DNA from: Bacteroidota bacterium
Lineage (GTDB): Bacteria; Bacteroidota; Bacteroidia; UBA4408
Length of the DNA: 64,000 bases
Direction of reading: 5' to 3'
NCBI GenBank assembly: GCA_963169745.1
Contig: CAUJCU010000024.1
Coordinates: 1-64,000, forward strand
Below, one piece after another: positions 1 to 64,000 of this stretch. Each line of letters opens with the position of its first letter. Within the stretch, counting starts at the first letter, position 1. Made by a program: the position numbers and the translations under genes. The notes under the pieces are model-generated. The model saw only the letters and a program-made list of their open reading frames with translations. It did not search any database and was not told the origin of the DNA.

Positions 1-3000
1 ATCTCTAAAATACCGTTAACAGTGCTTAAATTTGAACCAAAATCAAGCCCTGAATGTAAAACCAATTTTACATTGCTGCCCGTAATTAGACTGCCGCCTA
101 ATGAACTGCTTACGGTTTTGTTGGCATTAATTTCAACACGACTACCAGAAGCACCACTTATAGTTCTTGCTCCTCCGCTTACCAATATTCCTCCTCCGGC
201 AGTTGCAAGCGAAAGCGTTTTAGTGTTCAAATCTAAGATTCCGGAATTAAAGAAACTTAACGTGTTATTAACCGTAATTGGGTCGTTTAGGATTAAATTA
301 AAGGAAGAATTTAATTTTAAATTATTGAAAGTTGTAATACCGTTAATTTGTTGTATTGCTGAACCATTAAATTCAATGGTTGAGGTGGCTTGCTGAAATG
401 TTCCGAGATTAGTCCAATTGCCACCTAAAGTAAAAAGAAAGCTACCTGCATTTAAAGTGGCTCCTGCATTAATGGTAATATGGCGACCTACAGCGATTCC
501 AATTACAGCCGAAGTACTCGATGTGCCATCAAAAGTAATATCATTACAAATTACTGTAGTTCCTGCTTGCAATGTTTTTGTTCCACTACCGCTTAAAACT
601 AAATTTCCATAGTTTTGTGCACTGTTTAAGTTTGCTATTGTTTGTATAGAGCCATTATACTCAATAGTACTAGTACAACCTATGATATGTGTACTAAAGT
701 TTATAGGCAATGAATTTGTACCGCCAATCTTTAAATAAGATCCATTGTTAATAGTTAATGTTCCTCCAGCGCTTGATCGGTTAGCTGTATAGCTTGTCAA
801 ATCAAGCACACTACTGTTAACAGAAAGATTTCCATTTATGGTTAAATTTCCTGTAAGAGTTTTGGTTCCAGTGCCTGAGATTGTTATATTATTAAAAAGC
901 GAAGAGGGAATATTTTGCGAAGCACCATTAAAGTTCACGGTGCTTCCGGTAACTGTTAGTATCCCCATTGTAGGTGTGTAGCTGCCACAAATTCCTATTG
1001 TTCCAGAACTTGAAAGCGTTCTGTCTCCTCCGCTAATATTGAGGTTTCCATAATTAATGGGAGGCACATCTGAGGCAGATGTTCCGGAAATATTAAAGGT
1101 GCTGCTACAATTACATGAACCAGTTGCAGTACCTCCATAAAGCATAGTACCATTTACAGTTATAGAAGCACCGCTTGCAAGTTGAAAGTTCCCTGTTCCG
1201 TTAAGTGTAAAATTATTCACCGTATAGCTGCCACTGTTTATTACACATGGATTGGGAGATGATATACCAACAATAATGTTATCTAAAGCTCCAGGTACAC
1301 CGTTGGGTGTCCAATTTGCAGCCGTATTAAAATTATTACTAATGCTTCCGTTCCATGAATATGTATTTATTAATGATCCTTTGCGCCCGGTTATTTCAAG
1401 TCCATTAAGGGGCAGGTAACTTTGTGTAAAAGCAACTCCACCTGATTGGGAGCCAATCATATTATCTCCTGGGTTAATGGATGTGCTATGTTCAGTCCAA
1501 TTTCCACCTGAAAAAGTGCTGAATTTAATTTGTGTTTCAACCCCAACAACATCACCAGATGTATGATGAACAGTTATAGAGTCACGGTAAGTTCCGGGTG
1601 CTCCATTCTCGGTAACAAGCCAATAGCGGCTTAAATAATCGGTTGCTGAAGTAGGGGTATTCATATTAGGGCTAATACCATCTATAACACGAGCACCTAT
1701 AATTCGAGAAACGGTGTTTTTATAAAATCTAATTTCCACTTGGCTATATTCTTGGGTACCTGTGTTTTCTCCAATTGGAAATATATAATTATCATAGCCG
1801 GGAGGCGAACCAGAACGCACATAAGTGCTCAATTTAAATTGCCCGGTACCATTAGTTACAAACATATTAGAGGCTGATGGGCTTGTAATTGAGTAATTCC
1901 CATTGCCAAAGTAATCAACAAATAAATCGTTGTTCCCTAAATATAAACAACCTGCCGTAAGTCTAATTTCACCAAAGGCTGTTGCAGTTCTCGAATCATG
2001 TAAATTTACTCCTGCCGTATTATTTATTTCAACCGAAACGCTATTCATAGAAAGAGGCCATTCTTTATCTGTAGAAGTTATATTCGCAGTTCCATCATAA
2101 ACTAGTTGACTCCCCGGAGCATAAACTATTCCTCCTATTCCGGAAATGGCTCCTTTTGTTCTGTAAAATTTTCCTAAAGAATTGATGGTTATATTGGTAG
2201 CCATTGTAATACCGGATATATTATTTAAACGCCAACGTAAATTACGAAGCGTATTTCCCGATACACTAATATTTTGATTGGATGACCCTATAAATCCTAT
2301 TTCCGCTACGGGTAATGCAGTTCCTGCATCTAAGGTTGCTCCTGACGACTGTGTAAAATCACCTTTTACCTTCAAATAAATATTGGGATTAGTCCCAAAA
2401 GTAGAACCAATAAAGCTTCCTCCGGTTTGTGAAAAACTCCCATCAATATTCCAAGTGGAAGTAATTCCATTAGCTGTTCCATTGGCACAATTATTTATAG
2501 TACCAGCAGTTTGTAAAAAGTTACCTGTTAAATTTATAGTGGCATTAGAGCCTAAACCAGCCGCAGCGTTGAACAGAATCATGGTTCCGCTTGACATATT
2601 AAATGAGGAGGCCGAAACAACTATTGTAGGGGTTGCTCCGGTTGATGAAGGCGGAGGTACTTGGAAATATGTAGTTCCACCCGAAATTTGTATATTTCCG
2701 GATATGTTGATGGTAATGTTTGGAGTGTTGGGTTGAATGCCATTGGTAAGAGCTAATGTGCCTCCTTGAACATTCAAATTGCCACCTATGCTCATGTTAA
2801 AACCAGCAAAACTGGTAAGTCTAAGAGTTCCGGTATTAGTACTGATTATGCTCAGATCACCGGCAATTGTAGCTCCGTTGAAACCACCAAACAAATTAAT
2901 ATCCTTAGTTTGCGAAGGACAATTCCAAATAAAGTTACCAAAAGTCTGTGCTAAACCACCGGTAGCACCTGTACTGGTAGTGTAACCAACAATATTGCAT

Positions 3001-4421
3001 TTTGAAGTTATATTCCATGTTGCTGTTGGTATTACTCCGGCTATAGTCGTATAGGCATGCTCATAGCTTCCTGTTGATGAAAATGTAGTATTGGCAGTTG
3101 TTGTACCGCTTACTGAACCAGCTGTGCCCCCCACTCGGAGCGTTCCATTTATAACATTTCCTGAAGACCCGGTTAAATTGAGTGCATTAGCACCCATATC
3201 GAGCTTACAAAAAGCTCCGGTATTGATGGTTAATTTATTGGGGACAATTAGGCTGCTTGCTGCACTAACGGTTGCACTTGTGTTTGAGATAAGAAGATAG
3301 TGAATAGTTTCAGCAGTATTAGAGCTGTAGGTTTGAACCGCGCTCCCATTGAAATTAACTTGTCTGCTGTTGCAATTAAAAGTTCCACCTATTTTTGTAA
3401 AATCTCCTGAAATATTCAAATCACCACCACTGCTTCCTGATAAGTTGAAATTACCCCCTTTTATAATTAAATTATGAGTTGTAATACTGGTTGTTGATGT
3501 TCCAGCATCAATTGTTCCATCGCCTATTACCAGTGAGCCCGTTATAGTCCATGCCTGTCCGCCACCAGAGGTTCTTGTTATTGTTTGAGATGGACTGTTC
3601 ATGGTAAAGTCAAAAACAGAAATAGCTCCAAAACTACCTGAAGAAGCGGTTAAGGGTTGAGTAAATGAATTTTGTCCAAAAGGGTTGGTAGAAGTTCCAT
3701 TGTTGGTATTGGATACGGTAAAATATCTAACCAATTCATTACTGTGTCCAATAACATTGTTTCCATTGTAGTTTTCTATTGGGACTTGAGCATACATTCC
3801 ATTGTTATAGGCAATATACCCCATCCAGTTGAAAGCAGCAGGACGAGCCCCACTGTTGATGCTGCCCTGTAAACGAGCCCATGAAATTTTTAACTCTCTT
3901 CGATCATCCCCTCCATTCCCATTCCCATTGTCATGCGAAGAATATTGACCATTAGCATTTCCGGTGTAATCACTTATACCTCCACCACAAATTCCGTCAT
4001 TGCCTCCACCTAAAGATACCCATCCATTAGCCCCATCTCTTCTGAACAGCTCCCGGTAACCATTATGGGCATATATACAAACATCTGCTCGAAAGGGGAG
4101 GTTAGGGGGTGTTGTGTAGCCATCATAATTTAAACCTACTAATGTACCATCTGAGTTTGTTCCCCCATTTACGGGTACAATAGGATCTACATCAAGATAA
4201 ATAGTAATAGGTTCAGATTGATTGGCGTTGTTAACACACACAAAAAGGTCAGTATTATTCCAAGTCATGGCCCAATTGGTTGCCCCGGAAATATAGTTAT
4301 TAGGATATACTGCAGCACCATCGTTAGTGGCATCAATAACCGGAGTCGAGAACTGTGCCTGAGCCCGAAGACTAGGGAATAGCAATCCTAAAAAAAGAAA
4401 TACGTGTAAAATTTTATTCAT
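1..4421 (-). CDS. Giant secreted beta-repeat surface protein, 3' end beyond window
   Basis: An uninterrupted minus-strand frame opens at ATG 4419-4421 and reads to the left edge, giving 1473 codons without a stop. It begins with a signal peptide (MNKILHVFLFLGLLFP, cleavage near LRAQAQ). Residues about 25-230 look like a globular domain rich in Asp/Asn/Gly, with stretches such as VIDATNDGA and IYLDVDP. Most of the rest is short beta-strand units alternating with Gly/Asn/Ser turns (for example LTVTGSTVNFNGAS, NLTINGNLSVNS), typical of a beta-solenoid or filamentous adhesin. A WNGSISNNFNTAANW segment near residue 1035, followed by PNGVPGALDN, is a motif common in large bacterial adhesins. The C-terminus, where a T9SS sorting domain would be expected, is outside the window. 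Plus-strand open frames here are antisense shadows. Family assignment is inference; the frame itself is seen directly. Confidence 0.85.
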   Translation of the reverse strand, partial: MNKILHVFLFLGLLFPSLRAQAQFSTPVIDATNDGAAVYPNNYISGATNWAMTWNNTDLFVCVNNANQSEPITIYLDVDPIVPVNGGTNSDGTLVGLNYDGYTTPPNLPFRADVCIYAHNGYRELFRRDGANGWVSLGGGNDGICGGGISDYTGNANGQYSSHDNGNGNGGDDRRELKISWARLQGSINSGARPAAFNWMGYIAYNNGMYAQVPIENYNGNNVIGHSNELVRYFTVSNTNNGTSTNPFGQNSFTQPLTASSGSFGAISVFDFTMNSPSQTITRTSGGGQAWTITGSLVIGDGTIDAGTSTTSITTHNLIIKGGNFNLSGSSGGDLNISGDFTKIGGTFNCNSRQVNFNGSAVQTYSSNTAETIHYLLISNTSATVSAASSLIVPNKLTINTGAFCKLDMGANALNLTGSSGNVINGTLRVGGTAGSVSGTTTANTTFSSTGSYEHAYTTIAGVIPTATWNITSKCNIVGYTTSTGATGGLAQTFGNFIWNCPSQTKDINLFGGFNGATIAGDLSIISTNTGTLRLTSFAGFNMSIGGNLNVQGGTLALTNGIQPNTPNITINISGNIQISGGTTYFQVPPPSSTGATPTIVVSASSFNMSSGTMILFNAAAGLGSNATINLTGNFLQTAGTINNCANGTANGITSTWNIDGSFSQTGGSFIGSTFGTNPNIYLKVKGDFTQSSGATLDAGTALPVAEIGFIGSSNQNISVSGNTLRNLRWRLNNISGITMATNITINSLGKFYRTKGAISGIGGIVYAPGSQLVYDGTANITSTDKEWPLSMNSVSVEINNTAGVNLHDSRTATAFGEIRLTAGCLYLGNNDLFVDYFGNGNYSITSPSASNMFVTNGTGQFKLSTYVRSGSPPGYDNYIFPIGENTGTQEYSQVEIRFYKNTVSRIIGARVIDGISPNMNTPTSATDYLSRYWLVTENGAPGTYRDSITVHHTSGDVVGVETQIKFSTFSGGNWTEHSTSINPGDNMIGSQSGGVAFTQSYLPLNGLEITGRKGSLINTYSWNGSISNNFNTAANWTPNGVPGALDNIIVGISSPNPCVINSGSYTVNNFTLNGTGNFQLASGASITVNGTMLYGGTATGSCNCSSTFNISGTSASDVPPINYGNLNISGGDRTLSSSGTIGICGSYTPTMGILTVTGSTVNFNGASQNIPSSLFNNITISGTGTKTLTGNLTINGNLSVNSSVLDLTSYTANRSSAGGTLTINNGSYLKIGGTNSLPINFSTHIIGCTSTIEYNGSIQTIANLNSAQNYGNLVLSGSGTKTLQAGTTVICNDITFDGTSSTSAVIGIAVGRHITINAGATLNAGSFLFTLGGNWTNLGTFQQATSTIEFNGSAIQQINGITTFNNLKLNSSFNLILNDPITVNNTLSFFNSGILDLNTKTLSLATAGGGILVSGGARTISGASGSRVEINANKTVSSSLGGSLITGSNVKLVLHSGLDFGSNLSTVNGILE

Positions 4422-4669
4422 TCCAATGTGCTAATTTGTTTTTATAAAATTATTAAAAAATCGAAAAACCTACTCATTAATTGTTGTTTGATAGTATTAC
4501 GGCCTATTATTGAAAAGATGTTAGTAATATTTTGTAAGTAGTTTTAGCTTAATTACTTGTACGAGTAAAGATAATTATAAGTTTGATTTTGATGAAATTA
4601 AAATTATAAGGCTATAAAACTATAAAAATTACTACATTTGCGCCCCTAAAAAAATATTTAATACATATA
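4422..4669. other. AT-rich divergent intergenic region
   Basis: This 248-base spacer separates the minus-strand giant surface protein from plus-strand typA. The only recognisable element is the typA -7 box at 4633-4640. No convincing promoter for the minus-strand gene, RNA gene or small reading frame was found. Confidence 0.5.
4633..4640 (+). promoter_or_regulatory. Bacteroidota -7 promoter box for typA
   Basis: TACATTTG matches the Bacteroidota -7 consensus TAnnTTTG and lies 29 bases before the typA ATG. No good -33 TTTG was seen at the usual spacing, so this is a one-element match. Confidence 0.55.
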
Positions 4670-6475
4670 ATGCAAGCTATCAGAAATATTGCTATAATAG
4701 CCCACGTTGACCACGGTAAAACAACTTTGGTTGATAAAATGTTACATCAGAGTAAACTTTTTCGTGAAAACCAGGAATCGGGTGAATTAATTCTTGATAA
4801 CAATGATTTGGAACGCGAACGTGGAATTACCATTTTAGCCAAAAATGTTTCTGTAAACTACAATGGTGTTAAAATTAATATTATTGACACCCCTGGACAC
4901 AGTGATTTTGGCGGTGAAGTGGAACGAGTACTCAATATGGCCGATGGGGTTATACTTTTAGTTGATGCTTTTGAAGGGGCTATGCCACAAACACGATTTG
5001 TATTGCAAAAAGCTTTACAATTAGGTCTTAAAGCCATTTTGGTGATTAATAAAGTTGACAAACCAAATTGCCGACCTGATGAGGTTCATGATGAAATTTT
5101 CGACTTATTCTTTAATTTGAATGCTACCGAAGAACAACTCAACTTTCCTACCATTTATGGTAGTGGTAAGCATGGTTGGATGAGTACTGATTACACACAG
5201 GTAACTCAAGATATTGTGCCTTTATTTGATTGCATTCTTGAACATATTCCGGCTGCACCTTATAAAGAGGGAACACTTCAAATGCAGATAACATCTTTAG
5301 ATTACAGTAGTTTTGTTGGACGCATTGCTGTAGGGCGGGTGTCAAGAGGAGTTATTAAAGAAAATATGCCGGTGTCATTAGTAAAACGTGATGGCAGTAT
5401 ATTAAAATCAAGAGTAAAAGAGCTCTTTGTATTTGAAGGTTTAGGAAAAGCAAAGGTACAGCAAGTTAAAAGTGGCGATTTATGTGCTTTAACAGGAATT
5501 GAGGGCTTTGAAATAGGGGATACAATTGCCGATTTTGAGAACCCCGAAGGGTTAAAGCCAATCAGTATTGATGAACCCACTATGAGTATGTTATTTACCA
5601 TTAATAACTCTCCGTTTTTTGGTAAGGAAGGTAAATTTTTAACATCACGCCATGTTCGTGAAAGATTATTTAAAGAAACGGAAAAAAACTTAGCCTTACG
5701 GGTTGAAGAAACAGACAGTGCTGATGCCTTTTTAGTTTATGGAAGAGGAATATTGCACTTGAGTATTTTAATTGAAACTATGCGAAGAGAAGGATATGAG
5801 TTGCAAGTAGGGCAGCCTCAAGTTATTCTAAAAGAAATTGATGGAAAGAAGTGTGAACCGGTAGAAACATTAGTTGTAGATGTACCGGAACCCGTTTCAG
5901 GAAAAGTTATAGAGTTAGTAAGCCAAAGAAAAGGAGATATATTAATTATGGAACCCAAAGGCGATATGATACACCTCGAGTTTTCTATTCCTTCAAGGGG
6001 AATTATTGGCTTAAGAAACAAAGTATTAACGGCCACAGCCGGAGAAGCTATTATGAACCATCGTTTATCTGGTTATGAGCCTTGGAAAGGAGAGATACCG
6101 GGACGTATTGCCGGATCGCTCATTAGTATGGAGAATGGCACAGCAATAGCTTACAGTATTGATAAATTGCAAGATAGAGGATTTTTCTTTGTGGAATCTG
6201 GAGAAGATATTTATGCCGGCCAAGTAATTGGTGAACATACTCGACCTGATGATTTGGCGGTTAATATTACAAAAACTAAGAAATTGACAAATATGAGGGC
6301 TTCAGGTGCCGATGAGAAGATGCGTATCGCGCCTCCTGTTAAGTTTTCGTTAGAAGAAGCAATGGAGTATATCCAAGAAGATGAATACGTTGAACTAACC
6401 CCAAAATCAATCCGAATGCGTAAAATTATATTGGATGAGAACGAACGTAAGCGCTTAAGCAAGAATAACGCATAA
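4670..6475 (+). CDS. typA: Ribosome-associated GTPase TypA/BipA
   Basis: A translational GTPase of the EF-G/LepA class that binds the ribosome and acts in 50S assembly and stress adaptation. The G-domain motifs are intact: AHVDHGKTT (residues 11-19), RERGITI in switch I (from about 49), DTPGH (about 72) and NKVDKP (about 127). EF-G-like domains and a TypA-specific C-terminus follow ([19 protein letters not shown]). The length of 601 aa fits the family. The ATG follows a TAnnTTTG box with a 29-base leader. It converges with a GNAT gene 11 bases downstream. Confidence 0.97.
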
Positions 6476-6486
6476 CTGTATTTACA

Positions 6487-6966
6487 TCAATACAAATCAT
6501 TTAATTCTTTATCTGTAAGTTTACAGTTTATCCATTCTTTATCAAAGAGGGCACGTACCTTACGATAAAAATGAATAGCCGGTTCATTCCATTCAAGTAC
6601 CTGCCACTCCATACGCCTAACATTTTGCTTTTTTGCAGTTTTCCCTACTTCATCAAACAATAGCTTACCAATTCCTTTTCCTCTTTCTGATTCGGTAACA
6701 ATAATATCTTCTAGAAATAAACACTTCCCTTTCCACGTGCTGTATTTGAAGTAATACAATGCAATTCCAATAATCTTTTGTTTTTTTTCAGCTACATAAA
6801 AATGAAATAAGGGTTGGTCCCCAAAACCATGCTTTTTCATCTCTTCTAATGAAACACTCACTTCATTTGGCGCTTTTTCGTAGTTTGCCAATTCTTTTAT
6901 TAGCGCTAATGTTTGTGGTAAGTCAATTTCACGACCTTTTCGTATGATCAAATTGGTATCCATCAT
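6487..6966 (-). CDS. GNAT-family N-acetyltransferase
   Basis: A 159-aa single-domain acetyl-CoA-dependent acetyltransferase. The acetyl-CoA-binding motif A is visible as SERGKGIGKLLFDEV at about residues 92-106, preceded by the strand FLEDIIV and followed by EWNEPAIHFYRKV. The N-terminal RKGREIDLPQTLALIKEL and LANYEKAP resemble the diamine (spermidine/spermine) N-acetyltransferase branch, so a small amine substrate is plausible but unproven. The start may be either of two adjacent ATGs. It lies 5 bases downstream of the permease gene in the same direction, so co-transcription is likely. Confidence 0.88.
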   Translation of the reverse strand: MMDTNLIIRKGREIDLPQTLALIKELANYEKAPNEVSVSLEEMKKHGFGDQPLFHFYVAEKKQKIIGIALYYFKYSTWKGKCLFLEDIIVTESERGKGIGKLLFDEVGKTAKKQNVRRMEWQVLEWNEPAIHFYRKVRALFDKEWINCKLTDKELNDLY

Positions 6967-6971
6967 TTTTT

Positions 6972-8180
6972 TTATTCATTTGCTATTCGAGTGTCCAGGG
7001 CATCACGCAACCCATTGCCCAATAAAGTAAAAGCCAAAACAAGAAGCATAATTGCAGAACCCGGAATTAGTGCCAAATATGCCTTATTCAGTACAATGTA
7101 AGAATAATGCTCTTTTAAAATATTACCCCAACTAGGTACAGGCGGCTGTGCCCCTACACCTAAAAAACTTAATCCGGCTTCTATCAGTATAGCGTTGGCA
7201 AAATTGCTTGCTGAAATTACAATTAAAGGACTCCAGGCATTGGGTAAAATATGTTTAAAAATTATTCGAAATGGTTTATAACCCAAAGCAAGAGCTGCTT
7301 CCACGAATTCTTTTTCACGTAAACTCATAAATTGCCCACGTGTTATACGAGCTACTTCTACCCACATGGTAAGGCCCACAGCAATAAAAATTTGAGAAAA
7401 CCCTTTGCCTAATAATAAGGTTACCGAAATAACCAAAAGCAGTGTAGGAACAGACCAAATAACATTTATTATCCACGAAATTACAGCATCTGTTTTACCA
7501 CCAAAGTATCCGGCCAAAGCACCTAAAAAAATACCAAGCACAAGCGAAATAATTACGGCTATGAGCCCCACTGAAAGTGAAATTATTGTTCCTGCAAGAA
7601 TGCGACTAAGCAAATCTCTACCATACTTATCAGTTCCTAAGTAAAATTTTTCACGATATATATTGTGGCTTTTTATTTGGGCTATTAATTCTGATTGCGA
7701 TACTACTATATTTTGTCCTTTCGCATCTTTATAAGTTATATTTTGCTTAATACTGTCATAGGTTGATTCAGAAACAGCAAAAAGAACATCAGTCATTTTT
7801 AATTTAAATATGGGCAACTGTTGGGTTGTGTCTCCGGTATATTCGCTATACCACAAAATGTCATGCTGAAAGCCATAGCTATGGAGTGGTATTTTTCTAT
7901 AACTATCATTTGTTCCACCAAAAAACATTTGTTTCCAAAAAATATTTTTCTCAACATGCGACCCTAATCGAATTTTTAACATGGTAATTGAAAAACCAGG
8001 TTTTTGAGCAGCAATGGGCAAAGCCATTTCATTTGTTTTTGGAGTCTTATCTTTTCGTATGTTCGCTCCTAATAGGGCAATTATCATAGCCAAAACAATA
8101 ACTACCAACCCTAACATAGCTGGTTTGTTTTTTAAAACCTTTTTTAAAGCAATTGATGTTGGAGACTGATGTGATAACAA
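6972..8180 (-). CDS. Peptide/nickel-type ABC transporter permease (DppC/OppC family)
   Basis: Inner-membrane permease of the oligopeptide ABC importer class, 402 aa. An N-terminal membrane segment (about residues 22-45) is followed by a roughly 130-residue extracytoplasmic region. The permease core then starts at GTDKYGRDLLSRIL. The ATPase-contacting EAA loop is EAALALGYKPFRIIFKHILPN (about 291-311), and LSFLGVGAQPPVPSWG is the family C-terminal signature. The reading starts with TTG at 8178-8180; an in-frame TAG a few codons upstream and the position of the first membrane helix leave no nearby ATG. The partner permease, ATPases and binding protein are not in this window. Confidence 0.9.
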   Translation of the reverse strand: MLSHQSPTSIALKKVLKNKPAMLGLVVIVLAMIIALLGANIRKDKTPKTNEMALPIAAQKPGFSITMLKIRLGSHVEKNIFWKQMFFGGTNDSYRKIPLHSYGFQHDILWYSEYTGDTTQQLPIFKLKMTDVLFAVSESTYDSIKQNITYKDAKGQNIVVSQSELIAQIKSHNIYREKFYLGTDKYGRDLLSRILAGTIISLSVGLIAVIISLVLGIFLGALAGYFGGKTDAVISWIINVIWSVPTLLLVISVTLLLGKGFSQIFIAVGLTMWVEVARITRGQFMSLREKEFVEAALALGYKPFRIIFKHILPNAWSPLIVISASNFANAILIEAGLSFLGVGAQPPVPSWGNILKEHYSYIVLNKAYLALIPGSAIMLLVLAFTLLGNGLRDALDTRIANE

Positions 8181-8256
8181 AATGCTATTTTGGAGGTAAA
8201 GCTACAAGCAATTTAAAATTGTTCCAAAAAATATGCCTGCTTTATGATTAAATTGC

Positions 8257-8736
8257 TTACAATTTCAGCAATTTAATCATTTGTTCTAATGCAAGGCGGT
8301 CGGTTTCATCAAAGTGTTTTAATTGCTCGCTATCAATATCCAGTACTCCAATACATTGTTTTTGAAGATTATGAAGAGGAATTACAATCTCTGATTTTGA
8401 AAAGCTGCTACAGGCAATATGGCCATCAAAATCATTAACATCATCAACTAAAATAGTTTGATTTTGCTCCCATGCTTTTCCACAAACACCTTTCCCATAT
8501 CCAATACGAGTACAAGCCACAGGACCTTGAAAAGGCCCCAAAACCAATTCTTTGTCTTTAACCAAGTAAAAACCTACCCAAAAAAACGACATGCCATATT
8601 TGAGCAATGCACACAAATTAGCCATATTGGCCAAGCTATCTTGCTCGTTTTGAAGCAATGCTTGGGCTTGTTGATAAAGTAAGCTGTACTTCTCTTGTTT
8701 AGTTACTCCAACAGGTATTTCGTGCAACTCAATCAT
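8257..8736 (-). CDS. msrC: Free methionine-R-sulfoxide reductase (GAF domain)
   Basis: A cytoplasmic GAF-domain enzyme that reduces free Met-R-sulfoxide. The three cysteines of the family are present: Cys75 (GPVACTRI), Cys85 (GKGVCGKAW) and Cys109 (GHIACSS). Their spacing of 10 and 24 residues equals that of Cys84, Cys94 and Cys118 in E. coli fRMsr. The length of 159 aa is normal. The downstream lipoprotein stop (8743) lies only 6 bases before this ATG, so the genes form a minus-strand series. Confidence 0.92.
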   Translation of the reverse strand: MIELHEIPVGVTKQEKYSLLYQQAQALLQNEQDSLANMANLCALLKYGMSFFWVGFYLVKDKELVLGPFQGPVACTRIGYGKGVCGKAWEQNQTILVDDVNDFDGHIACSSFSKSEIVIPLHNLQKQCIGVLDIDSEQLKHFDETDRLALEQMIKLLKL

Positions 8737-8742
8737 AGAATA

Positions 8743-9291
8743 TTAAAGGTCTTTTTGTACTAAAACAAGATACTCTAAACTGTTTTTTGAAAACAGCTTA
8801 ATACTTTGATGACCTGTTATCAGGTATCCTTTTTCAGGGTTAAAATAGATTTTTTTCTTATTTTGATATAAGAAATTATTGGTATTACACCAAGCAGTGA
8901 GATGAATTAACTTTTGATTATAATAAGCAGCCTCTGCTTTTTGAAAATTCAAGTTAGGGTCATTACAGGAAAGAAATTGATAAATAGTATCAGCTTTCTT
9001 TTCTGAATATTGAAATAAATTACCTTTATAGGCTGCTTTTTCAGTATTTATTAGGTCTAAGAAGTCCATCTCTTGAAGCCAGTTCACTTGTACTTTTTTT
9101 AATGTGTCATACTTATTGTTTAAAGCTATAACCTTATTTACCGAAGTGTTCTGAGAAAAGCTTAAACTGGATAATATCTCTTTTTGTGGATTAAAATCAA
9201 TCTTGTTTTCTTTAGCTGTATTGGTTTTTTGCACGCAAGAGGCTAAAGTTACAATTACCGATATTAATCCTATAAGAGAATAAAACTTCAT
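8743..9291 (-). CDS. Hypothetical lipoprotein
   Basis: A 182-aa protein of unknown function. The N-terminus is a lipoprotein signal, MKFYSLIGLISVIVTLASC, with the lipobox LASC and Cys19 as the predicted lipidated residue. The rest is Lys/Asn/Gln-rich with no motif I recognise. It lies between the aldehyde dehydrogenase (50 bases upstream) and msrC (6 bases downstream) on the same strand. No functional call is made. Confidence 0.75.
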   Translation of the reverse strand: MKFYSLIGLISVIVTLASCVQKTNTAKENKIDFNPQKEILSSLSFSQNTSVNKVIALNNKYDTLKKVQVNWLQEMDFLDLINTEKAAYKGNLFQYSEKKADTIYQFLSCNDPNLNFQKAEAAYYNQKLIHLTAWCNTNNFLYQNKKKIYFNPEKGYLITGHQSIKLFSKNSLEYLVLVQKDL

Positions 9292-9341
9292 TAAAAAAGT
9301 ATTAATGGTTTTAAAAGCCGCATAGCAGCTCTTAAAGGATA

Positions 9342-10895
9342 CTAAATGTCAAATTTGATACCTTGTGCTAACGGCAAATCGGCACCATAGTTAATGGTGT
9401 TGGTTTGCCTTCTCATATAGGCTTTCCATGCATCAGAGCCGCTTTCACGACCGCCACCGGTTTCTTTTTCACCTCCAAAAGCACCGCCTATTTCAGCTCC
9501 TGATGTACCAATATTGATATTGGCTATGCCACAATCTGAACCATTAGCCGAAAGGAATAATTCCATCTCACGCATATTATTTGTAAACAAAGATGAGGAC
9601 AAGCCTTGTGGAACATTGTTCTGCATGGCAATAGCGTCTTCAATAGTTTTATATTTCATCACGTATAAAATTGGAGCAAAAGTTTCTTGTTGTACTATCT
9701 CGTACGAGTTTTCAACCTCTATTATACATGGCTTTACATAGCTTCCATTTTCAAATCCTTTAACAGTTTCTGTTCCCCCCTCTACAACAGCTTTTCCTCC
9801 TTGCAACTTAGCTTGCTCAATAGCTTTCAGATAATCCTCAATGGCACCTTTATCAATTAGAGGGCCAACATGGTTGTTTTTATCTAAAGGATTTCCAATT
9901 TTAAGCTGTGCATAGGCCTTTTTAAGTACCTCTAAAGTTTTTTCGTAAATACTTTCATGTATTATTAACCTGCGCGTAGAGGTACAGCGCTGGCCGGCTG
10001 TTCCTACAGCACCAAATACAGCTCCCACCAATACCATATTCAAATCGGCCTGTTCAGATACTATAATAGCATTGTTTCCCCCTAATTCCAAAATTGATTT
10101 TCCAAAACGCTCTGCTACCTGAGCAGATACTTTCCGACCCACTCGGGTAGATCCGGTAAATGATACCAAAGGAATACGGTGGTCATTATTGATTAAATCG
10201 CCCATTGCATTACCGGTAATAAGGCAACTTACCCCTTCAGGAACCTGATTGTTTTTTAATACTTCTGAAATAATATTTTGACAGGCAATTCCACAAAGTG
10301 GCGTTTTAGAACTAGGTTTCCAAATGCACACATCACCGCAAACCCAAGCTATCATAGCATTCCAACTCCATACGGCAACTGGAAAATTAAAGGCAGAAAT
10401 TATGCCTACTACACCCAGCGGATGCCATTGTTCATACATACGATGTTTAGGTCTCTCGCTATGCATGGTTAACCCATAAAGCTGTCTCGATAAACCTACG
10501 GCAAAGTCACATATATCAATAATTTCCTGAACTTCGCCTAGACCCTCTTGAAGACTTTTTCCCATTTCGTAACTAACCAATTGTCCAAGCGGCTCTTTGT
10601 GCTTTCTAAATTGCTCTCCCATTTGGCGAACTATTTCTCCGCGTTTTGGAGCCGGCACATTACGCCATATTTTAAATGCTTCAGTGGCTTTCTTCATAAC
10701 AACCTCATAGTCTTCGGCTGTGGCAGTTTGAACACTTCCAATTAAACTTCCATCAACCGGAGAGTAGGAATTTAATTTTGGACCGTGGGTGCTAATTGGA
10801 GTTAAACCGGTAGAAGCACCGTAATTAACTTCTTTTATATTAAGGGCACTTAAGAATTGTGCGGTTGCATTTTGCTGTTTTTCTGCTACTTCCAT
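9342..10895 (-). CDS. Aldehyde dehydrogenase, ALDH7/aminoadipate-semialdehyde type
   Basis: An NAD(P)-dependent aldehyde dehydrogenase of about 517 aa. Catalytic Glu is in ILELGGNNA (about residue 270) and the nucleophile Cys in AGQRCTSTRR (about 302). The stretches EMGKSLQEGLGEVQEIID and YGLTMHSERPKHRMYEQWHP resemble the ALDH7 branch (alpha-aminoadipic semialdehyde / piperideine-6-carboxylate dehydrogenase), suggesting a role in lysine breakdown; that substrate is inference. I place the start at ATG 10893-10895. The frame is open upstream to 10958, but a TAnnTTTG -7 box (10915-10922) lies inside that extension and the extension has no family match. Confidence 0.93.
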   Translation of the reverse strand: MEVAEKQQNATAQFLSALNIKEVNYGASTGLTPISTHGPKLNSYSPVDGSLIGSVQTATAEDYEVVMKKATEAFKIWRNVPAPKRGEIVRQMGEQFRKHKEPLGQLVSYEMGKSLQEGLGEVQEIIDICDFAVGLSRQLYGLTMHSERPKHRMYEQWHPLGVVGIISAFNFPVAVWSWNAMIAWVCGDVCIWKPSSKTPLCGIACQNIISEVLKNNQVPEGVSCLITGNAMGDLINNDHRIPLVSFTGSTRVGRKVSAQVAERFGKSILELGGNNAIIVSEQADLNMVLVGAVFGAVGTAGQRCTSTRRLIIHESIYEKTLEVLKKAYAQLKIGNPLDKNNHVGPLIDKGAIEDYLKAIEQAKLQGGKAVVEGGTETVKGFENGSYVKPCIIEVENSYEIVQQETFAPILYVMKYKTIEDAIAMQNNVPQGLSSSLFTNNMREMELFLSANGSDCGIANINIGTSGAEIGGAFGGEKETGGGRESGSDAWKAYMRRQTNTINYGADLPLAQGIKFDI

Positions 10896-10914
10896 ATATA
10901 TACTTTTTAAAGTG

Positions 10915-10922
10915 CAAAGGTA
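10915..10922 (-). promoter_or_regulatory. -7 promoter box for the aldehyde dehydrogenase gene
   Basis: Minus-strand TACCTTTG matches TAnnTTTG, about 20 bases upstream of the proposed ATG at 10895. It argues against an upstream start at 10958. No clear -33 element was seen. Confidence 0.55.
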
Positions 10923-11135
10923 CGGATATTTACCTAATTTTAATCCATTAAAAAACACAAATTACTACAGTTATATCCTTGTTTAATATTTTATATATAA
11001 AATTTGAAAAGAACCAAGGTTATATATAGATATTGCAACTGCATTATTTAAGTTCAAATACAACAAACGAATAAGTGTTTTAGGTTATTTTAAAAATGGT
11101 TTTGACTCAATTTATGATGTATCTCCAAAACTTAT

Positions 11136-11143
11136 TACTTTTG
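11136..11143 (+). promoter_or_regulatory. -7 promoter box for the DUF4293 gene
   Basis: TACTTTTG matches TAnnTTTG and lies 17 bases before the ATG at 11161. TTATG at 11112-11116, 19 bases upstream of the box, is a partial match to the -33 TTTG. Confidence 0.5.
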
Positions 11144-11160
11144 AGTTAAATTTATTTTTT

Positions 11161-11649
11161 ATGATTCAACGAATTCAATCTGTTTATTTGCTACTTATAG
11201 CTATTTGTCAGGCTTTATTATTTACAACTGCTTTGGCTACTTTTACAGGATATGACAGCAGTTTTAATCTCAGCCTTATGGGTTTTTATAAAATTGGTGT
11301 AGCTGGTCACGAAATGCTTTTGAATAGTTATGCCCTCATGGCTGTTAACATTCTTATAATATTACTTTCAGTGTTCATTATTTTTAATTTTAAAAACCGT
11401 AAAAAGCAAATTCTGTTTACGGCCTTTAATTTTTTACTCATATGTGGTTTTGTTGTTCTTATGTTTTATCATTACGACAATGCAAAATCTCTTATCGATA
11501 AAGCTTATAATTCTTCGGAGGCCGAAATATCCACCACCTTTGGTATTGGAATGATGCTGCCATTGCTCTCTATCGTTTTTAATTTTATGGCATTACGTGC
11601 CCTTAAAAAAGATGAAGAACTCGTAAAAAATGCGAATAGAATAAGATAG
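11161..11649 (+). CDS. DUF4293 family membrane protein
   Basis: A 162-aa integral membrane protein of unknown function. The opening MIQRIQSVYLLL is the signature start of DUF4293, a family largely confined to Bacteroidota. Four hydrophobic helices are visible, at about residues 7-28, 57-79, 85-103 and 128-147. The C-terminus is short and charged (LKKDEELVKNANRIR). It stands alone on the plus strand with its own promoter box. Confidence 0.85.
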   Translation: MIQRIQSVYLLLIAICQALLFTTALATFTGYDSSFNLSLMGFYKIGVAGHEMLLNSYALMAVNILIILLSVFIIFNFKNRKKQILFTAFNFLLICGFVVLMFYHYDNAKSLIDKAYNSSEAEISTTFGIGMMLPLLSIVFNFMALRALKKDEELVKNANRIR

Positions 11650-11728
11650 CTTGCTCAACTTTAAAGAGGCTCCAAAAATAATTCCCCAATTTTCTAAATT
11701 ACTAGGGGCTAAAACCTGCCAAAATAAA

Positions 11729-11760
11729 TTCTGAAAATTATGCTAAATCAAGTACCTTTG
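11729..11760 (+). promoter_or_regulatory. Promoter upstream of the MORN-variant gene
   Basis: TTCTG (11729-11733), a 19-base spacer and TACCTTTG (11753-11760) together resemble the Bacteroidota promoter TTTG-N19-TAnnTTTG. The ATG at 11796 lies 35 bases downstream of the -7 box. Confidence 0.55.
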
Positions 11761-11795
11761 CTCGCTATCAGATTGGATAAAACGAAAGCTTATAA

Positions 11796-12671
11796 ATGAA
11801 ATTAAAAAACAGATTTTATTCTTTAATAGGTACGTTAATTCTTGTATTCTGTGAGATATATAGTACACAGGCACAACAAGACTCAGTGAATGTAACAGAT
11901 GCTCAGGGATGGAGGCAGGGACGATGGACTTTTTACAGCGAAGAAGGAACCCTAGATGCTTGCACCAAAGGAATAAAAATAGAAGAAGGATTTTTTAAAG
12001 ACAACCGCAAAACAGGTACCTGGCGCAAATGGTGGTGTTCCGGAAAATTAAGAAATGAATTAATATATAATTCCGATAAAACAATTGCTTCAAAAGATTA
12101 TTACCCTGATGGGACACTCAAAGAGCAAGGAACTTGGAATGCCTTGGGATGGATAGGTGCTTACCGTTTCTACTACCCTAACGGAAAAATTTATTATGAA
12201 TGGGGTTTTGACCAAAATGGGAAACGAACAGGACAGCAAAAATACTATCACGAAAATGGAAACGTGATGTTTGACGGAGAATGGAATGCAGGAAAAGAAA
12301 ATGGGGTAATTAAAGAATATTACGAGAATGGAACCCTACGCAGCGAAAAAACTTTTTATGATGGAAAATTAGACACCAATAGTGTAAAAAACTTTATTTT
12401 TAAAGAACAAAAGCAACCCGAAGAAAAGATAGTTAAACAACCCGAAGAGAAAATAGTAAACCCTCTAGAGGCAGTAGGAACTATAAAAGATGGCTTTCAG
12501 AAAACATATAATAGAAGTGGACAAATTGAAACTGAAGGCGAATATAAAGATGCTATCCTGTTTAAAGGGAAACGGTATTACTATAAAGAAGGACAATTAG
12601 AAAAAGTTGGAATTGTCCAAAATGGGAAAATAGTTCGTTTCGAATCAGCAAAAGAGCTGAAAAATAAATAA
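11796..12671 (+). CDS. Secreted MORN-variant repeat protein (YwqK-like)
   Basis: A 291-aa protein with an N-terminal signal peptide ending near IYSTQAQQ. Its body is a run of MORN-variant repeats, each with a G-x-W/Y and Y-x-(N/D)-G pattern: YYPDGTLKEQG, YYPNGKIYYEWG, YYHENGNVMFDG, YYENGTLRSEK and YNRSGQIETEGEY. A linker at about residues 204-228 contains two near-identical QPEEKIV units. Automatic annotation often labels such proteins YwqK antitoxins; nothing here supports a toxin-antitoxin role, because the protein is exported and has no toxin partner. Its function is unknown. Confidence 0.82.
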   Translation: MKLKNRFYSLIGTLILVFCEIYSTQAQQDSVNVTDAQGWRQGRWTFYSEEGTLDACTKGIKIEEGFFKDNRKTGTWRKWWCSGKLRNELIYNSDKTIASKDYYPDGTLKEQGTWNALGWIGAYRFYYPNGKIYYEWGFDQNGKRTGQQKYYHENGNVMFDGEWNAGKENGVIKEYYENGTLRSEKTFYDGKLDTNSVKNFIFKEQKQPEEKIVKQPEEKIVNPLEAVGTIKDGFQKTYNRSGQIETEGEYKDAILFKGKRYYYKEGQLEKVGIVQNGKIVRFESAKELKNK

Positions 12672-12733
12672 CTTTGGCTCTTTAAACCCCAATAACTTTA
12701 ATATTCTATAGTTAACCTTTACCCTTTGTTTGT

Positions 12734-14212
12734 ATGACCATAAAAAGTAATTTGGTAGTATATAATACGTTAACCCGAAAAAAGGAAAAATTTGAAGCGC
12801 TGAACCCTCCCTTTGTTGGGTTTTATGTATGTGGCCCAACCGTTTATAGCGATGTGCATTTAGGAAATTGTCGAACTTTTATTTCATTTGATTTAATATA
12901 CAGATATCTTTTGCATTTAGGCTATAAAGTTCGCTATGTGCGTAATATTACCGATGCAGGTCATCTGGAAGGCGATAGAGATGAAGGAGATGATAAATTT
13001 TCTAAAAAAGCCCGCTTGGAACAATTAGAACCTATGGAAATTGTACAAAGTTATACCTTAGGATTTCATCATGTTATGCGCGCCTTTAACACATTGCCCC
13101 CTAATATAGAACCTACAGCAACAGGGCATATTTGTGAACAAATAGAAATGGCTAAAGAAATTATCAAAAATGGCTATGCTTATGAGGTGAATGGAACAGT
13201 TTATTTTGATGTTGATAAATACACAAAAACACATCATTACGGAGAGCTTACCAATCGTAAACTAGAAGATTTACTTGAAAACACAAGAGAACTTAGCGGA
13301 CAAGATGAGAAACGGGGACGACTTGATTTTGCATTATGGATAAAAGCCAAGCCCGAACACCTTATGAAATGGCTTTCTCCATGGGGATGGGGGTTTCCCG
13401 GCTGGCATTTAGAATGTTCGGCTATGAGCACGAAATATTTAGGCGAAACTTTCGATATTCACGGAGGTGGCATGGATTTGCAGGCCACTCATCACACCAA
13501 TGAAATTGCCCAGTCACAAGCAAGCCACCATACGGCCCCGGCCAAATACTGGCTACATACCAATATGCTTACTGTTAACGGAGTTAGAATGAGTAAAAGT
13601 GCGGGAAATGGATTTTTACCTCAAGAACTTTTTACAGGAAACCACTCTTTACTCGAAAAAGGCTATGATCCAATGGTAGTACGTTTCTTTATGATGCAAA
13701 CGCATTATCGCAGCACCTTAGATTTTAGCAATGAAGCGCTTCAGGCTGCTGAAAGAGGATTTGCCCGCTTGATGAATGCCTTGAAAACACTCTATAAACT
13801 TAAAAACGGAACTCATTCCAGTATCAATGTAGAAAAGTTAATTGCCTCTTTTTATACGGCTATGGATGATGATTTCAATAGCCCAATACTAATAGCGAAT
13901 TTATTTGAGGCCGTACGAATTATTAATTTAATTCATGACGGAAAAGAAACCATCAATCAAACTGACTTAGAAAAACTCCAAACAACAATGAAAACTTTTG
14001 TAAATGAAGTTTTGGGACTTTTTGACCAGAAAGAAAATAACAATGATGGAAAAGCCTTAGAAACGGCTATGAGTTTAATTATTGAACAACGATTAGAAGC
14101 CAAGAACAGAAAGGATTTTGCTACTTCCGATAAGATTCGAGATACACTAAGTAGCGGAGGCATAATTATTAAAGACACCAAAGAAGGAACAACTTGGCAA
14201 CTGGAATCTTAA
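12734..14212 (+). CDS. cysS: Cysteine--tRNA ligase
   Basis: A class I aminoacyl-tRNA synthetase, 492 aa, charging tRNA-Cys. The HIGH-type motif reads VHLGN (about residues 41-45), after the zinc-ligand region FYVCGPTVYSDV. The zinc/substrate segment WGFPGWHLECSAMS and the metal-site HGGGMDLQATHHTNE are present. KMSKS reads RMSKSAGN at about residue 285. The DALR anticodon-binding region follows (FYTAMDDDFNSP), with a C-terminal EQRLEAKNRKDFATSDKIRD helix. The ATG is 62 bases after the MORN-variant stop. Confidence 0.97.
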   Translation: MTIKSNLVVYNTLTRKKEKFEALNPPFVGFYVCGPTVYSDVHLGNCRTFISFDLIYRYLLHLGYKVRYVRNITDAGHLEGDRDEGDDKFSKKARLEQLEPMEIVQSYTLGFHHVMRAFNTLPPNIEPTATGHICEQIEMAKEIIKNGYAYEVNGTVYFDVDKYTKTHHYGELTNRKLEDLLENTRELSGQDEKRGRLDFALWIKAKPEHLMKWLSPWGWGFPGWHLECSAMSTKYLGETFDIHGGGMDLQATHHTNEIAQSQASHHTAPAKYWLHTNMLTVNGVRMSKSAGNGFLPQELFTGNHSLLEKGYDPMVVRFFMMQTHYRSTLDFSNEALQAAERGFARLMNALKTLYKLKNGTHSSINVEKLIASFYTAMDDDFNSPILIANLFEAVRIINLIHDGKETINQTDLEKLQTTMKTFVNEVLGLFDQKENNNDGKALETAMSLIIEQRLEAKNRKDFATSDKIRDTLSSGGIIIKDTKEGTTWQLES

Positions 14213-14285
14213 CTCCACCAGATGCTAGCCTTTGTTAAATCTGTAACAATAGTACCATAAAAGGGGTTCAAAAAGCTAAATCACT

Positions 14286-15290
14286 ATGAAATTATCAACT
14301 TCCATGAAATCATTATTCTGGCCATTATTACTGGCACTTACCTTTATTGCCTGCAACTCGAACAATCCCGATTCTGAAACCAAACAAAAGGGCAGTGCAA
14401 ACACCCCATTTATACCTAAGTCTCCGGCATTTAATCAAGACTCGGCTTATAGTTGGATTGAGCAACAAGTTGCCCTTGGACCAAGAGTTCCGGGTACAAA
14501 ATCACACGCTCAAGGTGCAGAACTGATTGAAAAAACATTAAAGCGATTTGGTTTGCAAACTATTGTTCAATCGGCTCCTATTACCACTTACGATGGTAAA
14601 ATATTTACGCTTAAAAATATAATTGCCTCCTACAAACCCGACTTTCAAAAAAGAATTCTTCTTTTGGCACATTGGGATAGCCGCCATATTGCTGATAGTG
14701 ATACCGCTAAGAAAAACATACCTATTGATGGAGCGGATGATGGAGCCAGTGGCGTGGGAGTACTACTCGAGATTGCCCGTCAGATAACTAATTCTGATTT
14801 GAACCTAGGAGTTGATTTCTTTTTTACTGATTTAGAAGATTATGGACAACCCAATGAAAGTAATTTGCCCAAAATGGAAGATAGCTGGTGCTTAGGGACA
14901 CAGTATTGGGCTAAAAACCCCCATATACCGGGTTATACTGCTAATTATGGAATACTTCTAGATATGGTAGGAGCCAAGGGTGCTGTTTTCCCTAAAGAAG
15001 GAACAGGAGTCTATTTCGCACCCGATGTGGTTGATAAAGTATGGAAAATTGCTGCAAAATTAGGTTATAATAACTACTTTGTTGATGAACGTACCGGAAG
15101 TACCACCGATGATCATTTGTATGTAAATACTCTTATAAACATCCCGTGTATTGATATTGTACACATGAAACCAACCACAGGGAGCTATGGCCAACATCAT
15201 CATACACATCAAGACAATTTAAGTATTATTGATAAGAACATCTTAAAAGTAGTAGGGCAAACAGTTATGGAAACTTTATACCAAGAATAA
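14286..15290 (+). CDS. M28-family lipoprotein, glutaminyl-cyclase-like
   Basis: A zinc-dependent M28 peptidase-fold lipoprotein, 334 aa. The lipobox is FIAC with Cys23. Zinc-site segments are visible: LLAHWDSR (about residue 127), DGADDGASGVG (about 148-158), FTDLEDYG (about 179-186), TDDHLYV (about 274) and a C-terminal HHHTHQD (about 304-310). The set best resembles glutaminyl-peptide cyclotransferases, which form N-terminal pyroglutamate. In Bacteroidota that is a common modification of exported proteins whose mature form starts with Gln, as several here seem to (signal peptides ending AQ|Q). An aminopeptidase role is the alternative. Confidence 0.82.
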   Translation: MKLSTSMKSLFWPLLLALTFIACNSNNPDSETKQKGSANTPFIPKSPAFNQDSAYSWIEQQVALGPRVPGTKSHAQGAELIEKTLKRFGLQTIVQSAPITTYDGKIFTLKNIIASYKPDFQKRILLLAHWDSRHIADSDTAKKNIPIDGADDGASGVGVLLEIARQITNSDLNLGVDFFFTDLEDYGQPNESNLPKMEDSWCLGTQYWAKNPHIPGYTANYGILLDMVGAKGAVFPKEGTGVYFAPDVVDKVWKIAAKLGYNNYFVDERTGSTTDDHLYVNTLINIPCIDIVHMKPTTGSYGQHHHTHQDNLSIIDKNILKVVGQTVMETLYQE

Positions 15291-15305
15291 CAAAATTAAC
15301 AGGAC

Positions 15306-15947
15306 ATGCTCAAAAAAAGGGCCATTTTTTTCTATTTGCTTCTTTGTTTGGCACAAACAGGTATTGCTCAAACAAATGGCATAAAGAATGAATTTAACAA
15401 AGCTGGATGGCTTTCATTCGGAGCTCGAAGCACCCTTAGCACATTTGGAGATGAAGGCAGCGGCATAGGTACCGGAGGGCAATTTCGTATTCAAATGAGC
15501 AAGTCCATAAACTCAGATTGGTACTTTGATTATATTTCAATTAATGTAGGTAATAAAGTTCGGAGCGAATATTACCATATAGGTTGGTCAGTACTCTACT
15601 ACCCTTTTAAAAACCAACAATTTCCTAAAATTATTCAGCCTTATGTATTGGCAGGTCACTGTTTCGATTATAATAAAATGACCGCTATGGATAATTCAGA
15701 CAATTTCAAGGAACGGTGGGGTTTGGCAGTACAGGGAGGCTTAGGAGTACATTTTAATATAACCGACCGTTTTGATATAACACTTATGAGCCAGTACATG
15801 ATACATTTTACCGAAAGTCTTCATGCCAATACATCCATTTATCCGATTGTAATTAGCTCTGAAAAGGAAAATGCACTACAAGGCCACTTATTAAGCACAA
15901 TTAGTTTAAACTATTTATTAATCAAAATTTGGGGAAGAAAAAATTAA
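15306..15947 (+). CDS. Outer-membrane beta-barrel protein (hypothetical)
   Basis: A 213-aa exported protein with a signal peptide ending GIAQT. The body alternates amphipathic strands and ends with SLNYLLIKIWGRKN, consistent with a small 8-10-strand outer-membrane barrel (WYFDYISINVG, EYYHIGWSVLYYPF, YVLAGHCFDYN). No specific family was recognised. It is 15 bases downstream of the M28 gene and its last 19 bases overlap the next reading frame, so these three genes are probably one transcript. Confidence 0.7.
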   Translation: MLKKRAIFFYLLLCLAQTGIAQTNGIKNEFNKAGWLSFGARSTLSTFGDEGSGIGTGGQFRIQMSKSINSDWYFDYISINVGNKVRSEYYHIGWSVLYYPFKNQQFPKIIQPYVLAGHCFDYNKMTAMDNSDNFKERWGLAVQGGLGVHFNITDRFDITLMSQYMIHFTESLHANTSIYPIVISSEKENALQGHLLSTISLNYLLIKIWGRKN

Positions 15948-16504
15948 TTGGAATTCTGCTTTTTCTCTTTTCTATTCCGTTGTGGGCACAAGAAAAAGAT
16001 AGCTATGCAACTCCCGGACAGCTCCGAGCGATGGGAACTATAAGTCCGTCTATGATGCTAGGCAGTAAAGGGGCTAATTTCTATTTGCACGGTAATATGG
16101 AATACTATTTTAATAAAAGAGTATCATTTTGTGGTGATTTATATGGCTATGCGGGCACAATTAATAATTCGCCTGTAAAAAACATTGAATTTTCCCATAA
16201 TCTATTTTACGGATTTATTGTTCATAATGCGTTTGGACGAAACGACACTTATTTAGCTATACAACCCGGAATAGCTTTAACTAAACTATATGCAACAACG
16301 AATACAAGTAAAAAAGCTCAGGTAGGCATAAATCCGATAGCCTCTGCTGCTTTAGGCCATAACTTTTTCGTAAATAACTTTTTTCATTTCTTTGTTCAAA
16401 CACGTTTAATTGTGGGAGAGCATCATTACGATACATACCAAAATCTTACTGAGTTAAGACTTTCGGCAGGCCTTGGGTTTAATATTCAAACACAACGAAA
16501 ATAA
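15929..16504 (+). CDS. Outer-membrane beta-barrel protein (hypothetical), TTG start
   Basis: A 191-aa exported protein with the signal peptide KKKLIGILLFLFSIPLWAQ and strands typical of a small barrel (NFYLHGNMEYYFNKRV, LFYGFIVHN, RLIVGEHHY), ending LSAGLGFNIQTQRK. The start is inferred to be TTG at 15929. An in-frame TAG at 15902-15904 limits any upstream start and the signal peptide leaves no room for a later one. It overlaps the preceding gene by 19 bases, which suggests translational coupling. The two neighbours may be partners or paralogues. Confidence 0.7.
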   Translation: MGKKKLIGILLFLFSIPLWAQEKDSYATPGQLRAMGTISPSMMLGSKGANFYLHGNMEYYFNKRVSFCGDLYGYAGTINNSPVKNIEFSHNLFYGFIVHNAFGRNDTYLAIQPGIALTKLYATTNTSKKAQVGINPIASAALGHNFFVNNFFHFFVQTRLIVGEHHYDTYQNLTELRLSAGLGFNIQTQRK

Positions 16505-16531
16505 GACCTTAACCTTACTTAAAGAAAAAGG

Positions 16532-18502
16532 CTATTGATTTACCGGTTCATCAATCCAGTCACCATAAGCTTTTATCAAATTAACCAACGCCTCAACCGC
16601 TTCTTCACTGGGAATATTTTTTTTAACTACTTCTTTCCCTTTGTATAAAGTTATTTTTCCTACTCCAGCTCCAACATAGCCATAATCAGCATCTGCCATT
16701 TCACCCGGACCATTAACAATACAGCCCATTATCCCTATTTTTACCCCTTTTAAATGCTGTGTCCTATGTCTTATTTTTGCAGTTACCTCTTGTAAATTAA
16801 AAAGGGTGCGTCCGCAACTAGGACACGAAATATACTCCGTTTTCGATATACGGGTTCGTGTAGCTTGTAAAATACCAAACCCGGTACTGTTTAAATTGGC
16901 TAAAGTTGTACAGCCCTCAGCACTTATCCAAATGCCATCACCAAAGCCATCTAAAAGCAGTGATCCTAGATCGGTACTGGCGTATAATTGTAACGCTTCG
17001 GGTTCCAAATTTACATAGTTACGTTTAAAAATTACCGGAACTTTAGAACCGGAACCTATGAGCTTTATGAACAATGCTCTTTGTTCGGCCATTCCATGTT
17101 CAGAATCTGTATCAACAATATAGACCACATTGTTTAAGGACGTAGTTTTTTGAATTAATTCGGTTGATAGATTAGAAATATCAGTATGAATAAAATTTAA
17201 AGCTGGATGTAATTTTGATGAAGCTACAAAAGTTGATGCTGTAAACAAAGGATAATGCCTTTCTTTTTCAGCGTTTTGCTCCCATACTTCAGAATTAATA
17301 ATGACACCAAGCGCCCCGGGAATCTCAAAAGGAATTATTTGGTCTCCGGTAAAAATGTAGTCAGCAGCCATATCCAGAATGTTCCATTTATCATTAGGAA
17401 CAGAATAACGATAACCTAACGCAAAAAGAGCACTAGGATTCTGAACTAATCTTTGACTTAAGTCAGCTATAATACGTGGAACATGACTTCCGCCTATCGT
17501 AACAACTTCTTTACTCGGTTGTTTCTCATAGTTAAAGGGCGAATAGTAAGATTTTAGGGGATCTGTTATAAACGAAAAAGCAGTAGGGGACATATCGTTT
17601 ATATTATACCCTCTTTTGTTGTAACGATTAACTAATGTTTTAGCAACAGGAGCTTCAAATTCAGGATCTTCAGTAAGAGAAACACGAATTGTATCTCCTA
17701 ACCCGTCTTCAAGCAGTGAACCTATTCCTACGGCTGATTTTATTCGCCCGTCTTCTCCTTCTCCTGCTTCAGTTACGCCCAAATGCAAAGGATAATTCAT
17801 TTGACTGGCTAGCATTTTATTTACCAAAAGTCTATAAGCTTGAACCATTACTTTGGGGTTACTGGCTTTCATAGAAATAACTATTTGATAGAAGTTCTCT
17901 TCCTCGCATATCCGAATAAATTCTAGTGCACTTTCTACCATCCCCAATGGCGTATCTCCATAACGACTCATAATTCTATCACTTAAAGAACCGTGGTTGG
18001 CACCAACACGCAAAGCAGTGCCATACTCCTTACAAACCTTTACAAGAGGGATAAATTTCTTTCGAATACGCTCTAACTCATACTGATAGCTTGAATCATC
18101 ATACACTATTGATTCAAATTTTTTCTTATCTACATAATTTCCTGGATTAATACGTACCTTTTCAACTATACGGGCAGCCATTTCTGCAGCATTGGGTGTA
18201 AAATGGATATCAGCAATTAAAGGTGTATCAAAGCCACTCTTTCGAAGCTGCTTCTTAATTTGGTCTAAATTTTTAGCTTCATTCAAACTGGGAGCTGTTA
18301 TTCTAACATAATCACAACCACTTTCAATAATACGAATACATTGAGCTACCGTACCGGCAGTATCCATGGTGTCTGTAGTGGTCATACTCTGAATCCGAAT
18401 AGGGTTAGTACCTCCTAATGATACAGCACCTATAGCTACTTCACGTGTAATAAATCTAGAATAATGAACCAAGTCATTACAATAAAAATCTTGTTTCTCC
18501 AT
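16532..18502 (-). CDS. ispG: 4-hydroxy-3-methylbut-2-enyl diphosphate synthase, long type
   Basis: IspG (GcpE) converts MEcPP to HMBPP in the non-mevalonate isoprenoid pathway, using a [4Fe-4S] cluster. At 656 aa it is the long form with a large insert between the TIM-barrel and Fe-S domains, as in Bacteroidota, Chlamydiae and plants. The N-terminal barrel contains IRIQSMTTTDTMD, VRITAPS and LIADIHFTPNAA. The cluster ligands are SCPSCGRT (about residues 558-565) and MGCIVNGPGE (about 592). It follows the Rieske-fold lipoprotein gene by 36 bases and probably shares its promoter. Confidence 0.96.
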   Translation of the reverse strand: MEKQDFYCNDLVHYSRFITREVAIGAVSLGGTNPIRIQSMTTTDTMDTAGTVAQCIRIIESGCDYVRITAPSLNEAKNLDQIKKQLRKSGFDTPLIADIHFTPNAAEMAARIVEKVRINPGNYVDKKKFESIVYDDSSYQYELERIRKKFIPLVKVCKEYGTALRVGANHGSLSDRIMSRYGDTPLGMVESALEFIRICEEENFYQIVISMKASNPKVMVQAYRLLVNKMLASQMNYPLHLGVTEAGEGEDGRIKSAVGIGSLLEDGLGDTIRVSLTEDPEFEAPVAKTLVNRYNKRGYNINDMSPTAFSFITDPLKSYYSPFNYEKQPSKEVVTIGGSHVPRIIADLSQRLVQNPSALFALGYRYSVPNDKWNILDMAADYIFTGDQIIPFEIPGALGVIINSEVWEQNAEKERHYPLFTASTFVASSKLHPALNFIHTDISNLSTELIQKTTSLNNVVYIVDTDSEHGMAEQRALFIKLIGSGSKVPVIFKRNYVNLEPEALQLYASTDLGSLLLDGFGDGIWISAEGCTTLANLNSTGFGILQATRTRISKTEYISCPSCGRTLFNLQEVTAKIRHRTQHLKGVKIGIMGCIVNGPGEMADADYGYVGAGVGKITLYKGKEVVKKNIPSEEAVEALVNLIKAYGDWIDEPVNQ

Positions 18503-18538
18503 CTGCTTTTGCCCTATTGTCTTTAAAAAGAATCTTTT

Positions 18539-18967
18539 TTAATTAAAAATATGAAGTTCATTGCCGTTGTAATTTACCTGATAGGCTTGCAAAGGGACAG
18601 TGGCAGGATTTTTAACTACCGAACCATCTGTTAATACAAACTCCGATGAACAGCATGTGTCCACAGCGGTTATTTGAGTTGAGCTTACGCTTACTCTTCC
18701 GCATGAATTTTCAGTGTCATAAGTACAATGGCGATCATAAGCAACAAACTCATCATTGGATCTGCGATACACAATAATTCCACGCGAACCACCATTTAAG
18801 TAAACCCAACCCCCTGGCGCATTCAGCCTATTAAAACTAGGATCAGAAGGGTAAATATAAATATTAACAGGAACATACGGTATTACACTGTTTTTGCGCT
18901 TTTTACAAGCCCCAAAAAGGAATAAAAACAAACTAAACCATATATATATTGTGTACTTAAAACTCAT
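18539..18967 (-). CDS. Rieske-fold-like lipoprotein with altered cluster ligands
   Basis: A 142-aa lipoprotein (lipobox LFGAC, Cys21). The second half has the Rieske-fold pattern: GIIVYRRSNDEFVAYDRHC, then DTCCSSEFVLTDGSV, then a PATVPLQAYQV tail. A functional [2Fe-2S] Rieske site needs CxH and CxxH. Here box I is Cys81-Thr-Tyr83 and box II, aligned on SSEF, is Asp103-Thr-Cys105-Cys106, so the two His ligands are absent and the site is degenerate. Such proteins occur in Bacteroidota without a known role. It lies directly upstream of ispG. Fold assignment is inference from pattern. Confidence 0.7.
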   Translation of the reverse strand: MSFKYTIYIWFSLFLFLFGACKKRKNSVIPYVPVNIYIYPSDPSFNRLNAPGGWVYLNGGSRGIIVYRRSNDEFVAYDRHCTYDTENSCGRVSVSSTQITAVDTCCSSEFVLTDGSVVKNPATVPLQAYQVNYNGNELHIFN

Positions 18968-18982
18968 TTTAAAAAAGAATTA

Positions 18983-18990
18983 CAAAGGTA
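18983..18990 (-). promoter_or_regulatory. -7 promoter box for the lipoprotein-ispG unit
   Basis: Minus-strand TACCTTTG matches TAnnTTTG, 15 bases upstream of the lipoprotein ATG. No -33 match was found at 17-21 bases. Confidence 0.5.
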
Positions 18991-19114
18991 ATATAAAATT
19001 GAATGATTAACCTTTTGAGTGTATGGAAACCTTAGTCTATTTACGAAATTTCACAAGTGCTTTAAGAAATCGCATTATATTTTGTTTATTTGACAAAAAT
19101 TATATCCTCCATAA

Positions 19115-19402
19115 ATGAAAAAGTTTCTTTTTATATTCCTATTCTTTATGGGTCAGGTCTATTATGGCAAAGTATATGCACAAGAGGCTGAGCCTCCTAA
19201 AAAGGATTCCAAAAATGAAACAAAAATGGAAAAAGAGGAAAAAAAGAAACGCCAGCTAAGCGAAAAAGAAGGAAAGAAAAGACACCTGAAAATTCAATCT
19301 AAGAAAACGCGTAAAAGGATGAAGCAATCCCAAAAAAAATCGCGTAGAATTAACGAACCTAAACAAGAATTTTTCTTATTTAGGCTTTTTCGTAGGGGAT
19401 AA
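19115..19402 (+). CDS. Small, very basic secreted protein
   Basis: A 95-aa protein with a good signal peptide, MKKFLFIFLFFMGQVYYGKVYAQ. The mature part of about 73 residues has 28 Lys/Arg against 11 acidic residues by my count, mostly in runs such as EEKKKR, EGKKRH and KTRKRMK. It ends in a short hydrophobic-basic tail, FFLFRLFRRG. No homologous family is recognised. The clean signal sequence, stop and isolated position argue for a real gene, but low complexity makes this less certain than its neighbours. Confidence 0.6.
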   Translation: MKKFLFIFLFFMGQVYYGKVYAQEAEPPKKDSKNETKMEKEEKKKRQLSEKEGKKRHLKIQSKKTRKRMKQSQKKSRRINEPKQEFFLFRLFRRG

Positions 19403-19520
19403 TAAATTCTTCCAAATCTAAAATAAAAAAATTAACCCTTTAAAAACAGGACTTTATGATTCAAAAAACATTGAATACCAAACAAAAACGAAATTTATTT
19501 AAAAAAGATAATTGTTAAAT

Positions 19521-19552
19521 TTGGAAAAAATTTTTTTTATTACATATCTTTA
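19521..19552 (+). promoter_or_regulatory. Candidate promoter of the TonB-receptor operon
   Basis: TTG (19521-19523), a 21-base spacer and TATCTTTA (19545-19552, one mismatch to TAnnTTTG) lie upstream of the receptor ATG at 19597. The spacer contains a T-run. Confidence 0.4.
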
Positions 19553-19596
19553 CCCGCTTTTGGAAAGCAATGTATATCTAAATCAATAATATTATT

Positions 19597-22500
19597 ATGA
19601 TAAGAAAATTATACTTAACATTGGTAATTGCAATAGGTTCAATTACTTGTGCATTAGCACAAGGGAGTGGAGCTGTGAAGGTTACCGTAATTGATGGAAC
19701 CACTAAGGAAACAGTACCATTTGCTACAGTTGTGGTCATGTCTAAAGGGCAACAAGTTGCTGCCGCAGCAGCTACTATTGATGGGGAGGCTTTTATAAAA
19801 CCCATTGACCCGGGTGTTTACAGCATTAAAGTTAGCTATACCGGATATACGGGTATTGAAATTACCAATGTAAATATTTTTGATGCTAAAACTCAATATG
19901 TCACCGCTACAATAATGCCAGGTGTTGAGTTGGTAACTTTTGAGAAAATTGAATATGTAGTACCTTTAATTGACCCCAATGCCAGTACGTCAAAAACGGT
20001 TACCAGAGAGCAATATGATAAAATGGCAACAAAAAATATTAACTCTGTAGTGGCGCAGTCAGCTGGAGTTGCACAAGTAGATGAGGGCGATGCAGTTAAT
20101 ATTCGTGGAGGCCGTTCTGAGTCTAGTGAAACGTATATAGATGGAATGCGTGTAATTGGATCAGCCGGTTTGCCTCAGTCCAGTATCGAACAAGTATCGG
20201 TAATTACAGGTGGTGTACCAGCCGCTTTTGGGGATGCTACTTCAGGAATTGTAAACATTACCACTAGAGGCCCGCAGAGTACTTTATTTGGAGGGGTTGA
20301 GGCTATAAGCTCTGAACTAACCGATAGGTATGGATACAACTTTTTAGGCTTTTCTTTAGGAGGCCCTATTTTTTCGGTTAAAGATACTACAAACGCTTCA
20401 AAGAGAACCATTCTTGGCTTCTTCCTATCTGGTGAACTTTCAACAGAAAGAGACCCAGACCCTTCTGCAATAGGAATGTGGAAAGTTAAGGATGATGTTT
20501 TAGCCGATTTAGAGAAAAAACCTTTACGCCATAATCCTAATGGAAGTACTACGCTTGTGCAAAGTTCCCAGTTCATTACTAAAAATGATATGGAGCAAAT
20601 TAAAGCGAAGCAAAATACGAGATCAAACTTTGTTCGTTTAAATGGAAAAATTGACTTTAAACCTATTGAAAACTTAAATATTACAATTGGAGGTTCGGTT
20701 GATTATAATAACCGCCATGATTTTATCTATGAATATGCTTTATTTAACCCAAGTAACAATGCGCAGTCTATTGATAAAACTTGGAGAGTATATGGAAGAT
20801 TACAACAAAAGTTTAGCTCAGCTCCAGAAGGAAAAGAAGATAAAAGTGCCTCAAACTTAAAAAACGCCTATTATACTTTACAAGCTTCTTATACTAAAGT
20901 ACATAATATTGAACAAGACGATAATCATAAAGATAAATTATTTGACTACGGTTATTTAGGACAATTTAAAACACATAAACAACGTATATATAACTTCGAA
21001 GCTTCAAAACAAGCATTTGTACAAAGTGGCTGGCAAGATACTTTAGTAACCTATACGCCAGATACAGTTAGAAACACCTATGGCGCTAATTATGCTTCAG
21101 CTTATTTTGACTTGCAAAAAGATTTACCAAGCTCTATGGCGTTTGATAATATTTTCCGTATTCAAGCTAATGGAGGTATGATTAATGGCGATCGCCCGAA
21201 TAACGTAAACGGGTTATGGTACAATACCGGTCGCCAATACGGTGGGTATTCTTTAGACGACAGATCTCAATTCCGCATCAATACAAGCTTTTCTGCCGAT
21301 ATAAAAAATCATGCTATTCAATTAGGTTTTGAGTTTGAACAAAGAAACGAAAGCTATTATAATATTACACCAATTGGTTTGTGGGGCTTAATGTATCAGT
21401 TAGTTAATAAAGCTGTTACTGATATTGATTTAACCAAGGAGCACTTAACCCAAAATGGTATTTATGATACAATAACTTTTGATAGAGGGTATAACGAAAA
21501 AGAAGAGGCACAATTTTCAAAAAGCTTGAGAAAGCAATTTGGGTATAATCAAAATGATTGGATTGATATTCATAATATGAAGCCGGAAGATTTTAGACTA
21601 GATATGTTTAGTGCTGATGACTTATTAAACAATGGCAATTCCTTTGTTTCATACTATGGCTACGATTATTTAGGAAATAAAAGAAACAATGTTGCTTTTG
21701 AGGATTTCTTTACTGAGAAAGACGAAAACAACAACTTAACCCACCCGGTTGGTGCCTTTAGCCCAATTTATATGGCGGGTTATATTCAAGATAAGTTTGA
21801 TTTTAAGGATCTGAAATTTAACGTAGGATTAAGGATTGACCGTTTTGATGCGAACCAAAAAGTATTAAAAGACCCTTATTCCTTATATGCTACTCGTACT
21901 GTTGGAGATGTTACCGAGATAAACGGAGCAACTATTCAGCACCCAAGTAATATTAAAAACGATTATGTAGTGTATGTAAACAATATTAATGACCCTACTC
22001 AAATAGTTGGGTACCGAAACAATGATACTTGGTATAATAATGAGGGGGTAGAAGTTAACGACCCACGTGTATTGGCACAACAAACATCTAATGGGCAATT
22101 AACCCCATATTTGGTTAACGCTACTGATGGAGCAACCGATGCTACAAACACCGGAATCCGCTCTACATCCTATAACCCAAGTAATTCATTTAAAGATTAC
22201 GATGCCCAGGTTACTTTTATGCCACGCGTTGCATTTTCATTCCCTATTTCGGATATGGCCAATTTCTTTGCACACTATGATGTTTTAACCCAACGTCCGC
22301 CTTCCCGTTTAAGGATGAATATTTTTGACTACTACTTTATGGATATTAATACCGGTGGCGTTTTAAATAATCCGAACTTACGTCCGGAACGTACTGTTGA
22401 TTATGAATTAGGATTTACACAAGTGCTTAATGAAGCTCAAAACTCAGCTTTAACTTTATCAGCCTTTTATCGTGAGTTAAAAGATATGATTCAAGTAAGA

Positions 22501-23289
22501 CGATTCTCTTATGCCTATCCGGTTTCATATACTTCATTTGGAAATATTGATTTTGGTACCGTTACCGGATTCTCAGTTGCCTATGATCTTAGAAGAACAA
22601 ACAATGTGTCTTTAAATGCTAACTATACCCTTTCTTTTGCTAATGGTACCGGATCGTCAGACGGAGATGCATACAATATTATTTCAAATTCAACACAACC
22701 TAACTTAAGAAATACGGTACCTCTTTCTTTTGATCAACGCCATAATATAGTTGCCAATGTGGATTACAGTTATGGTAGCGGAAAGGATTACAACGGACCT
22801 AAAATTAATGGAAAGAATATTTTGGAAAATGTTGGGGCTAACTTAACATTCCGTGCTACATCTGGTACACCATACAGCCGTCAGGGAAATATTTCTCAGG
22901 AAGGAGCCATCGGTTTAGCAAAAATATCCGTATTGTCTGGTAGCCTAAATGGGTCGCGCTTACCATTCCAGTATCGCTTCGATTTGAGAGTACAGAAAGC
23001 ATTTCCAGTTGTTTTTGGTAAAAAAGACAATGAAAATAGTAAACGTGGAAATGTAAGTGTTTATCTTCAGGTCCTCAACTTGTTAAATGCTAAAAATATT
23101 ATTAACGTTTATCGTGCAACTGGAAATCCTGATGATGACGGATATTTAACTGACGCAGCATCTGCTTCAATTATAAATAGCTATCCAAGCCCTACTGCCT
23201 TTGTTGATCAATACAGCATCAAGATTAACAACCCAAATAACTATTCAATTCCAAGAAGAATGAGAATAGGTGTAACTTTAGATTTCTAA
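19597..23289 (+). CDS. TonB-dependent outer-membrane receptor
   Basis: A 1230-aa outer-membrane transporter. The signal peptide ends CALAQ. A carboxypeptidase-regulatory-like domain (about residues 25-110) contains TVIDGTTKETVPFATVVV and YSIKVSYTGYTG. The plug follows (VNIRGGRSESSETYIDGMRV, then SIEQVSVITGGVPAAFGDATSGIVNITTR, about 165-225). A large beta-barrel contains NPNLRPERTVDYELGF and ends with the aromatic MRIGVTLDF. No SusD-like partner is present; the next genes encode a secreted protein and a PorV-like barrel. The substrate is unknown, and the context suggests a surface-protein complex rather than glycan uptake. Confidence 0.93.
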   Translation: MIRKLYLTLVIAIGSITCALAQGSGAVKVTVIDGTTKETVPFATVVVMSKGQQVAAAAATIDGEAFIKPIDPGVYSIKVSYTGYTGIEITNVNIFDAKTQYVTATIMPGVELVTFEKIEYVVPLIDPNASTSKTVTREQYDKMATKNINSVVAQSAGVAQVDEGDAVNIRGGRSESSETYIDGMRVIGSAGLPQSSIEQVSVITGGVPAAFGDATSGIVNITTRGPQSTLFGGVEAISSELTDRYGYNFLGFSLGGPIFSVKDTTNASKRTILGFFLSGELSTERDPDPSAIGMWKVKDDVLADLEKKPLRHNPNGSTTLVQSSQFITKNDMEQIKAKQNTRSNFVRLNGKIDFKPIENLNITIGGSVDYNNRHDFIYEYALFNPSNNAQSIDKTWRVYGRLQQKFSSAPEGKEDKSASNLKNAYYTLQASYTKVHNIEQDDNHKDKLFDYGYLGQFKTHKQRIYNFEASKQAFVQSGWQDTLVTYTPDTVRNTYGANYASAYFDLQKDLPSSMAFDNIFRIQANGGMINGDRPNNVNGLWYNTGRQYGGYSLDDRSQFRINTSFSADIKNHAIQLGFEFEQRNESYYNITPIGLWGLMYQLVNKAVTDIDLTKEHLTQNGIYDTITFDRGYNEKEEAQFSKSLRKQFGYNQNDWIDIHNMKPEDFRLDMFSADDLLNNGNSFVSYYGYDYLGNKRNNVAFEDFFTEKDENNNLTHPVGAFSPIYMAGYIQDKFDFKDLKFNVGLRIDRFDANQKVLKDPYSLYATRTVGDVTEINGATIQHPSNIKNDYVVYVNNINDPTQIVGYRNNDTWYNNEGVEVNDPRVLAQQTSNGQLTPYLVNATDGATDATNTGIRSTSYNPSNSFKDYDAQVTFMPRVAFSFPISDMANFFAHYDVLTQRPPSRLRMNIFDYYFMDINTGGVLNNPNLRPERTVDYELGFTQVLNEAQNSALTLSAFYRELKDMIQVRRFSYAYPVSYTSFGNIDFGTVTGFSVAYDLRRTNNVSLNANYTLSFANGTGSSDGDAYNIISNSTQPNLRNTVPLSFDQRHNIVANVDYSYGSGKDYNGPKINGKNILENVGANLTFRATSGTPYSRQGNISQEGAIGLAKISVLSGSLNGSRLPFQYRFDLRVQKAFPVVFGKKDNENSKRGNVSVYLQVLNLLNAKNIINVYRATGNPDDDGYLTDAASASIINSYPSPTAFVDQYSIKINNPNNYSIPRRMRIGVTLDF

Positions 23290-23342
23290 CAATATTTAAT
23301 ATTCCGGTACATCGAATGGTGAAACAAATTAAAAACAACAAA

Positions 23343-26300
23343 ATGGAAAGAACGAAAAAACTACTGGCCATTGCACTTACACTGAGTGTTTCAGTTTTAA
23401 CTGCAAAAGAGAACGTTGGTCTCATTGGTGGTAAGCTTTCAGGAAATGCAGCTGCATCTGCGGCATGTTCTCCAGCTACAGCCAAAGCCGACTTGAATAT
23501 AAATAATGTGCGTGCCTTAATTATGAATGGGGGTGACATGTGGTGGGATCAAGGGTTAGACGTAGCCCGCTACGAGGTGCCTAAGGGTTCCGGAAAGTAC
23601 TCCTACTTTGCCGCAGCACTTTGGATTGGTGGTCTAGATCAAGGAGGGCAATTAAGAACTGCTTGCCAAACATACCGTCAAACAGGAAATGACTTTTGGC
23701 CTGGTGCTTTGGATATCACAAACGCATCGATTGATGCCACCGGCTGTTCAAGATGGGATAAAATGTTCCCCATTACACGCCAAGAAGTTTCTGATTTTAC
23801 AGCATACTTAGCCTCACCATCCGATTTTCCTGGATATACCATCCCCGAAAGTATTACCAAATATCCCGGAAACGGTGATGTTAGCAAAAATGAAGATTTG
23901 CAAATGGCTCCTTTTTGGGATGTTAACTCAGATGGTCTGTACCGCCCCGAAGATGGCGATTATCCTAAGTACGATATTTTCAATACAGCCTCACAAGGCG
24001 GTGGCTGCTCTAATTTCTTATTTGGTGATCAAACCTTATTTTGGGTATTTAACGATAAAGGAAATATTCATAGTGAAACCAGCGGACAGCCAATAGGTGT
24101 TGAAATTAGAGCTCAAGCTTTTGCTTTTGCTACCAACGATGAGATTAACGATATGACCTTTTACCAATATCAAATCATCAATAGAAGTAACCTAACCATA
24201 AGCGAAACCTATTTTGGAAGTTGGAATGACCCCGATTTAGGGGTTTATAGTGATGACCTTGTGGGCTGCGATGTAGTTAATGGTTTAGGCTTTTGCTATA
24301 ATGGTACTGATAATGATGGAACAGGCTCTGGAAATAGTTATGGAGATAAACCACCCTGCTCTGCCGTTGACTTCTTTAAAGGACCCAAAGCCGATCCTTA
24401 TTTTTTAAATGGAGTTGAAACCGACCGCCCTGCTAACCAAACTATAAGTGGTTTTGGTTATGGTGATGGTATCATTGGGAATGAAACATTAGGAATGGAG
24501 TATTTTATGGTGTTTAAAAACGATTGGTCAACGCAAGGGAACCCTTCACAGGCAACTCACTTTTACAATTACCTACAATCGAAGTGGAAAGACGGAACCC
24601 CTTTGACTTATGGCGGATCTGGTATGGGAGGAACAACCCCTACAAAATTTGCTTTCCCTTGGACTTCAGATGATGCTAATGGAAACGTAAATTGGGAGGC
24701 TAATGAAAATGCCGACTGGCGATTTATTCACTCAGCCGGTCCTTTTACCTTAAAACCGGGAGCCGTAAACTATGTTACCACAGGTTGTGTTTGGGCACAA
24801 GCACAATCAGGAGGAGCCAAAGCTTCGGTAGAGTTGGTTCGTCTAGCAGATATAAAAGCGCAAGCCTTATTTAACAACTGCTTTGCAGTACTTGAAGGAC
24901 CTCGCGCTCCAGATTTATCAATTCAAGAATTGAATAAAGAATTAATCCTTTATATTACCAATCCTAATACAATTACTTTTAATAACAAGAATGAAAAATA
25001 TGAGGAATTAGACCCTTTAATTCCCGCTCTTCCTGGATTTGACAGAACCTATAACTTTGAAGGATATTTAATTTACCAGGTTCGAGATGCTTCTGTTACT
25101 GCTTCCGAAGCTGATTTAACAGATGTTACGAAAGCACGATTAACAGCTCAGTGTGATGTAAAAAATGAGCACTCTCAATTAATCAACTATACATTTGATG
25201 CAGCTTTAAACTCTAGTTTGCCTGTTTTAAAGAACCCAACCATTAATGGGTATAACAAAGGTATTAAACATTCTTTTAAAGTTACTGAAGACAAATTTGC
25301 AACAGGAGCTGATAAACGATTAGTAAATCATAAAACATATTATTTTCTAGCTGTAGCTTATGGAGCAAATAACTTCAAAACATATAATCAAAGCGACCCC
25401 TCAACCTTTGATGGTCAAAAGAAACCCTATATTTCAGGAGCAAAAAGTTCCAAAGGCTTAAGTATAGCTCCAGTATCCGGTATTCCACATATTACTGCAT
25501 CAGAAGCAGAAGGAACGTCATTGCAAAGTGCTTATGGAGATGGCCCTAAAATTAAACGTGTAGAAGGGCAAGGAGGGGGCTACCAAGAAATGGAGTTAAC
25601 AGACGAAACAGTAAATGAGATATTAGCCAATGGAAAAATTGATCAACCGGTATATAAAAATGGGAAAGGTCCAATAAATATAAAAGTGATTGATCCATTG
25701 AATGTTCCTGAAGGAGAATTTCAATTGAAATTTGTTAGTCGTGCTTTGGTTCCTGCTCTACAATTGCAAAACGGAACTATTGACTCTCTAAGTGCTACTG
25801 ATCCATCAACTCAATATGTTTATGCTTATGTCCCTTTAAATTCTGATATTTTTGCCGCTCAAGGTTTTGTAAATAATAAATACACCATTAAAAGGGTTAA
25901 AAATATTTTAACAGCTGTTGATACAGCAGCTTGGGTATTAACCAATATGACTACTTTAGATTCAGTAGTTTCAGATACATGTATTAATATTGAGAATGAA
26001 CAGCTTATACTTAAATGGGGGCTATCAGTAACAATTAAAAAAGGAATTGCGCCAAGTGTTGATATGGCCAATGATCAGAATGGGTTAATTTCAAGCACAT
26101 GGATATCTAAAGATCCTACAAAAAATTGGATTTATGGTTTGCCTGACCAAGATGGTCAATGGGCTTTGAATTGGATTCGCTCAGGTACACAAACGTATCC
26201 AACTCCAATACAAGGGCCACCAAATTATATTGGAAATGATTATCCCGGAATTGATGATGGACAGTACTATGAAAAAGTAATTGATGGCGTATGGGCTCCT

Positions 26301-27437
26301 TATATCTTAACTTCTAATGAATGGAATGGTGTTTCTTGGAATAACTCGTATTTCAACCCGCCAGGAAGAAAAAGAGAAATCATGCGTAATTTACGAAGTG
26401 TAGATATTGTTATTACTGCTGATAAAACAAAATGGACACGATGTGCTGTATTAGAGATGCAAGATGACCCAGCTTTGGCCGTTGGGGGAGCAGCTAAATT
26501 TGATCTTAGAAAATCAGCTTCGCGTGATAAAGATGGAAATGATGATGGCTCAGGAACAATAGGAATGAGCTGGTTCCCAGGATATGCTATTAATGTTGAA
26601 ACAGGCGAAAGACTAAATATGGCTTTTGGCGAAGACTCATGGCTATCTGGCGACAACGGAAATGATATGATATGGAATCCTACATCAAAAATTTGGGACG
26701 AGAATGCTACTAATGGAGCTACTAAAGGAATCATTTTTGGTGGCAAACATTATGTTTATGTGTTTGGTCACTCCGGAAATACGGAGAATGATATGCCTTA
26801 TTATGATGAAGGGAACTTTATTAAAACACGATTGTCATCTGGTCAAATACAAGATAAACAGCGTGTTTTTAAAGATTGTATGTGGTCAAGTGTTCCTTTA
26901 GCATACGGAGGAGACAAGTTTCTAAGTACCGATATTACAGTTAAAATTAGAGTATCTCGACCATACAACAGGTATTACGCTGGAAGCGCTGTTGTATCAT
27001 CAGCATTTGATTTATTATCACCAAAGGCACCTGCTCCTCAAAATGCAGACTTCCCTCTTTATTCTTTCGGAACGGGTGATATTGCTACTAAGAAAGGGGT
27101 TGCTGGCGTTGCTAAAAGTGCTTTGGATTTAATAAATGTAGTGCCAAATCCATACTTTGCATATTCTGCTTACGAGAGAAATACTTTAGAAAATATAGTT
27201 AAAATTACCAATCTTCCTCAAAATTGTGTGATTAGCATATATACTGTAAATGGAACTTTGATTAGAAAATTCCAGAAAGATGATCCTAAAACCTCGTTGG
27301 ATTGGGATTTAAAAAATCAAAAAAATGTTCCAATAGCTAGCGGATTATACTATATTCATGTGAATGTACCAAATGTAGGAGAGAAAGTAGTTAAGTTCTT
27401 TGGAACATTACGTCCTATAGATTTAGATCAGTTTTAA
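23343..27437 (+). CDS. Large secreted protein with C-terminal sorting-like domain
   Basis: About 1364 aa. The frame is also open from ATG 23316, but ATG 23343 puts the signal peptide (MERTKKLLAIALTLSVSVLTA) at the N-terminus and follows an A-rich stretch. Near the N-terminus, GGDMWWDQGLDVARYEVPKGSG and LWIGGLDQGGQL belong to a family of large exported Bacteroidota proteins of unknown function. The final 100 residues (VVPNPYFAYSAYE, VISIYTVNGTLIRKF, ASGLYYIHVNVP) have the layout of a T9SS C-terminal sorting domain but end in GTLRPIDLDQF rather than the usual basic KxVxx tail. It lies between the TonB receptor and the PorV-like gene with short gaps on both sides. Confidence 0.85.
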   Translation: MERTKKLLAIALTLSVSVLTAKENVGLIGGKLSGNAAASAACSPATAKADLNINNVRALIMNGGDMWWDQGLDVARYEVPKGSGKYSYFAAALWIGGLDQGGQLRTACQTYRQTGNDFWPGALDITNASIDATGCSRWDKMFPITRQEVSDFTAYLASPSDFPGYTIPESITKYPGNGDVSKNEDLQMAPFWDVNSDGLYRPEDGDYPKYDIFNTASQGGGCSNFLFGDQTLFWVFNDKGNIHSETSGQPIGVEIRAQAFAFATNDEINDMTFYQYQIINRSNLTISETYFGSWNDPDLGVYSDDLVGCDVVNGLGFCYNGTDNDGTGSGNSYGDKPPCSAVDFFKGPKADPYFLNGVETDRPANQTISGFGYGDGIIGNETLGMEYFMVFKNDWSTQGNPSQATHFYNYLQSKWKDGTPLTYGGSGMGGTTPTKFAFPWTSDDANGNVNWEANENADWRFIHSAGPFTLKPGAVNYVTTGCVWAQAQSGGAKASVELVRLADIKAQALFNNCFAVLEGPRAPDLSIQELNKELILYITNPNTITFNNKNEKYEELDPLIPALPGFDRTYNFEGYLIYQVRDASVTASEADLTDVTKARLTAQCDVKNEHSQLINYTFDAALNSSLPVLKNPTINGYNKGIKHSFKVTEDKFATGADKRLVNHKTYYFLAVAYGANNFKTYNQSDPSTFDGQKKPYISGAKSSKGLSIAPVSGIPHITASEAEGTSLQSAYGDGPKIKRVEGQGGGYQEMELTDETVNEILANGKIDQPVYKNGKGPINIKVIDPLNVPEGEFQLKFVSRALVPALQLQNGTIDSLSATDPSTQYVYAYVPLNSDIFAAQGFVNNKYTIKRVKNILTAVDTAAWVLTNMTTLDSVVSDTCINIENEQLILKWGLSVTIKKGIAPSVDMANDQNGLISSTWISKDPTKNWIYGLPDQDGQWALNWIRSGTQTYPTPIQGPPNYIGNDYPGIDDGQYYEKVIDGVWAPYILTSNEWNGVSWNNSYFNPPGRKREIMRNLRSVDIVITADKTKWTRCAVLEMQDDPALAVGGAAKFDLRKSASRDKDGNDDGSGTIGMSWFPGYAINVETGERLNMAFGEDSWLSGDNGNDMIWNPTSKIWDENATNGATKGIIFGGKHYVYVFGHSGNTENDMPYYDEGNFIKTRLSSGQIQDKQRVFKDCMWSSVPLAYGGDKFLSTDITVKIRVSRPYNRYYAGSAVVSSAFDLLSPKAPAPQNADFPLYSFGTGDIATKKGVAGVAKSALDLINVVPNPYFAYSAYERNTLENIVKITNLPQNCVISIYTVNGTLIRKFQKDDPKTSLDWDLKNQKNVPIASGLYYIHVNVPNVGEKVVKFFGTLRPIDLDQF

Positions 27438-27458
27438 TTTTTAAAATCAAGCAATCCT

Positions 27459-28541
27459 ATGATATCAAACATTGGTTTAAAGCTTAAAGTTATAGCTCTT
27501 AGTGCTTTAGTTACAAGTTCGGTAATAGCCGGAAACTCAGATCGTGCCGGTCAGGCTGGAGGAACTCAGTTACTTATTAATCCTTTTACGAGAAGTTCGG
27601 GCTGGGGAAGTGCTAATTCTGCCTCAGTTATGGGTTTAGAAGCACAATACTTAAATGTTGCCGGTTTGGCACATGTTGAAAAAACAGAATTATTAGTAGC
27701 ACGTACAAATTGGCTTGGGGGCACAGGAACAAAAATAAATTCTTTTGGATTTAGTCAAAAAATGGGCAATGCCAGCGCATTGGCTTTTGGCGTAATGTCA
27801 ATGGATTTTGGCGATATTCCAGTTACAACGGTAGAGCAACCTGAAGGAAATTTAGGAACTTTTAAACCTCAATTTTTAAACTTAAATTTAAGTTACGCTA
27901 AAGAGTTTTCAAACAGCATTTTTGGAGGAATTAATGTAAAAGTTATTTCTGAAAGTATTGCTAATATGAAGGCCAGCGGTATTTGCTTTGATGGGGGCAT
28001 TCAATATGTTACAAGTTTTGGGAAAGACAAAGAGTTAAAAAGAAAAAATGTACATTTTGGTATTTCGTTAAAAAATGTGGGACCACAAGTAAGGTATCGT
28101 GGTGATGGATTGGCAGTTAAAGGTTCTATATTGTCAACCGGAGCTCCACAAACATTTGAAATGCGCTCTCAAGAATATGATTTACCATCTATGGTTAACA
28201 TAGGAGCTGCTTATGACTATTATTTCAGCAAGGAAAATAATGACCAACGCCTTACTGCTGCTCTTAACTTTACTTCTAATTCTTTTACACAGGATCAATT
28301 CAGTTTAGGGTTTGAGTATGGTTACAAACAATTATTTATGTTGCGAGCCGGAATGGTTTATGAAAAAGGAATCTTTAATGCCGACAACCGAAAAACAGCC
28401 TTAACCGGACCTACTGCCGGATTTACTTTTGATGCACCACTAGGCAAAGCGAGTACTCGTAAATTTGGTATTGATTATGCCTATCGTATGACTAGCATTT
28501 TTGCCTCAGTTCACACTATAGGCTTACGCTTAAAGCTCTAA
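27459..28541 (+). CDS. PorV/PorQ-family outer-membrane protein
   Basis: A 360-aa exported protein of the PorV/PorQ (FadL-like 14-strand barrel) family. PorV carries T9SS cargo from the translocon to the attachment complex. Visible features are a signal peptide ending VIAGNS, the family start GGTQLLINPFTRSSGWGSANSA and YLNVAGLAHVEKTELLVARTNWLGG, strands such as SALAFGVMSMDFGDIPVTT, and the terminal strand FASVHTIGLRLKL. It starts 21 bases after the secreted-protein stop and is the last gene of the operon. Because it sits with its apparent cargo, it may be a dedicated paralogue rather than the general PorV. Confidence 0.85.
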   Translation: MISNIGLKLKVIALSALVTSSVIAGNSDRAGQAGGTQLLINPFTRSSGWGSANSASVMGLEAQYLNVAGLAHVEKTELLVARTNWLGGTGTKINSFGFSQKMGNASALAFGVMSMDFGDIPVTTVEQPEGNLGTFKPQFLNLNLSYAKEFSNSIFGGINVKVISESIANMKASGICFDGGIQYVTSFGKDKELKRKNVHFGISLKNVGPQVRYRGDGLAVKGSILSTGAPQTFEMRSQEYDLPSMVNIGAAYDYYFSKENNDQRLTAALNFTSNSFTQDQFSLGFEYGYKQLFMLRAGMVYEKGIFNADNRKTALTGPTAGFTFDAPLGKASTRKFGIDYAYRMTSIFASVHTIGLRLKL

Positions 28542-28568
28542 TTAGTTAACTTTGACACTTTATATAGG

Positions 28569-28600
28569 GAGTCCCGGTTTTATAACCGGGATTCTTTTTA
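28569..28600 (+). terminator. Intrinsic terminator after the TonB receptor/PorV-like operon
   Basis: An 11-bp stem with one G-T wobble (GAGTCCCGGTT at 28569-28579 pairing with AACCGGGATTC at 28584-28594) encloses a 4-base loop and is followed by a T-rich tract. It lies 27 bases after the PorV-like stop. Confidence 0.88.
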
Positions 28601-28627
28601 TTTACAAACGTATTATAATTTAAAAGT

Positions 28628-29107
28628 ATGGCACAAATTACTTATGTAACCGAAGAAGGATTACGTAAAATGCAAGAAGAATTACACTACCTCAAGTCTA
28701 AAGAAAGACCGCATATTTCGAATCAAATTGCTGAAGCTAGAGATAAAGGAGACCTTTCCGAAAATGCCGAGTACGATGCTGCAAAAGAGGCACAAGGTCT
28801 ATTAGAATTAAAAATTTCTAAATTAGAAGATGCCATTAGCAATGCAAGGGTTATTGATGAGTCAAAATTAGACACTTCTAAAGTATTAATATTGAGTACC
28901 GTTAAACTTCGAAACTTAACCACTAAAACAGACTTAACATATACTTTAGTTCCGGAACGAGAAGCCAATCTAAAAGCTGGGAAAATATCTGTAGATTCCC
29001 CGATAGGGAAAGGCTTGTTAGGAAAAAAGCAAGGAGAAGTTGCTGAAATAAAAGTTCCTTCAGGAGCTCTAATGAAGTTTGAAATAATCGAAGTTAGTAG
29101 AGTATAA
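28628..29107 (+). CDS. greA: Transcription elongation factor GreA
   Basis: A 159-aa factor that rescues backtracked RNA polymerase. The N-terminal coiled coil carries the acidic tip DLSENAEYDAAKE (about residues 39-51). The C-terminal FKBP-like domain includes VDSPIGKGLLGKKQGEVAEIKVP. The length is standard. It starts just after the terminator of the preceding operon and is followed after one base by the HIT gene. Confidence 0.97.
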   Translation: MAQITYVTEEGLRKMQEELHYLKSKERPHISNQIAEARDKGDLSENAEYDAAKEAQGLLELKISKLEDAISNARVIDESKLDTSKVLILSTVKLRNLTTKTDLTYTLVPEREANLKAGKISVDSPIGKGLLGKKQGEVAEIKVPSGALMKFEIIEVSRV

Positions 29108-29108
29108 T

Positions 29109-29501
29109 ATGAGCACCCTGTTTACAAAAATTATTAAAGGAGAGATACCTTGTCATAAAGTTGCTGAGGACGAGAGTTATTTTGCTTTTCTTGATATTTC
29201 ACCCTTAAAGGCAGGACATACTTTGGTTATTCCCAAAAAGGAAATAGACTATATCTTTGATATGGAACAAATGGAATATCAAGGTCTAATGAAATTTGCA
29301 AAAACACTTGCAGTGGCTATAAAAATGGCTTTCCCATGTAAGAAAATCGGCATGAGTGTGGTAGGGCTTGAAGTACCCCATGCTCATATTCATTTAATTC
29401 CTATAAACGGGGTATCTGATATGAATTTTAGTGCAACAAAAATGCCACGTTCTACCGAACAACTGAACAAAGATGCAGCATTAATTAAAAGTTTTTTATA
29501 G
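29109..29501 (+). CDS. HIT-family nucleotide-binding protein
   Basis: A 130-aa histidine-triad hydrolase/transferase. The catalytic motif is PHAHIHLIP (about residues 89-97), fitting H-x-H-x-H. The N-terminus TLFTKIIKGEIPCHKVAEDE and DISPLKAGHTLVIPKKEID is typical of the Hint/HinT branch that hydrolyses AMP-linked substrates. The start is one base after the greA stop, so the two are translated from one message. Confidence 0.94.
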   Translation: MSTLFTKIIKGEIPCHKVAEDESYFAFLDISPLKAGHTLVIPKKEIDYIFDMEQMEYQGLMKFAKTLAVAIKMAFPCKKIGMSVVGLEVPHAHIHLIPINGVSDMNFSATKMPRSTEQLNKDAALIKSFL

Positions 29502-29555
29502 AACAAGATTTTATTAAAAAACGATTACCACCTCAAAGTATTCATTGTTTTTTAT

Positions 29556-29573
29556 TTCAAATGCGTATTTGAA
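29556..29573. promoter_or_regulatory. Small inverted repeat upstream of murI
   Basis: TTCAAAT and ATTTGAA are perfect 7-bp complements around a 4-base centre, 27 bases before the murI ATG, next to a weak -7-like TATCTTCG (29575-29582). It could be an operator, but AT-rich chance is a real possibility. Confidence 0.25.
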
Positions 29574-29600
29574 CTATCTTCGTTTAATAATTCCAACACC

Positions 29601-30434
29601 ATGTTGAAAGCATCTAAGTATAAAAAAAGTGAACAAGCTATTGGTATTTTTGATTCGGGAATTGGCGGACTTACAGTAGCCAATGCCATACATGATATTT
29701 TACCGAATGAACAATTAATTTATTTTGGTGACACGGCTCACTTTCCTTACGGAGAGAAGTCAGCTGATGCCATTAAGTACTACGCTTTGCGCATCAGTGA
29801 CTTTTTATTAAAACAAAATTGTAAAATGATTGTTATTGCGTGCAATACGGCATCTTCTGTAGCTTTTCATGTGGTAAAGCAACATGTGGGGGTTAAAGCT
29901 ATTGTTATAAATGTTATTGAGCCAGTAGCAAACCGAGTAGCAGCCTTATATCAACAAGGGAAAATAGGGGTAATTGCAACAAAAGGAACGGTTAAAAGTG
30001 ATATTTATTCCCAAAAGTTAAAAGAGTTAAACCCCCAACTTCAGGTAACTTCATTGGCTACACCGCTTCTTGCCCCTATGATTGAAGAAGGTTTTTTTAA
30101 TAATAAAATAAGTAAAACCATTATCTATAGCTACTTAAGTAATTCGAAGCTTAAAAAAATTGATGCCTTAATTCTAGCTTGCACGCATTATCCGCTAATA
30201 AGAGCTGAGATTGAAGAGTACTATAAACAAAAGGTAAAAATTATTGACAGTGCCGAAATAGTAGCCGAACGTGTTTTTAACCAATTGACAGAAAATCGAC
30301 TCTTAAACACAACAAGAATATTAAGAAGCAAATTTTATGTAAGTGACTATACGGAGTCATTTGCCAAAAGCACTAAAATATTTTATAAGGACAAGGTAGT
30401 TCTCGAAAAAAACACATTATGGGAGAATGAATAA
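29601..30434 (+). CDS. murI: Glutamate racemase
   Basis: A cytoplasmic enzyme making D-glutamate for peptidoglycan, 277 aa. Signature segments are IGIFDSGIGGLTVANAI (about residues 14-30), IYFGDTAHFPYGEKS, the first catalytic Cys in IACNTASS (about 80-87) and the second in ACTHYPLI (about 193-200). Both Cys are present, so the two-base mechanism is intact. It converges on the RNase G gene with a 44-base gap that holds no clear terminator. Confidence 0.96.
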   Translation: MLKASKYKKSEQAIGIFDSGIGGLTVANAIHDILPNEQLIYFGDTAHFPYGEKSADAIKYYALRISDFLLKQNCKMIVIACNTASSVAFHVVKQHVGVKAIVINVIEPVANRVAALYQQGKIGVIATKGTVKSDIYSQKLKELNPQLQVTSLATPLLAPMIEEGFFNNKISKTIIYSYLSNSKLKKIDALILACTHYPLIRAEIEEYYKQKVKIIDSAEIVAERVFNQLTENRLLNTTRILRSKFYVSDYTESFAKSTKIFYKDKVVLEKNTLWENE

Positions 30435-30478
30435 CTTGAAAACAGACCAAGTAAATTAATTAAGGAATACAGAGATAT

Positions 30479-32029
30479 TTAAAGCTTAATTTCTTCCTGA
30501 TCGTTATTTAAAAAGCGATATTCCAGAATACTGTATGAGCTAATAGGAACTATCTTAATCCACCTTTTGTATCTCATAAACCACTGTACTCTTTTTGAAA
30601 TTAATCCTTTTGTGAAAAATGCTGCTAAATAAGGATTTGTGTGGAGTTCAATATTTTTTTCGTTTTGTTCTTTGAGCACAAATCTTAGGTTATTCTCAAC
30701 CTCATCAGCCAAAAGTACAGTAGAGGTAACCTCTCCACTTCCTAAGCAAACCGGGCATTTTTCGGCTGTGTTAACGTTCATTTCAGGACGTACTCTTTGC
30801 CGTGTTATTTGAACTAATCCAAATTTTGTTGGAGGAAGTATTTGATGACGAGCACGGTCATTACGCATTTCGTCTTTTAACTTTTGATATAAAGTATTTC
30901 TGTTCTCCGTACTATTCATATCAATAAAGTCAATCACAATAATCCCTCCCATATCACGCAAACGGAGTTGTCGGGCTACTTCAACAGCGGCATCTAGATT
31001 AACCTCCAAGGCGTTTATTTCTTGTGAATTATCACTTTTTGACCGATGTCCACTGTTCACATCAATAACGTGCATAGCCTCTGTATGCTCAATAATAAGA
31101 TAGGCTCCTGTTCTCATTGGAACAGTTTTTCCAAAGGAACTTTTAATTTGCTTCTCAATACCAAAATGCTCAAAAATGGGAAGCTTCCCTTTGTATAATT
31201 TTAGAATATCCTTTTTGTCGGGAGCAATATTATGCAGATAGCTTTTTATTTCATCATATAATGCTTCATTGTCAACCTGTATGTTATGAAAATTAGGGTT
31301 TAAAATGTCTCTAAGAATAGCTGAAGTTCGGTCAATCTCACCTAATAATTTTTTAGTAGGTTGAGCCGTTTTCAACATCTCATAGATGGATTCCCATTTC
31401 TTCATCAAATCATGTAAATCGGCTTCTATTTCAGTTACTGTTTTATTTTCAGCAACGGTGCGCACAATAATACCAAAATGCTTGGGCTTTATTCCTTGAA
31501 GAATTTTTCGCAAGCGATCACGTTCTTCAGCATTTTTTATTTTTTGTGATACAGAAACTTTTTCGGCAAACGGAATGAGTACAATATAACGTCCTGCAAA
31601 TGATAATTCAGAGGTAATCCGTGGTCCCTTTGTGGAAATAGGTTCTTTAGCAATTTGAACAACAACCAAATTTTGATTGTTTAATACTTGTGAAATTTTT
31701 CCTGTTTTTTCAATATCTGGCTCAATATGAAATTGATTTAGCTTCGCCTCCTTTTGAGAGCCATTCAAAACTTTCTTTGTAAACGAACTTAATGAGGAGA
31801 ATTGTGGCCCTAAATCAAGGTAGTGTAAAAAAGCATCCTTTTCGTATCCTACATCAATAAAAGCTGCATTTAAGCCGGGCATAATTTTCTTAACTTTACC
31901 CAAATAAACATCACCTACAGCAAAATTGCTGTTGTGCTTTTCTTTGTGAAGTTCTTGCAAACGCTTGTCATTTAACAAAGCAATTTGCACTTCAGCAGCC
32001 GAAGATTCAATTATCAACTCGTATTGCAA
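30479..32029 (-). CDS. rng: Ribonuclease G/E family protein, TTG start
   Basis: An endoribonuclease of the RNase E/G family for rRNA/mRNA processing, 516 aa (catalytic part only, the RNase G form). An S1 domain lies near residues 38-130 (FAVGDVYLGKVKKIMPGLNAAFIDVG). The DNase I-like core has the metal-binding aspartates in HVIDVNSGH (about 322) and GIIVIDFIDM (about 366). The zinc-link CPVC segment is at about 425. The start is TTG at 32027-32029 (reading LQYELIIESS, which matches family N-termini); an in-frame TAA lies five codons upstream and no ATG is available. Confidence 0.95.
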   Translation of the reverse strand: MQYELIIESSAAEVQIALLNDKRLQELHKEKHNSNFAVGDVYLGKVKKIMPGLNAAFIDVGYEKDAFLHYLDLGPQFSSLSSFTKKVLNGSQKEAKLNQFHIEPDIEKTGKISQVLNNQNLVVVQIAKEPISTKGPRITSELSFAGRYIVLIPFAEKVSVSQKIKNAEERDRLRKILQGIKPKHFGIIVRTVAENKTVTEIEADLHDLMKKWESIYEMLKTAQPTKKLLGEIDRTSAILRDILNPNFHNIQVDNEALYDEIKSYLHNIAPDKKDILKLYKGKLPIFEHFGIEKQIKSSFGKTVPMRTGAYLIIEHTEAMHVIDVNSGHRSKSDNSQEINALEVNLDAAVEVARQLRLRDMGGIIVIDFIDMNSTENRNTLYQKLKDEMRNDRARHQILPPTKFGLVQITRQRVRPEMNVNTAEKCPVCLGSGEVTSTVLLADEVENNLRFVLKEQNEKNIELHTNPYLAAFFTKGLISKRVQWFMRYKRWIKIVPISSYSILEYRFLNNDQEEIKL

Positions 32030-32162
32030 AACTAAAAAATTTTAAACTATAAAATAACAAGCACAACCCAGTCCAAAGCAAGATTTATGCATTAACTCTT
32101 GCTTTAGAGCAAATTTATTTGCTAATATTTATAAGGCTGTTAAGCCACAAGAGGGAAAATTT

Positions 32163-32252
32163 TTATTTCTTCTTGTGTCTATTCTTTCTTAGACGCTTTT
32201 TACGTTTGTGTGTGGCAATTTTATGCCTTTTTCTTTTCTTTCCGCTTGGCAT
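32163..32252 (-). CDS. 29-residue basic ribosomal-type protein (AURKAIP1/COX24-like)
   Basis: A very small minus-strand gene runs from ATG 32250-32252 to TAA 32163-32165 and encodes MPSGKKRKRHKIATHKRKKR plus nine further basic residues (LRKNRHKKK). Sixteen of 29 residues are Lys or Arg. The pattern GKKRKRHK-ATHKRKKRLRKNRHKK matches the small Bacteroidota proteins assigned to the AURKAIP1/COX24 family, relatives of mitochondrial ribosomal protein mS38, so a small-subunit ribosomal role is likely. It starts 12 bases after the TPR gene stop and precedes rng, fitting a translation/RNA-processing operon. It is easily missed because of its length. Confidence 0.82.
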   Translation of the reverse strand: MPSGKKRKRHKIATHKRKKRLRKNRHKKK

Positions 32253-32264
32253 GTTAATAGGTTT

Positions 32265-33080
32265 TTAATGTTTTTTTAATTCGCTTATAAACTGCTCAAC
32301 TTGTTTGTTGATTGTAATATCGTTACTTTTTTTCATGTATTTCTCAAGCATTTCTATTGCTTGTTCTTTCTTTCCCCAGTCGGCATAAACTTGACCTAAA
32401 TAAATATAGGCTTCTATGTAATCAGGTTTAATTTGTAAAATTCTCAAAAATCGATCCGCTGCTTTTTCCATTTGCCCGCTTTGCAAGGCAAAAACGCCTA
32501 ATTGAATATGCGCGTTAATGTAGGTTGAGTCTTTCTCCAATACGTTTTTTAAAATGGTAATTCCTTCCATTGGTTGAGAACCCCCTTCTACATAGCAAGT
32601 TCCAAGCATTGTTGCCGCTTCTAAATCACTATTGTTTAGCTGTGTAGCTTTATCTAAGCACTGAGTAGCATGGGCATAAAGGGTAGCTGTCAAATGTTGT
32701 GGTTCAAAACGAGTAGCTTTATAAAACAGCGTCCCAGCTTTTTTCCATGATTCGCTATTGGGTTGCATTTGAGCATTTTTTTCTAAAAAAAACGCAGCTA
32801 CAGTAGCACTTTTTGGGAGTACAACTGTTACAATAGAATCAAAAGACGAGGCCTTGTTTTCTGCCTGCAGTTTATTGATAAGCTCAATAGTTACAGAATC
32901 AAATGTTTTTAGGACACTATCACTGTATGTTTTTAGATCAACCATACTCGCTTTAGCTTCTGTTAAAGATGCTTCTTTCTTTTGAGTCGGTTTCCCTTTC
33001 TTATTTCCAAAATATAAAAGAACGGTTAGGGCAAATATACCTAAAATAACAAGTGCATATAAGTTTTTAGAGCTTGTCAT
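32265..33080 (-). CDS. Membrane-anchored tetratricopeptide-repeat protein
   Basis: A 271-aa protein with one N-terminal membrane helix (about residues 8-24, LYALVILGIFALTVLLYFG), a Lys-rich linker, and TPR units in the C-terminal half. TPR units are visible around DLEAATMLGTCYVEGG, YINAHIQLGVFALQSGQMEKAADRFLRI and YIEAYIYLGQVYADWGKKEQAIEMLEKYM. The TPR half should face the periplasm or cytoplasm as a protein-docking surface; the partner is unknown. It begins immediately after the HU stop codon with no gap, showing tight co-transcription. Confidence 0.88.
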   Translation of the reverse strand: MTSSKNLYALVILGIFALTVLLYFGNKKGKPTQKKEASLTEAKASMVDLKTYSDSVLKTFDSVTIELINKLQAENKASSFDSIVTVVLPKSATVAAFFLEKNAQMQPNSESWKKAGTLFYKATRFEPQHLTATLYAHATQCLDKATQLNNSDLEAATMLGTCYVEGGSQPMEGITILKNVLEKDSTYINAHIQLGVFALQSGQMEKAADRFLRILQIKPDYIEAYIYLGQVYADWGKKEQAIEMLEKYMKKSNDITINKQVEQFISELKKH

Positions 33081-33371
33081 TTATTTTGCTTTTGGCGCAT
33101 TTTTTACGCGCTCTACAAATGTTTTGGCAGGTTTAAATGCCGGAATATTATGAGCCGGAATAATTACTGCTGTGTTTTTTGAAATATTTCTTCCTGTTTT
33201 TTCAGCTCTTCTTTTTACAATAAAACTGCCAAACCCTCTTAAATACACGTTTTCTCCATTGATTACTGATTGCTTAAGGCTCTTCATTAAAGTTTCAACA
33301 ACGGTTTGTACTTCCATTTTCTCGATTCCGGTTTTTGCGGCAATTTCGTTTACAAGATCTGCTTTTGTCAT
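33081..33371 (-). CDS. HU/IHF-family DNA-binding protein
   Basis: A 96-aa nucleoid protein that bends DNA as a dimer. The helical N-terminus MTKADLVNEIAAKTGI, the GENVYLRGFGSFIVKRRAEKTGRN core and the beta-arm with the HNIPAFKPAKTF segment are classic. The arm contains the IPAFKP motif with the intercalating proline. It heads a minus-strand operon (HU, TPR, 29-aa basic protein, probably rng) under a strong promoter match. Confidence 0.95.
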   Translation of the reverse strand: MTKADLVNEIAAKTGIEKMEVQTVVETLMKSLKQSVINGENVYLRGFGSFIVKRRAEKTGRNISKNTAVIIPAHNIPAFKPAKTFVERVKNAPKAK

Positions 33372-33428
33372 AATTTTTGTAAGTTATTGTTTATTATATA
33401 CTTAATATTAGTTTCATATTTGGGGCTG

Positions 33429-33460
33429 CAAAGATAACTTATTTTATTATACCCCCAAAA
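33429..33460 (-). promoter_or_regulatory. Strong Bacteroidota promoter for the HU operon
   Basis: On the minus strand, TTTTG (33460-33456), exactly 19 bases, then TATCTTTG (33436-33429) match the TTTG-N19-TAnnTTTG consensus with no mismatch. The ATG at 33371 implies a leader of roughly 50 bases. Confidence 0.8.
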
Positions 33461-33470
33461 GTGGATTTGA

Positions 33471-33493
33471 TTTTTATGTTCGCAACATAAAAA
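33471..33493. promoter_or_regulatory. Perfect 10-bp inverted repeat upstream of the HU promoter
   Basis: TTTTTATGTT and AACATAAAAA pair perfectly around a CGC centre. It sits 10 bases upstream of the HU -33 element. It is AT-only in the stem and lacks a T-tract after it in the minus direction, so an operator is more likely than a terminator. Confidence 0.4.
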
Positions 33494-33662
33494 AAACTAC
33501 GATTTCTTCATTTACTTTTTTAATAGAATTACATTAAACAAGAATAGGAAACATAATTACAGTAGTTTCTGTGGCTTTTTAAAGAGAATCAGTTTTGTTG
33601 TGAAACTCCTCTTATCTGTAAAATATGATCACTATTTTTATTGTTATTACCAATTTGTGAAT

Positions 33663-36600
33663 CTACATAGGATATGATTCTCCTAACTTTTTAAACTTCT
33701 CTTCCAGTTCTTTGGCAAGGGTTTCTTGTTTGTACATCCGGGCTACCTGTCCTAAGCGTTGCATCACAGCCATAGCTTGTTGCCTTTCGGTGTCAATACT
33801 CTCGGCCATTTTACCTTTAAATCGGAAATAGTACTTCAAATCATCTTCGTATATTTTTGCAAGTTCTTTGAGTAATGCAGTTCCTTCGTTGGTCATATCC
33901 AATTTAAAATATGCTTCAGCAACAGGGAGTATAAAATAGTTATACGGAATATTTTTTTGGGGCATTTCTTGCATACATTTCTCTAATGCCTTCTTCGCCT
34001 GATCTTTCTTCCCTTCTGCAATTAAGGCTTCGGCCAAACGAGCAAAATTGTTTCGCAAGTTCATTGTCATTCTTAGATTATTTTCATCCATATAAATTCC
34101 ATCATTACTCATTCCGCCCCATTTAAACTTAGTCATCATATTCTGAAACATGATTTCTGTATTTGCTTTTCCGGTTTGCCCATCCGTGTTTATCATACGC
34201 ATAGGAACAAAACGATAAGCAAGACCTTCTAATTGGAAGTATGGCTCTAAATTCATATAGGCATCATCTCCTACGGTAACAGCAAAGTATATGGGTCTTT
34301 TCCATTTATTTGTTGAAATGATATCCATAATCATCAATTCGTTTTTCATTACGTATTGCTTCGTAATGTTCCAAGGTATAGCTTTTAATATTTGACTTTC
34401 CATTCCTTTGGGAACAGTCCCATTATTAACTACAGTAGCACTATCAACCGGGATAAGAACTTTTCCAGTGGGTAAATAACTGAGTTCTGATCCACTTTGA
34501 GTTTGAATTTTGGCTTGGGGATCTTCGCTCCCAACAAATTCCATAAGCTGGTGAATACTGTAATATTTAGTACTGTCTTTGATAATATTGGGGTTGAAGT
34601 AAACCGGAACATAATCTCTTGTTCCTTGACGGTATTGAGCTTCTGTGAGTGTAAGTGGAACCGGGTCTGAATCATAGGCTTTCCTTCTGAGTTGTTCTAT
34701 ATACCAATCGGTATTAGACAGACTTAGGTTAACTACTCTGATATCTGTTCTTATTCCTTCAACCTCCTGAGCATACCATAAAGGGAATGTATCATTGTCG
34801 CCATTGGTAAACAAAATAGCATTGGGAGCACAAGAATTCAGATAATTGGCGGCAAAGTCACGTGCCGTATAGCGATTACTTCGGTCATGGTCATCCCACC
34901 CATCTTTAGCCATGATTACCGGAGCGGCTAATAAACCTGTAATAGTTGCTAAAACAGTGGCAGTTTGAGCCGGAATTTTTTTGGAAAAGAAATCATAAAG
35001 AGCATAAACACCTAATCCAATCCATATAGCAAAGGCATAGAATGAGCCCACATAAGCATAATCTCGTTCACGAGGTTGATAGGGTGTATTATTTAGATAA
35101 ACCACAATGGCAATACCCGTGAGGAGAAACAATAGAAAAACGATGAACCCATTAAGCTTATCACGTTTAAAATGGTAAAACAAGCCCATCAATCCTAAAA
35201 TTAAGGGTAATAAATAAAAACGATTGTAGCCCTTATTTGAAGTCATACTAGATGGCAGGTTTTCTTGAGGGCCTAAGCGTATAGCGTCTAGAGGTGCTAC
35301 TCCACTTATCCAATTTCCTTTTAGAACTCCACCATGACCTTGTATGTCATTTTGCCGTCCGGCAAAGTTCCACATAAAATAACGGGCATACATGTGTCCA
35401 AGCTGATATCTGAAAAAGAATTTCAAATTTTCACCAAATGTTGGTTTCATTATTGTTTTAGATTCACCATTCTGATCAGTATATGTAACCGGTGTACCTT
35501 GTCCATCGGTCCAATTTCTATATCCAGTAATATGGTTTCGTTGATCGCTATACATACGAGGGAAAATAGTAGAAAAACGGCTGTCATAATTTGGAATACT
35601 ATTCTTTTTATCTTGGGTTATAACATATTTTCCTTTTGCAGCATCTTTGGTATAAACTGGTTTTCCATCGCTGTAAGGTTGTGCAGCATCTAAAGGGGCA
35701 TTGTAATATTGCCCATATAAAATAGGCCAATCACCATATTGCTCGCGTGTTAAATAAGCTAACATATTAATTGCATTTTCTGGATTATTTTCATCCATAG
35801 GGGGGTTAGCTTGTGAGCGGATAATTAAAGTAAAGAATGAGGAATACCCAATCAGCACCATAACAATAGCAAGGATACCGGTATTTAGTTCAGGCTTGTT
35901 TTTCTTATGTGTGTACCATAGCCCCCATATAGAGGCTGCAATTAACAGAGCAAAGTAAAACAGTGTCCCCGAATTAAAAGGTAAACCTAAACTATTTACA
36001 AAAAACAATTCAAATTTTGCTGCCCAGCTTACAATTCCCGGAATAATACCGGCCTGTACAATACCTAAAGTGGCAACAGCAATGAAGAATGCCAATACGA
36101 ACCCTTTACGGGTAACATTATATCGTTTAAAATAATATACAAAAACAATTGCAGGAATTGCTAATAAATTTAATAAGTGCACACCAATAGAAAGGCCTAT
36201 GAGAAAGGCAATAAGAATAATCCAACGTAAGCTATGAGGTTCATCGGCAACTTCTTCCCATTTTAAGATAGCCCAAAAAACAATGGCCGTGAAGAACGAT
36301 GACATGGCATAAACCTCACCTTCTACTGCCGAAAACCAAAATGAATCAGAAAAAGTATAAGCTAATCCTCCTACTAACCCGCAGCTCATAATCAGCATTA
36401 TTTTTTGGTTGTTAAGTTCACCACTTTGTAGGGTAATTTTTTTAGCAAATGCCGTAATAGTCCAAAATAGAAATAAAATAGTAAGTGCGCTGCATATAGC
36501 ATTCATCGAATTAATCATTCGTGCGGCACCATGGTGGTCAGAAAATAAAGTAAAAAATCTTCCAATAAGGTTAAATAACGGGGCTCCGGGTGGATGTCCA

Positions 36601-36740
36601 ACTTCTAATTTATAAGCCGTTGAAATATATTCTCCACAATCCCAAAAACTGGCAGTAGGCTCAATGGTTGATAAATAAACAAAGGATGCAATAAGAAAAA
36701 CACTCCAACCTGCAATAGTGTTAATTTTTTTATAGGTCAT
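33663..36740 (-). CDS. DUF2723 polytopic membrane protein, GT-C-like
   Basis: A 1025-aa inner-membrane protein. The N-terminal DUF2723 domain has about a dozen membrane helices. The first loop contains EPTASFWDCGEYISTAYKLE with Asp34 and Glu37, resembling the acidic D-x-E-type catalytic motif of GT-C (PMT-like) glycosyltransferases, followed by GHPPGAPLF. A soluble region (SWAKDGWDDHDRSNRY-type segments, TNGDNDTFPLWYAQE) and a TPR-like C-terminus follow. The human relative TMEM260 is an O-mannosyltransferase, so protein O-glycosylation on the periplasmic side is a reasonable inference. No neighbour gene confirms it. No clear promoter was found upstream. Confidence 0.85.
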   Translation of the reverse strand: MTYKKINTIAGWSVFLIASFVYLSTIEPTASFWDCGEYISTAYKLEVGHPPGAPLFNLIGRFFTLFSDHHGAARMINSMNAICSALTILFLFWTITAFAKKITLQSGELNNQKIMLIMSCGLVGGLAYTFSDSFWFSAVEGEVYAMSSFFTAIVFWAILKWEEVADEPHSLRWIILIAFLIGLSIGVHLLNLLAIPAIVFVYYFKRYNVTRKGFVLAFFIAVATLGIVQAGIIPGIVSWAAKFELFFVNSLGLPFNSGTLFYFALLIAASIWGLWYTHKKNKPELNTGILAIVMVLIGYSSFFTLIIRSQANPPMDENNPENAINMLAYLTREQYGDWPILYGQYYNAPLDAAQPYSDGKPVYTKDAAKGKYVITQDKKNSIPNYDSRFSTIFPRMYSDQRNHITGYRNWTDGQGTPVTYTDQNGESKTIMKPTFGENLKFFFRYQLGHMYARYFMWNFAGRQNDIQGHGGVLKGNWISGVAPLDAIRLGPQENLPSSMTSNKGYNRFYLLPLILGLMGLFYHFKRDKLNGFIVFLLFLLTGIAIVVYLNNTPYQPRERDYAYVGSFYAFAIWIGLGVYALYDFFSKKIPAQTATVLATITGLLAAPVIMAKDGWDDHDRSNRYTARDFAANYLNSCAPNAILFTNGDNDTFPLWYAQEVEGIRTDIRVVNLSLSNTDWYIEQLRRKAYDSDPVPLTLTEAQYRQGTRDYVPVYFNPNIIKDSTKYYSIHQLMEFVGSEDPQAKIQTQSGSELSYLPTGKVLIPVDSATVVNNGTVPKGMESQILKAIPWNITKQYVMKNELMIMDIISTNKWKRPIYFAVTVGDDAYMNLEPYFQLEGLAYRFVPMRMINTDGQTGKANTEIMFQNMMTKFKWGGMSNDGIYMDENNLRMTMNLRNNFARLAEALIAEGKKDQAKKALEKCMQEMPQKNIPYNYFILPVAEAYFKLDMTNEGTALLKELAKIYEDDLKYYFRFKGKMAESIDTERQQAMAVMQRLGQVARMYKQETLAKELEEKFKKLGESYPM

Positions 36741-37074
36741 TTTTTTTGATTATGTCGCTAAATACTAAAATTACTTGTCTTTAATTTAATTAAGGACTGT
36801 TTAAGAGGCTGCGAAAATAAAAAAATAATTAGGTTAAAATAAAAAAAGCCAACATAAAGCGATGCGCAATTTTTTTTAACAAAATAAATTATATCCAACA
36901 TAAAATTGCAATATATTGAAAAACAGATATTTGTTTGCAGTAAAAGCAAACAGAGTTCTACGGTATAACGCTAAAAAAGTTACTGAATATAAAAAAATAT
37001 TTGTTAAAAGTAATTTTGTCTCTAAATTGCGCTATCAAATTTTAGTTTTCGAAACCTATAAATTACAATTAACT
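36741..37074. other. AT-rich divergent intergenic region
   Basis: This 334-base spacer lies between the DUF2723 gene (minus) and the Lys/Ala-rich protein (plus). It contains a -7 box at 37011-37018 and a weak 7-bp inverted repeat TGTTTGC/GCAAACA (36932-36952). An in-frame extension of the plus-strand gene from 36916 is not regarded as coding. Nothing else is recognisable. Confidence 0.5.
37011..37018 (+). promoter_or_regulatory. -7 promoter box for the adhesin unit
   Basis: TAATTTTG matches TAnnTTTG, 56 bases upstream of the ATG at 37075. It lies inside the open extension from 36916 and therefore supports the downstream start. Confidence 0.45.
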
Positions 37075-37602
37075 ATGCTACACAAACCAATCAAAATTAA
37101 GAGTTTTACCGTGCTTACCATGGTAATATCATTTTGGCTTTATGGACTTAGTTCTTTTGCACAAAGCAACAGACAAGCCCCTACAGAGCCTGTAAAAAAG
37201 CAAGAACAGGCTGCAAAGCCTAAAGTATCATTAAGCAATCATGACACACAGTTGAATAAACAAAACGAAGCTGCAGTGAAAAGAGCTGAAATGGAACAAA
37301 AAAGGAAAGAAAAGGAGGCTATAGAGGCTAAACAGGCTAACTTAAAGGAGGCCTCCAAGTTAGAATCTAAACAAGCTCAACAAAAATTAAGTTTGTCTAA
37401 TCAAGCTTCTTCTTCTGCAACATCTAAAGCAAATTCAAATATCAATGATGCTAATAAAGCAGATATCCAAAAGGAATGGGCACTTAAAAAAGCAAAAGCT
37501 GAAGCTGCTTTAAAAGCAAAAGGTCTTCCTCAGGATGACATTGACAAACACATTGCTCTTATGGAAAAAGAATTTAATATTACTAACAATTCAAATAAAT
37601 AG
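37075..37602 (+). CDS. Small Lys/Ala/Gln-rich secreted protein
   Basis: A 175-aa protein with signal peptide MLHKPIKIKSFTVLTMVISFWLYGLSSFAQ. The mature part is rich in Lys, Ala, Gln and Glu. A long predicted helix or coiled coil spans roughly residues 60-105 (AAVKRAEMEQKRKEKEAIEAK, LKEASKLESKQAQQK). A short motif, LSLSNQ or VSLSNH, appears before and after it. A more compact C-terminal helix begins at ALKAKGLPQDDIDKHIALME. The frame is open from 36916, but that extension has no signal sequence at its start and carries a -7 box. Only 2 bases separate its stop from the giant adhesin start. Confidence 0.72.
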   Translation: MLHKPIKIKSFTVLTMVISFWLYGLSSFAQSNRQAPTEPVKKQEQAAKPKVSLSNHDTQLNKQNEAAVKRAEMEQKRKEKEAIEAKQANLKEASKLESKQAQQKLSLSNQASSSATSKANSNINDANKADIQKEWALKKAKAEAALKAKGLPQDDIDKHIALMEKEFNITNNSNK

Positions 37603-37604
37603 CT

Positions 37605-40600
37605 ATGATAAACTGGTACCAAATACGTACAAAACTTAGTGTTTTAACCGTACTTTTTGTTTTGATTTGCAGCACCTTATGGGCACAAGTCTATCAGGTG
37701 GGCACAGGAACATTAGTCAACACAACAACAAGCTACCCTGCCCCTTATGGGAACTTTTACTATGGAGCTAAACATCAGTTTTTAGTTACTGCTGCAGAAT
37801 TAAGTGCTGCCGGTGCTACCAATGGTGATATTAACTCCATTGGATTTGATGTAGTTACAGCAAATGGAGCTCCTTTAACCAATTTTGAAATAAAAATTGG
37901 AACCACAGCACTTACAGACTTAACAGCATTTGAGAGTGGCTTAACTTCTGTATATCTAGCCCCTACTTATACTGAAATAACAGGTGTAAATACCCATAAC
38001 CTGTTAACCCCTTTTAATTGGGACGGAGTAAGTAATCTAATTATTGAAACTTGTTTCAACAATACCAGTTGGGGTAATAACGCTGTAGTGAGTCAAAGCC
38101 AAACAACCTTTAATTCATCTATTTATTACCGTGCTGATAATGCAACCGTATGCACCAGCCCTGGAACTCCAACTGCAATAATGCAGCGTCCAAATATGTA
38201 TTTTGGCATAAGCGGAGGTTTCCCATGTATTGATCCTCCAACTGCAGGAGTTACCATTGCAAATATTAATCCTATTTGTCCAAGCCAAAATTTAGTGCTT
38301 ACCCTACAAGGGCAATCAACCGGTTCCGGACAAACCTATCAGTGGCAAACCTCTACTGATGGTGTTGCTTGGTCTCCAATCATTGGCGCTACCAGCTCTT
38401 CTTATGTTACTCTTCAAACAGCAACAACTTATTACAGATGTGTAGTAACATGTGGTTTATCTAGCGTTCCTTCTGACTATGTGATGGTGGTAAGCAATCC
38501 TCCAACACAGTGCTATTGTATTCCAACGGTAACTTATTGTGATGAATATATTTCGGATGTGATGTTTCTAAACACTACTAACCCAACAGGTTGTACTCCG
38601 GGTGGTTATAACGATTATACCTCAATTACCTATCCGCTATCAATAAGCACACCTTACCCAATTACTGTGTTTAATATAGATGGATGGTCTAGTGACCAGT
38701 GTGGTATATGGATAGATTGGAATCAGGATGGAGATTTTGATGATGCTGATGAAACAATTACAATTGCAAGCGGTAGCCCTGGAGTAGGCCCCTATAACGC
38801 AATTATTACTCCGCCTGCAGGCGCTGTATTAGGTGTAACCCGTATGAGAATACGAATTGTTTGGGCTGCTGCACCACTACCATGCGGCACTTCTTCTTAT
38901 GGTGAGGTTGAAGATTATTCAATCAATGTATTACCTCCACCATCTTGCCCTTTTGCATCGGGTATTACATTTAATAATATAACATCAAATTCTGCTGATA
39001 TTGATTGGGCAGATGGAGTTACAGCAGTAGGCTATGAAGTTCGCTGGAAAGCAGTTGCCGATCCAATTTCTGTTCCAACATGGGCTACACCAACTGCAAC
39101 AGCAGTATCTAACTTTAGCTTTACAGGATTATTACCTAATACACAATATGAAGCACAGGTTAATGTTGATTGTGGAGGTGGTGACTTAAGTGGTTTTACA
39201 TACAGTTATACTTTTGGAACATCATGTGCATTAACAGATTGTCCGGTTGGTGCTGTAGCCGAAAGTGAAGCTTGTGGGGATGACCTGAATGGCGGTTGTA
39301 ACATGACCGTACCTGCTTATGAGCCAATAGCTTGTGGGCAAACTGTTTGCGGAACAGCTTGGTCATCTGCATCAACAAGAGATACAGATTGGTATGAGTT
39401 CACTTTAACCCAACCTAGTACCGTAACATGGACAGTAGATGCAGATTTCCCAGCCAACATTGGGTATGTAGATGCCTCTGCTGGTTGTGGTGCTCCACAA
39501 TTCTTTAATTTGTCTTCAAATGTGGGAGATTGTTCAGGAACTACATCAGTTCAAAATTTACCAGCTGGTACATGGTGGCTGTTTGTTAGCCCTACTAACT
39601 TTGATGATGCTTATGGATGTACTTCTGGAAAAAATAGATATGTGGGAACATTAACATGTGTGCCACTAACTGTAATAGCTAATGACGAGTGCACTAACGC
39701 AATTTCTCTTATTCAAGATGTAGCTTGCAATTATACCAATGCCACCGTTGACGATGCAACACAATCTCTATCAGGCTGTGCAGCAGGAAGTACTGCTAAC
39801 GATGATGTATGGTTCTCATTTGTAGCCATTAATACAACAGCCTTAGTAAAAGTTGCCGGTTCTGTTGGTTTTGATGCAGTTATTCAAGTGTTTGATGCTT
39901 GCCCTGGAAACAGTTTGGTATGTGCCAATGGTTCCGGCTTAGGAGCAATAGAAACAGCACTTGTAACAGGATTAACTGTGGGTAATACTTATTACGTGCG
40001 TGTTTATGATTATGGTATGGGCATGCCTGCTACTACTACCTTTGATATTTGTGTAACAGACCCAGGTAACATTATTATTATGAATAATAACAATGATGAA
40101 ACAACATGTAGTGCTCAATTTTATGATTCAGGAGGCGCTGGTGCTAATTATGGACTAAATGATAATTATACAAAAACAATTTATCCGGATGCTCCAAATA
40201 GTTCAGTTCAGGTAGTGTTTAATTCTTTCCAAACAGAAAGTGGCTATGATGGATTGACAATCTATAACGGACCAAACACAACTTATCCAATGATATCATC
40301 AGGCTTAGCTGCCGGATGGATTGTTGCAAATTGCCCTGCCGGATCTTATTATGGAACAACAAGCCCTGGAACAGTAACATCTTCTGATCCATCAGGAGCC
40401 TTAACTTTTGTTTTCCGTTCAGATGCTTCTGTGGCCAACCCTGGTTGGGATGCTACTGTTGGTTGTATCTCTTCCTTATTAGCCCCGAACTGCGCCACAA
40501 ACATTCAGCCTGTTGATTTAAGTACCAATGTTAACCCTAATCCAGTATTAAGCTGGAGTGCTGGTGCTGGAACTCCTCCAACAGGATATGATGTGTATTT

Positions 40601-43600
40601 TGGAACAACTCCAAACCCTCCACTAGTAAGTGCAAATCAACCGGCTACTACTTACAGTCCAGGAATGTTATCATTTGGAACTACGTATTATTGGAGTGTG
40701 ATACCTGTAAATGCTAATGGAGCTGCTACGGGTTGTACAGAGCAAAGTTTTACAACTGGAACTGCCGTTGTATTTTGCATCCCATCTTCTACTTTTTGTG
40801 ATGAGTATATTATGAATGTAACTGTGGGTACTATCAATAATGCAAGTGCTTGTACAGCTGGTGGATATATGGATTATTCGGCAATTTCAACCGATGTTTA
40901 TCAAGGATTATCATACCCAATTACAATTGAAAATGGGAATGGTTATTTAAGTGATCAGTGTGGTATTTGGGTTGATTGGAATCAAGATGGTGACTTCCTT
41001 GATGCCAATGAAGTAACTCCGGTTACCGGAACTCCGGGAGTTGGGCCATACACTGCTAATATTGATGTACCTGTAACTGCTAATTTAGGTCAATCCAGAA
41101 TCAGAATTAGAATTATGTACACCGGAGTATTAGATCCATGTGGAAATACTACTTATGGAGAGGCAGAAGACTATACTCTAAATGTATTACCAGAGCCATA
41201 TTGTGTTTATCCAAGCGCTTTGACAGTAACCAATTTAACACCAACAGATGCTCAATTAAATTGGGGCAGTGTTGTTGATGCTGTAAATTATTTGGTTCGT
41301 TATAAAGAAGTTGCTGACCCGGGAACAGCTTTAACTTGGACTACTCCAACAGTTGTAGCAGCCCCAACCACTATGTTGGCAATAAATGGATTAAACCCGA
41401 ACACAGTATATGAATTCCAGGTACAAACTGATTGTGGCACTACTCCTTTTGGGTTTAGTCCTTCTCATCAGTTTACCACCCCATGCTCTAACACAGTATG
41501 CCCTCCGGGAGCAATACAAGAAGGCGAGCTTTGTGGTGATGATATAAATGGAGGTTGTAATATGGGAGTTCCAGCATACACGCCAATTTCATGTGGTGAT
41601 GTAATTTGCGGAACTTCATGGGCTGAAAATGGAACAAGAGATACTGACTGGTTCGAATTTACATTAACCCAGCCAAGTACCGTAACATGGACAGTTAACG
41701 CTGATTTCCCAATGGTAATTGGTTTTGTGGATGCATCTCAAGGATGTGCTAACCCTCAGTTCTTTAATTTAAGTACAACCGAGAGCTTATGTGGTGATAC
41801 ATTCTCTATAGATAACTTAGCACCAGGTACATGGTGGACATTTATTGCCCCTAATGATTTCGATTTTTATCCATGCGGTACTCAGAACAACTATGTAGCC
41901 TCTTTAAATTGTGTACCTTTAGTAGTAGCTGCTAATGATGAATGTACAAATGCTATTCCGGTGGTTTGGAATACAACTTGTGATCCAACGCAAGGCTCAG
42001 TAGCTGATGCTACACAATCTTTAGTTGGATGCTCTGGAGTAGCTAATGACGATGTATGGTTCTCATTTGTTGCAACCAATACAACAGGTATCGTTGAAGT
42101 TACAGGGTCTGCTTCTTTTGACCCGGTAATTGAATTGTTTGATGCTTGTTTTGGTAACTCTTTAGGATGTTTTGATGCAGGATTCGGTATAGGTACTGTA
42201 GAAACAGGAATTATGACTGGCTTAACAGTTGGAAACACCTATTATGTACGTGTTTATGATGCAGGTTTAGGTATTCCGGCAACTACAGATTTCTCATTGT
42301 GTATATTTGATTTACCTCCTCCACCTGTTAATGATAACTGTTCTGGTGCTATTGCTGTTGGATGTAATACGCCAATAAGTGGTTCTACAATATGGGCTAC
42401 AGCCGAAAGTGGTGTTGCAACTTGTGGTACCCCAATTTCAGCTCCTGGTGTTTGGTACACCGTTCAAGGAAACGGAGGTACGATTATTGCCAGTTTATGT
42501 ACAGGTACAAGTTATGATTCGCGTATTAATGTATTCTCAGGTGATTGCTCTGCTTTGGTTTGTGTTGGTGGTAACGATGATTTTTGTGGATTACAATCTC
42601 AAACCCAGTGGACCAGTGTAGCTGGAACAACGTATTACATTTTAGTACAGGGTTATGCTAATGCTGTTGGTAACTTTACGTTAACTGTAACCACAACTAC
42701 ACCTACTGCTCCAGTCATTACTGCCGCAGGCCCTACTACTTTCTGTACAGGAAACACTGTTGAATTAACTAGTGATGTTGCAACAGGTATAGTTTGGAGT
42801 AACAATGAAACAACTCAAACAATTATTGTTGGAGATTCTGGTGATTACTCTACTACCATTACTGATGGTAACGGATGCTCTGCAACCAGTAACATTATTA
42901 CTGTTACTACTTCTGCTCCTCCAACTCCGGTTATTACCTCAAGCGGTTCTTCAGTTTGTGAAGGAGATACAGTAACTCTATCTGTAAACTGGAACGCAGA
43001 TCTAAGTTGGTCTCCAACATTTGAATCAAGTCCAACAGTTCAGGTAAGCGCAGTTGGTACTTATGATTATGCTGTAACCATTACAGATGCCAATGGTTGT
43101 TCATCTACATCTGCTATTGAGCAGGTTTCTATTAACCCAACTCCTGTTGCTCAAATTACAGCGAATGGTCCAACCACAATTTGTGGTACCGGATCTTCAG
43201 TTGATTTAACAGCATCTGGAGGAGATAGCTATTTGTGGAATGATACAATTCCTACTACAACTGCAACTTTAACGGCAAGCACAGCAGGCGATTATTTTGC
43301 TATTGTTACTTCAGCAGCAGGTTGTACCGCAGTTACACCTATAATTACTGTTGGATTCTTCCCGGCACCAACTGTTCCAACTATAACTGCCGGTGGTGCA
43401 ACAACTTTCTGCGATGGTGGAAGTGTGACTTTAACATCATCCGTAGCCAATGCTTACAACTGGGGTGGTGGAAATACAAGCCAGGACTTTGTAGCTAGCG
43501 TTTCGGGTACTTACACAGTAACTACTACCGATACGAATGGTTGTGAAGCTGTTTCTTTACCAGTAGAGGTTATTGTTAATCCTAACCCTATTGTAACAAT

Positions 43601-44741
43601 TACAGCAAATGGAAACACAACATTCTGTTTAGGCGGCTCAGTTGATTTAACTTCTTCTGCAGCAAGCGGAAACGTTTGGTCTAACCAACTTACCGGACAA
43701 ACCATTGCTGTTAATACCAGCGGTAGCTATTCAACAACTGTTACTGATAACAATGGCTGTGTAGGAACATCAAACACTATTGCTGTAACTGTTAATTCTG
43801 TTCCAGTTCCTACTATTACTGCAAATGGACCTTTAGCTTTATGTAATGGAGCTACTGTTGATTTAACATCAAGCAGTTCAAGCGGAAACACCTGGAGTAC
43901 CGGTTCAAACAATCAAACAATTACTGTAGCAACTGCTGAAACCATCACTGTTACAGTGTTAGACACACTAACCGGATGCTCGGCCACCTCTCAACCAATT
44001 GTAACTACTGTTGGAGCTGGAGCTACACCGTATATCATAGTAGGTGGTCCAACTATTATCTGTGAAGGAGAATCTGTTCAATTGTTAAGTAGTGAGCTAA
44101 CTGGAAACACTTGGAGTACAGGTGAAACCACAAACTCCATATTTGCTACAACAACTGGATTATATACGGTTACTTATACCTCACCTGGTGGATGTACTGC
44201 CATTTCAACTACAGTACCAGTAGTTGTAAATCCATTGCCAACAGCTTCATTTACTTATAATGCACAATTGGGAGGCTTAACTACCTTTACCAATACATCA
44301 AGTGATTTTGTAACTAGCCAATGGAATTTTGGTGATGGCTCACCTTGGTCAAATACTACCAACCCTACTCATACTTATTTGGGCGATGGTGTTTATACTG
44401 TAGTATTAACCGTAGGCAACGACTGTGGTTCAATTACCATAAATCAACAAGTTACTATTGTTGGAACCGGTATAGAAACTTTAGCTGACGGTACTTCTTT
44501 AGAGTTGTATCCAAATCCGGCCACTGAAACAATTAATATTGCTTACAATGGATCCAAAACGCAAAAATTAATGGTAAGAGTAGTAAATGTGAGCGGTCAA
44601 ATTGTTTATACAGATGCTGTAGGACAATACACCGGTCAATACAAAAATACTATTGACTTAAGCTATGTTGCTAAAGGAGTATATTTTATACAGTTGATTA
44701 CCGATGATGGTTTAATTAACCGCAAAATTGTACTTCATTAA
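37605..44741 (+). CDS. Giant modular T9SS adhesin (GEVED, Fn3, CUB-like, Ig-like, PKD)
   Basis: A 2378-aa cell-surface protein. After the signal peptide (ending STLWAQV) come: an N-terminal domain (about 25-210); an Ig-like domain (220-300); GEVED domain 1 (304-433, ending YGEVEDYSINV); a fibronectin-III domain; a TRDTDWYEFTLTQPSTVTW domain; an ANDECTNAI domain; a CUB-like domain (about 822-958, YDGLTIYNGPN); and a second GEVED/Fn3/TRDTDWFEF/ANDECTNAI set (about 1060-1560). Then follow another pre-peptidase-like domain, seven Ig-like repeats of about 73 residues with two Cys each (1699-2209), a PKD domain (FGDGSPWSNTTNPTHTY) and a type A sorting domain (LELYPNPATETINI, GVYFIQL, NRKIVLH). The DNA of the two large sets is nearly identical in places, 2259 bases apart. 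Confidence 0.95.
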   Translation: MINWYQIRTKLSVLTVLFVLICSTLWAQVYQVGTGTLVNTTTSYPAPYGNFYYGAKHQFLVTAAELSAAGATNGDINSIGFDVVTANGAPLTNFEIKIGTTALTDLTAFESGLTSVYLAPTYTEITGVNTHNLLTPFNWDGVSNLIIETCFNNTSWGNNAVVSQSQTTFNSSIYYRADNATVCTSPGTPTAIMQRPNMYFGISGGFPCIDPPTAGVTIANINPICPSQNLVLTLQGQSTGSGQTYQWQTSTDGVAWSPIIGATSSSYVTLQTATTYYRCVVTCGLSSVPSDYVMVVSNPPTQCYCIPTVTYCDEYISDVMFLNTTNPTGCTPGGYNDYTSITYPLSISTPYPITVFNIDGWSSDQCGIWIDWNQDGDFDDADETITIASGSPGVGPYNAIITPPAGAVLGVTRMRIRIVWAAAPLPCGTSSYGEVEDYSINVLPPPSCPFASGITFNNITSNSADIDWADGVTAVGYEVRWKAVADPISVPTWATPTATAVSNFSFTGLLPNTQYEAQVNVDCGGGDLSGFTYSYTFGTSCALTDCPVGAVAESEACGDDLNGGCNMTVPAYEPIACGQTVCGTAWSSASTRDTDWYEFTLTQPSTVTWTVDADFPANIGYVDASAGCGAPQFFNLSSNVGDCSGTTSVQNLPAGTWWLFVSPTNFDDAYGCTSGKNRYVGTLTCVPLTVIANDECTNAISLIQDVACNYTNATVDDATQSLSGCAAGSTANDDVWFSFVAINTTALVKVAGSVGFDAVIQVFDACPGNSLVCANGSGLGAIETALVTGLTVGNTYYVRVYDYGMGMPATTTFDICVTDPGNIIIMNNNNDETTCSAQFYDSGGAGANYGLNDNYTKTIYPDAPNSSVQVVFNSFQTESGYDGLTIYNGPNTTYPMISSGLAAGWIVANCPAGSYYGTTSPGTVTSSDPSGALTFVFRSDASVANPGWDATVGCISSLLAPNCATNIQPVDLSTNVNPNPVLSWSAGAGTPPTGYDVYFGTTPNPPLVSANQPATTYSPGMLSFGTTYYWSVIPVNANGAATGCTEQSFTTGTAVVFCIPSSTFCDEYIMNVTVGTINNASACTAGGYMDYSAISTDVYQGLSYPITIENGNGYLSDQCGIWVDWNQDGDFLDANEVTPVTGTPGVGPYTANIDVPVTANLGQSRIRIRIMYTGVLDPCGNTTYGEAEDYTLNVLPEPYCVYPSALTVTNLTPTDAQLNWGSVVDAVNYLVRYKEVADPGTALTWTTPTVVAAPTTMLAINGLNPNTVYEFQVQTDCGTTPFGFSPSHQFTTPCSNTVCPPGAIQEGELCGDDINGGCNMGVPAYTPISCGDVICGTSWAENGTRDTDWFEFTLTQPSTVTWTVNADFPMVIGFVDASQGCANPQFFNLSTTESLCGDTFSIDNLAPGTWWTFIAPNDFDFYPCGTQNNYVASLNCVPLVVAANDECTNAIPVVWNTTCDPTQGSVADATQSLVGCSGVANDDVWFSFVATNTTGIVEVTGSASFDPVIELFDACFGNSLGCFDAGFGIGTVETGIMTGLTVGNTYYVRVYDAGLGIPATTDFSLCIFDLPPPPVNDNCSGAIAVGCNTPISGSTIWATAESGVATCGTPISAPGVWYTVQGNGGTIIASLCTGTSYDSRINVFSGDCSALVCVGGNDDFCGLQSQTQWTSVAGTTYYILVQGYANAVGNFTLTVTTTTPTAPVITAAGPTTFCTGNTVELTSDVATGIVWSNNETTQTIIVGDSGDYSTTITDGNGCSATSNIITVTTSAPPTPVITSSGSSVCEGDTVTLSVNWNADLSWSPTFESSPTVQVSAVGTYDYAVTITDANGCSSTSAIEQVSINPTPVAQITANGPTTICGTGSSVDLTASGGDSYLWNDTIPTTTATLTASTAGDYFAIVTSAAGCTAVTPIITVGFFPAPTVPTITAGGATTFCDGGSVTLTSSVANAYNWGGGNTSQDFVASVSGTYTVTTTDTNGCEAVSLPVEVIVNPNPIVTITANGNTTFCLGGSVDLTSSAASGNVWSNQLTGQTIAVNTSGSYSTTVTDNNGCVGTSNTIAVTVNSVPVPTITANGPLALCNGATVDLTSSSSSGNTWSTGSNNQTITVATAETITVTVLDTLTGCSATSQPIVTTVGAGATPYIIVGGPTIICEGESVQLLSSELTGNTWSTGETTNSIFATTTGLYTVTYTSPGGCTAISTTVPVVVNPLPTASFTYNAQLGGLTTFTNTSSDFVTSQWNFGDGSPWSNTTNPTHTYLGDGVYTVVLTVGNDCGSITINQQVTIVGTGIETLADGTSLELYPNPATETINIAYNGSKTQKLMVRVVNVSGQIVYTDAVGQYTGQYKNTIDLSYVAKGVYFIQLITDDGLINRKIVLH
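38518..42310 (+). repeat. Tandem duplication of a multi-domain module within the adhesin gene
   Basis: The GEVED to ANDECTNAI block occurs twice. The matching string CCGTAACATGGACAGT starts at 39421 in copy one and 41680 in copy two, an offset of 2259 bases or exactly 753 codons. The CUB-like domain (about 40070-40480) lies between the copies and is present once. Confidence 0.8.
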
Positions 44742-44761
44742 TTATTAGATTAACTTAAATT

Positions 44762-44791
44762 AAAAAGGCTGCCCATTTGGGCAGCCTTTTT
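44762..44791 (+). terminator. Intrinsic terminator after the adhesin gene
   Basis: AAAAAGGCTGCCC (44762-44774) and GGGCAGCCTTTTT (44779-44791) form a perfect 13-bp stem with a 4-base loop. The A and T ends make it able to act in both directions. It lies 20 bases after the adhesin stop. Confidence 0.92.
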
Positions 44792-44830
44792 AATTTAAGG
44801 ATTATTTACGTTATCCAATAGAGTAATTCC

Positions 44831-44838
44831 TAATTTTG
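44831..44838 (+). promoter_or_regulatory. -7 promoter box for the trans-sulfuration enzyme gene
   Basis: TAATTTTG matches TAnnTTTG and lies 26 bases before the ATG at 44865. Confidence 0.5.
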
Positions 44839-44864
44839 CAATTTAATTTAGATAAAATTTAACT

Positions 44865-46004
44865 ATGAAATTTGCTACCAGAGCCATACATGCCGGTCAG
44901 GATCCAGACCCAAGTACAGGAGCCATAATGACTCCAATTTATCAAACTTCAACCTTTGTTCAGGAAAGCCCAGGAAACCATAAAGGTTTTGCTTATGCTC
45001 GAGGAAAAAACCCAACAAGAATGGCTCTCGAAAAATGTATTGCATCTTTAGAAAATGCAAAGCACGCCCTTTGCTTTAGTAGTGGCATGGGAGCAATTGA
45101 CGCAGTTATTAAACTACTTAATCCGGGCGATGAAGTAATAACCGGAAATGATTTATATGGTGGAAGCTATAGAATGTTTACAAAAGTTTTTGAAAGGATG
45201 CAAATCAAATTTCACTTTATTGACTTAAATAATGCTGAAAATATTCGAAAATACATAAACTCCAACACAAAACTTATTTGGGTTGAAACACCTACCAATC
45301 CAACTATGCAGATTGTTGATATTGCTGCTTGTGCGAAAATAGCTAAAGAAAGTAAATTATGGCTTGCAGTTGACAATACTTTTGCATCTCCTTATTTACA
45401 GAATCCACTTGACTTAGGGGCTGATATTGTGATGCATTCGGTAACCAAATATATTGCCGGCCATAGTGATGTTATTATGGGGGCTTTATGCGTGAATGAC
45501 AATCAACTTTTTGAACAACTTGCTTTTATTCATAATTCTTGTGGAGCAACCCCGGGTCCTATGGATAGTTTTTTAGTTTTACGAGGCATTAAAACCTTAC
45601 ATTTACGTATGGAAAGACATTGTAAAAATGGAAGAGCTGTAGCAAATTTTCTAGCTCAACATTCAGCCATTGAAAAAGTTTACTGGCCTGGTTTCGAAAA
45701 TCATCCTAACCATAAAATAGCCCAATCTCAAATGAAAGATTTTGGAGGTATGATTTCAATTGTTTTGAAAAATGCTAACCTTGAAAAAACCTTTAAAGTG
45801 GCTTCTTCATTTAATGTTTTTTCCTTAGCAGAGTCACTCGGAGGTGTTGAATCATTAATTAACCATCCGGCAACCATGACCCATGCTTCTATTCCTAAGC
45901 TTGAAAGAGAGGCTGCCGGTGTGGTGGATAATTTACTACGCTTAAGTGTTGGAGTAGAGGATATAGACGATTTACTTGCAGACCTAAATCAAGCTTTAAT
46001 CTAA
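44865..46004 (+). CDS. Cys/Met metabolism PLP enzyme (cystathionine gamma-synthase/lyase type)
   Basis: A PLP-dependent trans-sulfuration enzyme, 379 aa. Family marks are TRAIHAGQDPDPSTGAIMTPIYQTSTF at the start, YARGKNPTR, SSGMGAIDAV, the VETPTNP and VDNTFASPYLQNPL segments, and the Schiff-base lysine in HSVTKYIAGHSD (about residue 194). The C-terminus SLAESLGGVESLINHPATMTH and LLRLSVGVEDIDDLLADL is typical. Sequence alone does not separate cystathionine gamma-synthase (metB) from gamma-lyase or O-acetylhomoserine-using relatives, so no symbol is given. It stands alone between two large surface-protein genes. Confidence 0.92.
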   Translation: MKFATRAIHAGQDPDPSTGAIMTPIYQTSTFVQESPGNHKGFAYARGKNPTRMALEKCIASLENAKHALCFSSGMGAIDAVIKLLNPGDEVITGNDLYGGSYRMFTKVFERMQIKFHFIDLNNAENIRKYINSNTKLIWVETPTNPTMQIVDIAACAKIAKESKLWLAVDNTFASPYLQNPLDLGADIVMHSVTKYIAGHSDVIMGALCVNDNQLFEQLAFIHNSCGATPGPMDSFLVLRGIKTLHLRMERHCKNGRAVANFLAQHSAIEKVYWPGFENHPNHKIAQSQMKDFGGMISIVLKNANLEKTFKVASSFNVFSLAESLGGVESLINHPATMTHASIPKLEREAAGVVDNLLRLSVGVEDIDDLLADLNQALI

Positions 46005-46091
46005 ACCATAAAACTATAGAACGAAAAATATTTATTTTATAGTTTACGTAATATAAAAAACCTTTATTTTTATTTTTTTATACCTTTTTAC

Positions 46092-48179
46092 ATGAAAAAA
46101 TCAATATTGCTTTGTTTCGTTTTCTTTTACATTTATTATGGTAGAACAGTTCAAGCACAGGAAATAAACCCTTGTGGCACCTATGAGGCCAATAAAAAAA
46201 TGGAAACTTTGTCCCCTGTTGAGGTAAAGCAAGCTCAAGAAAAATTAGAGGAAGAAACAGCGATTTTTATGCAAAACCGCACAAGTACAAGTGTAAATTA
46301 CACCATACCTGTTGTTTTTCATATTCTCCATACCTATGGAACCGAAAATATTTCAGATGCACAAGTTGAAGATGCCGTTAATATTTTAACACGTGATTTT
46401 AATAAACAAAATGCTGATACAGCTAATATTGTAAATGCATTTAAAGGCATTGCCGCCAATGTAGGTATTACATTTAAATTAGCAAAAATTGATCCTGATG
46501 GGAATTGCACTAACGGAATTGACCGTATTTACAGCCCATTAACCAATATTGGTGATGATGATGCTAAGTTGAATGTTTGGCCTCGAAACAAGTATTTAAA
46601 TATTTGGGTGGTTAAGAACATTGCCAGTGGAGCAGCAGGTTATTCTATGTACCCCAGTAGTGTACAAGGGCCCGGAGGAGCTCAGGTAGATGGGGTTATG
46701 ATTTTATCAACTTATGTAGGCAGTATTGGTACTAGTTCGGCCGGAAGAAGTCGTTCTTTGACCCACGAAATAGGACATTGGTTAAATTTAGCACATACTT
46801 GGGGAAACACAAACTCTCCGGGTGTTCAAAGTAATTGTAATTTTGATGACAACGTTAACGACACCCCCAATACCATAGGCTGGACGAGTTGTAACTTAAA
46901 TGGGGCAAGTTGCGGATCAGCTATTGATAATGTTCAAAATTATATGGAGTATTCGTATTGCTCAAATATGTTTACCAACGGACAAAAGAACAGAATGTTA
47001 ACGGCATTAACTTCAAATACAGCCTCCAGAAACAATTTATGGACAGCTTCTAATTTAACGGCTACTGGGGTAAACACTACTACAGTTTGTGAGCCCAAAG
47101 CAGATTTCTATGCACAAACTCCACAAGTATGTGTAAATTCTACTATTCAATTTTTTGATGACACAAATTTATCTCCGGCAACATCTTGGTCTTGGTCTTT
47201 CCCTGGAGGACTGCCGGCCACTTCTACGGATGAAAATCCTAGTGTACAATATACAAGTCCGGGTACCTATTCTGTGTCATTAACAGTGAGCAATGCCAGT
47301 GGCTCTAACTCTATTACTAAAAACTCTTATATAACAGTACTGGCCAGCACCGCAGATATAACTTCTTCGAGTTTCTATGAAAGTTTTGAAAATTTGACAA
47401 TCAACCAAAACAGCAATTGGAGTATTAATAATGTTGATGGAGGCTCAACATGGGCTATTGTTAATGGAGTAGGATATTTAGGTACTAAATCAATGAAGTT
47501 AGCCAATATTAATAATACTCCAGGGGCGGTAGATGAGTTTATTACCCCATCCATAGATTTAACCCAGTTTACCTCACCAAAATTATATTACCGAATAGCT
47601 TATGCATCTTTAACCGGAACTCCTGGTGTAGATTATGCAACCAACAATTTACAGGTTCAATCATCGGTAGATTGTGGAGAAACCTGGGGAATTAGACGCT
47701 CCTATTCAGAAACAGCAATGGCTACAGTTCCGGCACAAAATTCAGCATTTACACCGATGAGTCAAAGTCAATGGCGTCAAGATAACATTAATTTGAGTTT
47801 GTTTGCTAATGCTACTAACATTAAATTTAAATTCAAATTTACTGCCGGAGAGGGAAACAATATTTATATTGATGAGATTAATATCAATGAACCCACAGGA
47901 ATGGCTAATGATGAAATGATAAAAAATAATTTCAGAGTTTTTCCTAATCCTTCAGATAATGATGCTGTAGTATATTTTACAACAGAGGGTATTACAAATT
48001 CATCTATTAGAGTTGTGGATGTATTAGGGAAGGAAATATATAAAAACACTTGGAACTCATTGATAGGAGGAGATCATAGCGTGATTCTAAACAAAAACAT
48101 ACTCTATAGCTCTGGTGTATATTTTGTTCAAATTCAGATTGACAATCAACTTTTAACACAGAAACTTATTCTCAAATAA
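46092..48179 (+). CDS. Secreted M43 (pappalysin-family) metalloprotease with PKD and T9SS domains
   Basis: A 695-aa secreted zinc protease. The signal peptide ends TVQAQE. A prodomain precedes the catalytic domain, in which HEIGHWLNLAH places the zinc ligands at His225, His229 and His235 with Glu226 as the catalytic base. The Met-turn is NYMEYSYC (about residue 282), and DNVNDTP plus paired Cys fit the cytophagalysin branch of M43. A PKD domain (WSWSFPGGLPATSTDENPSVQY, about 370-420) and a jelly-roll-like region follow. The C-terminus is a T9SS type A sorting domain (FRVFPNPSDND, SIRVVDVLGKEIYKN, VYFVQIQIDNQLLTQKLILK). The protein probably acts at the surface or outside the cell. Confidence 0.94.
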   Translation: MKKSILLCFVFFYIYYGRTVQAQEINPCGTYEANKKMETLSPVEVKQAQEKLEEETAIFMQNRTSTSVNYTIPVVFHILHTYGTENISDAQVEDAVNILTRDFNKQNADTANIVNAFKGIAANVGITFKLAKIDPDGNCTNGIDRIYSPLTNIGDDDAKLNVWPRNKYLNIWVVKNIASGAAGYSMYPSSVQGPGGAQVDGVMILSTYVGSIGTSSAGRSRSLTHEIGHWLNLAHTWGNTNSPGVQSNCNFDDNVNDTPNTIGWTSCNLNGASCGSAIDNVQNYMEYSYCSNMFTNGQKNRMLTALTSNTASRNNLWTASNLTATGVNTTTVCEPKADFYAQTPQVCVNSTIQFFDDTNLSPATSWSWSFPGGLPATSTDENPSVQYTSPGTYSVSLTVSNASGSNSITKNSYITVLASTADITSSSFYESFENLTINQNSNWSINNVDGGSTWAIVNGVGYLGTKSMKLANINNTPGAVDEFITPSIDLTQFTSPKLYYRIAYASLTGTPGVDYATNNLQVQSSVDCGETWGIRRSYSETAMATVPAQNSAFTPMSQSQWRQDNINLSLFANATNIKFKFKFTAGEGNNIYIDEININEPTGMANDEMIKNNFRVFPNPSDNDAVVYFTTEGITNSSIRVVDVLGKEIYKNTWNSLIGGDHSVILNKNILYSSGVYFVQIQIDNQLLTQKLILK

Positions 48180-48256
48180 TAGAGAAATCTTGTAAGGAGT
48201 TTTATTGTTCATTCTGAGATAGTTTACACACGTAATTTCTATTTTTAATATCGGAC

Positions 48257-49294
48257 TTATGAATGGGTGAAAATATCAAAATCCATACGTGCTTGTGCGC
48301 TATCTGATTGTTGACCGATTTTCCCTAATTTATATTTCAGATACCCTGCTATAGCAATCATCGCAGCATTATCTGTGCAGAACTCAAAAGGGGGGATATG
48401 GGCTGTCCAGTGATTTTTTTGAGCAACATTTTCAATTCCTTTTCTCAAGGCACTGTTGGCAGCTACACCGCCAGCCAATCCAATGTGCTGAACGCCATAG
48501 TGCTGAGCAGCTTTTTCAAGTTTATCAAGCAGTATTGTTACTATTTTATGTTGAATAGAGGCACAAATATCAGTGATATTTTCAGTAATAAAATTAGGGT
48601 TTTTCTGAACTTCTTTTTGAACAAAGTTAAGAATGGATGTTTTTAATCCACTAAAACTAAAATTATAGCCTTCTGCTTTAGGGGTTGGAAAAAGAAATTT
48701 TAAGGGATTTCCGTTTTTAGCAAATTTATCAATTAATGGTCCTCCCGGATAAGGCAGCCCAAGAAGCTTTGCTGATTTGTCAAAAGCTTCTCCTGCAGCA
48801 TCATCAAAGGTTTCACCAAGAATAACCATATCAAAATAATCTTTTAATAACACAATTTGGGTATGGCCTCCTGAAACTGTAAGACATATAAACGGGAATG
48901 CCGGTGTTGGGTTTTCGGAATGAATAAAGTGTGATAAAATATGACCTTGCATGTGATGCACACTTACTAAAGGTTTATTTAATGCTAAGGCCAATCCTTT
49001 AGCAAATGAGCTCCCTACTAAGAGCGAACCCAATAAACCGGGGCCTTGCGTATAGGCAATAGCCGTAATATCCTGAAATGTAACTTGTGCTTTTTTTAGG
49101 GCTTCGTGAACAACCGGAACTATTTGTTGCTGATGTGCCCGCGAGGCAAGTTCGGGAACTACTCCTCCATAATTTATATGTACTTGTTGCGTACACACAA
49201 TATTGGCAAGAATTTTGCCATTATGTAATACAGATGCTGCAGTATCATCACACGATGATTCAATAGCTAATATGGTAATAGATTCAGTATTCAT
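48257..49294 (-). CDS. tsaD: tRNA t6A threonylcarbamoyltransferase subunit TsaD
   Basis: The catalytic subunit making N6-threonylcarbamoyladenosine at tRNA A37, about 345 aa. The ASKHA-fold signatures are ILAIESSCDDTAASVL at the start, the metal-binding HHMQGHILSH (about 110-119), FPFICLTVSGGHTQIVLL and IGLAGGVAANSALRKGI. The frame is open from 49318, but ATG 49292-49294 puts the conserved start at the usual distance from the N-terminus. Divergent from the TamB-like gene, with a short shared upstream region. Confidence 0.96.
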   Translation of the reverse strand: MNTESITILAIESSCDDTAASVLHNGKILANIVCTQQVHINYGGVVPELASRAHQQQIVPVVHEALKKAQVTFQDITAIAYTQGPGLLGSLLVGSSFAKGLALALNKPLVSVHHMQGHILSHFIHSENPTPAFPFICLTVSGGHTQIVLLKDYFDMVILGETFDDAAGEAFDKSAKLLGLPYPGGPLIDKFAKNGNPLKFLFPTPKAEGYNFSFSGLKTSILNFVQKEVQKNPNFITENITDICASIQHKIVTILLDKLEKAAQHYGVQHIGLAGGVAANSALRKGIENVAQKNHWTAHIPPFEFCTDNAAMIAIAGYLKYKLGKIGQQSDSAQARMDFDIFTHS

Positions 49295-49375
49295 ACAGAA
49301 ATACAAAAATGCAAACAATTATGGAATTGCAATTAAATTACAGATATATCCCTTAATTAGAACATATAATATTGC

Positions 49376-49383
49376 TATTTTTG
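49376..49383 (+). promoter_or_regulatory. -7 promoter box for the TamB-like gene
   Basis: TATTTTTG matches TAnnTTTG, 18 bases before the TTG start at 49402, which would leave a very short leader. No clear -33 element was seen. Confidence 0.45.
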
Positions 49384-49401
49384 AAACCATAAACGAAAAA
49401 T

Positions 49402-52400
49402 TTGTTACGTAAAATAAAGAAAATAACTGGATTTACTCTTGGAGGCTTAGCGCTATTGTTATTGGTTTTATATATCGCTTTGCAAACATCAACTGTACAA
49501 ACTTTCTTAGTAGGAAAGTTTACAAACTATTTTTCTAAAAAATTAAATACCGTAGCACGTATTGACAGAGTTGATGTAGATTTTTTTTCTAAAGTTGTTT
49601 TAGAGGGTGTTTATGTAGAAGATTTGCATCACGATACTTTACTTTATGCCGGAAAAATCAAGGTAGATATTTTTAGATTGCTTATTAGTAAAAATATTAT
49701 CCGATTACGCAGTGTTGAGCTGAGCGATTGCAGGTTCAACTTGGTGCAATACAAAAATGAAGAAGAGTTGAATTTGCAGTTTATTATAGATGCTTTTGAT
49801 GATGGCGATACAACAGTTACACCCAATAAAAAACCGGTTGAAATTTATAGTAACAAACTAACTTTAAAGAATGTAAATTTCTCCTATAATTATCAGAATG
49901 ATACCAGCAACTATCCCGAAGTAAATTTTGACCATATATACTTAAGTCATGTACAAGGCGATTTTGAAAACATTAGTGTTATCAACGATAGTATAAATGC
50001 AATTATAAATACGCTATCCTTTAAAGAAAGAAGTGGTTTTCAAGTGCATAAAATGGCTGCTCAATTTACTATTTCATCAACCGAAATGCACTGCCGGGAT
50101 TTAGATTTACAAACAAACCGAAGCCAAATTAAAGGGATGCTTGCATTTAAGACTAAAGAATGGGATAATTATAATGATTTTGAGAAGCAAGTATATATGC
50201 ATGGGAAGTTTAAAGATACAAAGTTAAATTTTGGGGATATTGCATTTTTTACGGAAGAGCTTCGCGGAATTAACAAGTTTATAATATTTGACGGAGATGT
50301 AAAGGGTACTGTTTCGAATTTAAAAGGGAACCAGATGGATATAAAGTTTGGGAAATTATCACACTTACAGGGAAATATTAAAATGAGCGGATTACCCGAT
50401 TTTGGAACCACTTTTATACAATTAAAACTACATAATTTTGTTACTTGTGTCGAAGACATTGAAGGCATTCCTTTGCCACCTTTTACTTCAGGCGAACTAA
50501 TTAAATTGCCTCCCAACTTCAGTAAATTAGGCTTGCTTAAATTTAAAGGTGACTTTACAGGATTTGAGAACGATTTTACTGCCTATGGTGATTTATCTAC
50601 TGATTTAGGATCTGTAGCAATTGATATTGGGTTGAAGCAAAGCAAAGGGGAATTAGCAAAATACAAAGGAAACTTAAAATCAAATGAGTTTAATATAGGT
50701 CAATTTTATGGTATTGAAAATGTTATTACTAAGGTAACGTTAGATATAGATATTGATGGTGCAGGTCTTGAGAGCGAAACAGTAAATGCTTCTGTAAAGG
50801 GTAAAATAAATAGTGTTTTATGTTTTGATTATAACTATCAGAATTTGGACATTGAAGGCAAATTCGCCAAAAATATATTTGATGGAAAACTACATATTAA
50901 TGACGAAAATTTATCCTTACGCTATAACGGAACCATTGACTTTACCAACAAATTACCTGAATTTGACTTTCATACCGATATCGGTTTTGCTAATCTTAAA
51001 AAACTACATATTATCACTTCTGAATATGACCGTTGGATAAGCACTTCGGCCGATATAAATTTTAAAGGAGACAATATTGATAATTTAATTGGTACGATTG
51101 TTTTAAAAAACCTTGTTTACAAGGACACTACAACAACTTTGAAATATAAGCGCGTAGAGTTGAATGCTCTCAATAACGGCTCTTTTAAGGAATTGGGTTT
51201 AAAGTCTGATTTTGCCGATGCTAAAATATGGGGTAGTTTTAAATTAGAGGCTATTGAGAACGAAGCCTATAAATTCATTAATCAATATATTCCATCAAGC
51301 GGCTTAAGAACTACATCGAAAGCCATAAAACAAAATTTTAGTTACGAGCTAACAACTAAAAACTTTGAAGGTTTTTCAAAATTAATATTGCCGGGCATCG
51401 TGATAAAAAGCAATTCTAAACTAAGTGGGCGCTATAATAATGTGGATAATGTTTTTGACCTGAACGTACACGCACCAGAAATTGAAATCTATGAGAAACC
51501 ACTTAAAAACCTTGTTGTAAATAGTAATAACTTGCAAGGTGAATGGACAATTAATTTAAAAAGTAATTATTGGGCCATTAGTGATAGTAACAGAATTGAA
51601 AATATAGTACTGCAAGGAAAAGCTCAGAAGGATTCTTTAAAATTCAGTTTTAATTTTCAAAATGAGAGCAAGGTGCAGAACGCAGCCGATATTCAAGGGA
51701 ATTTAATTTTTAGTGCCGATAAGCATATTGATTTGCTTTTAGGCAAAGCAACAATAACTGTTGAAGATTCCTTATGGAAATTTGCTGAAAACAGCAGAAT
51801 ACACCTAGATACATTACATACAGAGTTTGAAAATTTTAAAATAAGTCATAATAAACAATCATTAGAATTAGGAAGTAAAAAACTAGGAAATAATGAAACC
51901 GAAATTACGATTGATTTGCACAACTTTATATTATCAAATTTAAACCCCTTTTTAAAGTCTGAAGATATAAGCCTTGGTGGTACTCTTAATGGGAACGCAA
52001 GTGTATTAGGATTTGGAAAGAATATTGTTTTTACAACCTCATTAGGTTTTACAGATTTTGTTTTTAATACTGAAAATATTGGGAATGGAAATGTCCTTTC
52101 ACTATGGGATAGCAAAAAAGAATCTATTGCCTTAAATGGAAATTTTATGCGAGGCACATTGCCCACTGTTGGCTTCACAGGATTTTACTATCCTTATAAA
52201 AACGAAAATAGTTTGGACATAGAGTTACAACTAAGAAAAACATCATTAAAATTATTTGAGAGTTTTTTAATTGGTGTGATGAGTGACCTCCGGGGGTATG
52301 CCAGTGGTGACTTGTTTTTACAAGGCTCTTTGAAAAAGCCCTTACTTACCGGAGATGTAGAAATATTACGGGGTGGATTTAAGGTGGACTATATTAACAC

Positions 52401-53832
52401 CAGTTACACCTTTAATGGGAAAGCAAAATTTTTAATGAACAATATTGTATTTGAAAGTGTGGTATTGTTTGATCAGTTTGGGAAAGAGGCAAAAGTTAGT
52501 GGAAGCATCCCACACGAATATTTTAATGACATCAAATTTAACATTAATATAAATGCCGATAAATTATTTGTACTCAATACTACAGAGTCACAAAACTCCT
52601 TATACTATGGGAAAGCCTATGCTACTGGATTGATAAAGATACGGGGAAATTTAGATAAAATAATATTTGATATTGATGCCAAAACCGAAACAGGTACACA
52701 GTTTTTTATTCCCCTTTCTACACCCGAAGAAGTTAGTCAAAGTGGCTTTATTCGCTTTGTATCCAAAGACACCACAAAAGTAATTACCAAAGATGAGTAT
52801 AAGGTAAACTTGAGTGGAATACAAATGAGTCTGAATATGGAAGTAACACCGAGCACCGAAGTACAACTAATTTTTGATAAGCAGATAGGTGATGTGATAA
52901 CCGGTAATGGGAGCGGAAATATAAAAATGGACATTACTCCATTAGGTGAGTTTACAATGTATGGTAATTATAATATTACTAAAGGAAGCTATTTGTTTAC
53001 CTTAAAGAATGTTATAAACAAAAAGTTTAAAATTGCCGAAGGTGGAACTATCATTTGGAATGGAGACCCGCTTCAGGCCGACATAAATTTAGAAGCTGTT
53101 TATAAAATTCGAGCATCGCTCAGCGAGATACTACCTGCAGACAGCAGTAAACGTAGAGTTCCGGTAGATTGCGTATTAAAAATGAGTGACAAGCTCATGA
53201 ACCCTACAATAAAATTTGATATTAAACTGCCACAGTCTGATGAGAAAATACAAAATGATGTAAGGGCTGCAATTAATTACGATAATGAGTCAGAGCTCAA
53301 TAAACAGATGTTTTCGTTACTTCTATTGGGTCGGTTTTTTCCACCAAATGAAGCAGTGTCATCCAGTACTTTCGGCCTTTCTCAAAATACGTCTGAGCTG
53401 TTGTCATCACAATTAAGCAACTGGCTCTCGCAAAGTAATGAGTTTGTTACATTAGGTGTAAATGTAAGAGCAGGTGATCAAACAGCAGCAAATGAATGGC
53501 AGGCAACCATGAGTACACAACTATTTCAGCAGAGGCTCACCATCGATGGAAATGTGGGAGTGGCTAACAATCCCTCAAGTGCCAGTAATATTGTGGGCGA
53601 TATGATTGTGGAGTATAAGGTAACAACCGATGGAAAACTCCGATTGAAGGCCTTTACACAAAGTAATGACTACACAAAATTAACTACTATAGCCCCTTAC
53701 ACTCAGGGTTTGGGTGTATTTTATCGTGAAGACTTTGATAGTTTTAGCGATTTATTTAAAAACTATGGTCGTAAATTGATGTTTTTCAGAAAAGATAATC
53801 AAAACCCAGAGTTGATAGATCAGGATAACTAA
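49402..53832 (+). CDS. TamB-like AsmA/DUF490 envelope protein, TTG start
   Basis: A 1476-aa protein with one N-terminal signal-anchor helix (about 8-28, GFTLGGLALLLLVLYIAL) and a very long beta-rich periplasmic body, followed by the DUF490/TamB C-terminal domain (about 1150-1450; GEFTMYGNYNITKGSYLF, IIWNGDPLQADINLEAVYKI, LLLLGRFFPPNEA). TamB-like proteins form bridge-like grooves that carry phospholipids, or assist barrel assembly, between inner and outer membranes. No TamA is nearby. The start is TTG at 49402-49404; an in-frame TAA lies at 49390-49392 and there is no ATG before the membrane helix. The tsaD/tamB divergent pairing is common in Bacteroidota. Confidence 0.92.
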   Translation: MLRKIKKITGFTLGGLALLLLVLYIALQTSTVQTFLVGKFTNYFSKKLNTVARIDRVDVDFFSKVVLEGVYVEDLHHDTLLYAGKIKVDIFRLLISKNIIRLRSVELSDCRFNLVQYKNEEELNLQFIIDAFDDGDTTVTPNKKPVEIYSNKLTLKNVNFSYNYQNDTSNYPEVNFDHIYLSHVQGDFENISVINDSINAIINTLSFKERSGFQVHKMAAQFTISSTEMHCRDLDLQTNRSQIKGMLAFKTKEWDNYNDFEKQVYMHGKFKDTKLNFGDIAFFTEELRGINKFIIFDGDVKGTVSNLKGNQMDIKFGKLSHLQGNIKMSGLPDFGTTFIQLKLHNFVTCVEDIEGIPLPPFTSGELIKLPPNFSKLGLLKFKGDFTGFENDFTAYGDLSTDLGSVAIDIGLKQSKGELAKYKGNLKSNEFNIGQFYGIENVITKVTLDIDIDGAGLESETVNASVKGKINSVLCFDYNYQNLDIEGKFAKNIFDGKLHINDENLSLRYNGTIDFTNKLPEFDFHTDIGFANLKKLHIITSEYDRWISTSADINFKGDNIDNLIGTIVLKNLVYKDTTTTLKYKRVELNALNNGSFKELGLKSDFADAKIWGSFKLEAIENEAYKFINQYIPSSGLRTTSKAIKQNFSYELTTKNFEGFSKLILPGIVIKSNSKLSGRYNNVDNVFDLNVHAPEIEIYEKPLKNLVVNSNNLQGEWTINLKSNYWAISDSNRIENIVLQGKAQKDSLKFSFNFQNESKVQNAADIQGNLIFSADKHIDLLLGKATITVEDSLWKFAENSRIHLDTLHTEFENFKISHNKQSLELGSKKLGNNETEITIDLHNFILSNLNPFLKSEDISLGGTLNGNASVLGFGKNIVFTTSLGFTDFVFNTENIGNGNVLSLWDSKKESIALNGNFMRGTLPTVGFTGFYYPYKNENSLDIELQLRKTSLKLFESFLIGVMSDLRGYASGDLFLQGSLKKPLLTGDVEILRGGFKVDYINTSYTFNGKAKFLMNNIVFESVVLFDQFGKEAKVSGSIPHEYFNDIKFNININADKLFVLNTTESQNSLYYGKAYATGLIKIRGNLDKIIFDIDAKTETGTQFFIPLSTPEEVSQSGFIRFVSKDTTKVITKDEYKVNLSGIQMSLNMEVTPSTEVQLIFDKQIGDVITGNGSGNIKMDITPLGEFTMYGNYNITKGSYLFTLKNVINKKFKIAEGGTIIWNGDPLQADINLEAVYKIRASLSEILPADSSKRRVPVDCVLKMSDKLMNPTIKFDIKLPQSDEKIQNDVRAAINYDNESELNKQMFSLLLLGRFFPPNEAVSSSTFGLSQNTSELLSSQLSNWLSQSNEFVTLGVNVRAGDQTAANEWQATMSTQLFQQRLTIDGNVGVANNPSSASNIVGDMIVEYKVTTDGKLRLKAFTQSNDYTKLTTIAPYTQGLGVFYREDFDSFSDLFKNYGRKLMFFRKDNQNPELIDQDN

Positions 53833-53836
53833 ACAA

Positions 53837-55228
53837 TTATTCTTTTACATAAACTCGATACTCCCATGGGTTTAAAGTAATTTGTTCCTCTATTTTTAGA
53901 GTTCCTTTTTTATTAGTAAACAATTCTGTATAAGCGGGAGCAAACAAGTATCTTTCAAATTTAACAGGGGCCGGTTTGTCGGATAAATTTAAGATAACCA
54001 CAATTTCATCTTTCCCTTTTCTTCTGTAAAAGGAATAAACTTGATCGGGATTGGTGTTTAGAATTTTAGCAAATACACCTCCTGATTCTGAATGGAGCAA
54101 AGCATTGTTTCTGCGTTTAAGAGATAACAATCGGGTATAAAAATCTGCATCAGCATAATTGCCCCACACAATAGGGTCTTTATCAAAGAACTTGAGCCTT
54201 TTGTTAAGTCCTGCCTCCTGACCACTATACAGCAAAGGCATTCCATTTAACGTAGCACATAATACATAAAAAGTTTTTGCACCATCTCCAAATAGCTCTT
54301 TTTCTGTACCGTTCCATGAATTCTCATCATGATTTGTAGTAAAGTACATTCTAATAGCCTTAGGGGAATATGTGGCTTTATCTTCACCTAAAATATTATC
54401 AATAGCTCTTGCCGGATAGTCTCCTTTAGCTATTTTCCTAAAATCACTAAAAGCTCTCCAAGTGTAGGTCATGTTAAATGCTAAATGCAATTCGGGTTTT
54501 TCACCTTCGGCCAGCATAAATAAATTAGGGTTTACAGCAACTAATGCACGCTGAGCTTCCACCCAAAAATCAATAGGAACCATTTCTGCCACATCACATC
54601 TAAATCCGTCAATCTTTGCCTCTGTAAGCCAAAATTTCATGGCATCTATCATGGTTTGTCTAAGCTGCTTATTTTCGAAGTTGAGTTTAATTACATCACT
54701 CCAATCAGCCACTGGCGGAACAAATTTTCCGGTACTGTCTTTAGTATAAAATTCAGGGTTTGTTTCGGTCCATTTATGATCGGGTGCAGTGTGGTTAGCA
54801 ACCCAGTCAATAAGCACATGCATACCTAAAGAGTGTGCATAATTAACCAAATGTTTAAATTCCTCCAGTGTGCCAAATTCTGAGTTTGTAGCCAAATAGT
54901 CTTTAACAGCATAATAGCTTCCTAAAGAGCCTTTACGATCTTTAACACCAATAGGATGGATAGGCATAAACCAGAGTATATCTATACCCATTGATTTTAA
55001 ACGGGGTAGCTCTTTTTCAAATGTTTTGAACCCTGAGTTTTGCCCATATTGCCTTAAATTAACTTCGTAAATAGTACTATTAATAGACCAAAGCGGTTGA
55101 TTGACAAAAATATTTTCGGTAACTTTTTTTATGGATTCGGCTAATTTATGTTGTTGTGCCTGTACACTAAAAATAGTACTAAAGAATATTAAAGAAAAAA
55201 TGTAAAATGTATTTCTTACTGCCGTCAT
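53837..55228 (-). CDS. Secreted alpha-amylase family (GH13) glycosidase
   Basis: A 463-aa exported GH13 enzyme with a signal peptide ending SVQAQQ. GH13 conserved regions: VLIDWVANHT (region I), DGFRCDVAEM with the nucleophile Asp (about residues 206-215), FMLAEGEKPEL with the acid/base Glu (about 237), and FTTNHDENSWNG with the third Asp (about 300). It lacks the extra N-terminal domains of its neighbour, and ends with a short beta domain (VVILNLSDKPAPVKF). It is the last gene of the GH31-GH13-GH13 series, and its stop lies 4 bases from the TamB-like gene stop. Confidence 0.94.
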   Translation of the reverse strand: MTAVRNTFYIFSLIFFSTIFSVQAQQHKLAESIKKVTENIFVNQPLWSINSTIYEVNLRQYGQNSGFKTFEKELPRLKSMGIDILWFMPIHPIGVKDRKGSLGSYYAVKDYLATNSEFGTLEEFKHLVNYAHSLGMHVLIDWVANHTAPDHKWTETNPEFYTKDSTGKFVPPVADWSDVIKLNFENKQLRQTMIDAMKFWLTEAKIDGFRCDVAEMVPIDFWVEAQRALVAVNPNLFMLAEGEKPELHLAFNMTYTWRAFSDFRKIAKGDYPARAIDNILGEDKATYSPKAIRMYFTTNHDENSWNGTEKELFGDGAKTFYVLCATLNGMPLLYSGQEAGLNKRLKFFDKDPIVWGNYADADFYTRLLSLKRRNNALLHSESGGVFAKILNTNPDQVYSFYRRKGKDEIVVILNLSDKPAPVKFERYLFAPAYTELFTNKKGTLKIEEQITLNPWEYRVYVKE

Positions 55229-55336
55229 ATTTTATGTTTTTTCGTATGTAAAATGGGTGTTTATTTTGTCTCTTGTTCAATATTAATCATTCTTTTGTTG
55301 ACCGTAGTTCTATTCCGAATTTTTAACAACTTATTT

Positions 55337-57733
55337 TTAATTTGAAGTAATTATTTCAAAAGAGTACGGTTGAAGTTCAATAATCAAAGTATTGTTTTGC
55401 AAACTAAAATTACTGTTGAAGTTTTTCTTTAAAAGGGCTGTTTCTATGCCCTTATGAAGTATTATTTTTTGCTTTATGGTTTTGTTACTTTTATTAAAAA
55501 ACACGAGTGCTGAATGGTCAAAGTAATAACGGCCGTAAGCCATAAAACTTTCATTAACTTTTAATGGGGCATAATCACCAAAAATTAAAGCCATATTGTG
55601 TTTTCGCAGATTAAAAATATTTTGTGTTACTTTAAGTTGATTCAATTCATCATCATTCAAATTCTTAAACTCCATCATACGCCTATTATCTGGATCACCG
55701 GCACCAGGCATTCCTAATTCGTCTCCATAATATATAACCGGAACACCCGGTATGGTTGCGATATAAGCCATTAACTGAGCCAGTTTTTTATATCCCACTT
55801 TGTTTTTTACTTGAATATTACGCTTCCACCCGGCTTCTTTATCATCTTCCTTAAAACTAAGATCGCCTCCTGCATAAGAAATAAAACGGGCAATATCATG
55901 ATTTCCGCTAATATTTCCCATTAGTGAATGCCAACCATAATAGCTGAATGATTCTTGTAGCGATTCATTTAGTTTTGTAAACGACTCATTATCGTTAATA
56001 AACACGCTGCGAGCATCAAAATACAAGTTAAAATCAAATTGAGCATTTTGTTCGCCATTGTTTACGTAACTATCAATAAGCTCACGGCTGCCAAAGGTTT
56101 CACCAATTTGATAGGGAAGAGGAACTTGATTTTGTAGTGCGTATAATTTAATTTTTTTGGTTAGTGCGCGCCAAAAGTCTTCGCTTACATGTTTTGTAGC
56201 ATCATGCCTAAAACCATCAATTTGATATTTTTTTATCCAATACATAGCCGAGTCACTCATTGCTTGAACAGCTTCAGGTTTTGTGTAATCAATATCGGGT
56301 AAGAATGTGTCAAACCAAGTAGTAATTCGGTGTTCGTCCCACAGTCTAATATTTTTCCTTCCATCAGGTAAATCAATTGAAGTAAACCAGTCCGGGTGTT
56401 TCACGTACATGGGATGTTTTTCGTGTACATGGTTAGAAACAAAATCAAGCAAAATATTAATACCTTTTTTGTGGGCATCCTCAATAGTGCTTTGCAATAC
56501 GGCCTCATCTCCCAATCTATAATCAACCGTAGTACTAGACACCGGCCAGTAACCATGGTAACCACTATATTTACGATGAGGTTCAGGGTACTCGGTATAG
56601 GCTTCTTTGGGGTTTTGAATAACAGGTGAGAGCCAGAGCGTGTTCACTCCAAGGGCATTAAAATATCCTTGGTTTATTTCTTGTTTTATTCCTTCAATAT
56701 CACCACCCATATAATTAGCTTTAACGGCCACTTCTTTATCCTTTACCGGTAAGTTATTATTAGGGTTTCCATCTTTAAATCGATCAACCATCATAAAATA
56801 GATGATCATTGCATTTCGATCAAAACGATTTAAGTCTGCACTTTGTTTCACCACATTGCCACTTTTTATTGGTATTAAAATATCGTTAGAGCAGCCATAT
56901 TGATTATAGCTATACACGCGAATACTTGATTTCCACATATTGGCCGCTACTGCCGGAATTTTTATTTCTATAATGCCATCATTAAAACTTGTAAAGCTGG
57001 CCGTTAAGTCAAAATTATTCCAGAGTACAAAATATTTTTCTGGGGCATTAAAAGCTTCTATTCTAATAATATCACCACTGGCCCATTTGCTGCGTAGTTG
57101 AGGTGCTTTTTCTCTATCTGCACGGTTTATTTCTATGATGGAGTTAACTCCTCCTATATTATTATCGGCCTTGTTTGGGTTGCCTGGATCCAGTGTCCAT
57201 TTCCCATCTATTACCAATTGGTAGGCATACTTTCCGGGTGATAAGCTTACTTTACCACGAAATTCTTTACCATCAAATGTAAGTTGGGTGTTTCTGGGGG
57301 TCCATCCGTTAAAATCACCGGCAACCTGTACTGTATCAGGGGGAGTACCTAATGGCATATAGCGAAACTCATGAACAGTTTTTTGAGAACGGAGCAAGAG
57401 CACGGAATACTCATACGTACCACTATATATTTTTAAATAGAACATAGGTGGTAGGGGTGCCCCTGTTTCTTTCAGTACAATATTTTTTTTATCATCACTC
57501 AATGCAACATAAAGGTAGGGCCTGGCTGATACAGAATCAATCAAAGACTCGTTAATAACCAAATCACTACTTGGAATTATTGTTTCTCCGGAATTTAATT
57601 TTATAGGTATTAAATTACCAACAATCAAATTGCTTGACGGAATATTCAGATGTGATTTGTTTTTACAAGATAGTACAAAACATAACACGAAAGCTAAACA
57701 CAATGCTTTGATTTTGTAAATGCTGTATATCAT
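55337..57733 (-). CDS. GH13 lipoprotein (neopullulanase/cyclomaltodextrinase-like) with CBM48-type domain
   Basis: A 798-aa surface or periplasmic lipoprotein (lipobox FVLSC, Cys23). After an N-terminal beta-domain, a glycogen-binding CBM48-type domain covers about residues 125-205 (VQVAGDFNGWTPRNTQL, YAYQLVIDGKWTLDPGNP). A cyclomaltodextrinase-like N domain follows, then the GH13 barrel: nucleophile Asp in DGFRHDATKH (about 507-516), acid/base Glu in QIGETFG (about 544), and Asp in SGNHDIARF (about 611). It likely cuts starch or glycogen fragments to short maltodextrins. It starts 22 bases after the GH31 stop. Confidence 0.94.
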   Translation of the reverse strand: MIYSIYKIKALCLAFVLCFVLSCKNKSHLNIPSSNLIVGNLIPIKLNSGETIIPSSDLVINESLIDSVSARPYLYVALSDDKKNIVLKETGAPLPPMFYLKIYSGTYEYSVLLLRSQKTVHEFRYMPLGTPPDTVQVAGDFNGWTPRNTQLTFDGKEFRGKVSLSPGKYAYQLVIDGKWTLDPGNPNKADNNIGGVNSIIEINRADREKAPQLRSKWASGDIIRIEAFNAPEKYFVLWNNFDLTASFTSFNDGIIEIKIPAVAANMWKSSIRVYSYNQYGCSNDILIPIKSGNVVKQSADLNRFDRNAMIIYFMMVDRFKDGNPNNNLPVKDKEVAVKANYMGGDIEGIKQEINQGYFNALGVNTLWLSPVIQNPKEAYTEYPEPHRKYSGYHGYWPVSSTTVDYRLGDEAVLQSTIEDAHKKGINILLDFVSNHVHEKHPMYVKHPDWFTSIDLPDGRKNIRLWDEHRITTWFDTFLPDIDYTKPEAVQAMSDSAMYWIKKYQIDGFRHDATKHVSEDFWRALTKKIKLYALQNQVPLPYQIGETFGSRELIDSYVNNGEQNAQFDFNLYFDARSVFINDNESFTKLNESLQESFSYYGWHSLMGNISGNHDIARFISYAGGDLSFKEDDKEAGWKRNIQVKNKVGYKKLAQLMAYIATIPGVPVIYYGDELGMPGAGDPDNRRMMEFKNLNDDELNQLKVTQNIFNLRKHNMALIFGDYAPLKVNESFMAYGRYYFDHSALVFFNKSNKTIKQKIILHKGIETALLKKNFNSNFSLQNNTLIIELQPYSFEIITSN

Positions 57734-57755
57734 GAACTCATGTACTAATACGTTA

Positions 57756-60215
57756 TTATTTCCAGTGTAAAGTTATATTTTCTGAGCTGTTATCCAACTC
57801 AACAGCCATAACCTGAAGTGGCGGGTAAAAACTTTTAGGTAAAGTGGCAAATGGGTCAAAATCAGAAATGGGATTGATGTATATGACTTGTTCCGATTTT
57901 AATTTTAAAGGATTACCATTAAACCAAATTTGATCTTTAAGCTCTGAAAACCCATGAAACAATATTTTAAGCTTTTTAAAATGCGAAATATAGTTTCCCT
58001 CTTGTTTGTGAATAATAATTTTACCTTCACTAGAGTTATTTTGAATTAATCTTTTACAATAAAGACCTTGTTCAAATTGATACGTATTCCCATCATCTTC
58101 ATAATACACAAATTCACCATCATGATTTGCCCAAACATGAAGTGTAAGTATATGATTGGGTTTTTGTTTTAGTGATTGTGTTAAAGATTGCTCCGGAATA
58201 ATAGCACCGGCTTTCACATATAAAGGTAAAATCTCTTTAGGAACTTCAATTAACATTTCTCTTGAACCTTCTAAAAGCTCATCGGAATAAAGGTTATACC
58301 ATTTTCCCTGCGGTAAATATACTTTGGTGTACCGTTGGTTACTTTCACTTGGAATAACAAGTAGGTTTTTGCCGAATAAATATTGATGTTCAAATTGCGT
58401 CTTATAGATGTTTTCATCAAAGCTGTAATCTATGGCTAAAGATCTGGAAACGGGCAATCCATTTTGTGTTGCTTCATAAAAAGTGCTGTATATGTAGGGC
58501 ATTAAACGGTAGCGTAAACTTATATAGTTTCTTGATATTTCCTCAACTTCTTCACCAAACGACCAAGGCTCTGCGCTTCGCGTATTAATCATACTATGGG
58601 CTCTAAAAAATGGAGAAAAAGCTCCCAGCATCATCCATCGGGCAAACAATTCGGGTTGGGCTTCTTCAGCAAACCCTCCTACATCATATCCGGCAAAAGG
58701 GATACCACTTATGCCCATGCTATTTACCAATCTTATACCGGCCATCAAATGTTCATCACTTGAAATATTGTCTCCGGTCCAAATTGCCCCGTACCGTTGA
58801 GAGCCACTAAATCCTGCGCGGGAAAGCACAAATGGTCTTTTTCCATGCATTAACTTTTTAGCTCCTGAGTAAGTGCTGCGAGTCATTTGAAGGCCATAAA
58901 TATTACGCGCTCTTTTATGAGTAGCCCCTTCTCCTTCATAGTTAAATTCAATTAAATCAGGTAGGTGTTGCCCCCAGGCTGCGGGCTCGTTCATATCATT
59001 CCAAAAACCACTCACTCCTTTTTCTGTTAATGAAGCTAATTTTTGACCCCACCAAATACGTACTTCTTCGTTTGTAAAATCCGGAAAACAACTCCATCCC
59101 GGCCAAACTTGCCCATTATATGGTTCGCCATCTGGGTATTTCACAAAATAGTCCTTGTTTAAAGCTTCGTCATAAGCATGATACCCTTTTTCGCATTTTA
59201 TACCCGGATCAACAATAACAGCAAGATTAAAGTCATATTCATTTAGAGCTTGGCTTAGCATTTCGGGTTGAGGAAAATATTCTGGATGCCAAGTAAAAAC
59301 TTTATAGGCATCCATATAGTGTATATCAAGGTAGATAACATCTGCCGGAATTTTCTTTTCTCTGAAAGTACGGGCTATATGAAGTACTGTATTATCTGGA
59401 TAATAACTATAGCGACATTGCTGAAACCCCAAGCTCCACAAAGGAGGTAAATCTATACGTCCGGTTAAGGAGGTGTATGACGTAATAATATCAGCCACTT
59501 TTGGATGATGAATAAAATAATAATTCATTTCACCATCATCGGCCTGAAAATACATAAAACGATTGTTTGAAGCCCCAAAATTAAATGTACTTTTATACGT
59601 ATTATCGAAAAAAATACCATACGGATGTTGCCCGTTTATGCCTATATAAAATGGGATACTTAAATAAATGGGGTCGTCATCAACTCCATAAGCAAATTTA
59701 TCGGTATTCCAGTTAGTAAAACATTTCCCACTTCGATTAAGATGCCCATTTTTTTCACCTAAGCCAATGTACTTTTCATTATAATGAATGGCTTTATAAC
59801 AGGTAACTTCATGGCCTATCCACGAAGTGCCAAAAGAATGATGATCTTCATTGATTAGCTCATCGTTTAGCGTGAAAAAAGCCAAGCGTAAAGGGTACTT
59901 CTGTATAACAAGTTTTAAAGCCTGGGTATGAAGCTCTATTTTAGTATCATAGTTTGTAATCTGAAAATCTGTTGTTAGAGGAGTATTCACAACAGCATAA
60001 GAAACGACACTTGCCGGGCAGGATTTTTTTACGATTGATACCTGAATAATATGGGCACTGCATACTGTAATTCTAGCACATTCTTTATCCGTATAGATAT
60101 GCACGCCATGGTTATTCTTTTCAAAGGAAACAACAGGGCCTATACTTTGATTAAAATGCCCAACACTCTTTTTTTGAATTCTGCTTTCTTGGATATCTTT
60201 CTTTCTCTTATTCAT
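57756..60215 (-). CDS. GH31 alpha-glucosidase
   Basis: An 819-aa GH31 enzyme without a signal peptide, so probably cytoplasmic. It releases glucose from alpha-glucans or maltooligosaccharides. The nucleophile is in GFWNDMNEPAAW (Asp about residue 407) and the acid/base in AIWTGDNISSDEH (Asp about 480). FARWMMLGAFSPFFRAHS and LRYRLMPYIYS are also typical. The N-terminal beta-sandwich contains YIGLGEKNGHLNRSG, and the C-terminal beta domains include YYEDDGNTYQFEQG. It is the first gene of a three-gene alpha-glucan series read on the minus strand, downstream of a candidate operator. Confidence 0.95.
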   Translation of the reverse strand: MNKRKKDIQESRIQKKSVGHFNQSIGPVVSFEKNNHGVHIYTDKECARITVCSAHIIQVSIVKKSCPASVVSYAVVNTPLTTDFQITNYDTKIELHTQALKLVIQKYPLRLAFFTLNDELINEDHHSFGTSWIGHEVTCYKAIHYNEKYIGLGEKNGHLNRSGKCFTNWNTDKFAYGVDDDPIYLSIPFYIGINGQHPYGIFFDNTYKSTFNFGASNNRFMYFQADDGEMNYYFIHHPKVADIITSYTSLTGRIDLPPLWSLGFQQCRYSYYPDNTVLHIARTFREKKIPADVIYLDIHYMDAYKVFTWHPEYFPQPEMLSQALNEYDFNLAVIVDPGIKCEKGYHAYDEALNKDYFVKYPDGEPYNGQVWPGWSCFPDFTNEEVRIWWGQKLASLTEKGVSGFWNDMNEPAAWGQHLPDLIEFNYEGEGATHKRARNIYGLQMTRSTYSGAKKLMHGKRPFVLSRAGFSGSQRYGAIWTGDNISSDEHLMAGIRLVNSMGISGIPFAGYDVGGFAEEAQPELFARWMMLGAFSPFFRAHSMINTRSAEPWSFGEEVEEISRNYISLRYRLMPYIYSTFYEATQNGLPVSRSLAIDYSFDENIYKTQFEHQYLFGKNLLVIPSESNQRYTKVYLPQGKWYNLYSDELLEGSREMLIEVPKEILPLYVKAGAIIPEQSLTQSLKQKPNHILTLHVWANHDGEFVYYEDDGNTYQFEQGLYCKRLIQNNSSEGKIIIHKQEGNYISHFKKLKILFHGFSELKDQIWFNGNPLKLKSEQVIYINPISDFDPFATLPKSFYPPLQVMAVELDNSSENITLHWK

Positions 60216-60271
60216 CTTTGATGATACTTATCTTTTTTTTTTATACTTCAATTGTATAAGAAAATATTTTT

Positions 60272-60299
60272 CACTTTTAAGTGTCAATATTACACTTTT
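60272..60299. promoter_or_regulatory. Candidate operator upstream of the alpha-glucan genes
   Basis: CACTTTT occurs at 60272-60278 and 60293-60299, 21 bases apart (two helical turns). Between them, AAGTGT (60279-60284) and ACACTT (60292-60297) form an inverted repeat around a 7-base centre. It lies 57-84 bases upstream of the GH31 ATG. Confidence 0.35.
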
Positions 60300-60483
60300 G
60301 TTTTTAAAACAAAAAATAAAGAAACACGAACCAAATAAACAAAATTATTTATTTTATGCTGTTGCTAGAAGTTTCTTGTTAATTTAAAAGAAGTCCTATT
60401 GGTATTTGCAGGTATTAAGTATGTTTACTTTAAAAAGGAGCTTGATTTTATATTACAACATGTTAAATACGTTTATTCTTGTG

Positions 60484-60491
60484 TATATTTG
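60484..60491 (+). promoter_or_regulatory. -7 promoter box for purL
   Basis: TATATTTG matches TAnnTTTG, 26 bases before the purL ATG at 60518. It lies inside the open extension from 60479, so it decides the start. Confidence 0.6.
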
Positions 60492-60517
60492 CACTCCCCA
60501 AAAACAAAGAAATAAAG

Positions 60518-62767
60518 ATGACAGCCACTACTATTCCCGTAGGAAGTCCTGAAACAGTTGAAACAGCCGGCAAATTGGGATTACTTCCTGAAGAGTATGA
60601 TAAAATTGTACAGATCTTAAACAGAAATCCCAATTTTACAGAGTTAAGTATATTTTCGGTTATGTGGAGCGAACACTGTTCATACAAAAATTCTATTGTG
60701 TGGCTAAAAACATTGCCTAAAGATGGAGCTCGTATGTTGGCCAAGGCTGGTGAAGAAAATGCAGGTTTAGTTGATATTGGCGATGGCTTAGGTTGTGCTT
60801 TTAAAATTGAGTCGCATAATCACCCTAGTGCTTTAGAACCTTATCAGGGAGCAGCAACAGGTGTGGGAGGAATTAATCGAGATATTTTCACCATGGGTGC
60901 CCGTCCAATTGCACAATTAAACTCGTTACGATTTGGCAATATTCATACGCAACGTACCCAGTGGCTTATGCGCGGTGTAGTTAAGGGCATTGGCGATTAT
61001 GGAAATGCATTTGGAATACCAACGGTAGGAGGTGAGGTGTTTTTTGATGATTGTTATGAGATGAACCCTTTGGTAAATGCCATGAGTGTAGGTATTGTAA
61101 AAAAGGGAGAAACCGCCTCGGCCATTTCTTATGGTGTAGGAAACCCAGTATATATTGTAGGGTCTGCAACAGGAAAAGATGGTATTCATGGAGCAACATT
61201 TGCTTCGGCAGATATTACCGAAGATTCGGCTAAGGATCTGCCGGCTGTTCAAGTTGGGGATCCGTTTCAAGAAAAATTATTACTCGAAGCTTCTTTAGAA
61301 GTTATAAAAACAGGTGCCGTAATTGGAATGCAGGATATGGGTGCTGCCGGGATTACCTGCTCTACAAGTGAAATGAGCGCGAAAGGAGAGCACGGGATGA
61401 TTATTTATTTGGATAAAGTACCTACGCGACAAACAGGAATGTTACCATTTGAAATCTTACTTTCCGAAAGTCAAGAACGTATGTTGGTAGTGGTAAAAAA
61501 AGGTCAGGAAAAAGTAATTGAAGCCATTTTTGAAAAATGGGATTTAAACTGTACAATTATAGGTGAAGTTACGGCTACCAAACGTTTAGAATATTATATG
61601 AATGGTGAATTGGTGGCTGATGTTCCTGCTCACGATTTAGTGTTAGGTGGAGGCGCCCCGGTGTATCATCGCGAATACAAAGAACCAGCATATTTTGCCG
61701 AATCAAAAAAATTTTCAATTAGCGATGTACAAGAGCCTTCTGACCTTAAAGAGGTTATGAATCATTTGGTAAAACATCCAAATATAGCCTCTAAACGATG
61801 GGTTTATGAGCAATACGACAGCATGGTTGGCACCGTGAACATGAGTACTAATATGCCGGCAGCAGCTGCTGTTGTGAACTTAAAAGAAACAGATAAAGCT
61901 TTAGCCATAAGTGTAGATTGTAACAGCCGTTATGTTTATGCCGATCCCGAAATTGGCTGTGCTATTGCTGTAGCCGAAGCCTCGCGAAACATTATTTGTT
62001 CCGGAGGAATTGGCTTGGCAATTACCAACTGTTTAAACTTTGGAAATCCCTATAATCCCGAAGTTTATTGGCAGTTTGTTGGAGCTATTCAAGGCATGTC
62101 AAAAGCATGTAAAAAATTTGAAACCCCCGTAACCGGAGGAAATGTTAGCTTTTACAACCAAAGCACAATTGAGAATAAAACAGAGCCTGTTTTTCCAACT
62201 CCCACCATTGGTATGTTAGGCATTTTAGACACAAAAAGGACCTTTACCGGAATGGCTTTCAAGCAAGCAGGAGATAGTATATACTTGATTGGAGCCTCTC
62301 AAAACGACATCAATTCTTCACAGTATTTATTTTCGTATATTGGTGTAAAAAATAGCCCTGCTCCTTATTTTGATTTGGATAAAGAGTATGAAACGCAAAT
62401 GGTATTGCGAGAGCTGATAGAACAAGAACTTATCCTTTCTGCTAACGACTGCTCTGATGGAGGCTTATTTATTGCCTTGTTGGAAAGTGCCATGATTCAT
62501 GATTTAGGCTTTGATATAAAAACCGATAAAAATTTTAGAAAAGATGCGTTCCTTTTTGGAGAGGCTCAAGGGCGTATAGTGGTTAGTACTGCGAATGAAC
62601 ATAAACAAGCCTTGGAACTACTTTTAAATGAAAAACAAATTCCATATACCAAATTAGGGAAAGTAACCCAAGCCGAAATTCTTATTGATCAGCTAAGTTA
62701 TGGTATTTGCCACAACTTTAAACAGGAATACGACATGGCTATTTCAAAAATAATGACCGAAGAATAA
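60518..62767 (+). CDS. purL: Phosphoribosylformylglycinamidine synthase subunit PurL
   Basis: The ATP-dependent amidotransferase-partner subunit of purine biosynthesis, 749 aa, the small PurL type that works with separate PurS and PurQ (not in this window). Conserved segments include [47 protein letters not shown] and [17 protein letters not shown]. The second half repeats the AIR-synthase fold ([42 protein letters not shown]). The start ATG 60518-60520 is chosen over the open frame from 60479 because a -7 box lies in that extension and family N-termini begin near here. Confidence 0.96.
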
Positions 62768-62783
62768 ATTTAATTTTTAAAAA

Positions 62784-64000
62784 TTGATTAAAGTTGCATT
62801 TCACACCTTAGGGTGTAAACTTAACTTCGCTGAAACCAGTACTATTGCTCGTAAATTTGTGAATGAAGGTTATGAGCGTGTTTCTTTTGATACCGCTGCT
62901 GATGTTTATGTTATTAACACATGCTCGGTAACCGAAAGCGCTGATAAAGAATGTAAGAAAATAGTACAACAAGCACTGAAGCTATCACCCGAAGCTTTTG
63001 TCTGTATTATTGGTTGCTATGCTCAGTTAAAACCTCTTGAAATAGCACAAATAAAAGGAGTTGACCTGGTGCTTGGAGCTACTGAAAAATTCAGAATAGT
63101 TGATTACATTAAAGATCTCAATAAAAAAAAATTTGCCGAAGTGCACAGTTGCGAAATTGAAGAAGCCAATGTGTTTACCGGAGCCTATAGTTATGGCGAC
63201 CGTACACGTGCCTTCCTGAAAGTACAAGATGGATGTGACTATAGTTGTACCTATTGTACCATACCTTTGGCTAGAGGAGTAAGTCGTAGCGACAGTCTGG
63301 AAAATATTTTACAAAATGCTACTGAAATTGCTCAAAAAGGGATTAAAGAAATTGTGCTTACCGGGGTTAACATAGGCGATTATGGCAAAGGTGAAATGGG
63401 CAACAAAAAGCATCAACATACGTTCTTAGAATTAATTCAAGCCCTTGAAAAAGTATCTGGAATTGAGCGAATTAGAATATCCAGTATAGAACCTAACTTG
63501 TTGCAAAATGAAATTATTCGTTTTGTGGCAGGCTCTCAAAAATTTGTCCCCCATTTCCATATTCCTTTACAAAGCGGAAGCAACAAAATTCTAAAGCAAA
63601 TGAAAAGGCGCTATTTACGCGAATTGTATTTCGATAGAATTCAAACCATCCGCACTTTAATGCCCGACTGTTGTATTGGAGTTGATGTGATTACCGGTTT
63701 CCCGGGTGAAACCGACAACGATTTTTTAGAAACATACCACTTCTTAAACGACTTAGATATTTCATACCTACATGTATTCACATATTCTGAGCGTGCCCAT
63801 ACCGAAGCATCCGAATTTGAAGGTGTTGTAAATATGTCAGTACGAAAGCAACGTACAAAAATGCTCCGTATTTTATCTTCTAAAAAGAAAACTGCTTTTT
63901 ACCACCGTTATAAAGATACTTGGCAAGAAGTATTGTTTGAAAATGAGGTTAAGAATAACAGAATATACGGCTACAGCCGAAATTATTTAAGAGTTAGTGT
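62784..64000 (+). CDS. mtaB: tRNA t6A37 methylthiotransferase MtaB, 3' end beyond window, TTG start
   Basis: A radical-SAM enzyme that adds a methylthio group to t6A37 of tRNA, giving ms2t6A. The first 405 codons are present. The UPF0004 domain has its cluster cysteines in HTLGCKLN (Cys11), NTCSVTE (about 47) and IIGCYAQ (about 81). The radical-SAM CxxxCxxC is in DGCDYSCTYCTIPLARG (about 150-157). HIPLQSGSNKILKQMKRRY and DVITGFPGETDNDF follow. The TRAM domain begins only at the edge. The start is TTG at 62784-62786; an in-frame TAA at 62778-62780 excludes any upstream start. It begins 16 bases after purL. TsaD, which makes the t6A substrate, is elsewhere in this window. Confidence 0.94.
   Translation, partial: MIKVAFHTLGCKLNFAETSTIARKFVNEGYERVSFDTAADVYVINTCSVTESADKECKKIVQQALKLSPEAFVCIIGCYAQLKPLEIAQIKGVDLVLGATEKFRIVDYIKDLNKKKFAEVHSCEIEEANVFTGAYSYGDRTRAFLKVQDGCDYSCTYCTIPLARGVSRSDSLENILQNATEIAQKGIKEIVLTGVNIGDYGKGEMGNKKHQHTFLELIQALEKVSGIERIRISSIEPNLLQNEIIRFVAGSQKFVPHFHIPLQSGSNKILKQMKRRYLRELYFDRIQTIRTLMPDCCIGVDVITGFPGETDNDFLETYHFLNDLDISYLHVFTYSERAHTEASEFEGVVNMSVRKQRTKMLRILSSKKKTAFYHRYKDTWQEVLFENEVKNNRIYGYSRNYLRVS

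Follow-up and report, generated by a model that had tools for sequence, protein, structure and literature searches.

A conserved TonB receptor, sorting-domain protein and PorV-family barrel gene unit in Bacteroidota, possibly encoding a T9SS-delivered surface complex

Three adjoining genes, encoding a TonB-dependent receptor (A), a large surface protein that ends in a sorting domain (B) and an outer-membrane barrel of the PorV/PorQ family (C), are kept in this order in different classes of the Bacteroidota, where they are present together, are inherited together and occur in genomes that also encode the T9SS translocon SprA. The barrel forms a lineage of its own, and the sorting domain of B is anchor-like. 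The reading preferred here, to which slightly better than an even chance is given, is that B is exported through SprA, that C would be its private receiver and permanent anchor, and that A would join the two in a TonB-driven surface complex.

The unit is located in the window, i.e. the whole stretch of DNA that was analysed, which covers contig C24 from its start to 64 kb, in a 2.99 Mb genome. Its features are, in positions of the window:

19520-19552, + strand: possible Bacteroidota-type promoter (TTTG, ~21 nt, TATCTTTA; one mismatch)
19597-23289, + strand: gene A, TonB-dependent receptor of 1230 aa, composed of a CarboxypepD_reg-like domain, a plug and a putative barrel with Phe as last residue
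23316-27437, + strand: gene B, surface protein of 1373 aa carrying a sorting domain at its C-terminus; translation probably begins at ATG 23343
27459-28541, + strand: gene C, PorV/PorQ-family outer-membrane barrel of 360 aa (NF033709)
28566-28597, + strand: intrinsic terminator, 14-pair stem with T-rich tail, just 3' of C

The three open reading frames lie exactly where the first-pass annotation had placed them, separated by 26 (first ATG of B) or 53 bases (ATG at 23343) between A and B and by 21 bases between B and C, and the one terminator it had proposed is a strong stem that closes the run. As to its single candidate promoter, a near-consensus pair is visible upstream of A, with TTTG at ~19520 and TATCTTTA at ~19545 (one mismatch to TANNTTTG), but it is weak and statistically not distinguishable, because exact matches to the Bacteroidota-type consensus occur in the window at chance frequency; a scan for sigma-70-like promoters was also at chance level (34 sites, 33.5 expected). 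Downstream of C follow greA and HIT, which were identified by their translations and are conserved in relatives. Upstream of A, positions 19115-19402 encode a Lys/Glu-rich, secreted-looking protein of 95 aa, detected only in a few relatives (L042, L043 and L044; weakly in L083). Gene A itself is a TonB-dependent receptor by its plug (Pfam Plug, 37.7 bits, cut-off 23.9), and the A profile matches solved TonB receptors across this plug. CarboxypepD_reg is found in 24/24 homologues and Plug in 22/24; the barrel model matches eight of the 24 and not the A protein of the window. A conserved LxEVxxxxY, read from the consensus only, precedes the plug at the usual place of a TonB box.

Within gene B, four segments can be delimited:

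23343-23402, + strand: signal-peptide-like N-terminus (MERTKKLLAIALTLSVSVLT), seen in the sequence; Met10 nearly invariant
23448-24890, + strand: most conserved N-terminal domain, residues ~45-525, from the alignment
27111-27434, + strand: C-terminal sorting domain, seven predicted strands, anchor-like; best PDB match PorZ 5m11
27405-27434, + strand: tail past the last strand, with the sequence TLRPIDLDQF and the family pattern KWFGxMRPxDLxxF-COOH; the isolated model has low confidence here

A start at ATG 23343 is better supported than the first ATG, since the Met at residue 10 hardly varies among 25 homologues and the signal-peptide-like MERTKKLLAIALTLSVSVLTAKE comes next; the sequence contains no lipobox Cys at the end of this signal peptide. 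The body of B, ~1200 residues, matched no Pfam or NCBIfam family, and a sequence search of B against solved structures gave no match. Residues 30-700 were modelled by AlphaFold2 with a pLDDT of 79; in a fold search, the N-terminal half at best matched, and weakly, the beta-sandwich portions of enzymes such as GH116/GH94 (TM <=0.27), and since the catalytic domain is absent from these matches, an enzymatic assignment was rejected and none is claimed for B. The same genome contains a relative on contig C19 (G000:C19:110767-112369; L116:10325-11882) that shares the N-terminal domain at 40-43 % identity. Its frame is interrupted by stops, so that the gene looks broken, frame-shifted or mis-assembled; with an ordinary type A sorting domain and no adjoining A or C, it was dismissed as a second genomic copy of B.

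The end of B was compared with type A cargo and with the components of the T9SS attachment complex. Residues 690-1373, modelled by AlphaFold2 with a pLDDT of 74, finish with seven strands, the Ig-like C-terminal domain typical of type A cargo, followed by a loose ten-residue tail. Against PDB folds, PorZ (5m11, E 2.6e-6) was the only match of the sorting domain below 0.001. On the general type A model (TIGR04183, cut-off 23 bits), whole B scores 19.3 and the domain alone 23.6 and 24.6; the PorZ model outscores this general model, and the PorU model matches as well. A profile of the relatives' sorting domains gives the genome's own PorU 22.6 and PorZ 22.2 bits, versus 0.7-12.6 for seven ordinary cargos. 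When the genome was searched with the B-family sorting-domain profile, PorU came third, behind B itself and one 1695-aa protein; PorZ was not among the matches listed in this search, and the other genomic match, at C2:236370, has no A, B or C alongside. Two assignments of B as a whole were rejected: PorZ (NF052228, cut-off 260), on which B scores 26.8 bits with its C-terminal domain only and the genome's PorZ, on contig C11, scores 628; and type B cargo, TIGR04131 being unmatched in B in the NCBIfam scan.

Judged by these profile scores and by the PorZ fold match, the sorting domain of B is nearer to the uncleaved domains of PorU and PorZ than to those of ordinary cargo, which favours an anchor. 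PorQ serves as the anchor of PorZ, and PorV as that of PorU (PMC5562754); PorZ and PorU both keep their sorting domain, and their cognate PorV-like barrels have been suggested to protect it (PMC10202324). By analogy, C may hold B, because the B domain resembles those of PorU and PorZ, which are held by PorV and PorQ. The alternative that C is a dedicated shuttle only, PorU cleaving B for subsequent LPS attachment or release and A being merely a co-expressed importer, would correspond to the way in which PorV handles ordinary type A cargo (PMC5562754; PMC10994853); the genome encodes PorU, PorV, PorQ and PorZ, and the B domain scored alone still reaches the type A cut-off. It is nevertheless considered improbable, given the likeness to uncleaved PorU and PorZ and a receptor that is tied to the B-C pair as tightly as B is to C. 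As to the cargo set of this genome at large, ~124 type A sorting domains score above cut-off in 3 Mb, and the window itself encodes two further large proteins whose sorting domains are clearly of the ordinary type A kind (37605-44741 and 46092-48179), the second with a metalloproteinase-family match.

The barrel C scores 141.5 bits on the PorV/PorQ family model NF033709 (cut-off 90), in the range of four outgroup C proteins (138-212 bits), and its closest solved relative is PorV (6h3i, E 1.5e-14). It fits none of the named barrels: (i) on canonical PorV (NF033710, cut-off 250) it has 65.3 bits, and the true PorV is encoded beside PorU on contig C20 (498 bits); (ii) on PorQ (NF033711, cut-off 220) it has 63.3 bits, and the genome's PorQ lies on contig C16 (363 bits); (iii) on NCBI PorV2 (NF052325, cut-off 325) it has 54.2 bits, and the genome's PorV2 is found on contig C21 (469.5 bits); (iv) the PorP/SprF model TIGR03519 was unmatched in the NCBIfam scan, and a PorP/SprF protein encoded elsewhere in the genome is normally detected. 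C is thus a separate PorV-family lineage, and the comparison with the canonical PorV that had been proposed earlier ends with two distinct genes. SprA is encoded on contig C2 of the same genome, and PorU-PorV, PorQ, PorV2 and PorZ are likewise encoded apart from C. The PorV2 gene is convergent to a gene for a 277-aa type A sorting-domain protein (L115:9035-10938; G000:C21); no description of a PorV2 role was met in the literature examined.

The first-pass annotation had named loss of gene order in relatives as a refutation of its proposal; the order is kept. For 73 relatives of B taken from public genomes, neighbours were judged by profile searches: at Bacteroidia-side loci, A immediately precedes B in 61 of 67 testable cases and C immediately follows B in 57 of 65, gaps are mostly 10-60 bases, and greA and HIT usually come next after C. 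The exceptions are of two kinds, four different proteins that share the B N-terminal domain and have an ordinary sorting domain without A or C, and four second B-like genes with a family-type tail and no adjoining A or C (L049, L050, L053 and L095); these orphans suggest that certain copies depend on a barrel encoded elsewhere or on PorV. The C profile gives several PorV-family matches, up to 12 per genome, in many genomes from the other classes of the phylum. Outside Bacteroidia, 59 of 61 sampled C genes lie within complete A-B-C runs; of the remaining two, one is cut off by a contig end and one is a variant that lacks a long B. One genome (G183) has nine confirmed complete cassettes and another has seven. 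The unit therefore is old and multicopy outside Bacteroidia. The variant (L136:1281-2426; G090:C43) has an A-like gene upstream of C with no long B between them; it adjoins a complete cassette and is possibly a reduced form. Some source labels call for caution: L085 (CAJCJB010000344.1), filed as Candidatus Saccharibacteria, has a Bacteroidota-type B-C-greA-HIT run and is probably mis-binned, and the labels of some further MAGs (Chitinophaga pinensis, Chryseobacterium gleum) also look unreliable. The literature covered, which included few subscription journals, yielded no description of the trio.

Among 119 evenly drawn Bacteroidia genomes, 98 have both B and C, 19 neither, two B alone and none C alone (C in 98, B in 100). 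SprA is found in 115 of the 119, including all 98 with C. In a phylum sample of 148 genomes, SprA accompanies C in 79/79 C-bearing genomes and C is absent from 31/31 SprA-less ones, most of the SprA-less genomes listed being from one family. These counts rest on a C profile whose threshold may admit other PorV-family members; the class count is the cleaner one for this reason. The unit thus appears to need the T9SS. The T9SS does not need the unit, because 17 of the 115 SprA-bearing Bacteroidia genomes, many of them high-quality assemblies, are without it, and well-studied lineages may simply be among those that have none. These absences also bear on the idea that the three genes encode no nutrient importer but an accessory for envelope building or glycolipid handling, comparable to PorZ-PorQ with a receptor added. 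Consistent with that idea are the single copy in most Bacteroidia, the position of many loci beside the housekeeping genes greA and HIT, and the naming of PorZ, the nearest analogue of the B end, as an anionic-LPS delivery protein; it is nonetheless unlikely, in view of the genomes with SprA and no unit and of the many divergent paralogues per genome elsewhere, which look like substrate diversification.

Joint inheritance was examined in seven genomes with four to nine cassettes, and partners were permuted within genomes (3000 trials). Within-genome paralogue distances correlate with r=0.90 for A-B (permutation maximum 0.55), 0.84 for B-C (0.52), 0.90 for A-C (0.65) and 0.69 for the sorting domain and C (0.51); the best cross-genome cassette match by B agrees with that by C in 251 of 372 cases, versus 68 by chance. 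Partners are therefore rarely exchanged, and the earlier suggestion that receptor, cargo and shuttle act together is supported in part, in that the three are inherited as a unit, with r of 0.84-0.90 against permutation maxima of 0.52-0.65. The agreement of paralogues alone is not proof of contact, because adjacent genes are duplicated jointly, which accounts for much of this result. The earlier proposal to compare the trees of the PorV-like protein and the cargo gives a match in Bacteroidia as well, and most of it is explained by vertical descent: the distances of A, B and C agree (r 0.90-0.94), greA comes close to the same agreement, and partial correlations lose their specificity when greA and HIT are brought in. 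The Bacteroidia mirror-tree was accordingly discarded as proof of contact. Mere co-location, with B an ordinary cargo of canonical PorV and A and C doing unrelated work, is very unlikely: it could draw on the orphan B homologues without A or C and on the N-domain relative in the same genome, with its ordinary sorting domain and no cassette, but the order is kept across classes, C is present in 98 of 100 B-bearing genomes, and partners are rarely exchanged among the paralogues.

The tail of B had been described as unusual, with PIDLDQF at its end. It is present and odd in comparison with ordinary sorting domains, but for the B family it is typical and conserved: all 60 of 60 members end in F, Y, I or L, with an aromatic residue in 52, following a conserved RPxDL-type stretch. 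In outgroup cassettes the tail is extended (e.g. LAIIQEQQILDRF) in 27 and FAIIK-like in 32, and the trees of A, B and C all separate these two classes with no exceptions (support 1.0, 0.87 and 0.16, respectively, the split on the C tree thus being weakly supported). The tail was rejected as a general recognition code for C, distant cassettes ending in ...FAIIK like ordinary sorting domains; because of these ordinary-type ends, it seems dispensable for B-C pairing, and because the outgroup cassettes fall into two tail classes, it is a clade signature and not a universal code. Where it ends in an aromatic residue, the tail is a plausible, indeed likely, contact to C.

Taken together, the unit could operate in the following manner: B would be exported by Sec and then pass through the SprA translocon, sorting-domain first. 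It would be received by its own PorV-family barrel C, not by the general shuttle PorV, and C would hold it at the surface by direct contact and uncleaved by the sortase, in the way PorQ retains PorZ; the conserved tail with its terminal aromatic residue would be a likely contact to C. Anchored B may then sit beside or over the TonB-dependent receptor A and, in direct contact with it, act as its surface subunit, as SusD does for SusC; A would import whatever B binds. Less likely than this mechanism, in descending order, are a C that only shuttles B, an envelope-building trio and co-location. Extended to the phylum, the claim is more tentative and falls somewhat short of an even chance: the cassettes would be multicopy TonB importers in which a dedicated PorV-family barrel retains, without cleavage, a surface subunit delivered by the T9SS. 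Such importers would add a third architecture to SusCD and to TonB receptors without a partner, with the C proteins as private shuttle-anchors for type A-like sorting domains. For type A sorting domains, PorV has been described as common to all, and dedicated shuttles as confined to type B cargo (PMC12618676); a dedicated PorV-family partner for a type A-like domain would be new, because that work assigns all type A cargo to PorV. If true, the private barrel would break the rule of one PorV for type A (PMC12618676), the cassettes would offer many natural pairs for probing how sorting domains escape the sortase, and protein export would be linked to TonB-driven uptake.

Four known systems invite comparison. 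In the T9SS attachment complex, PorZ-PorQ and PorU-PorV also combine a sorting-domain protein with a PorV-family barrel, which holds it at the surface, and the B domain is most like theirs; unlike in these pairs, the body of B matches no known family, the unit includes a TonB receptor and is multicopy in other classes, and PorZ and PorU are encoded elsewhere. SprB-SprF, a type B cargo with a PorP/SprF shuttle, shares the arrangement of a cargo gene followed by its own barrel gene and the cognate pairing (PMC12618676), whereas the B domain is type A-like and C belongs to the PorV family, not to PorP/SprF. In the Bacteroidota BAM complex, BamG-BamH likewise pairs a barrel of the FadL family with a large surface protein that it binds (PMC12578637, PMC12611786), but BamH is a lipoprotein and C scores as PorV family, not as BamG. 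Like SusC-SusD, the unit has a TonB receptor with CarboxypepD_reg and plug, a large surface partner adjoining it and many paralogous pairs per genome; in contrast to SusD, which is a lipoprotein, B carries a C-terminal T9SS domain, an extra barrel gene is present, and no SusC or SusD family was matched in A-B-C by Pfam or NCBIfam, so that B does not class as a SusD lipoprotein. The A-B-C unit thus resembles PorZ-PorQ and, at the system level, SusC-SusD, and is a member of neither.
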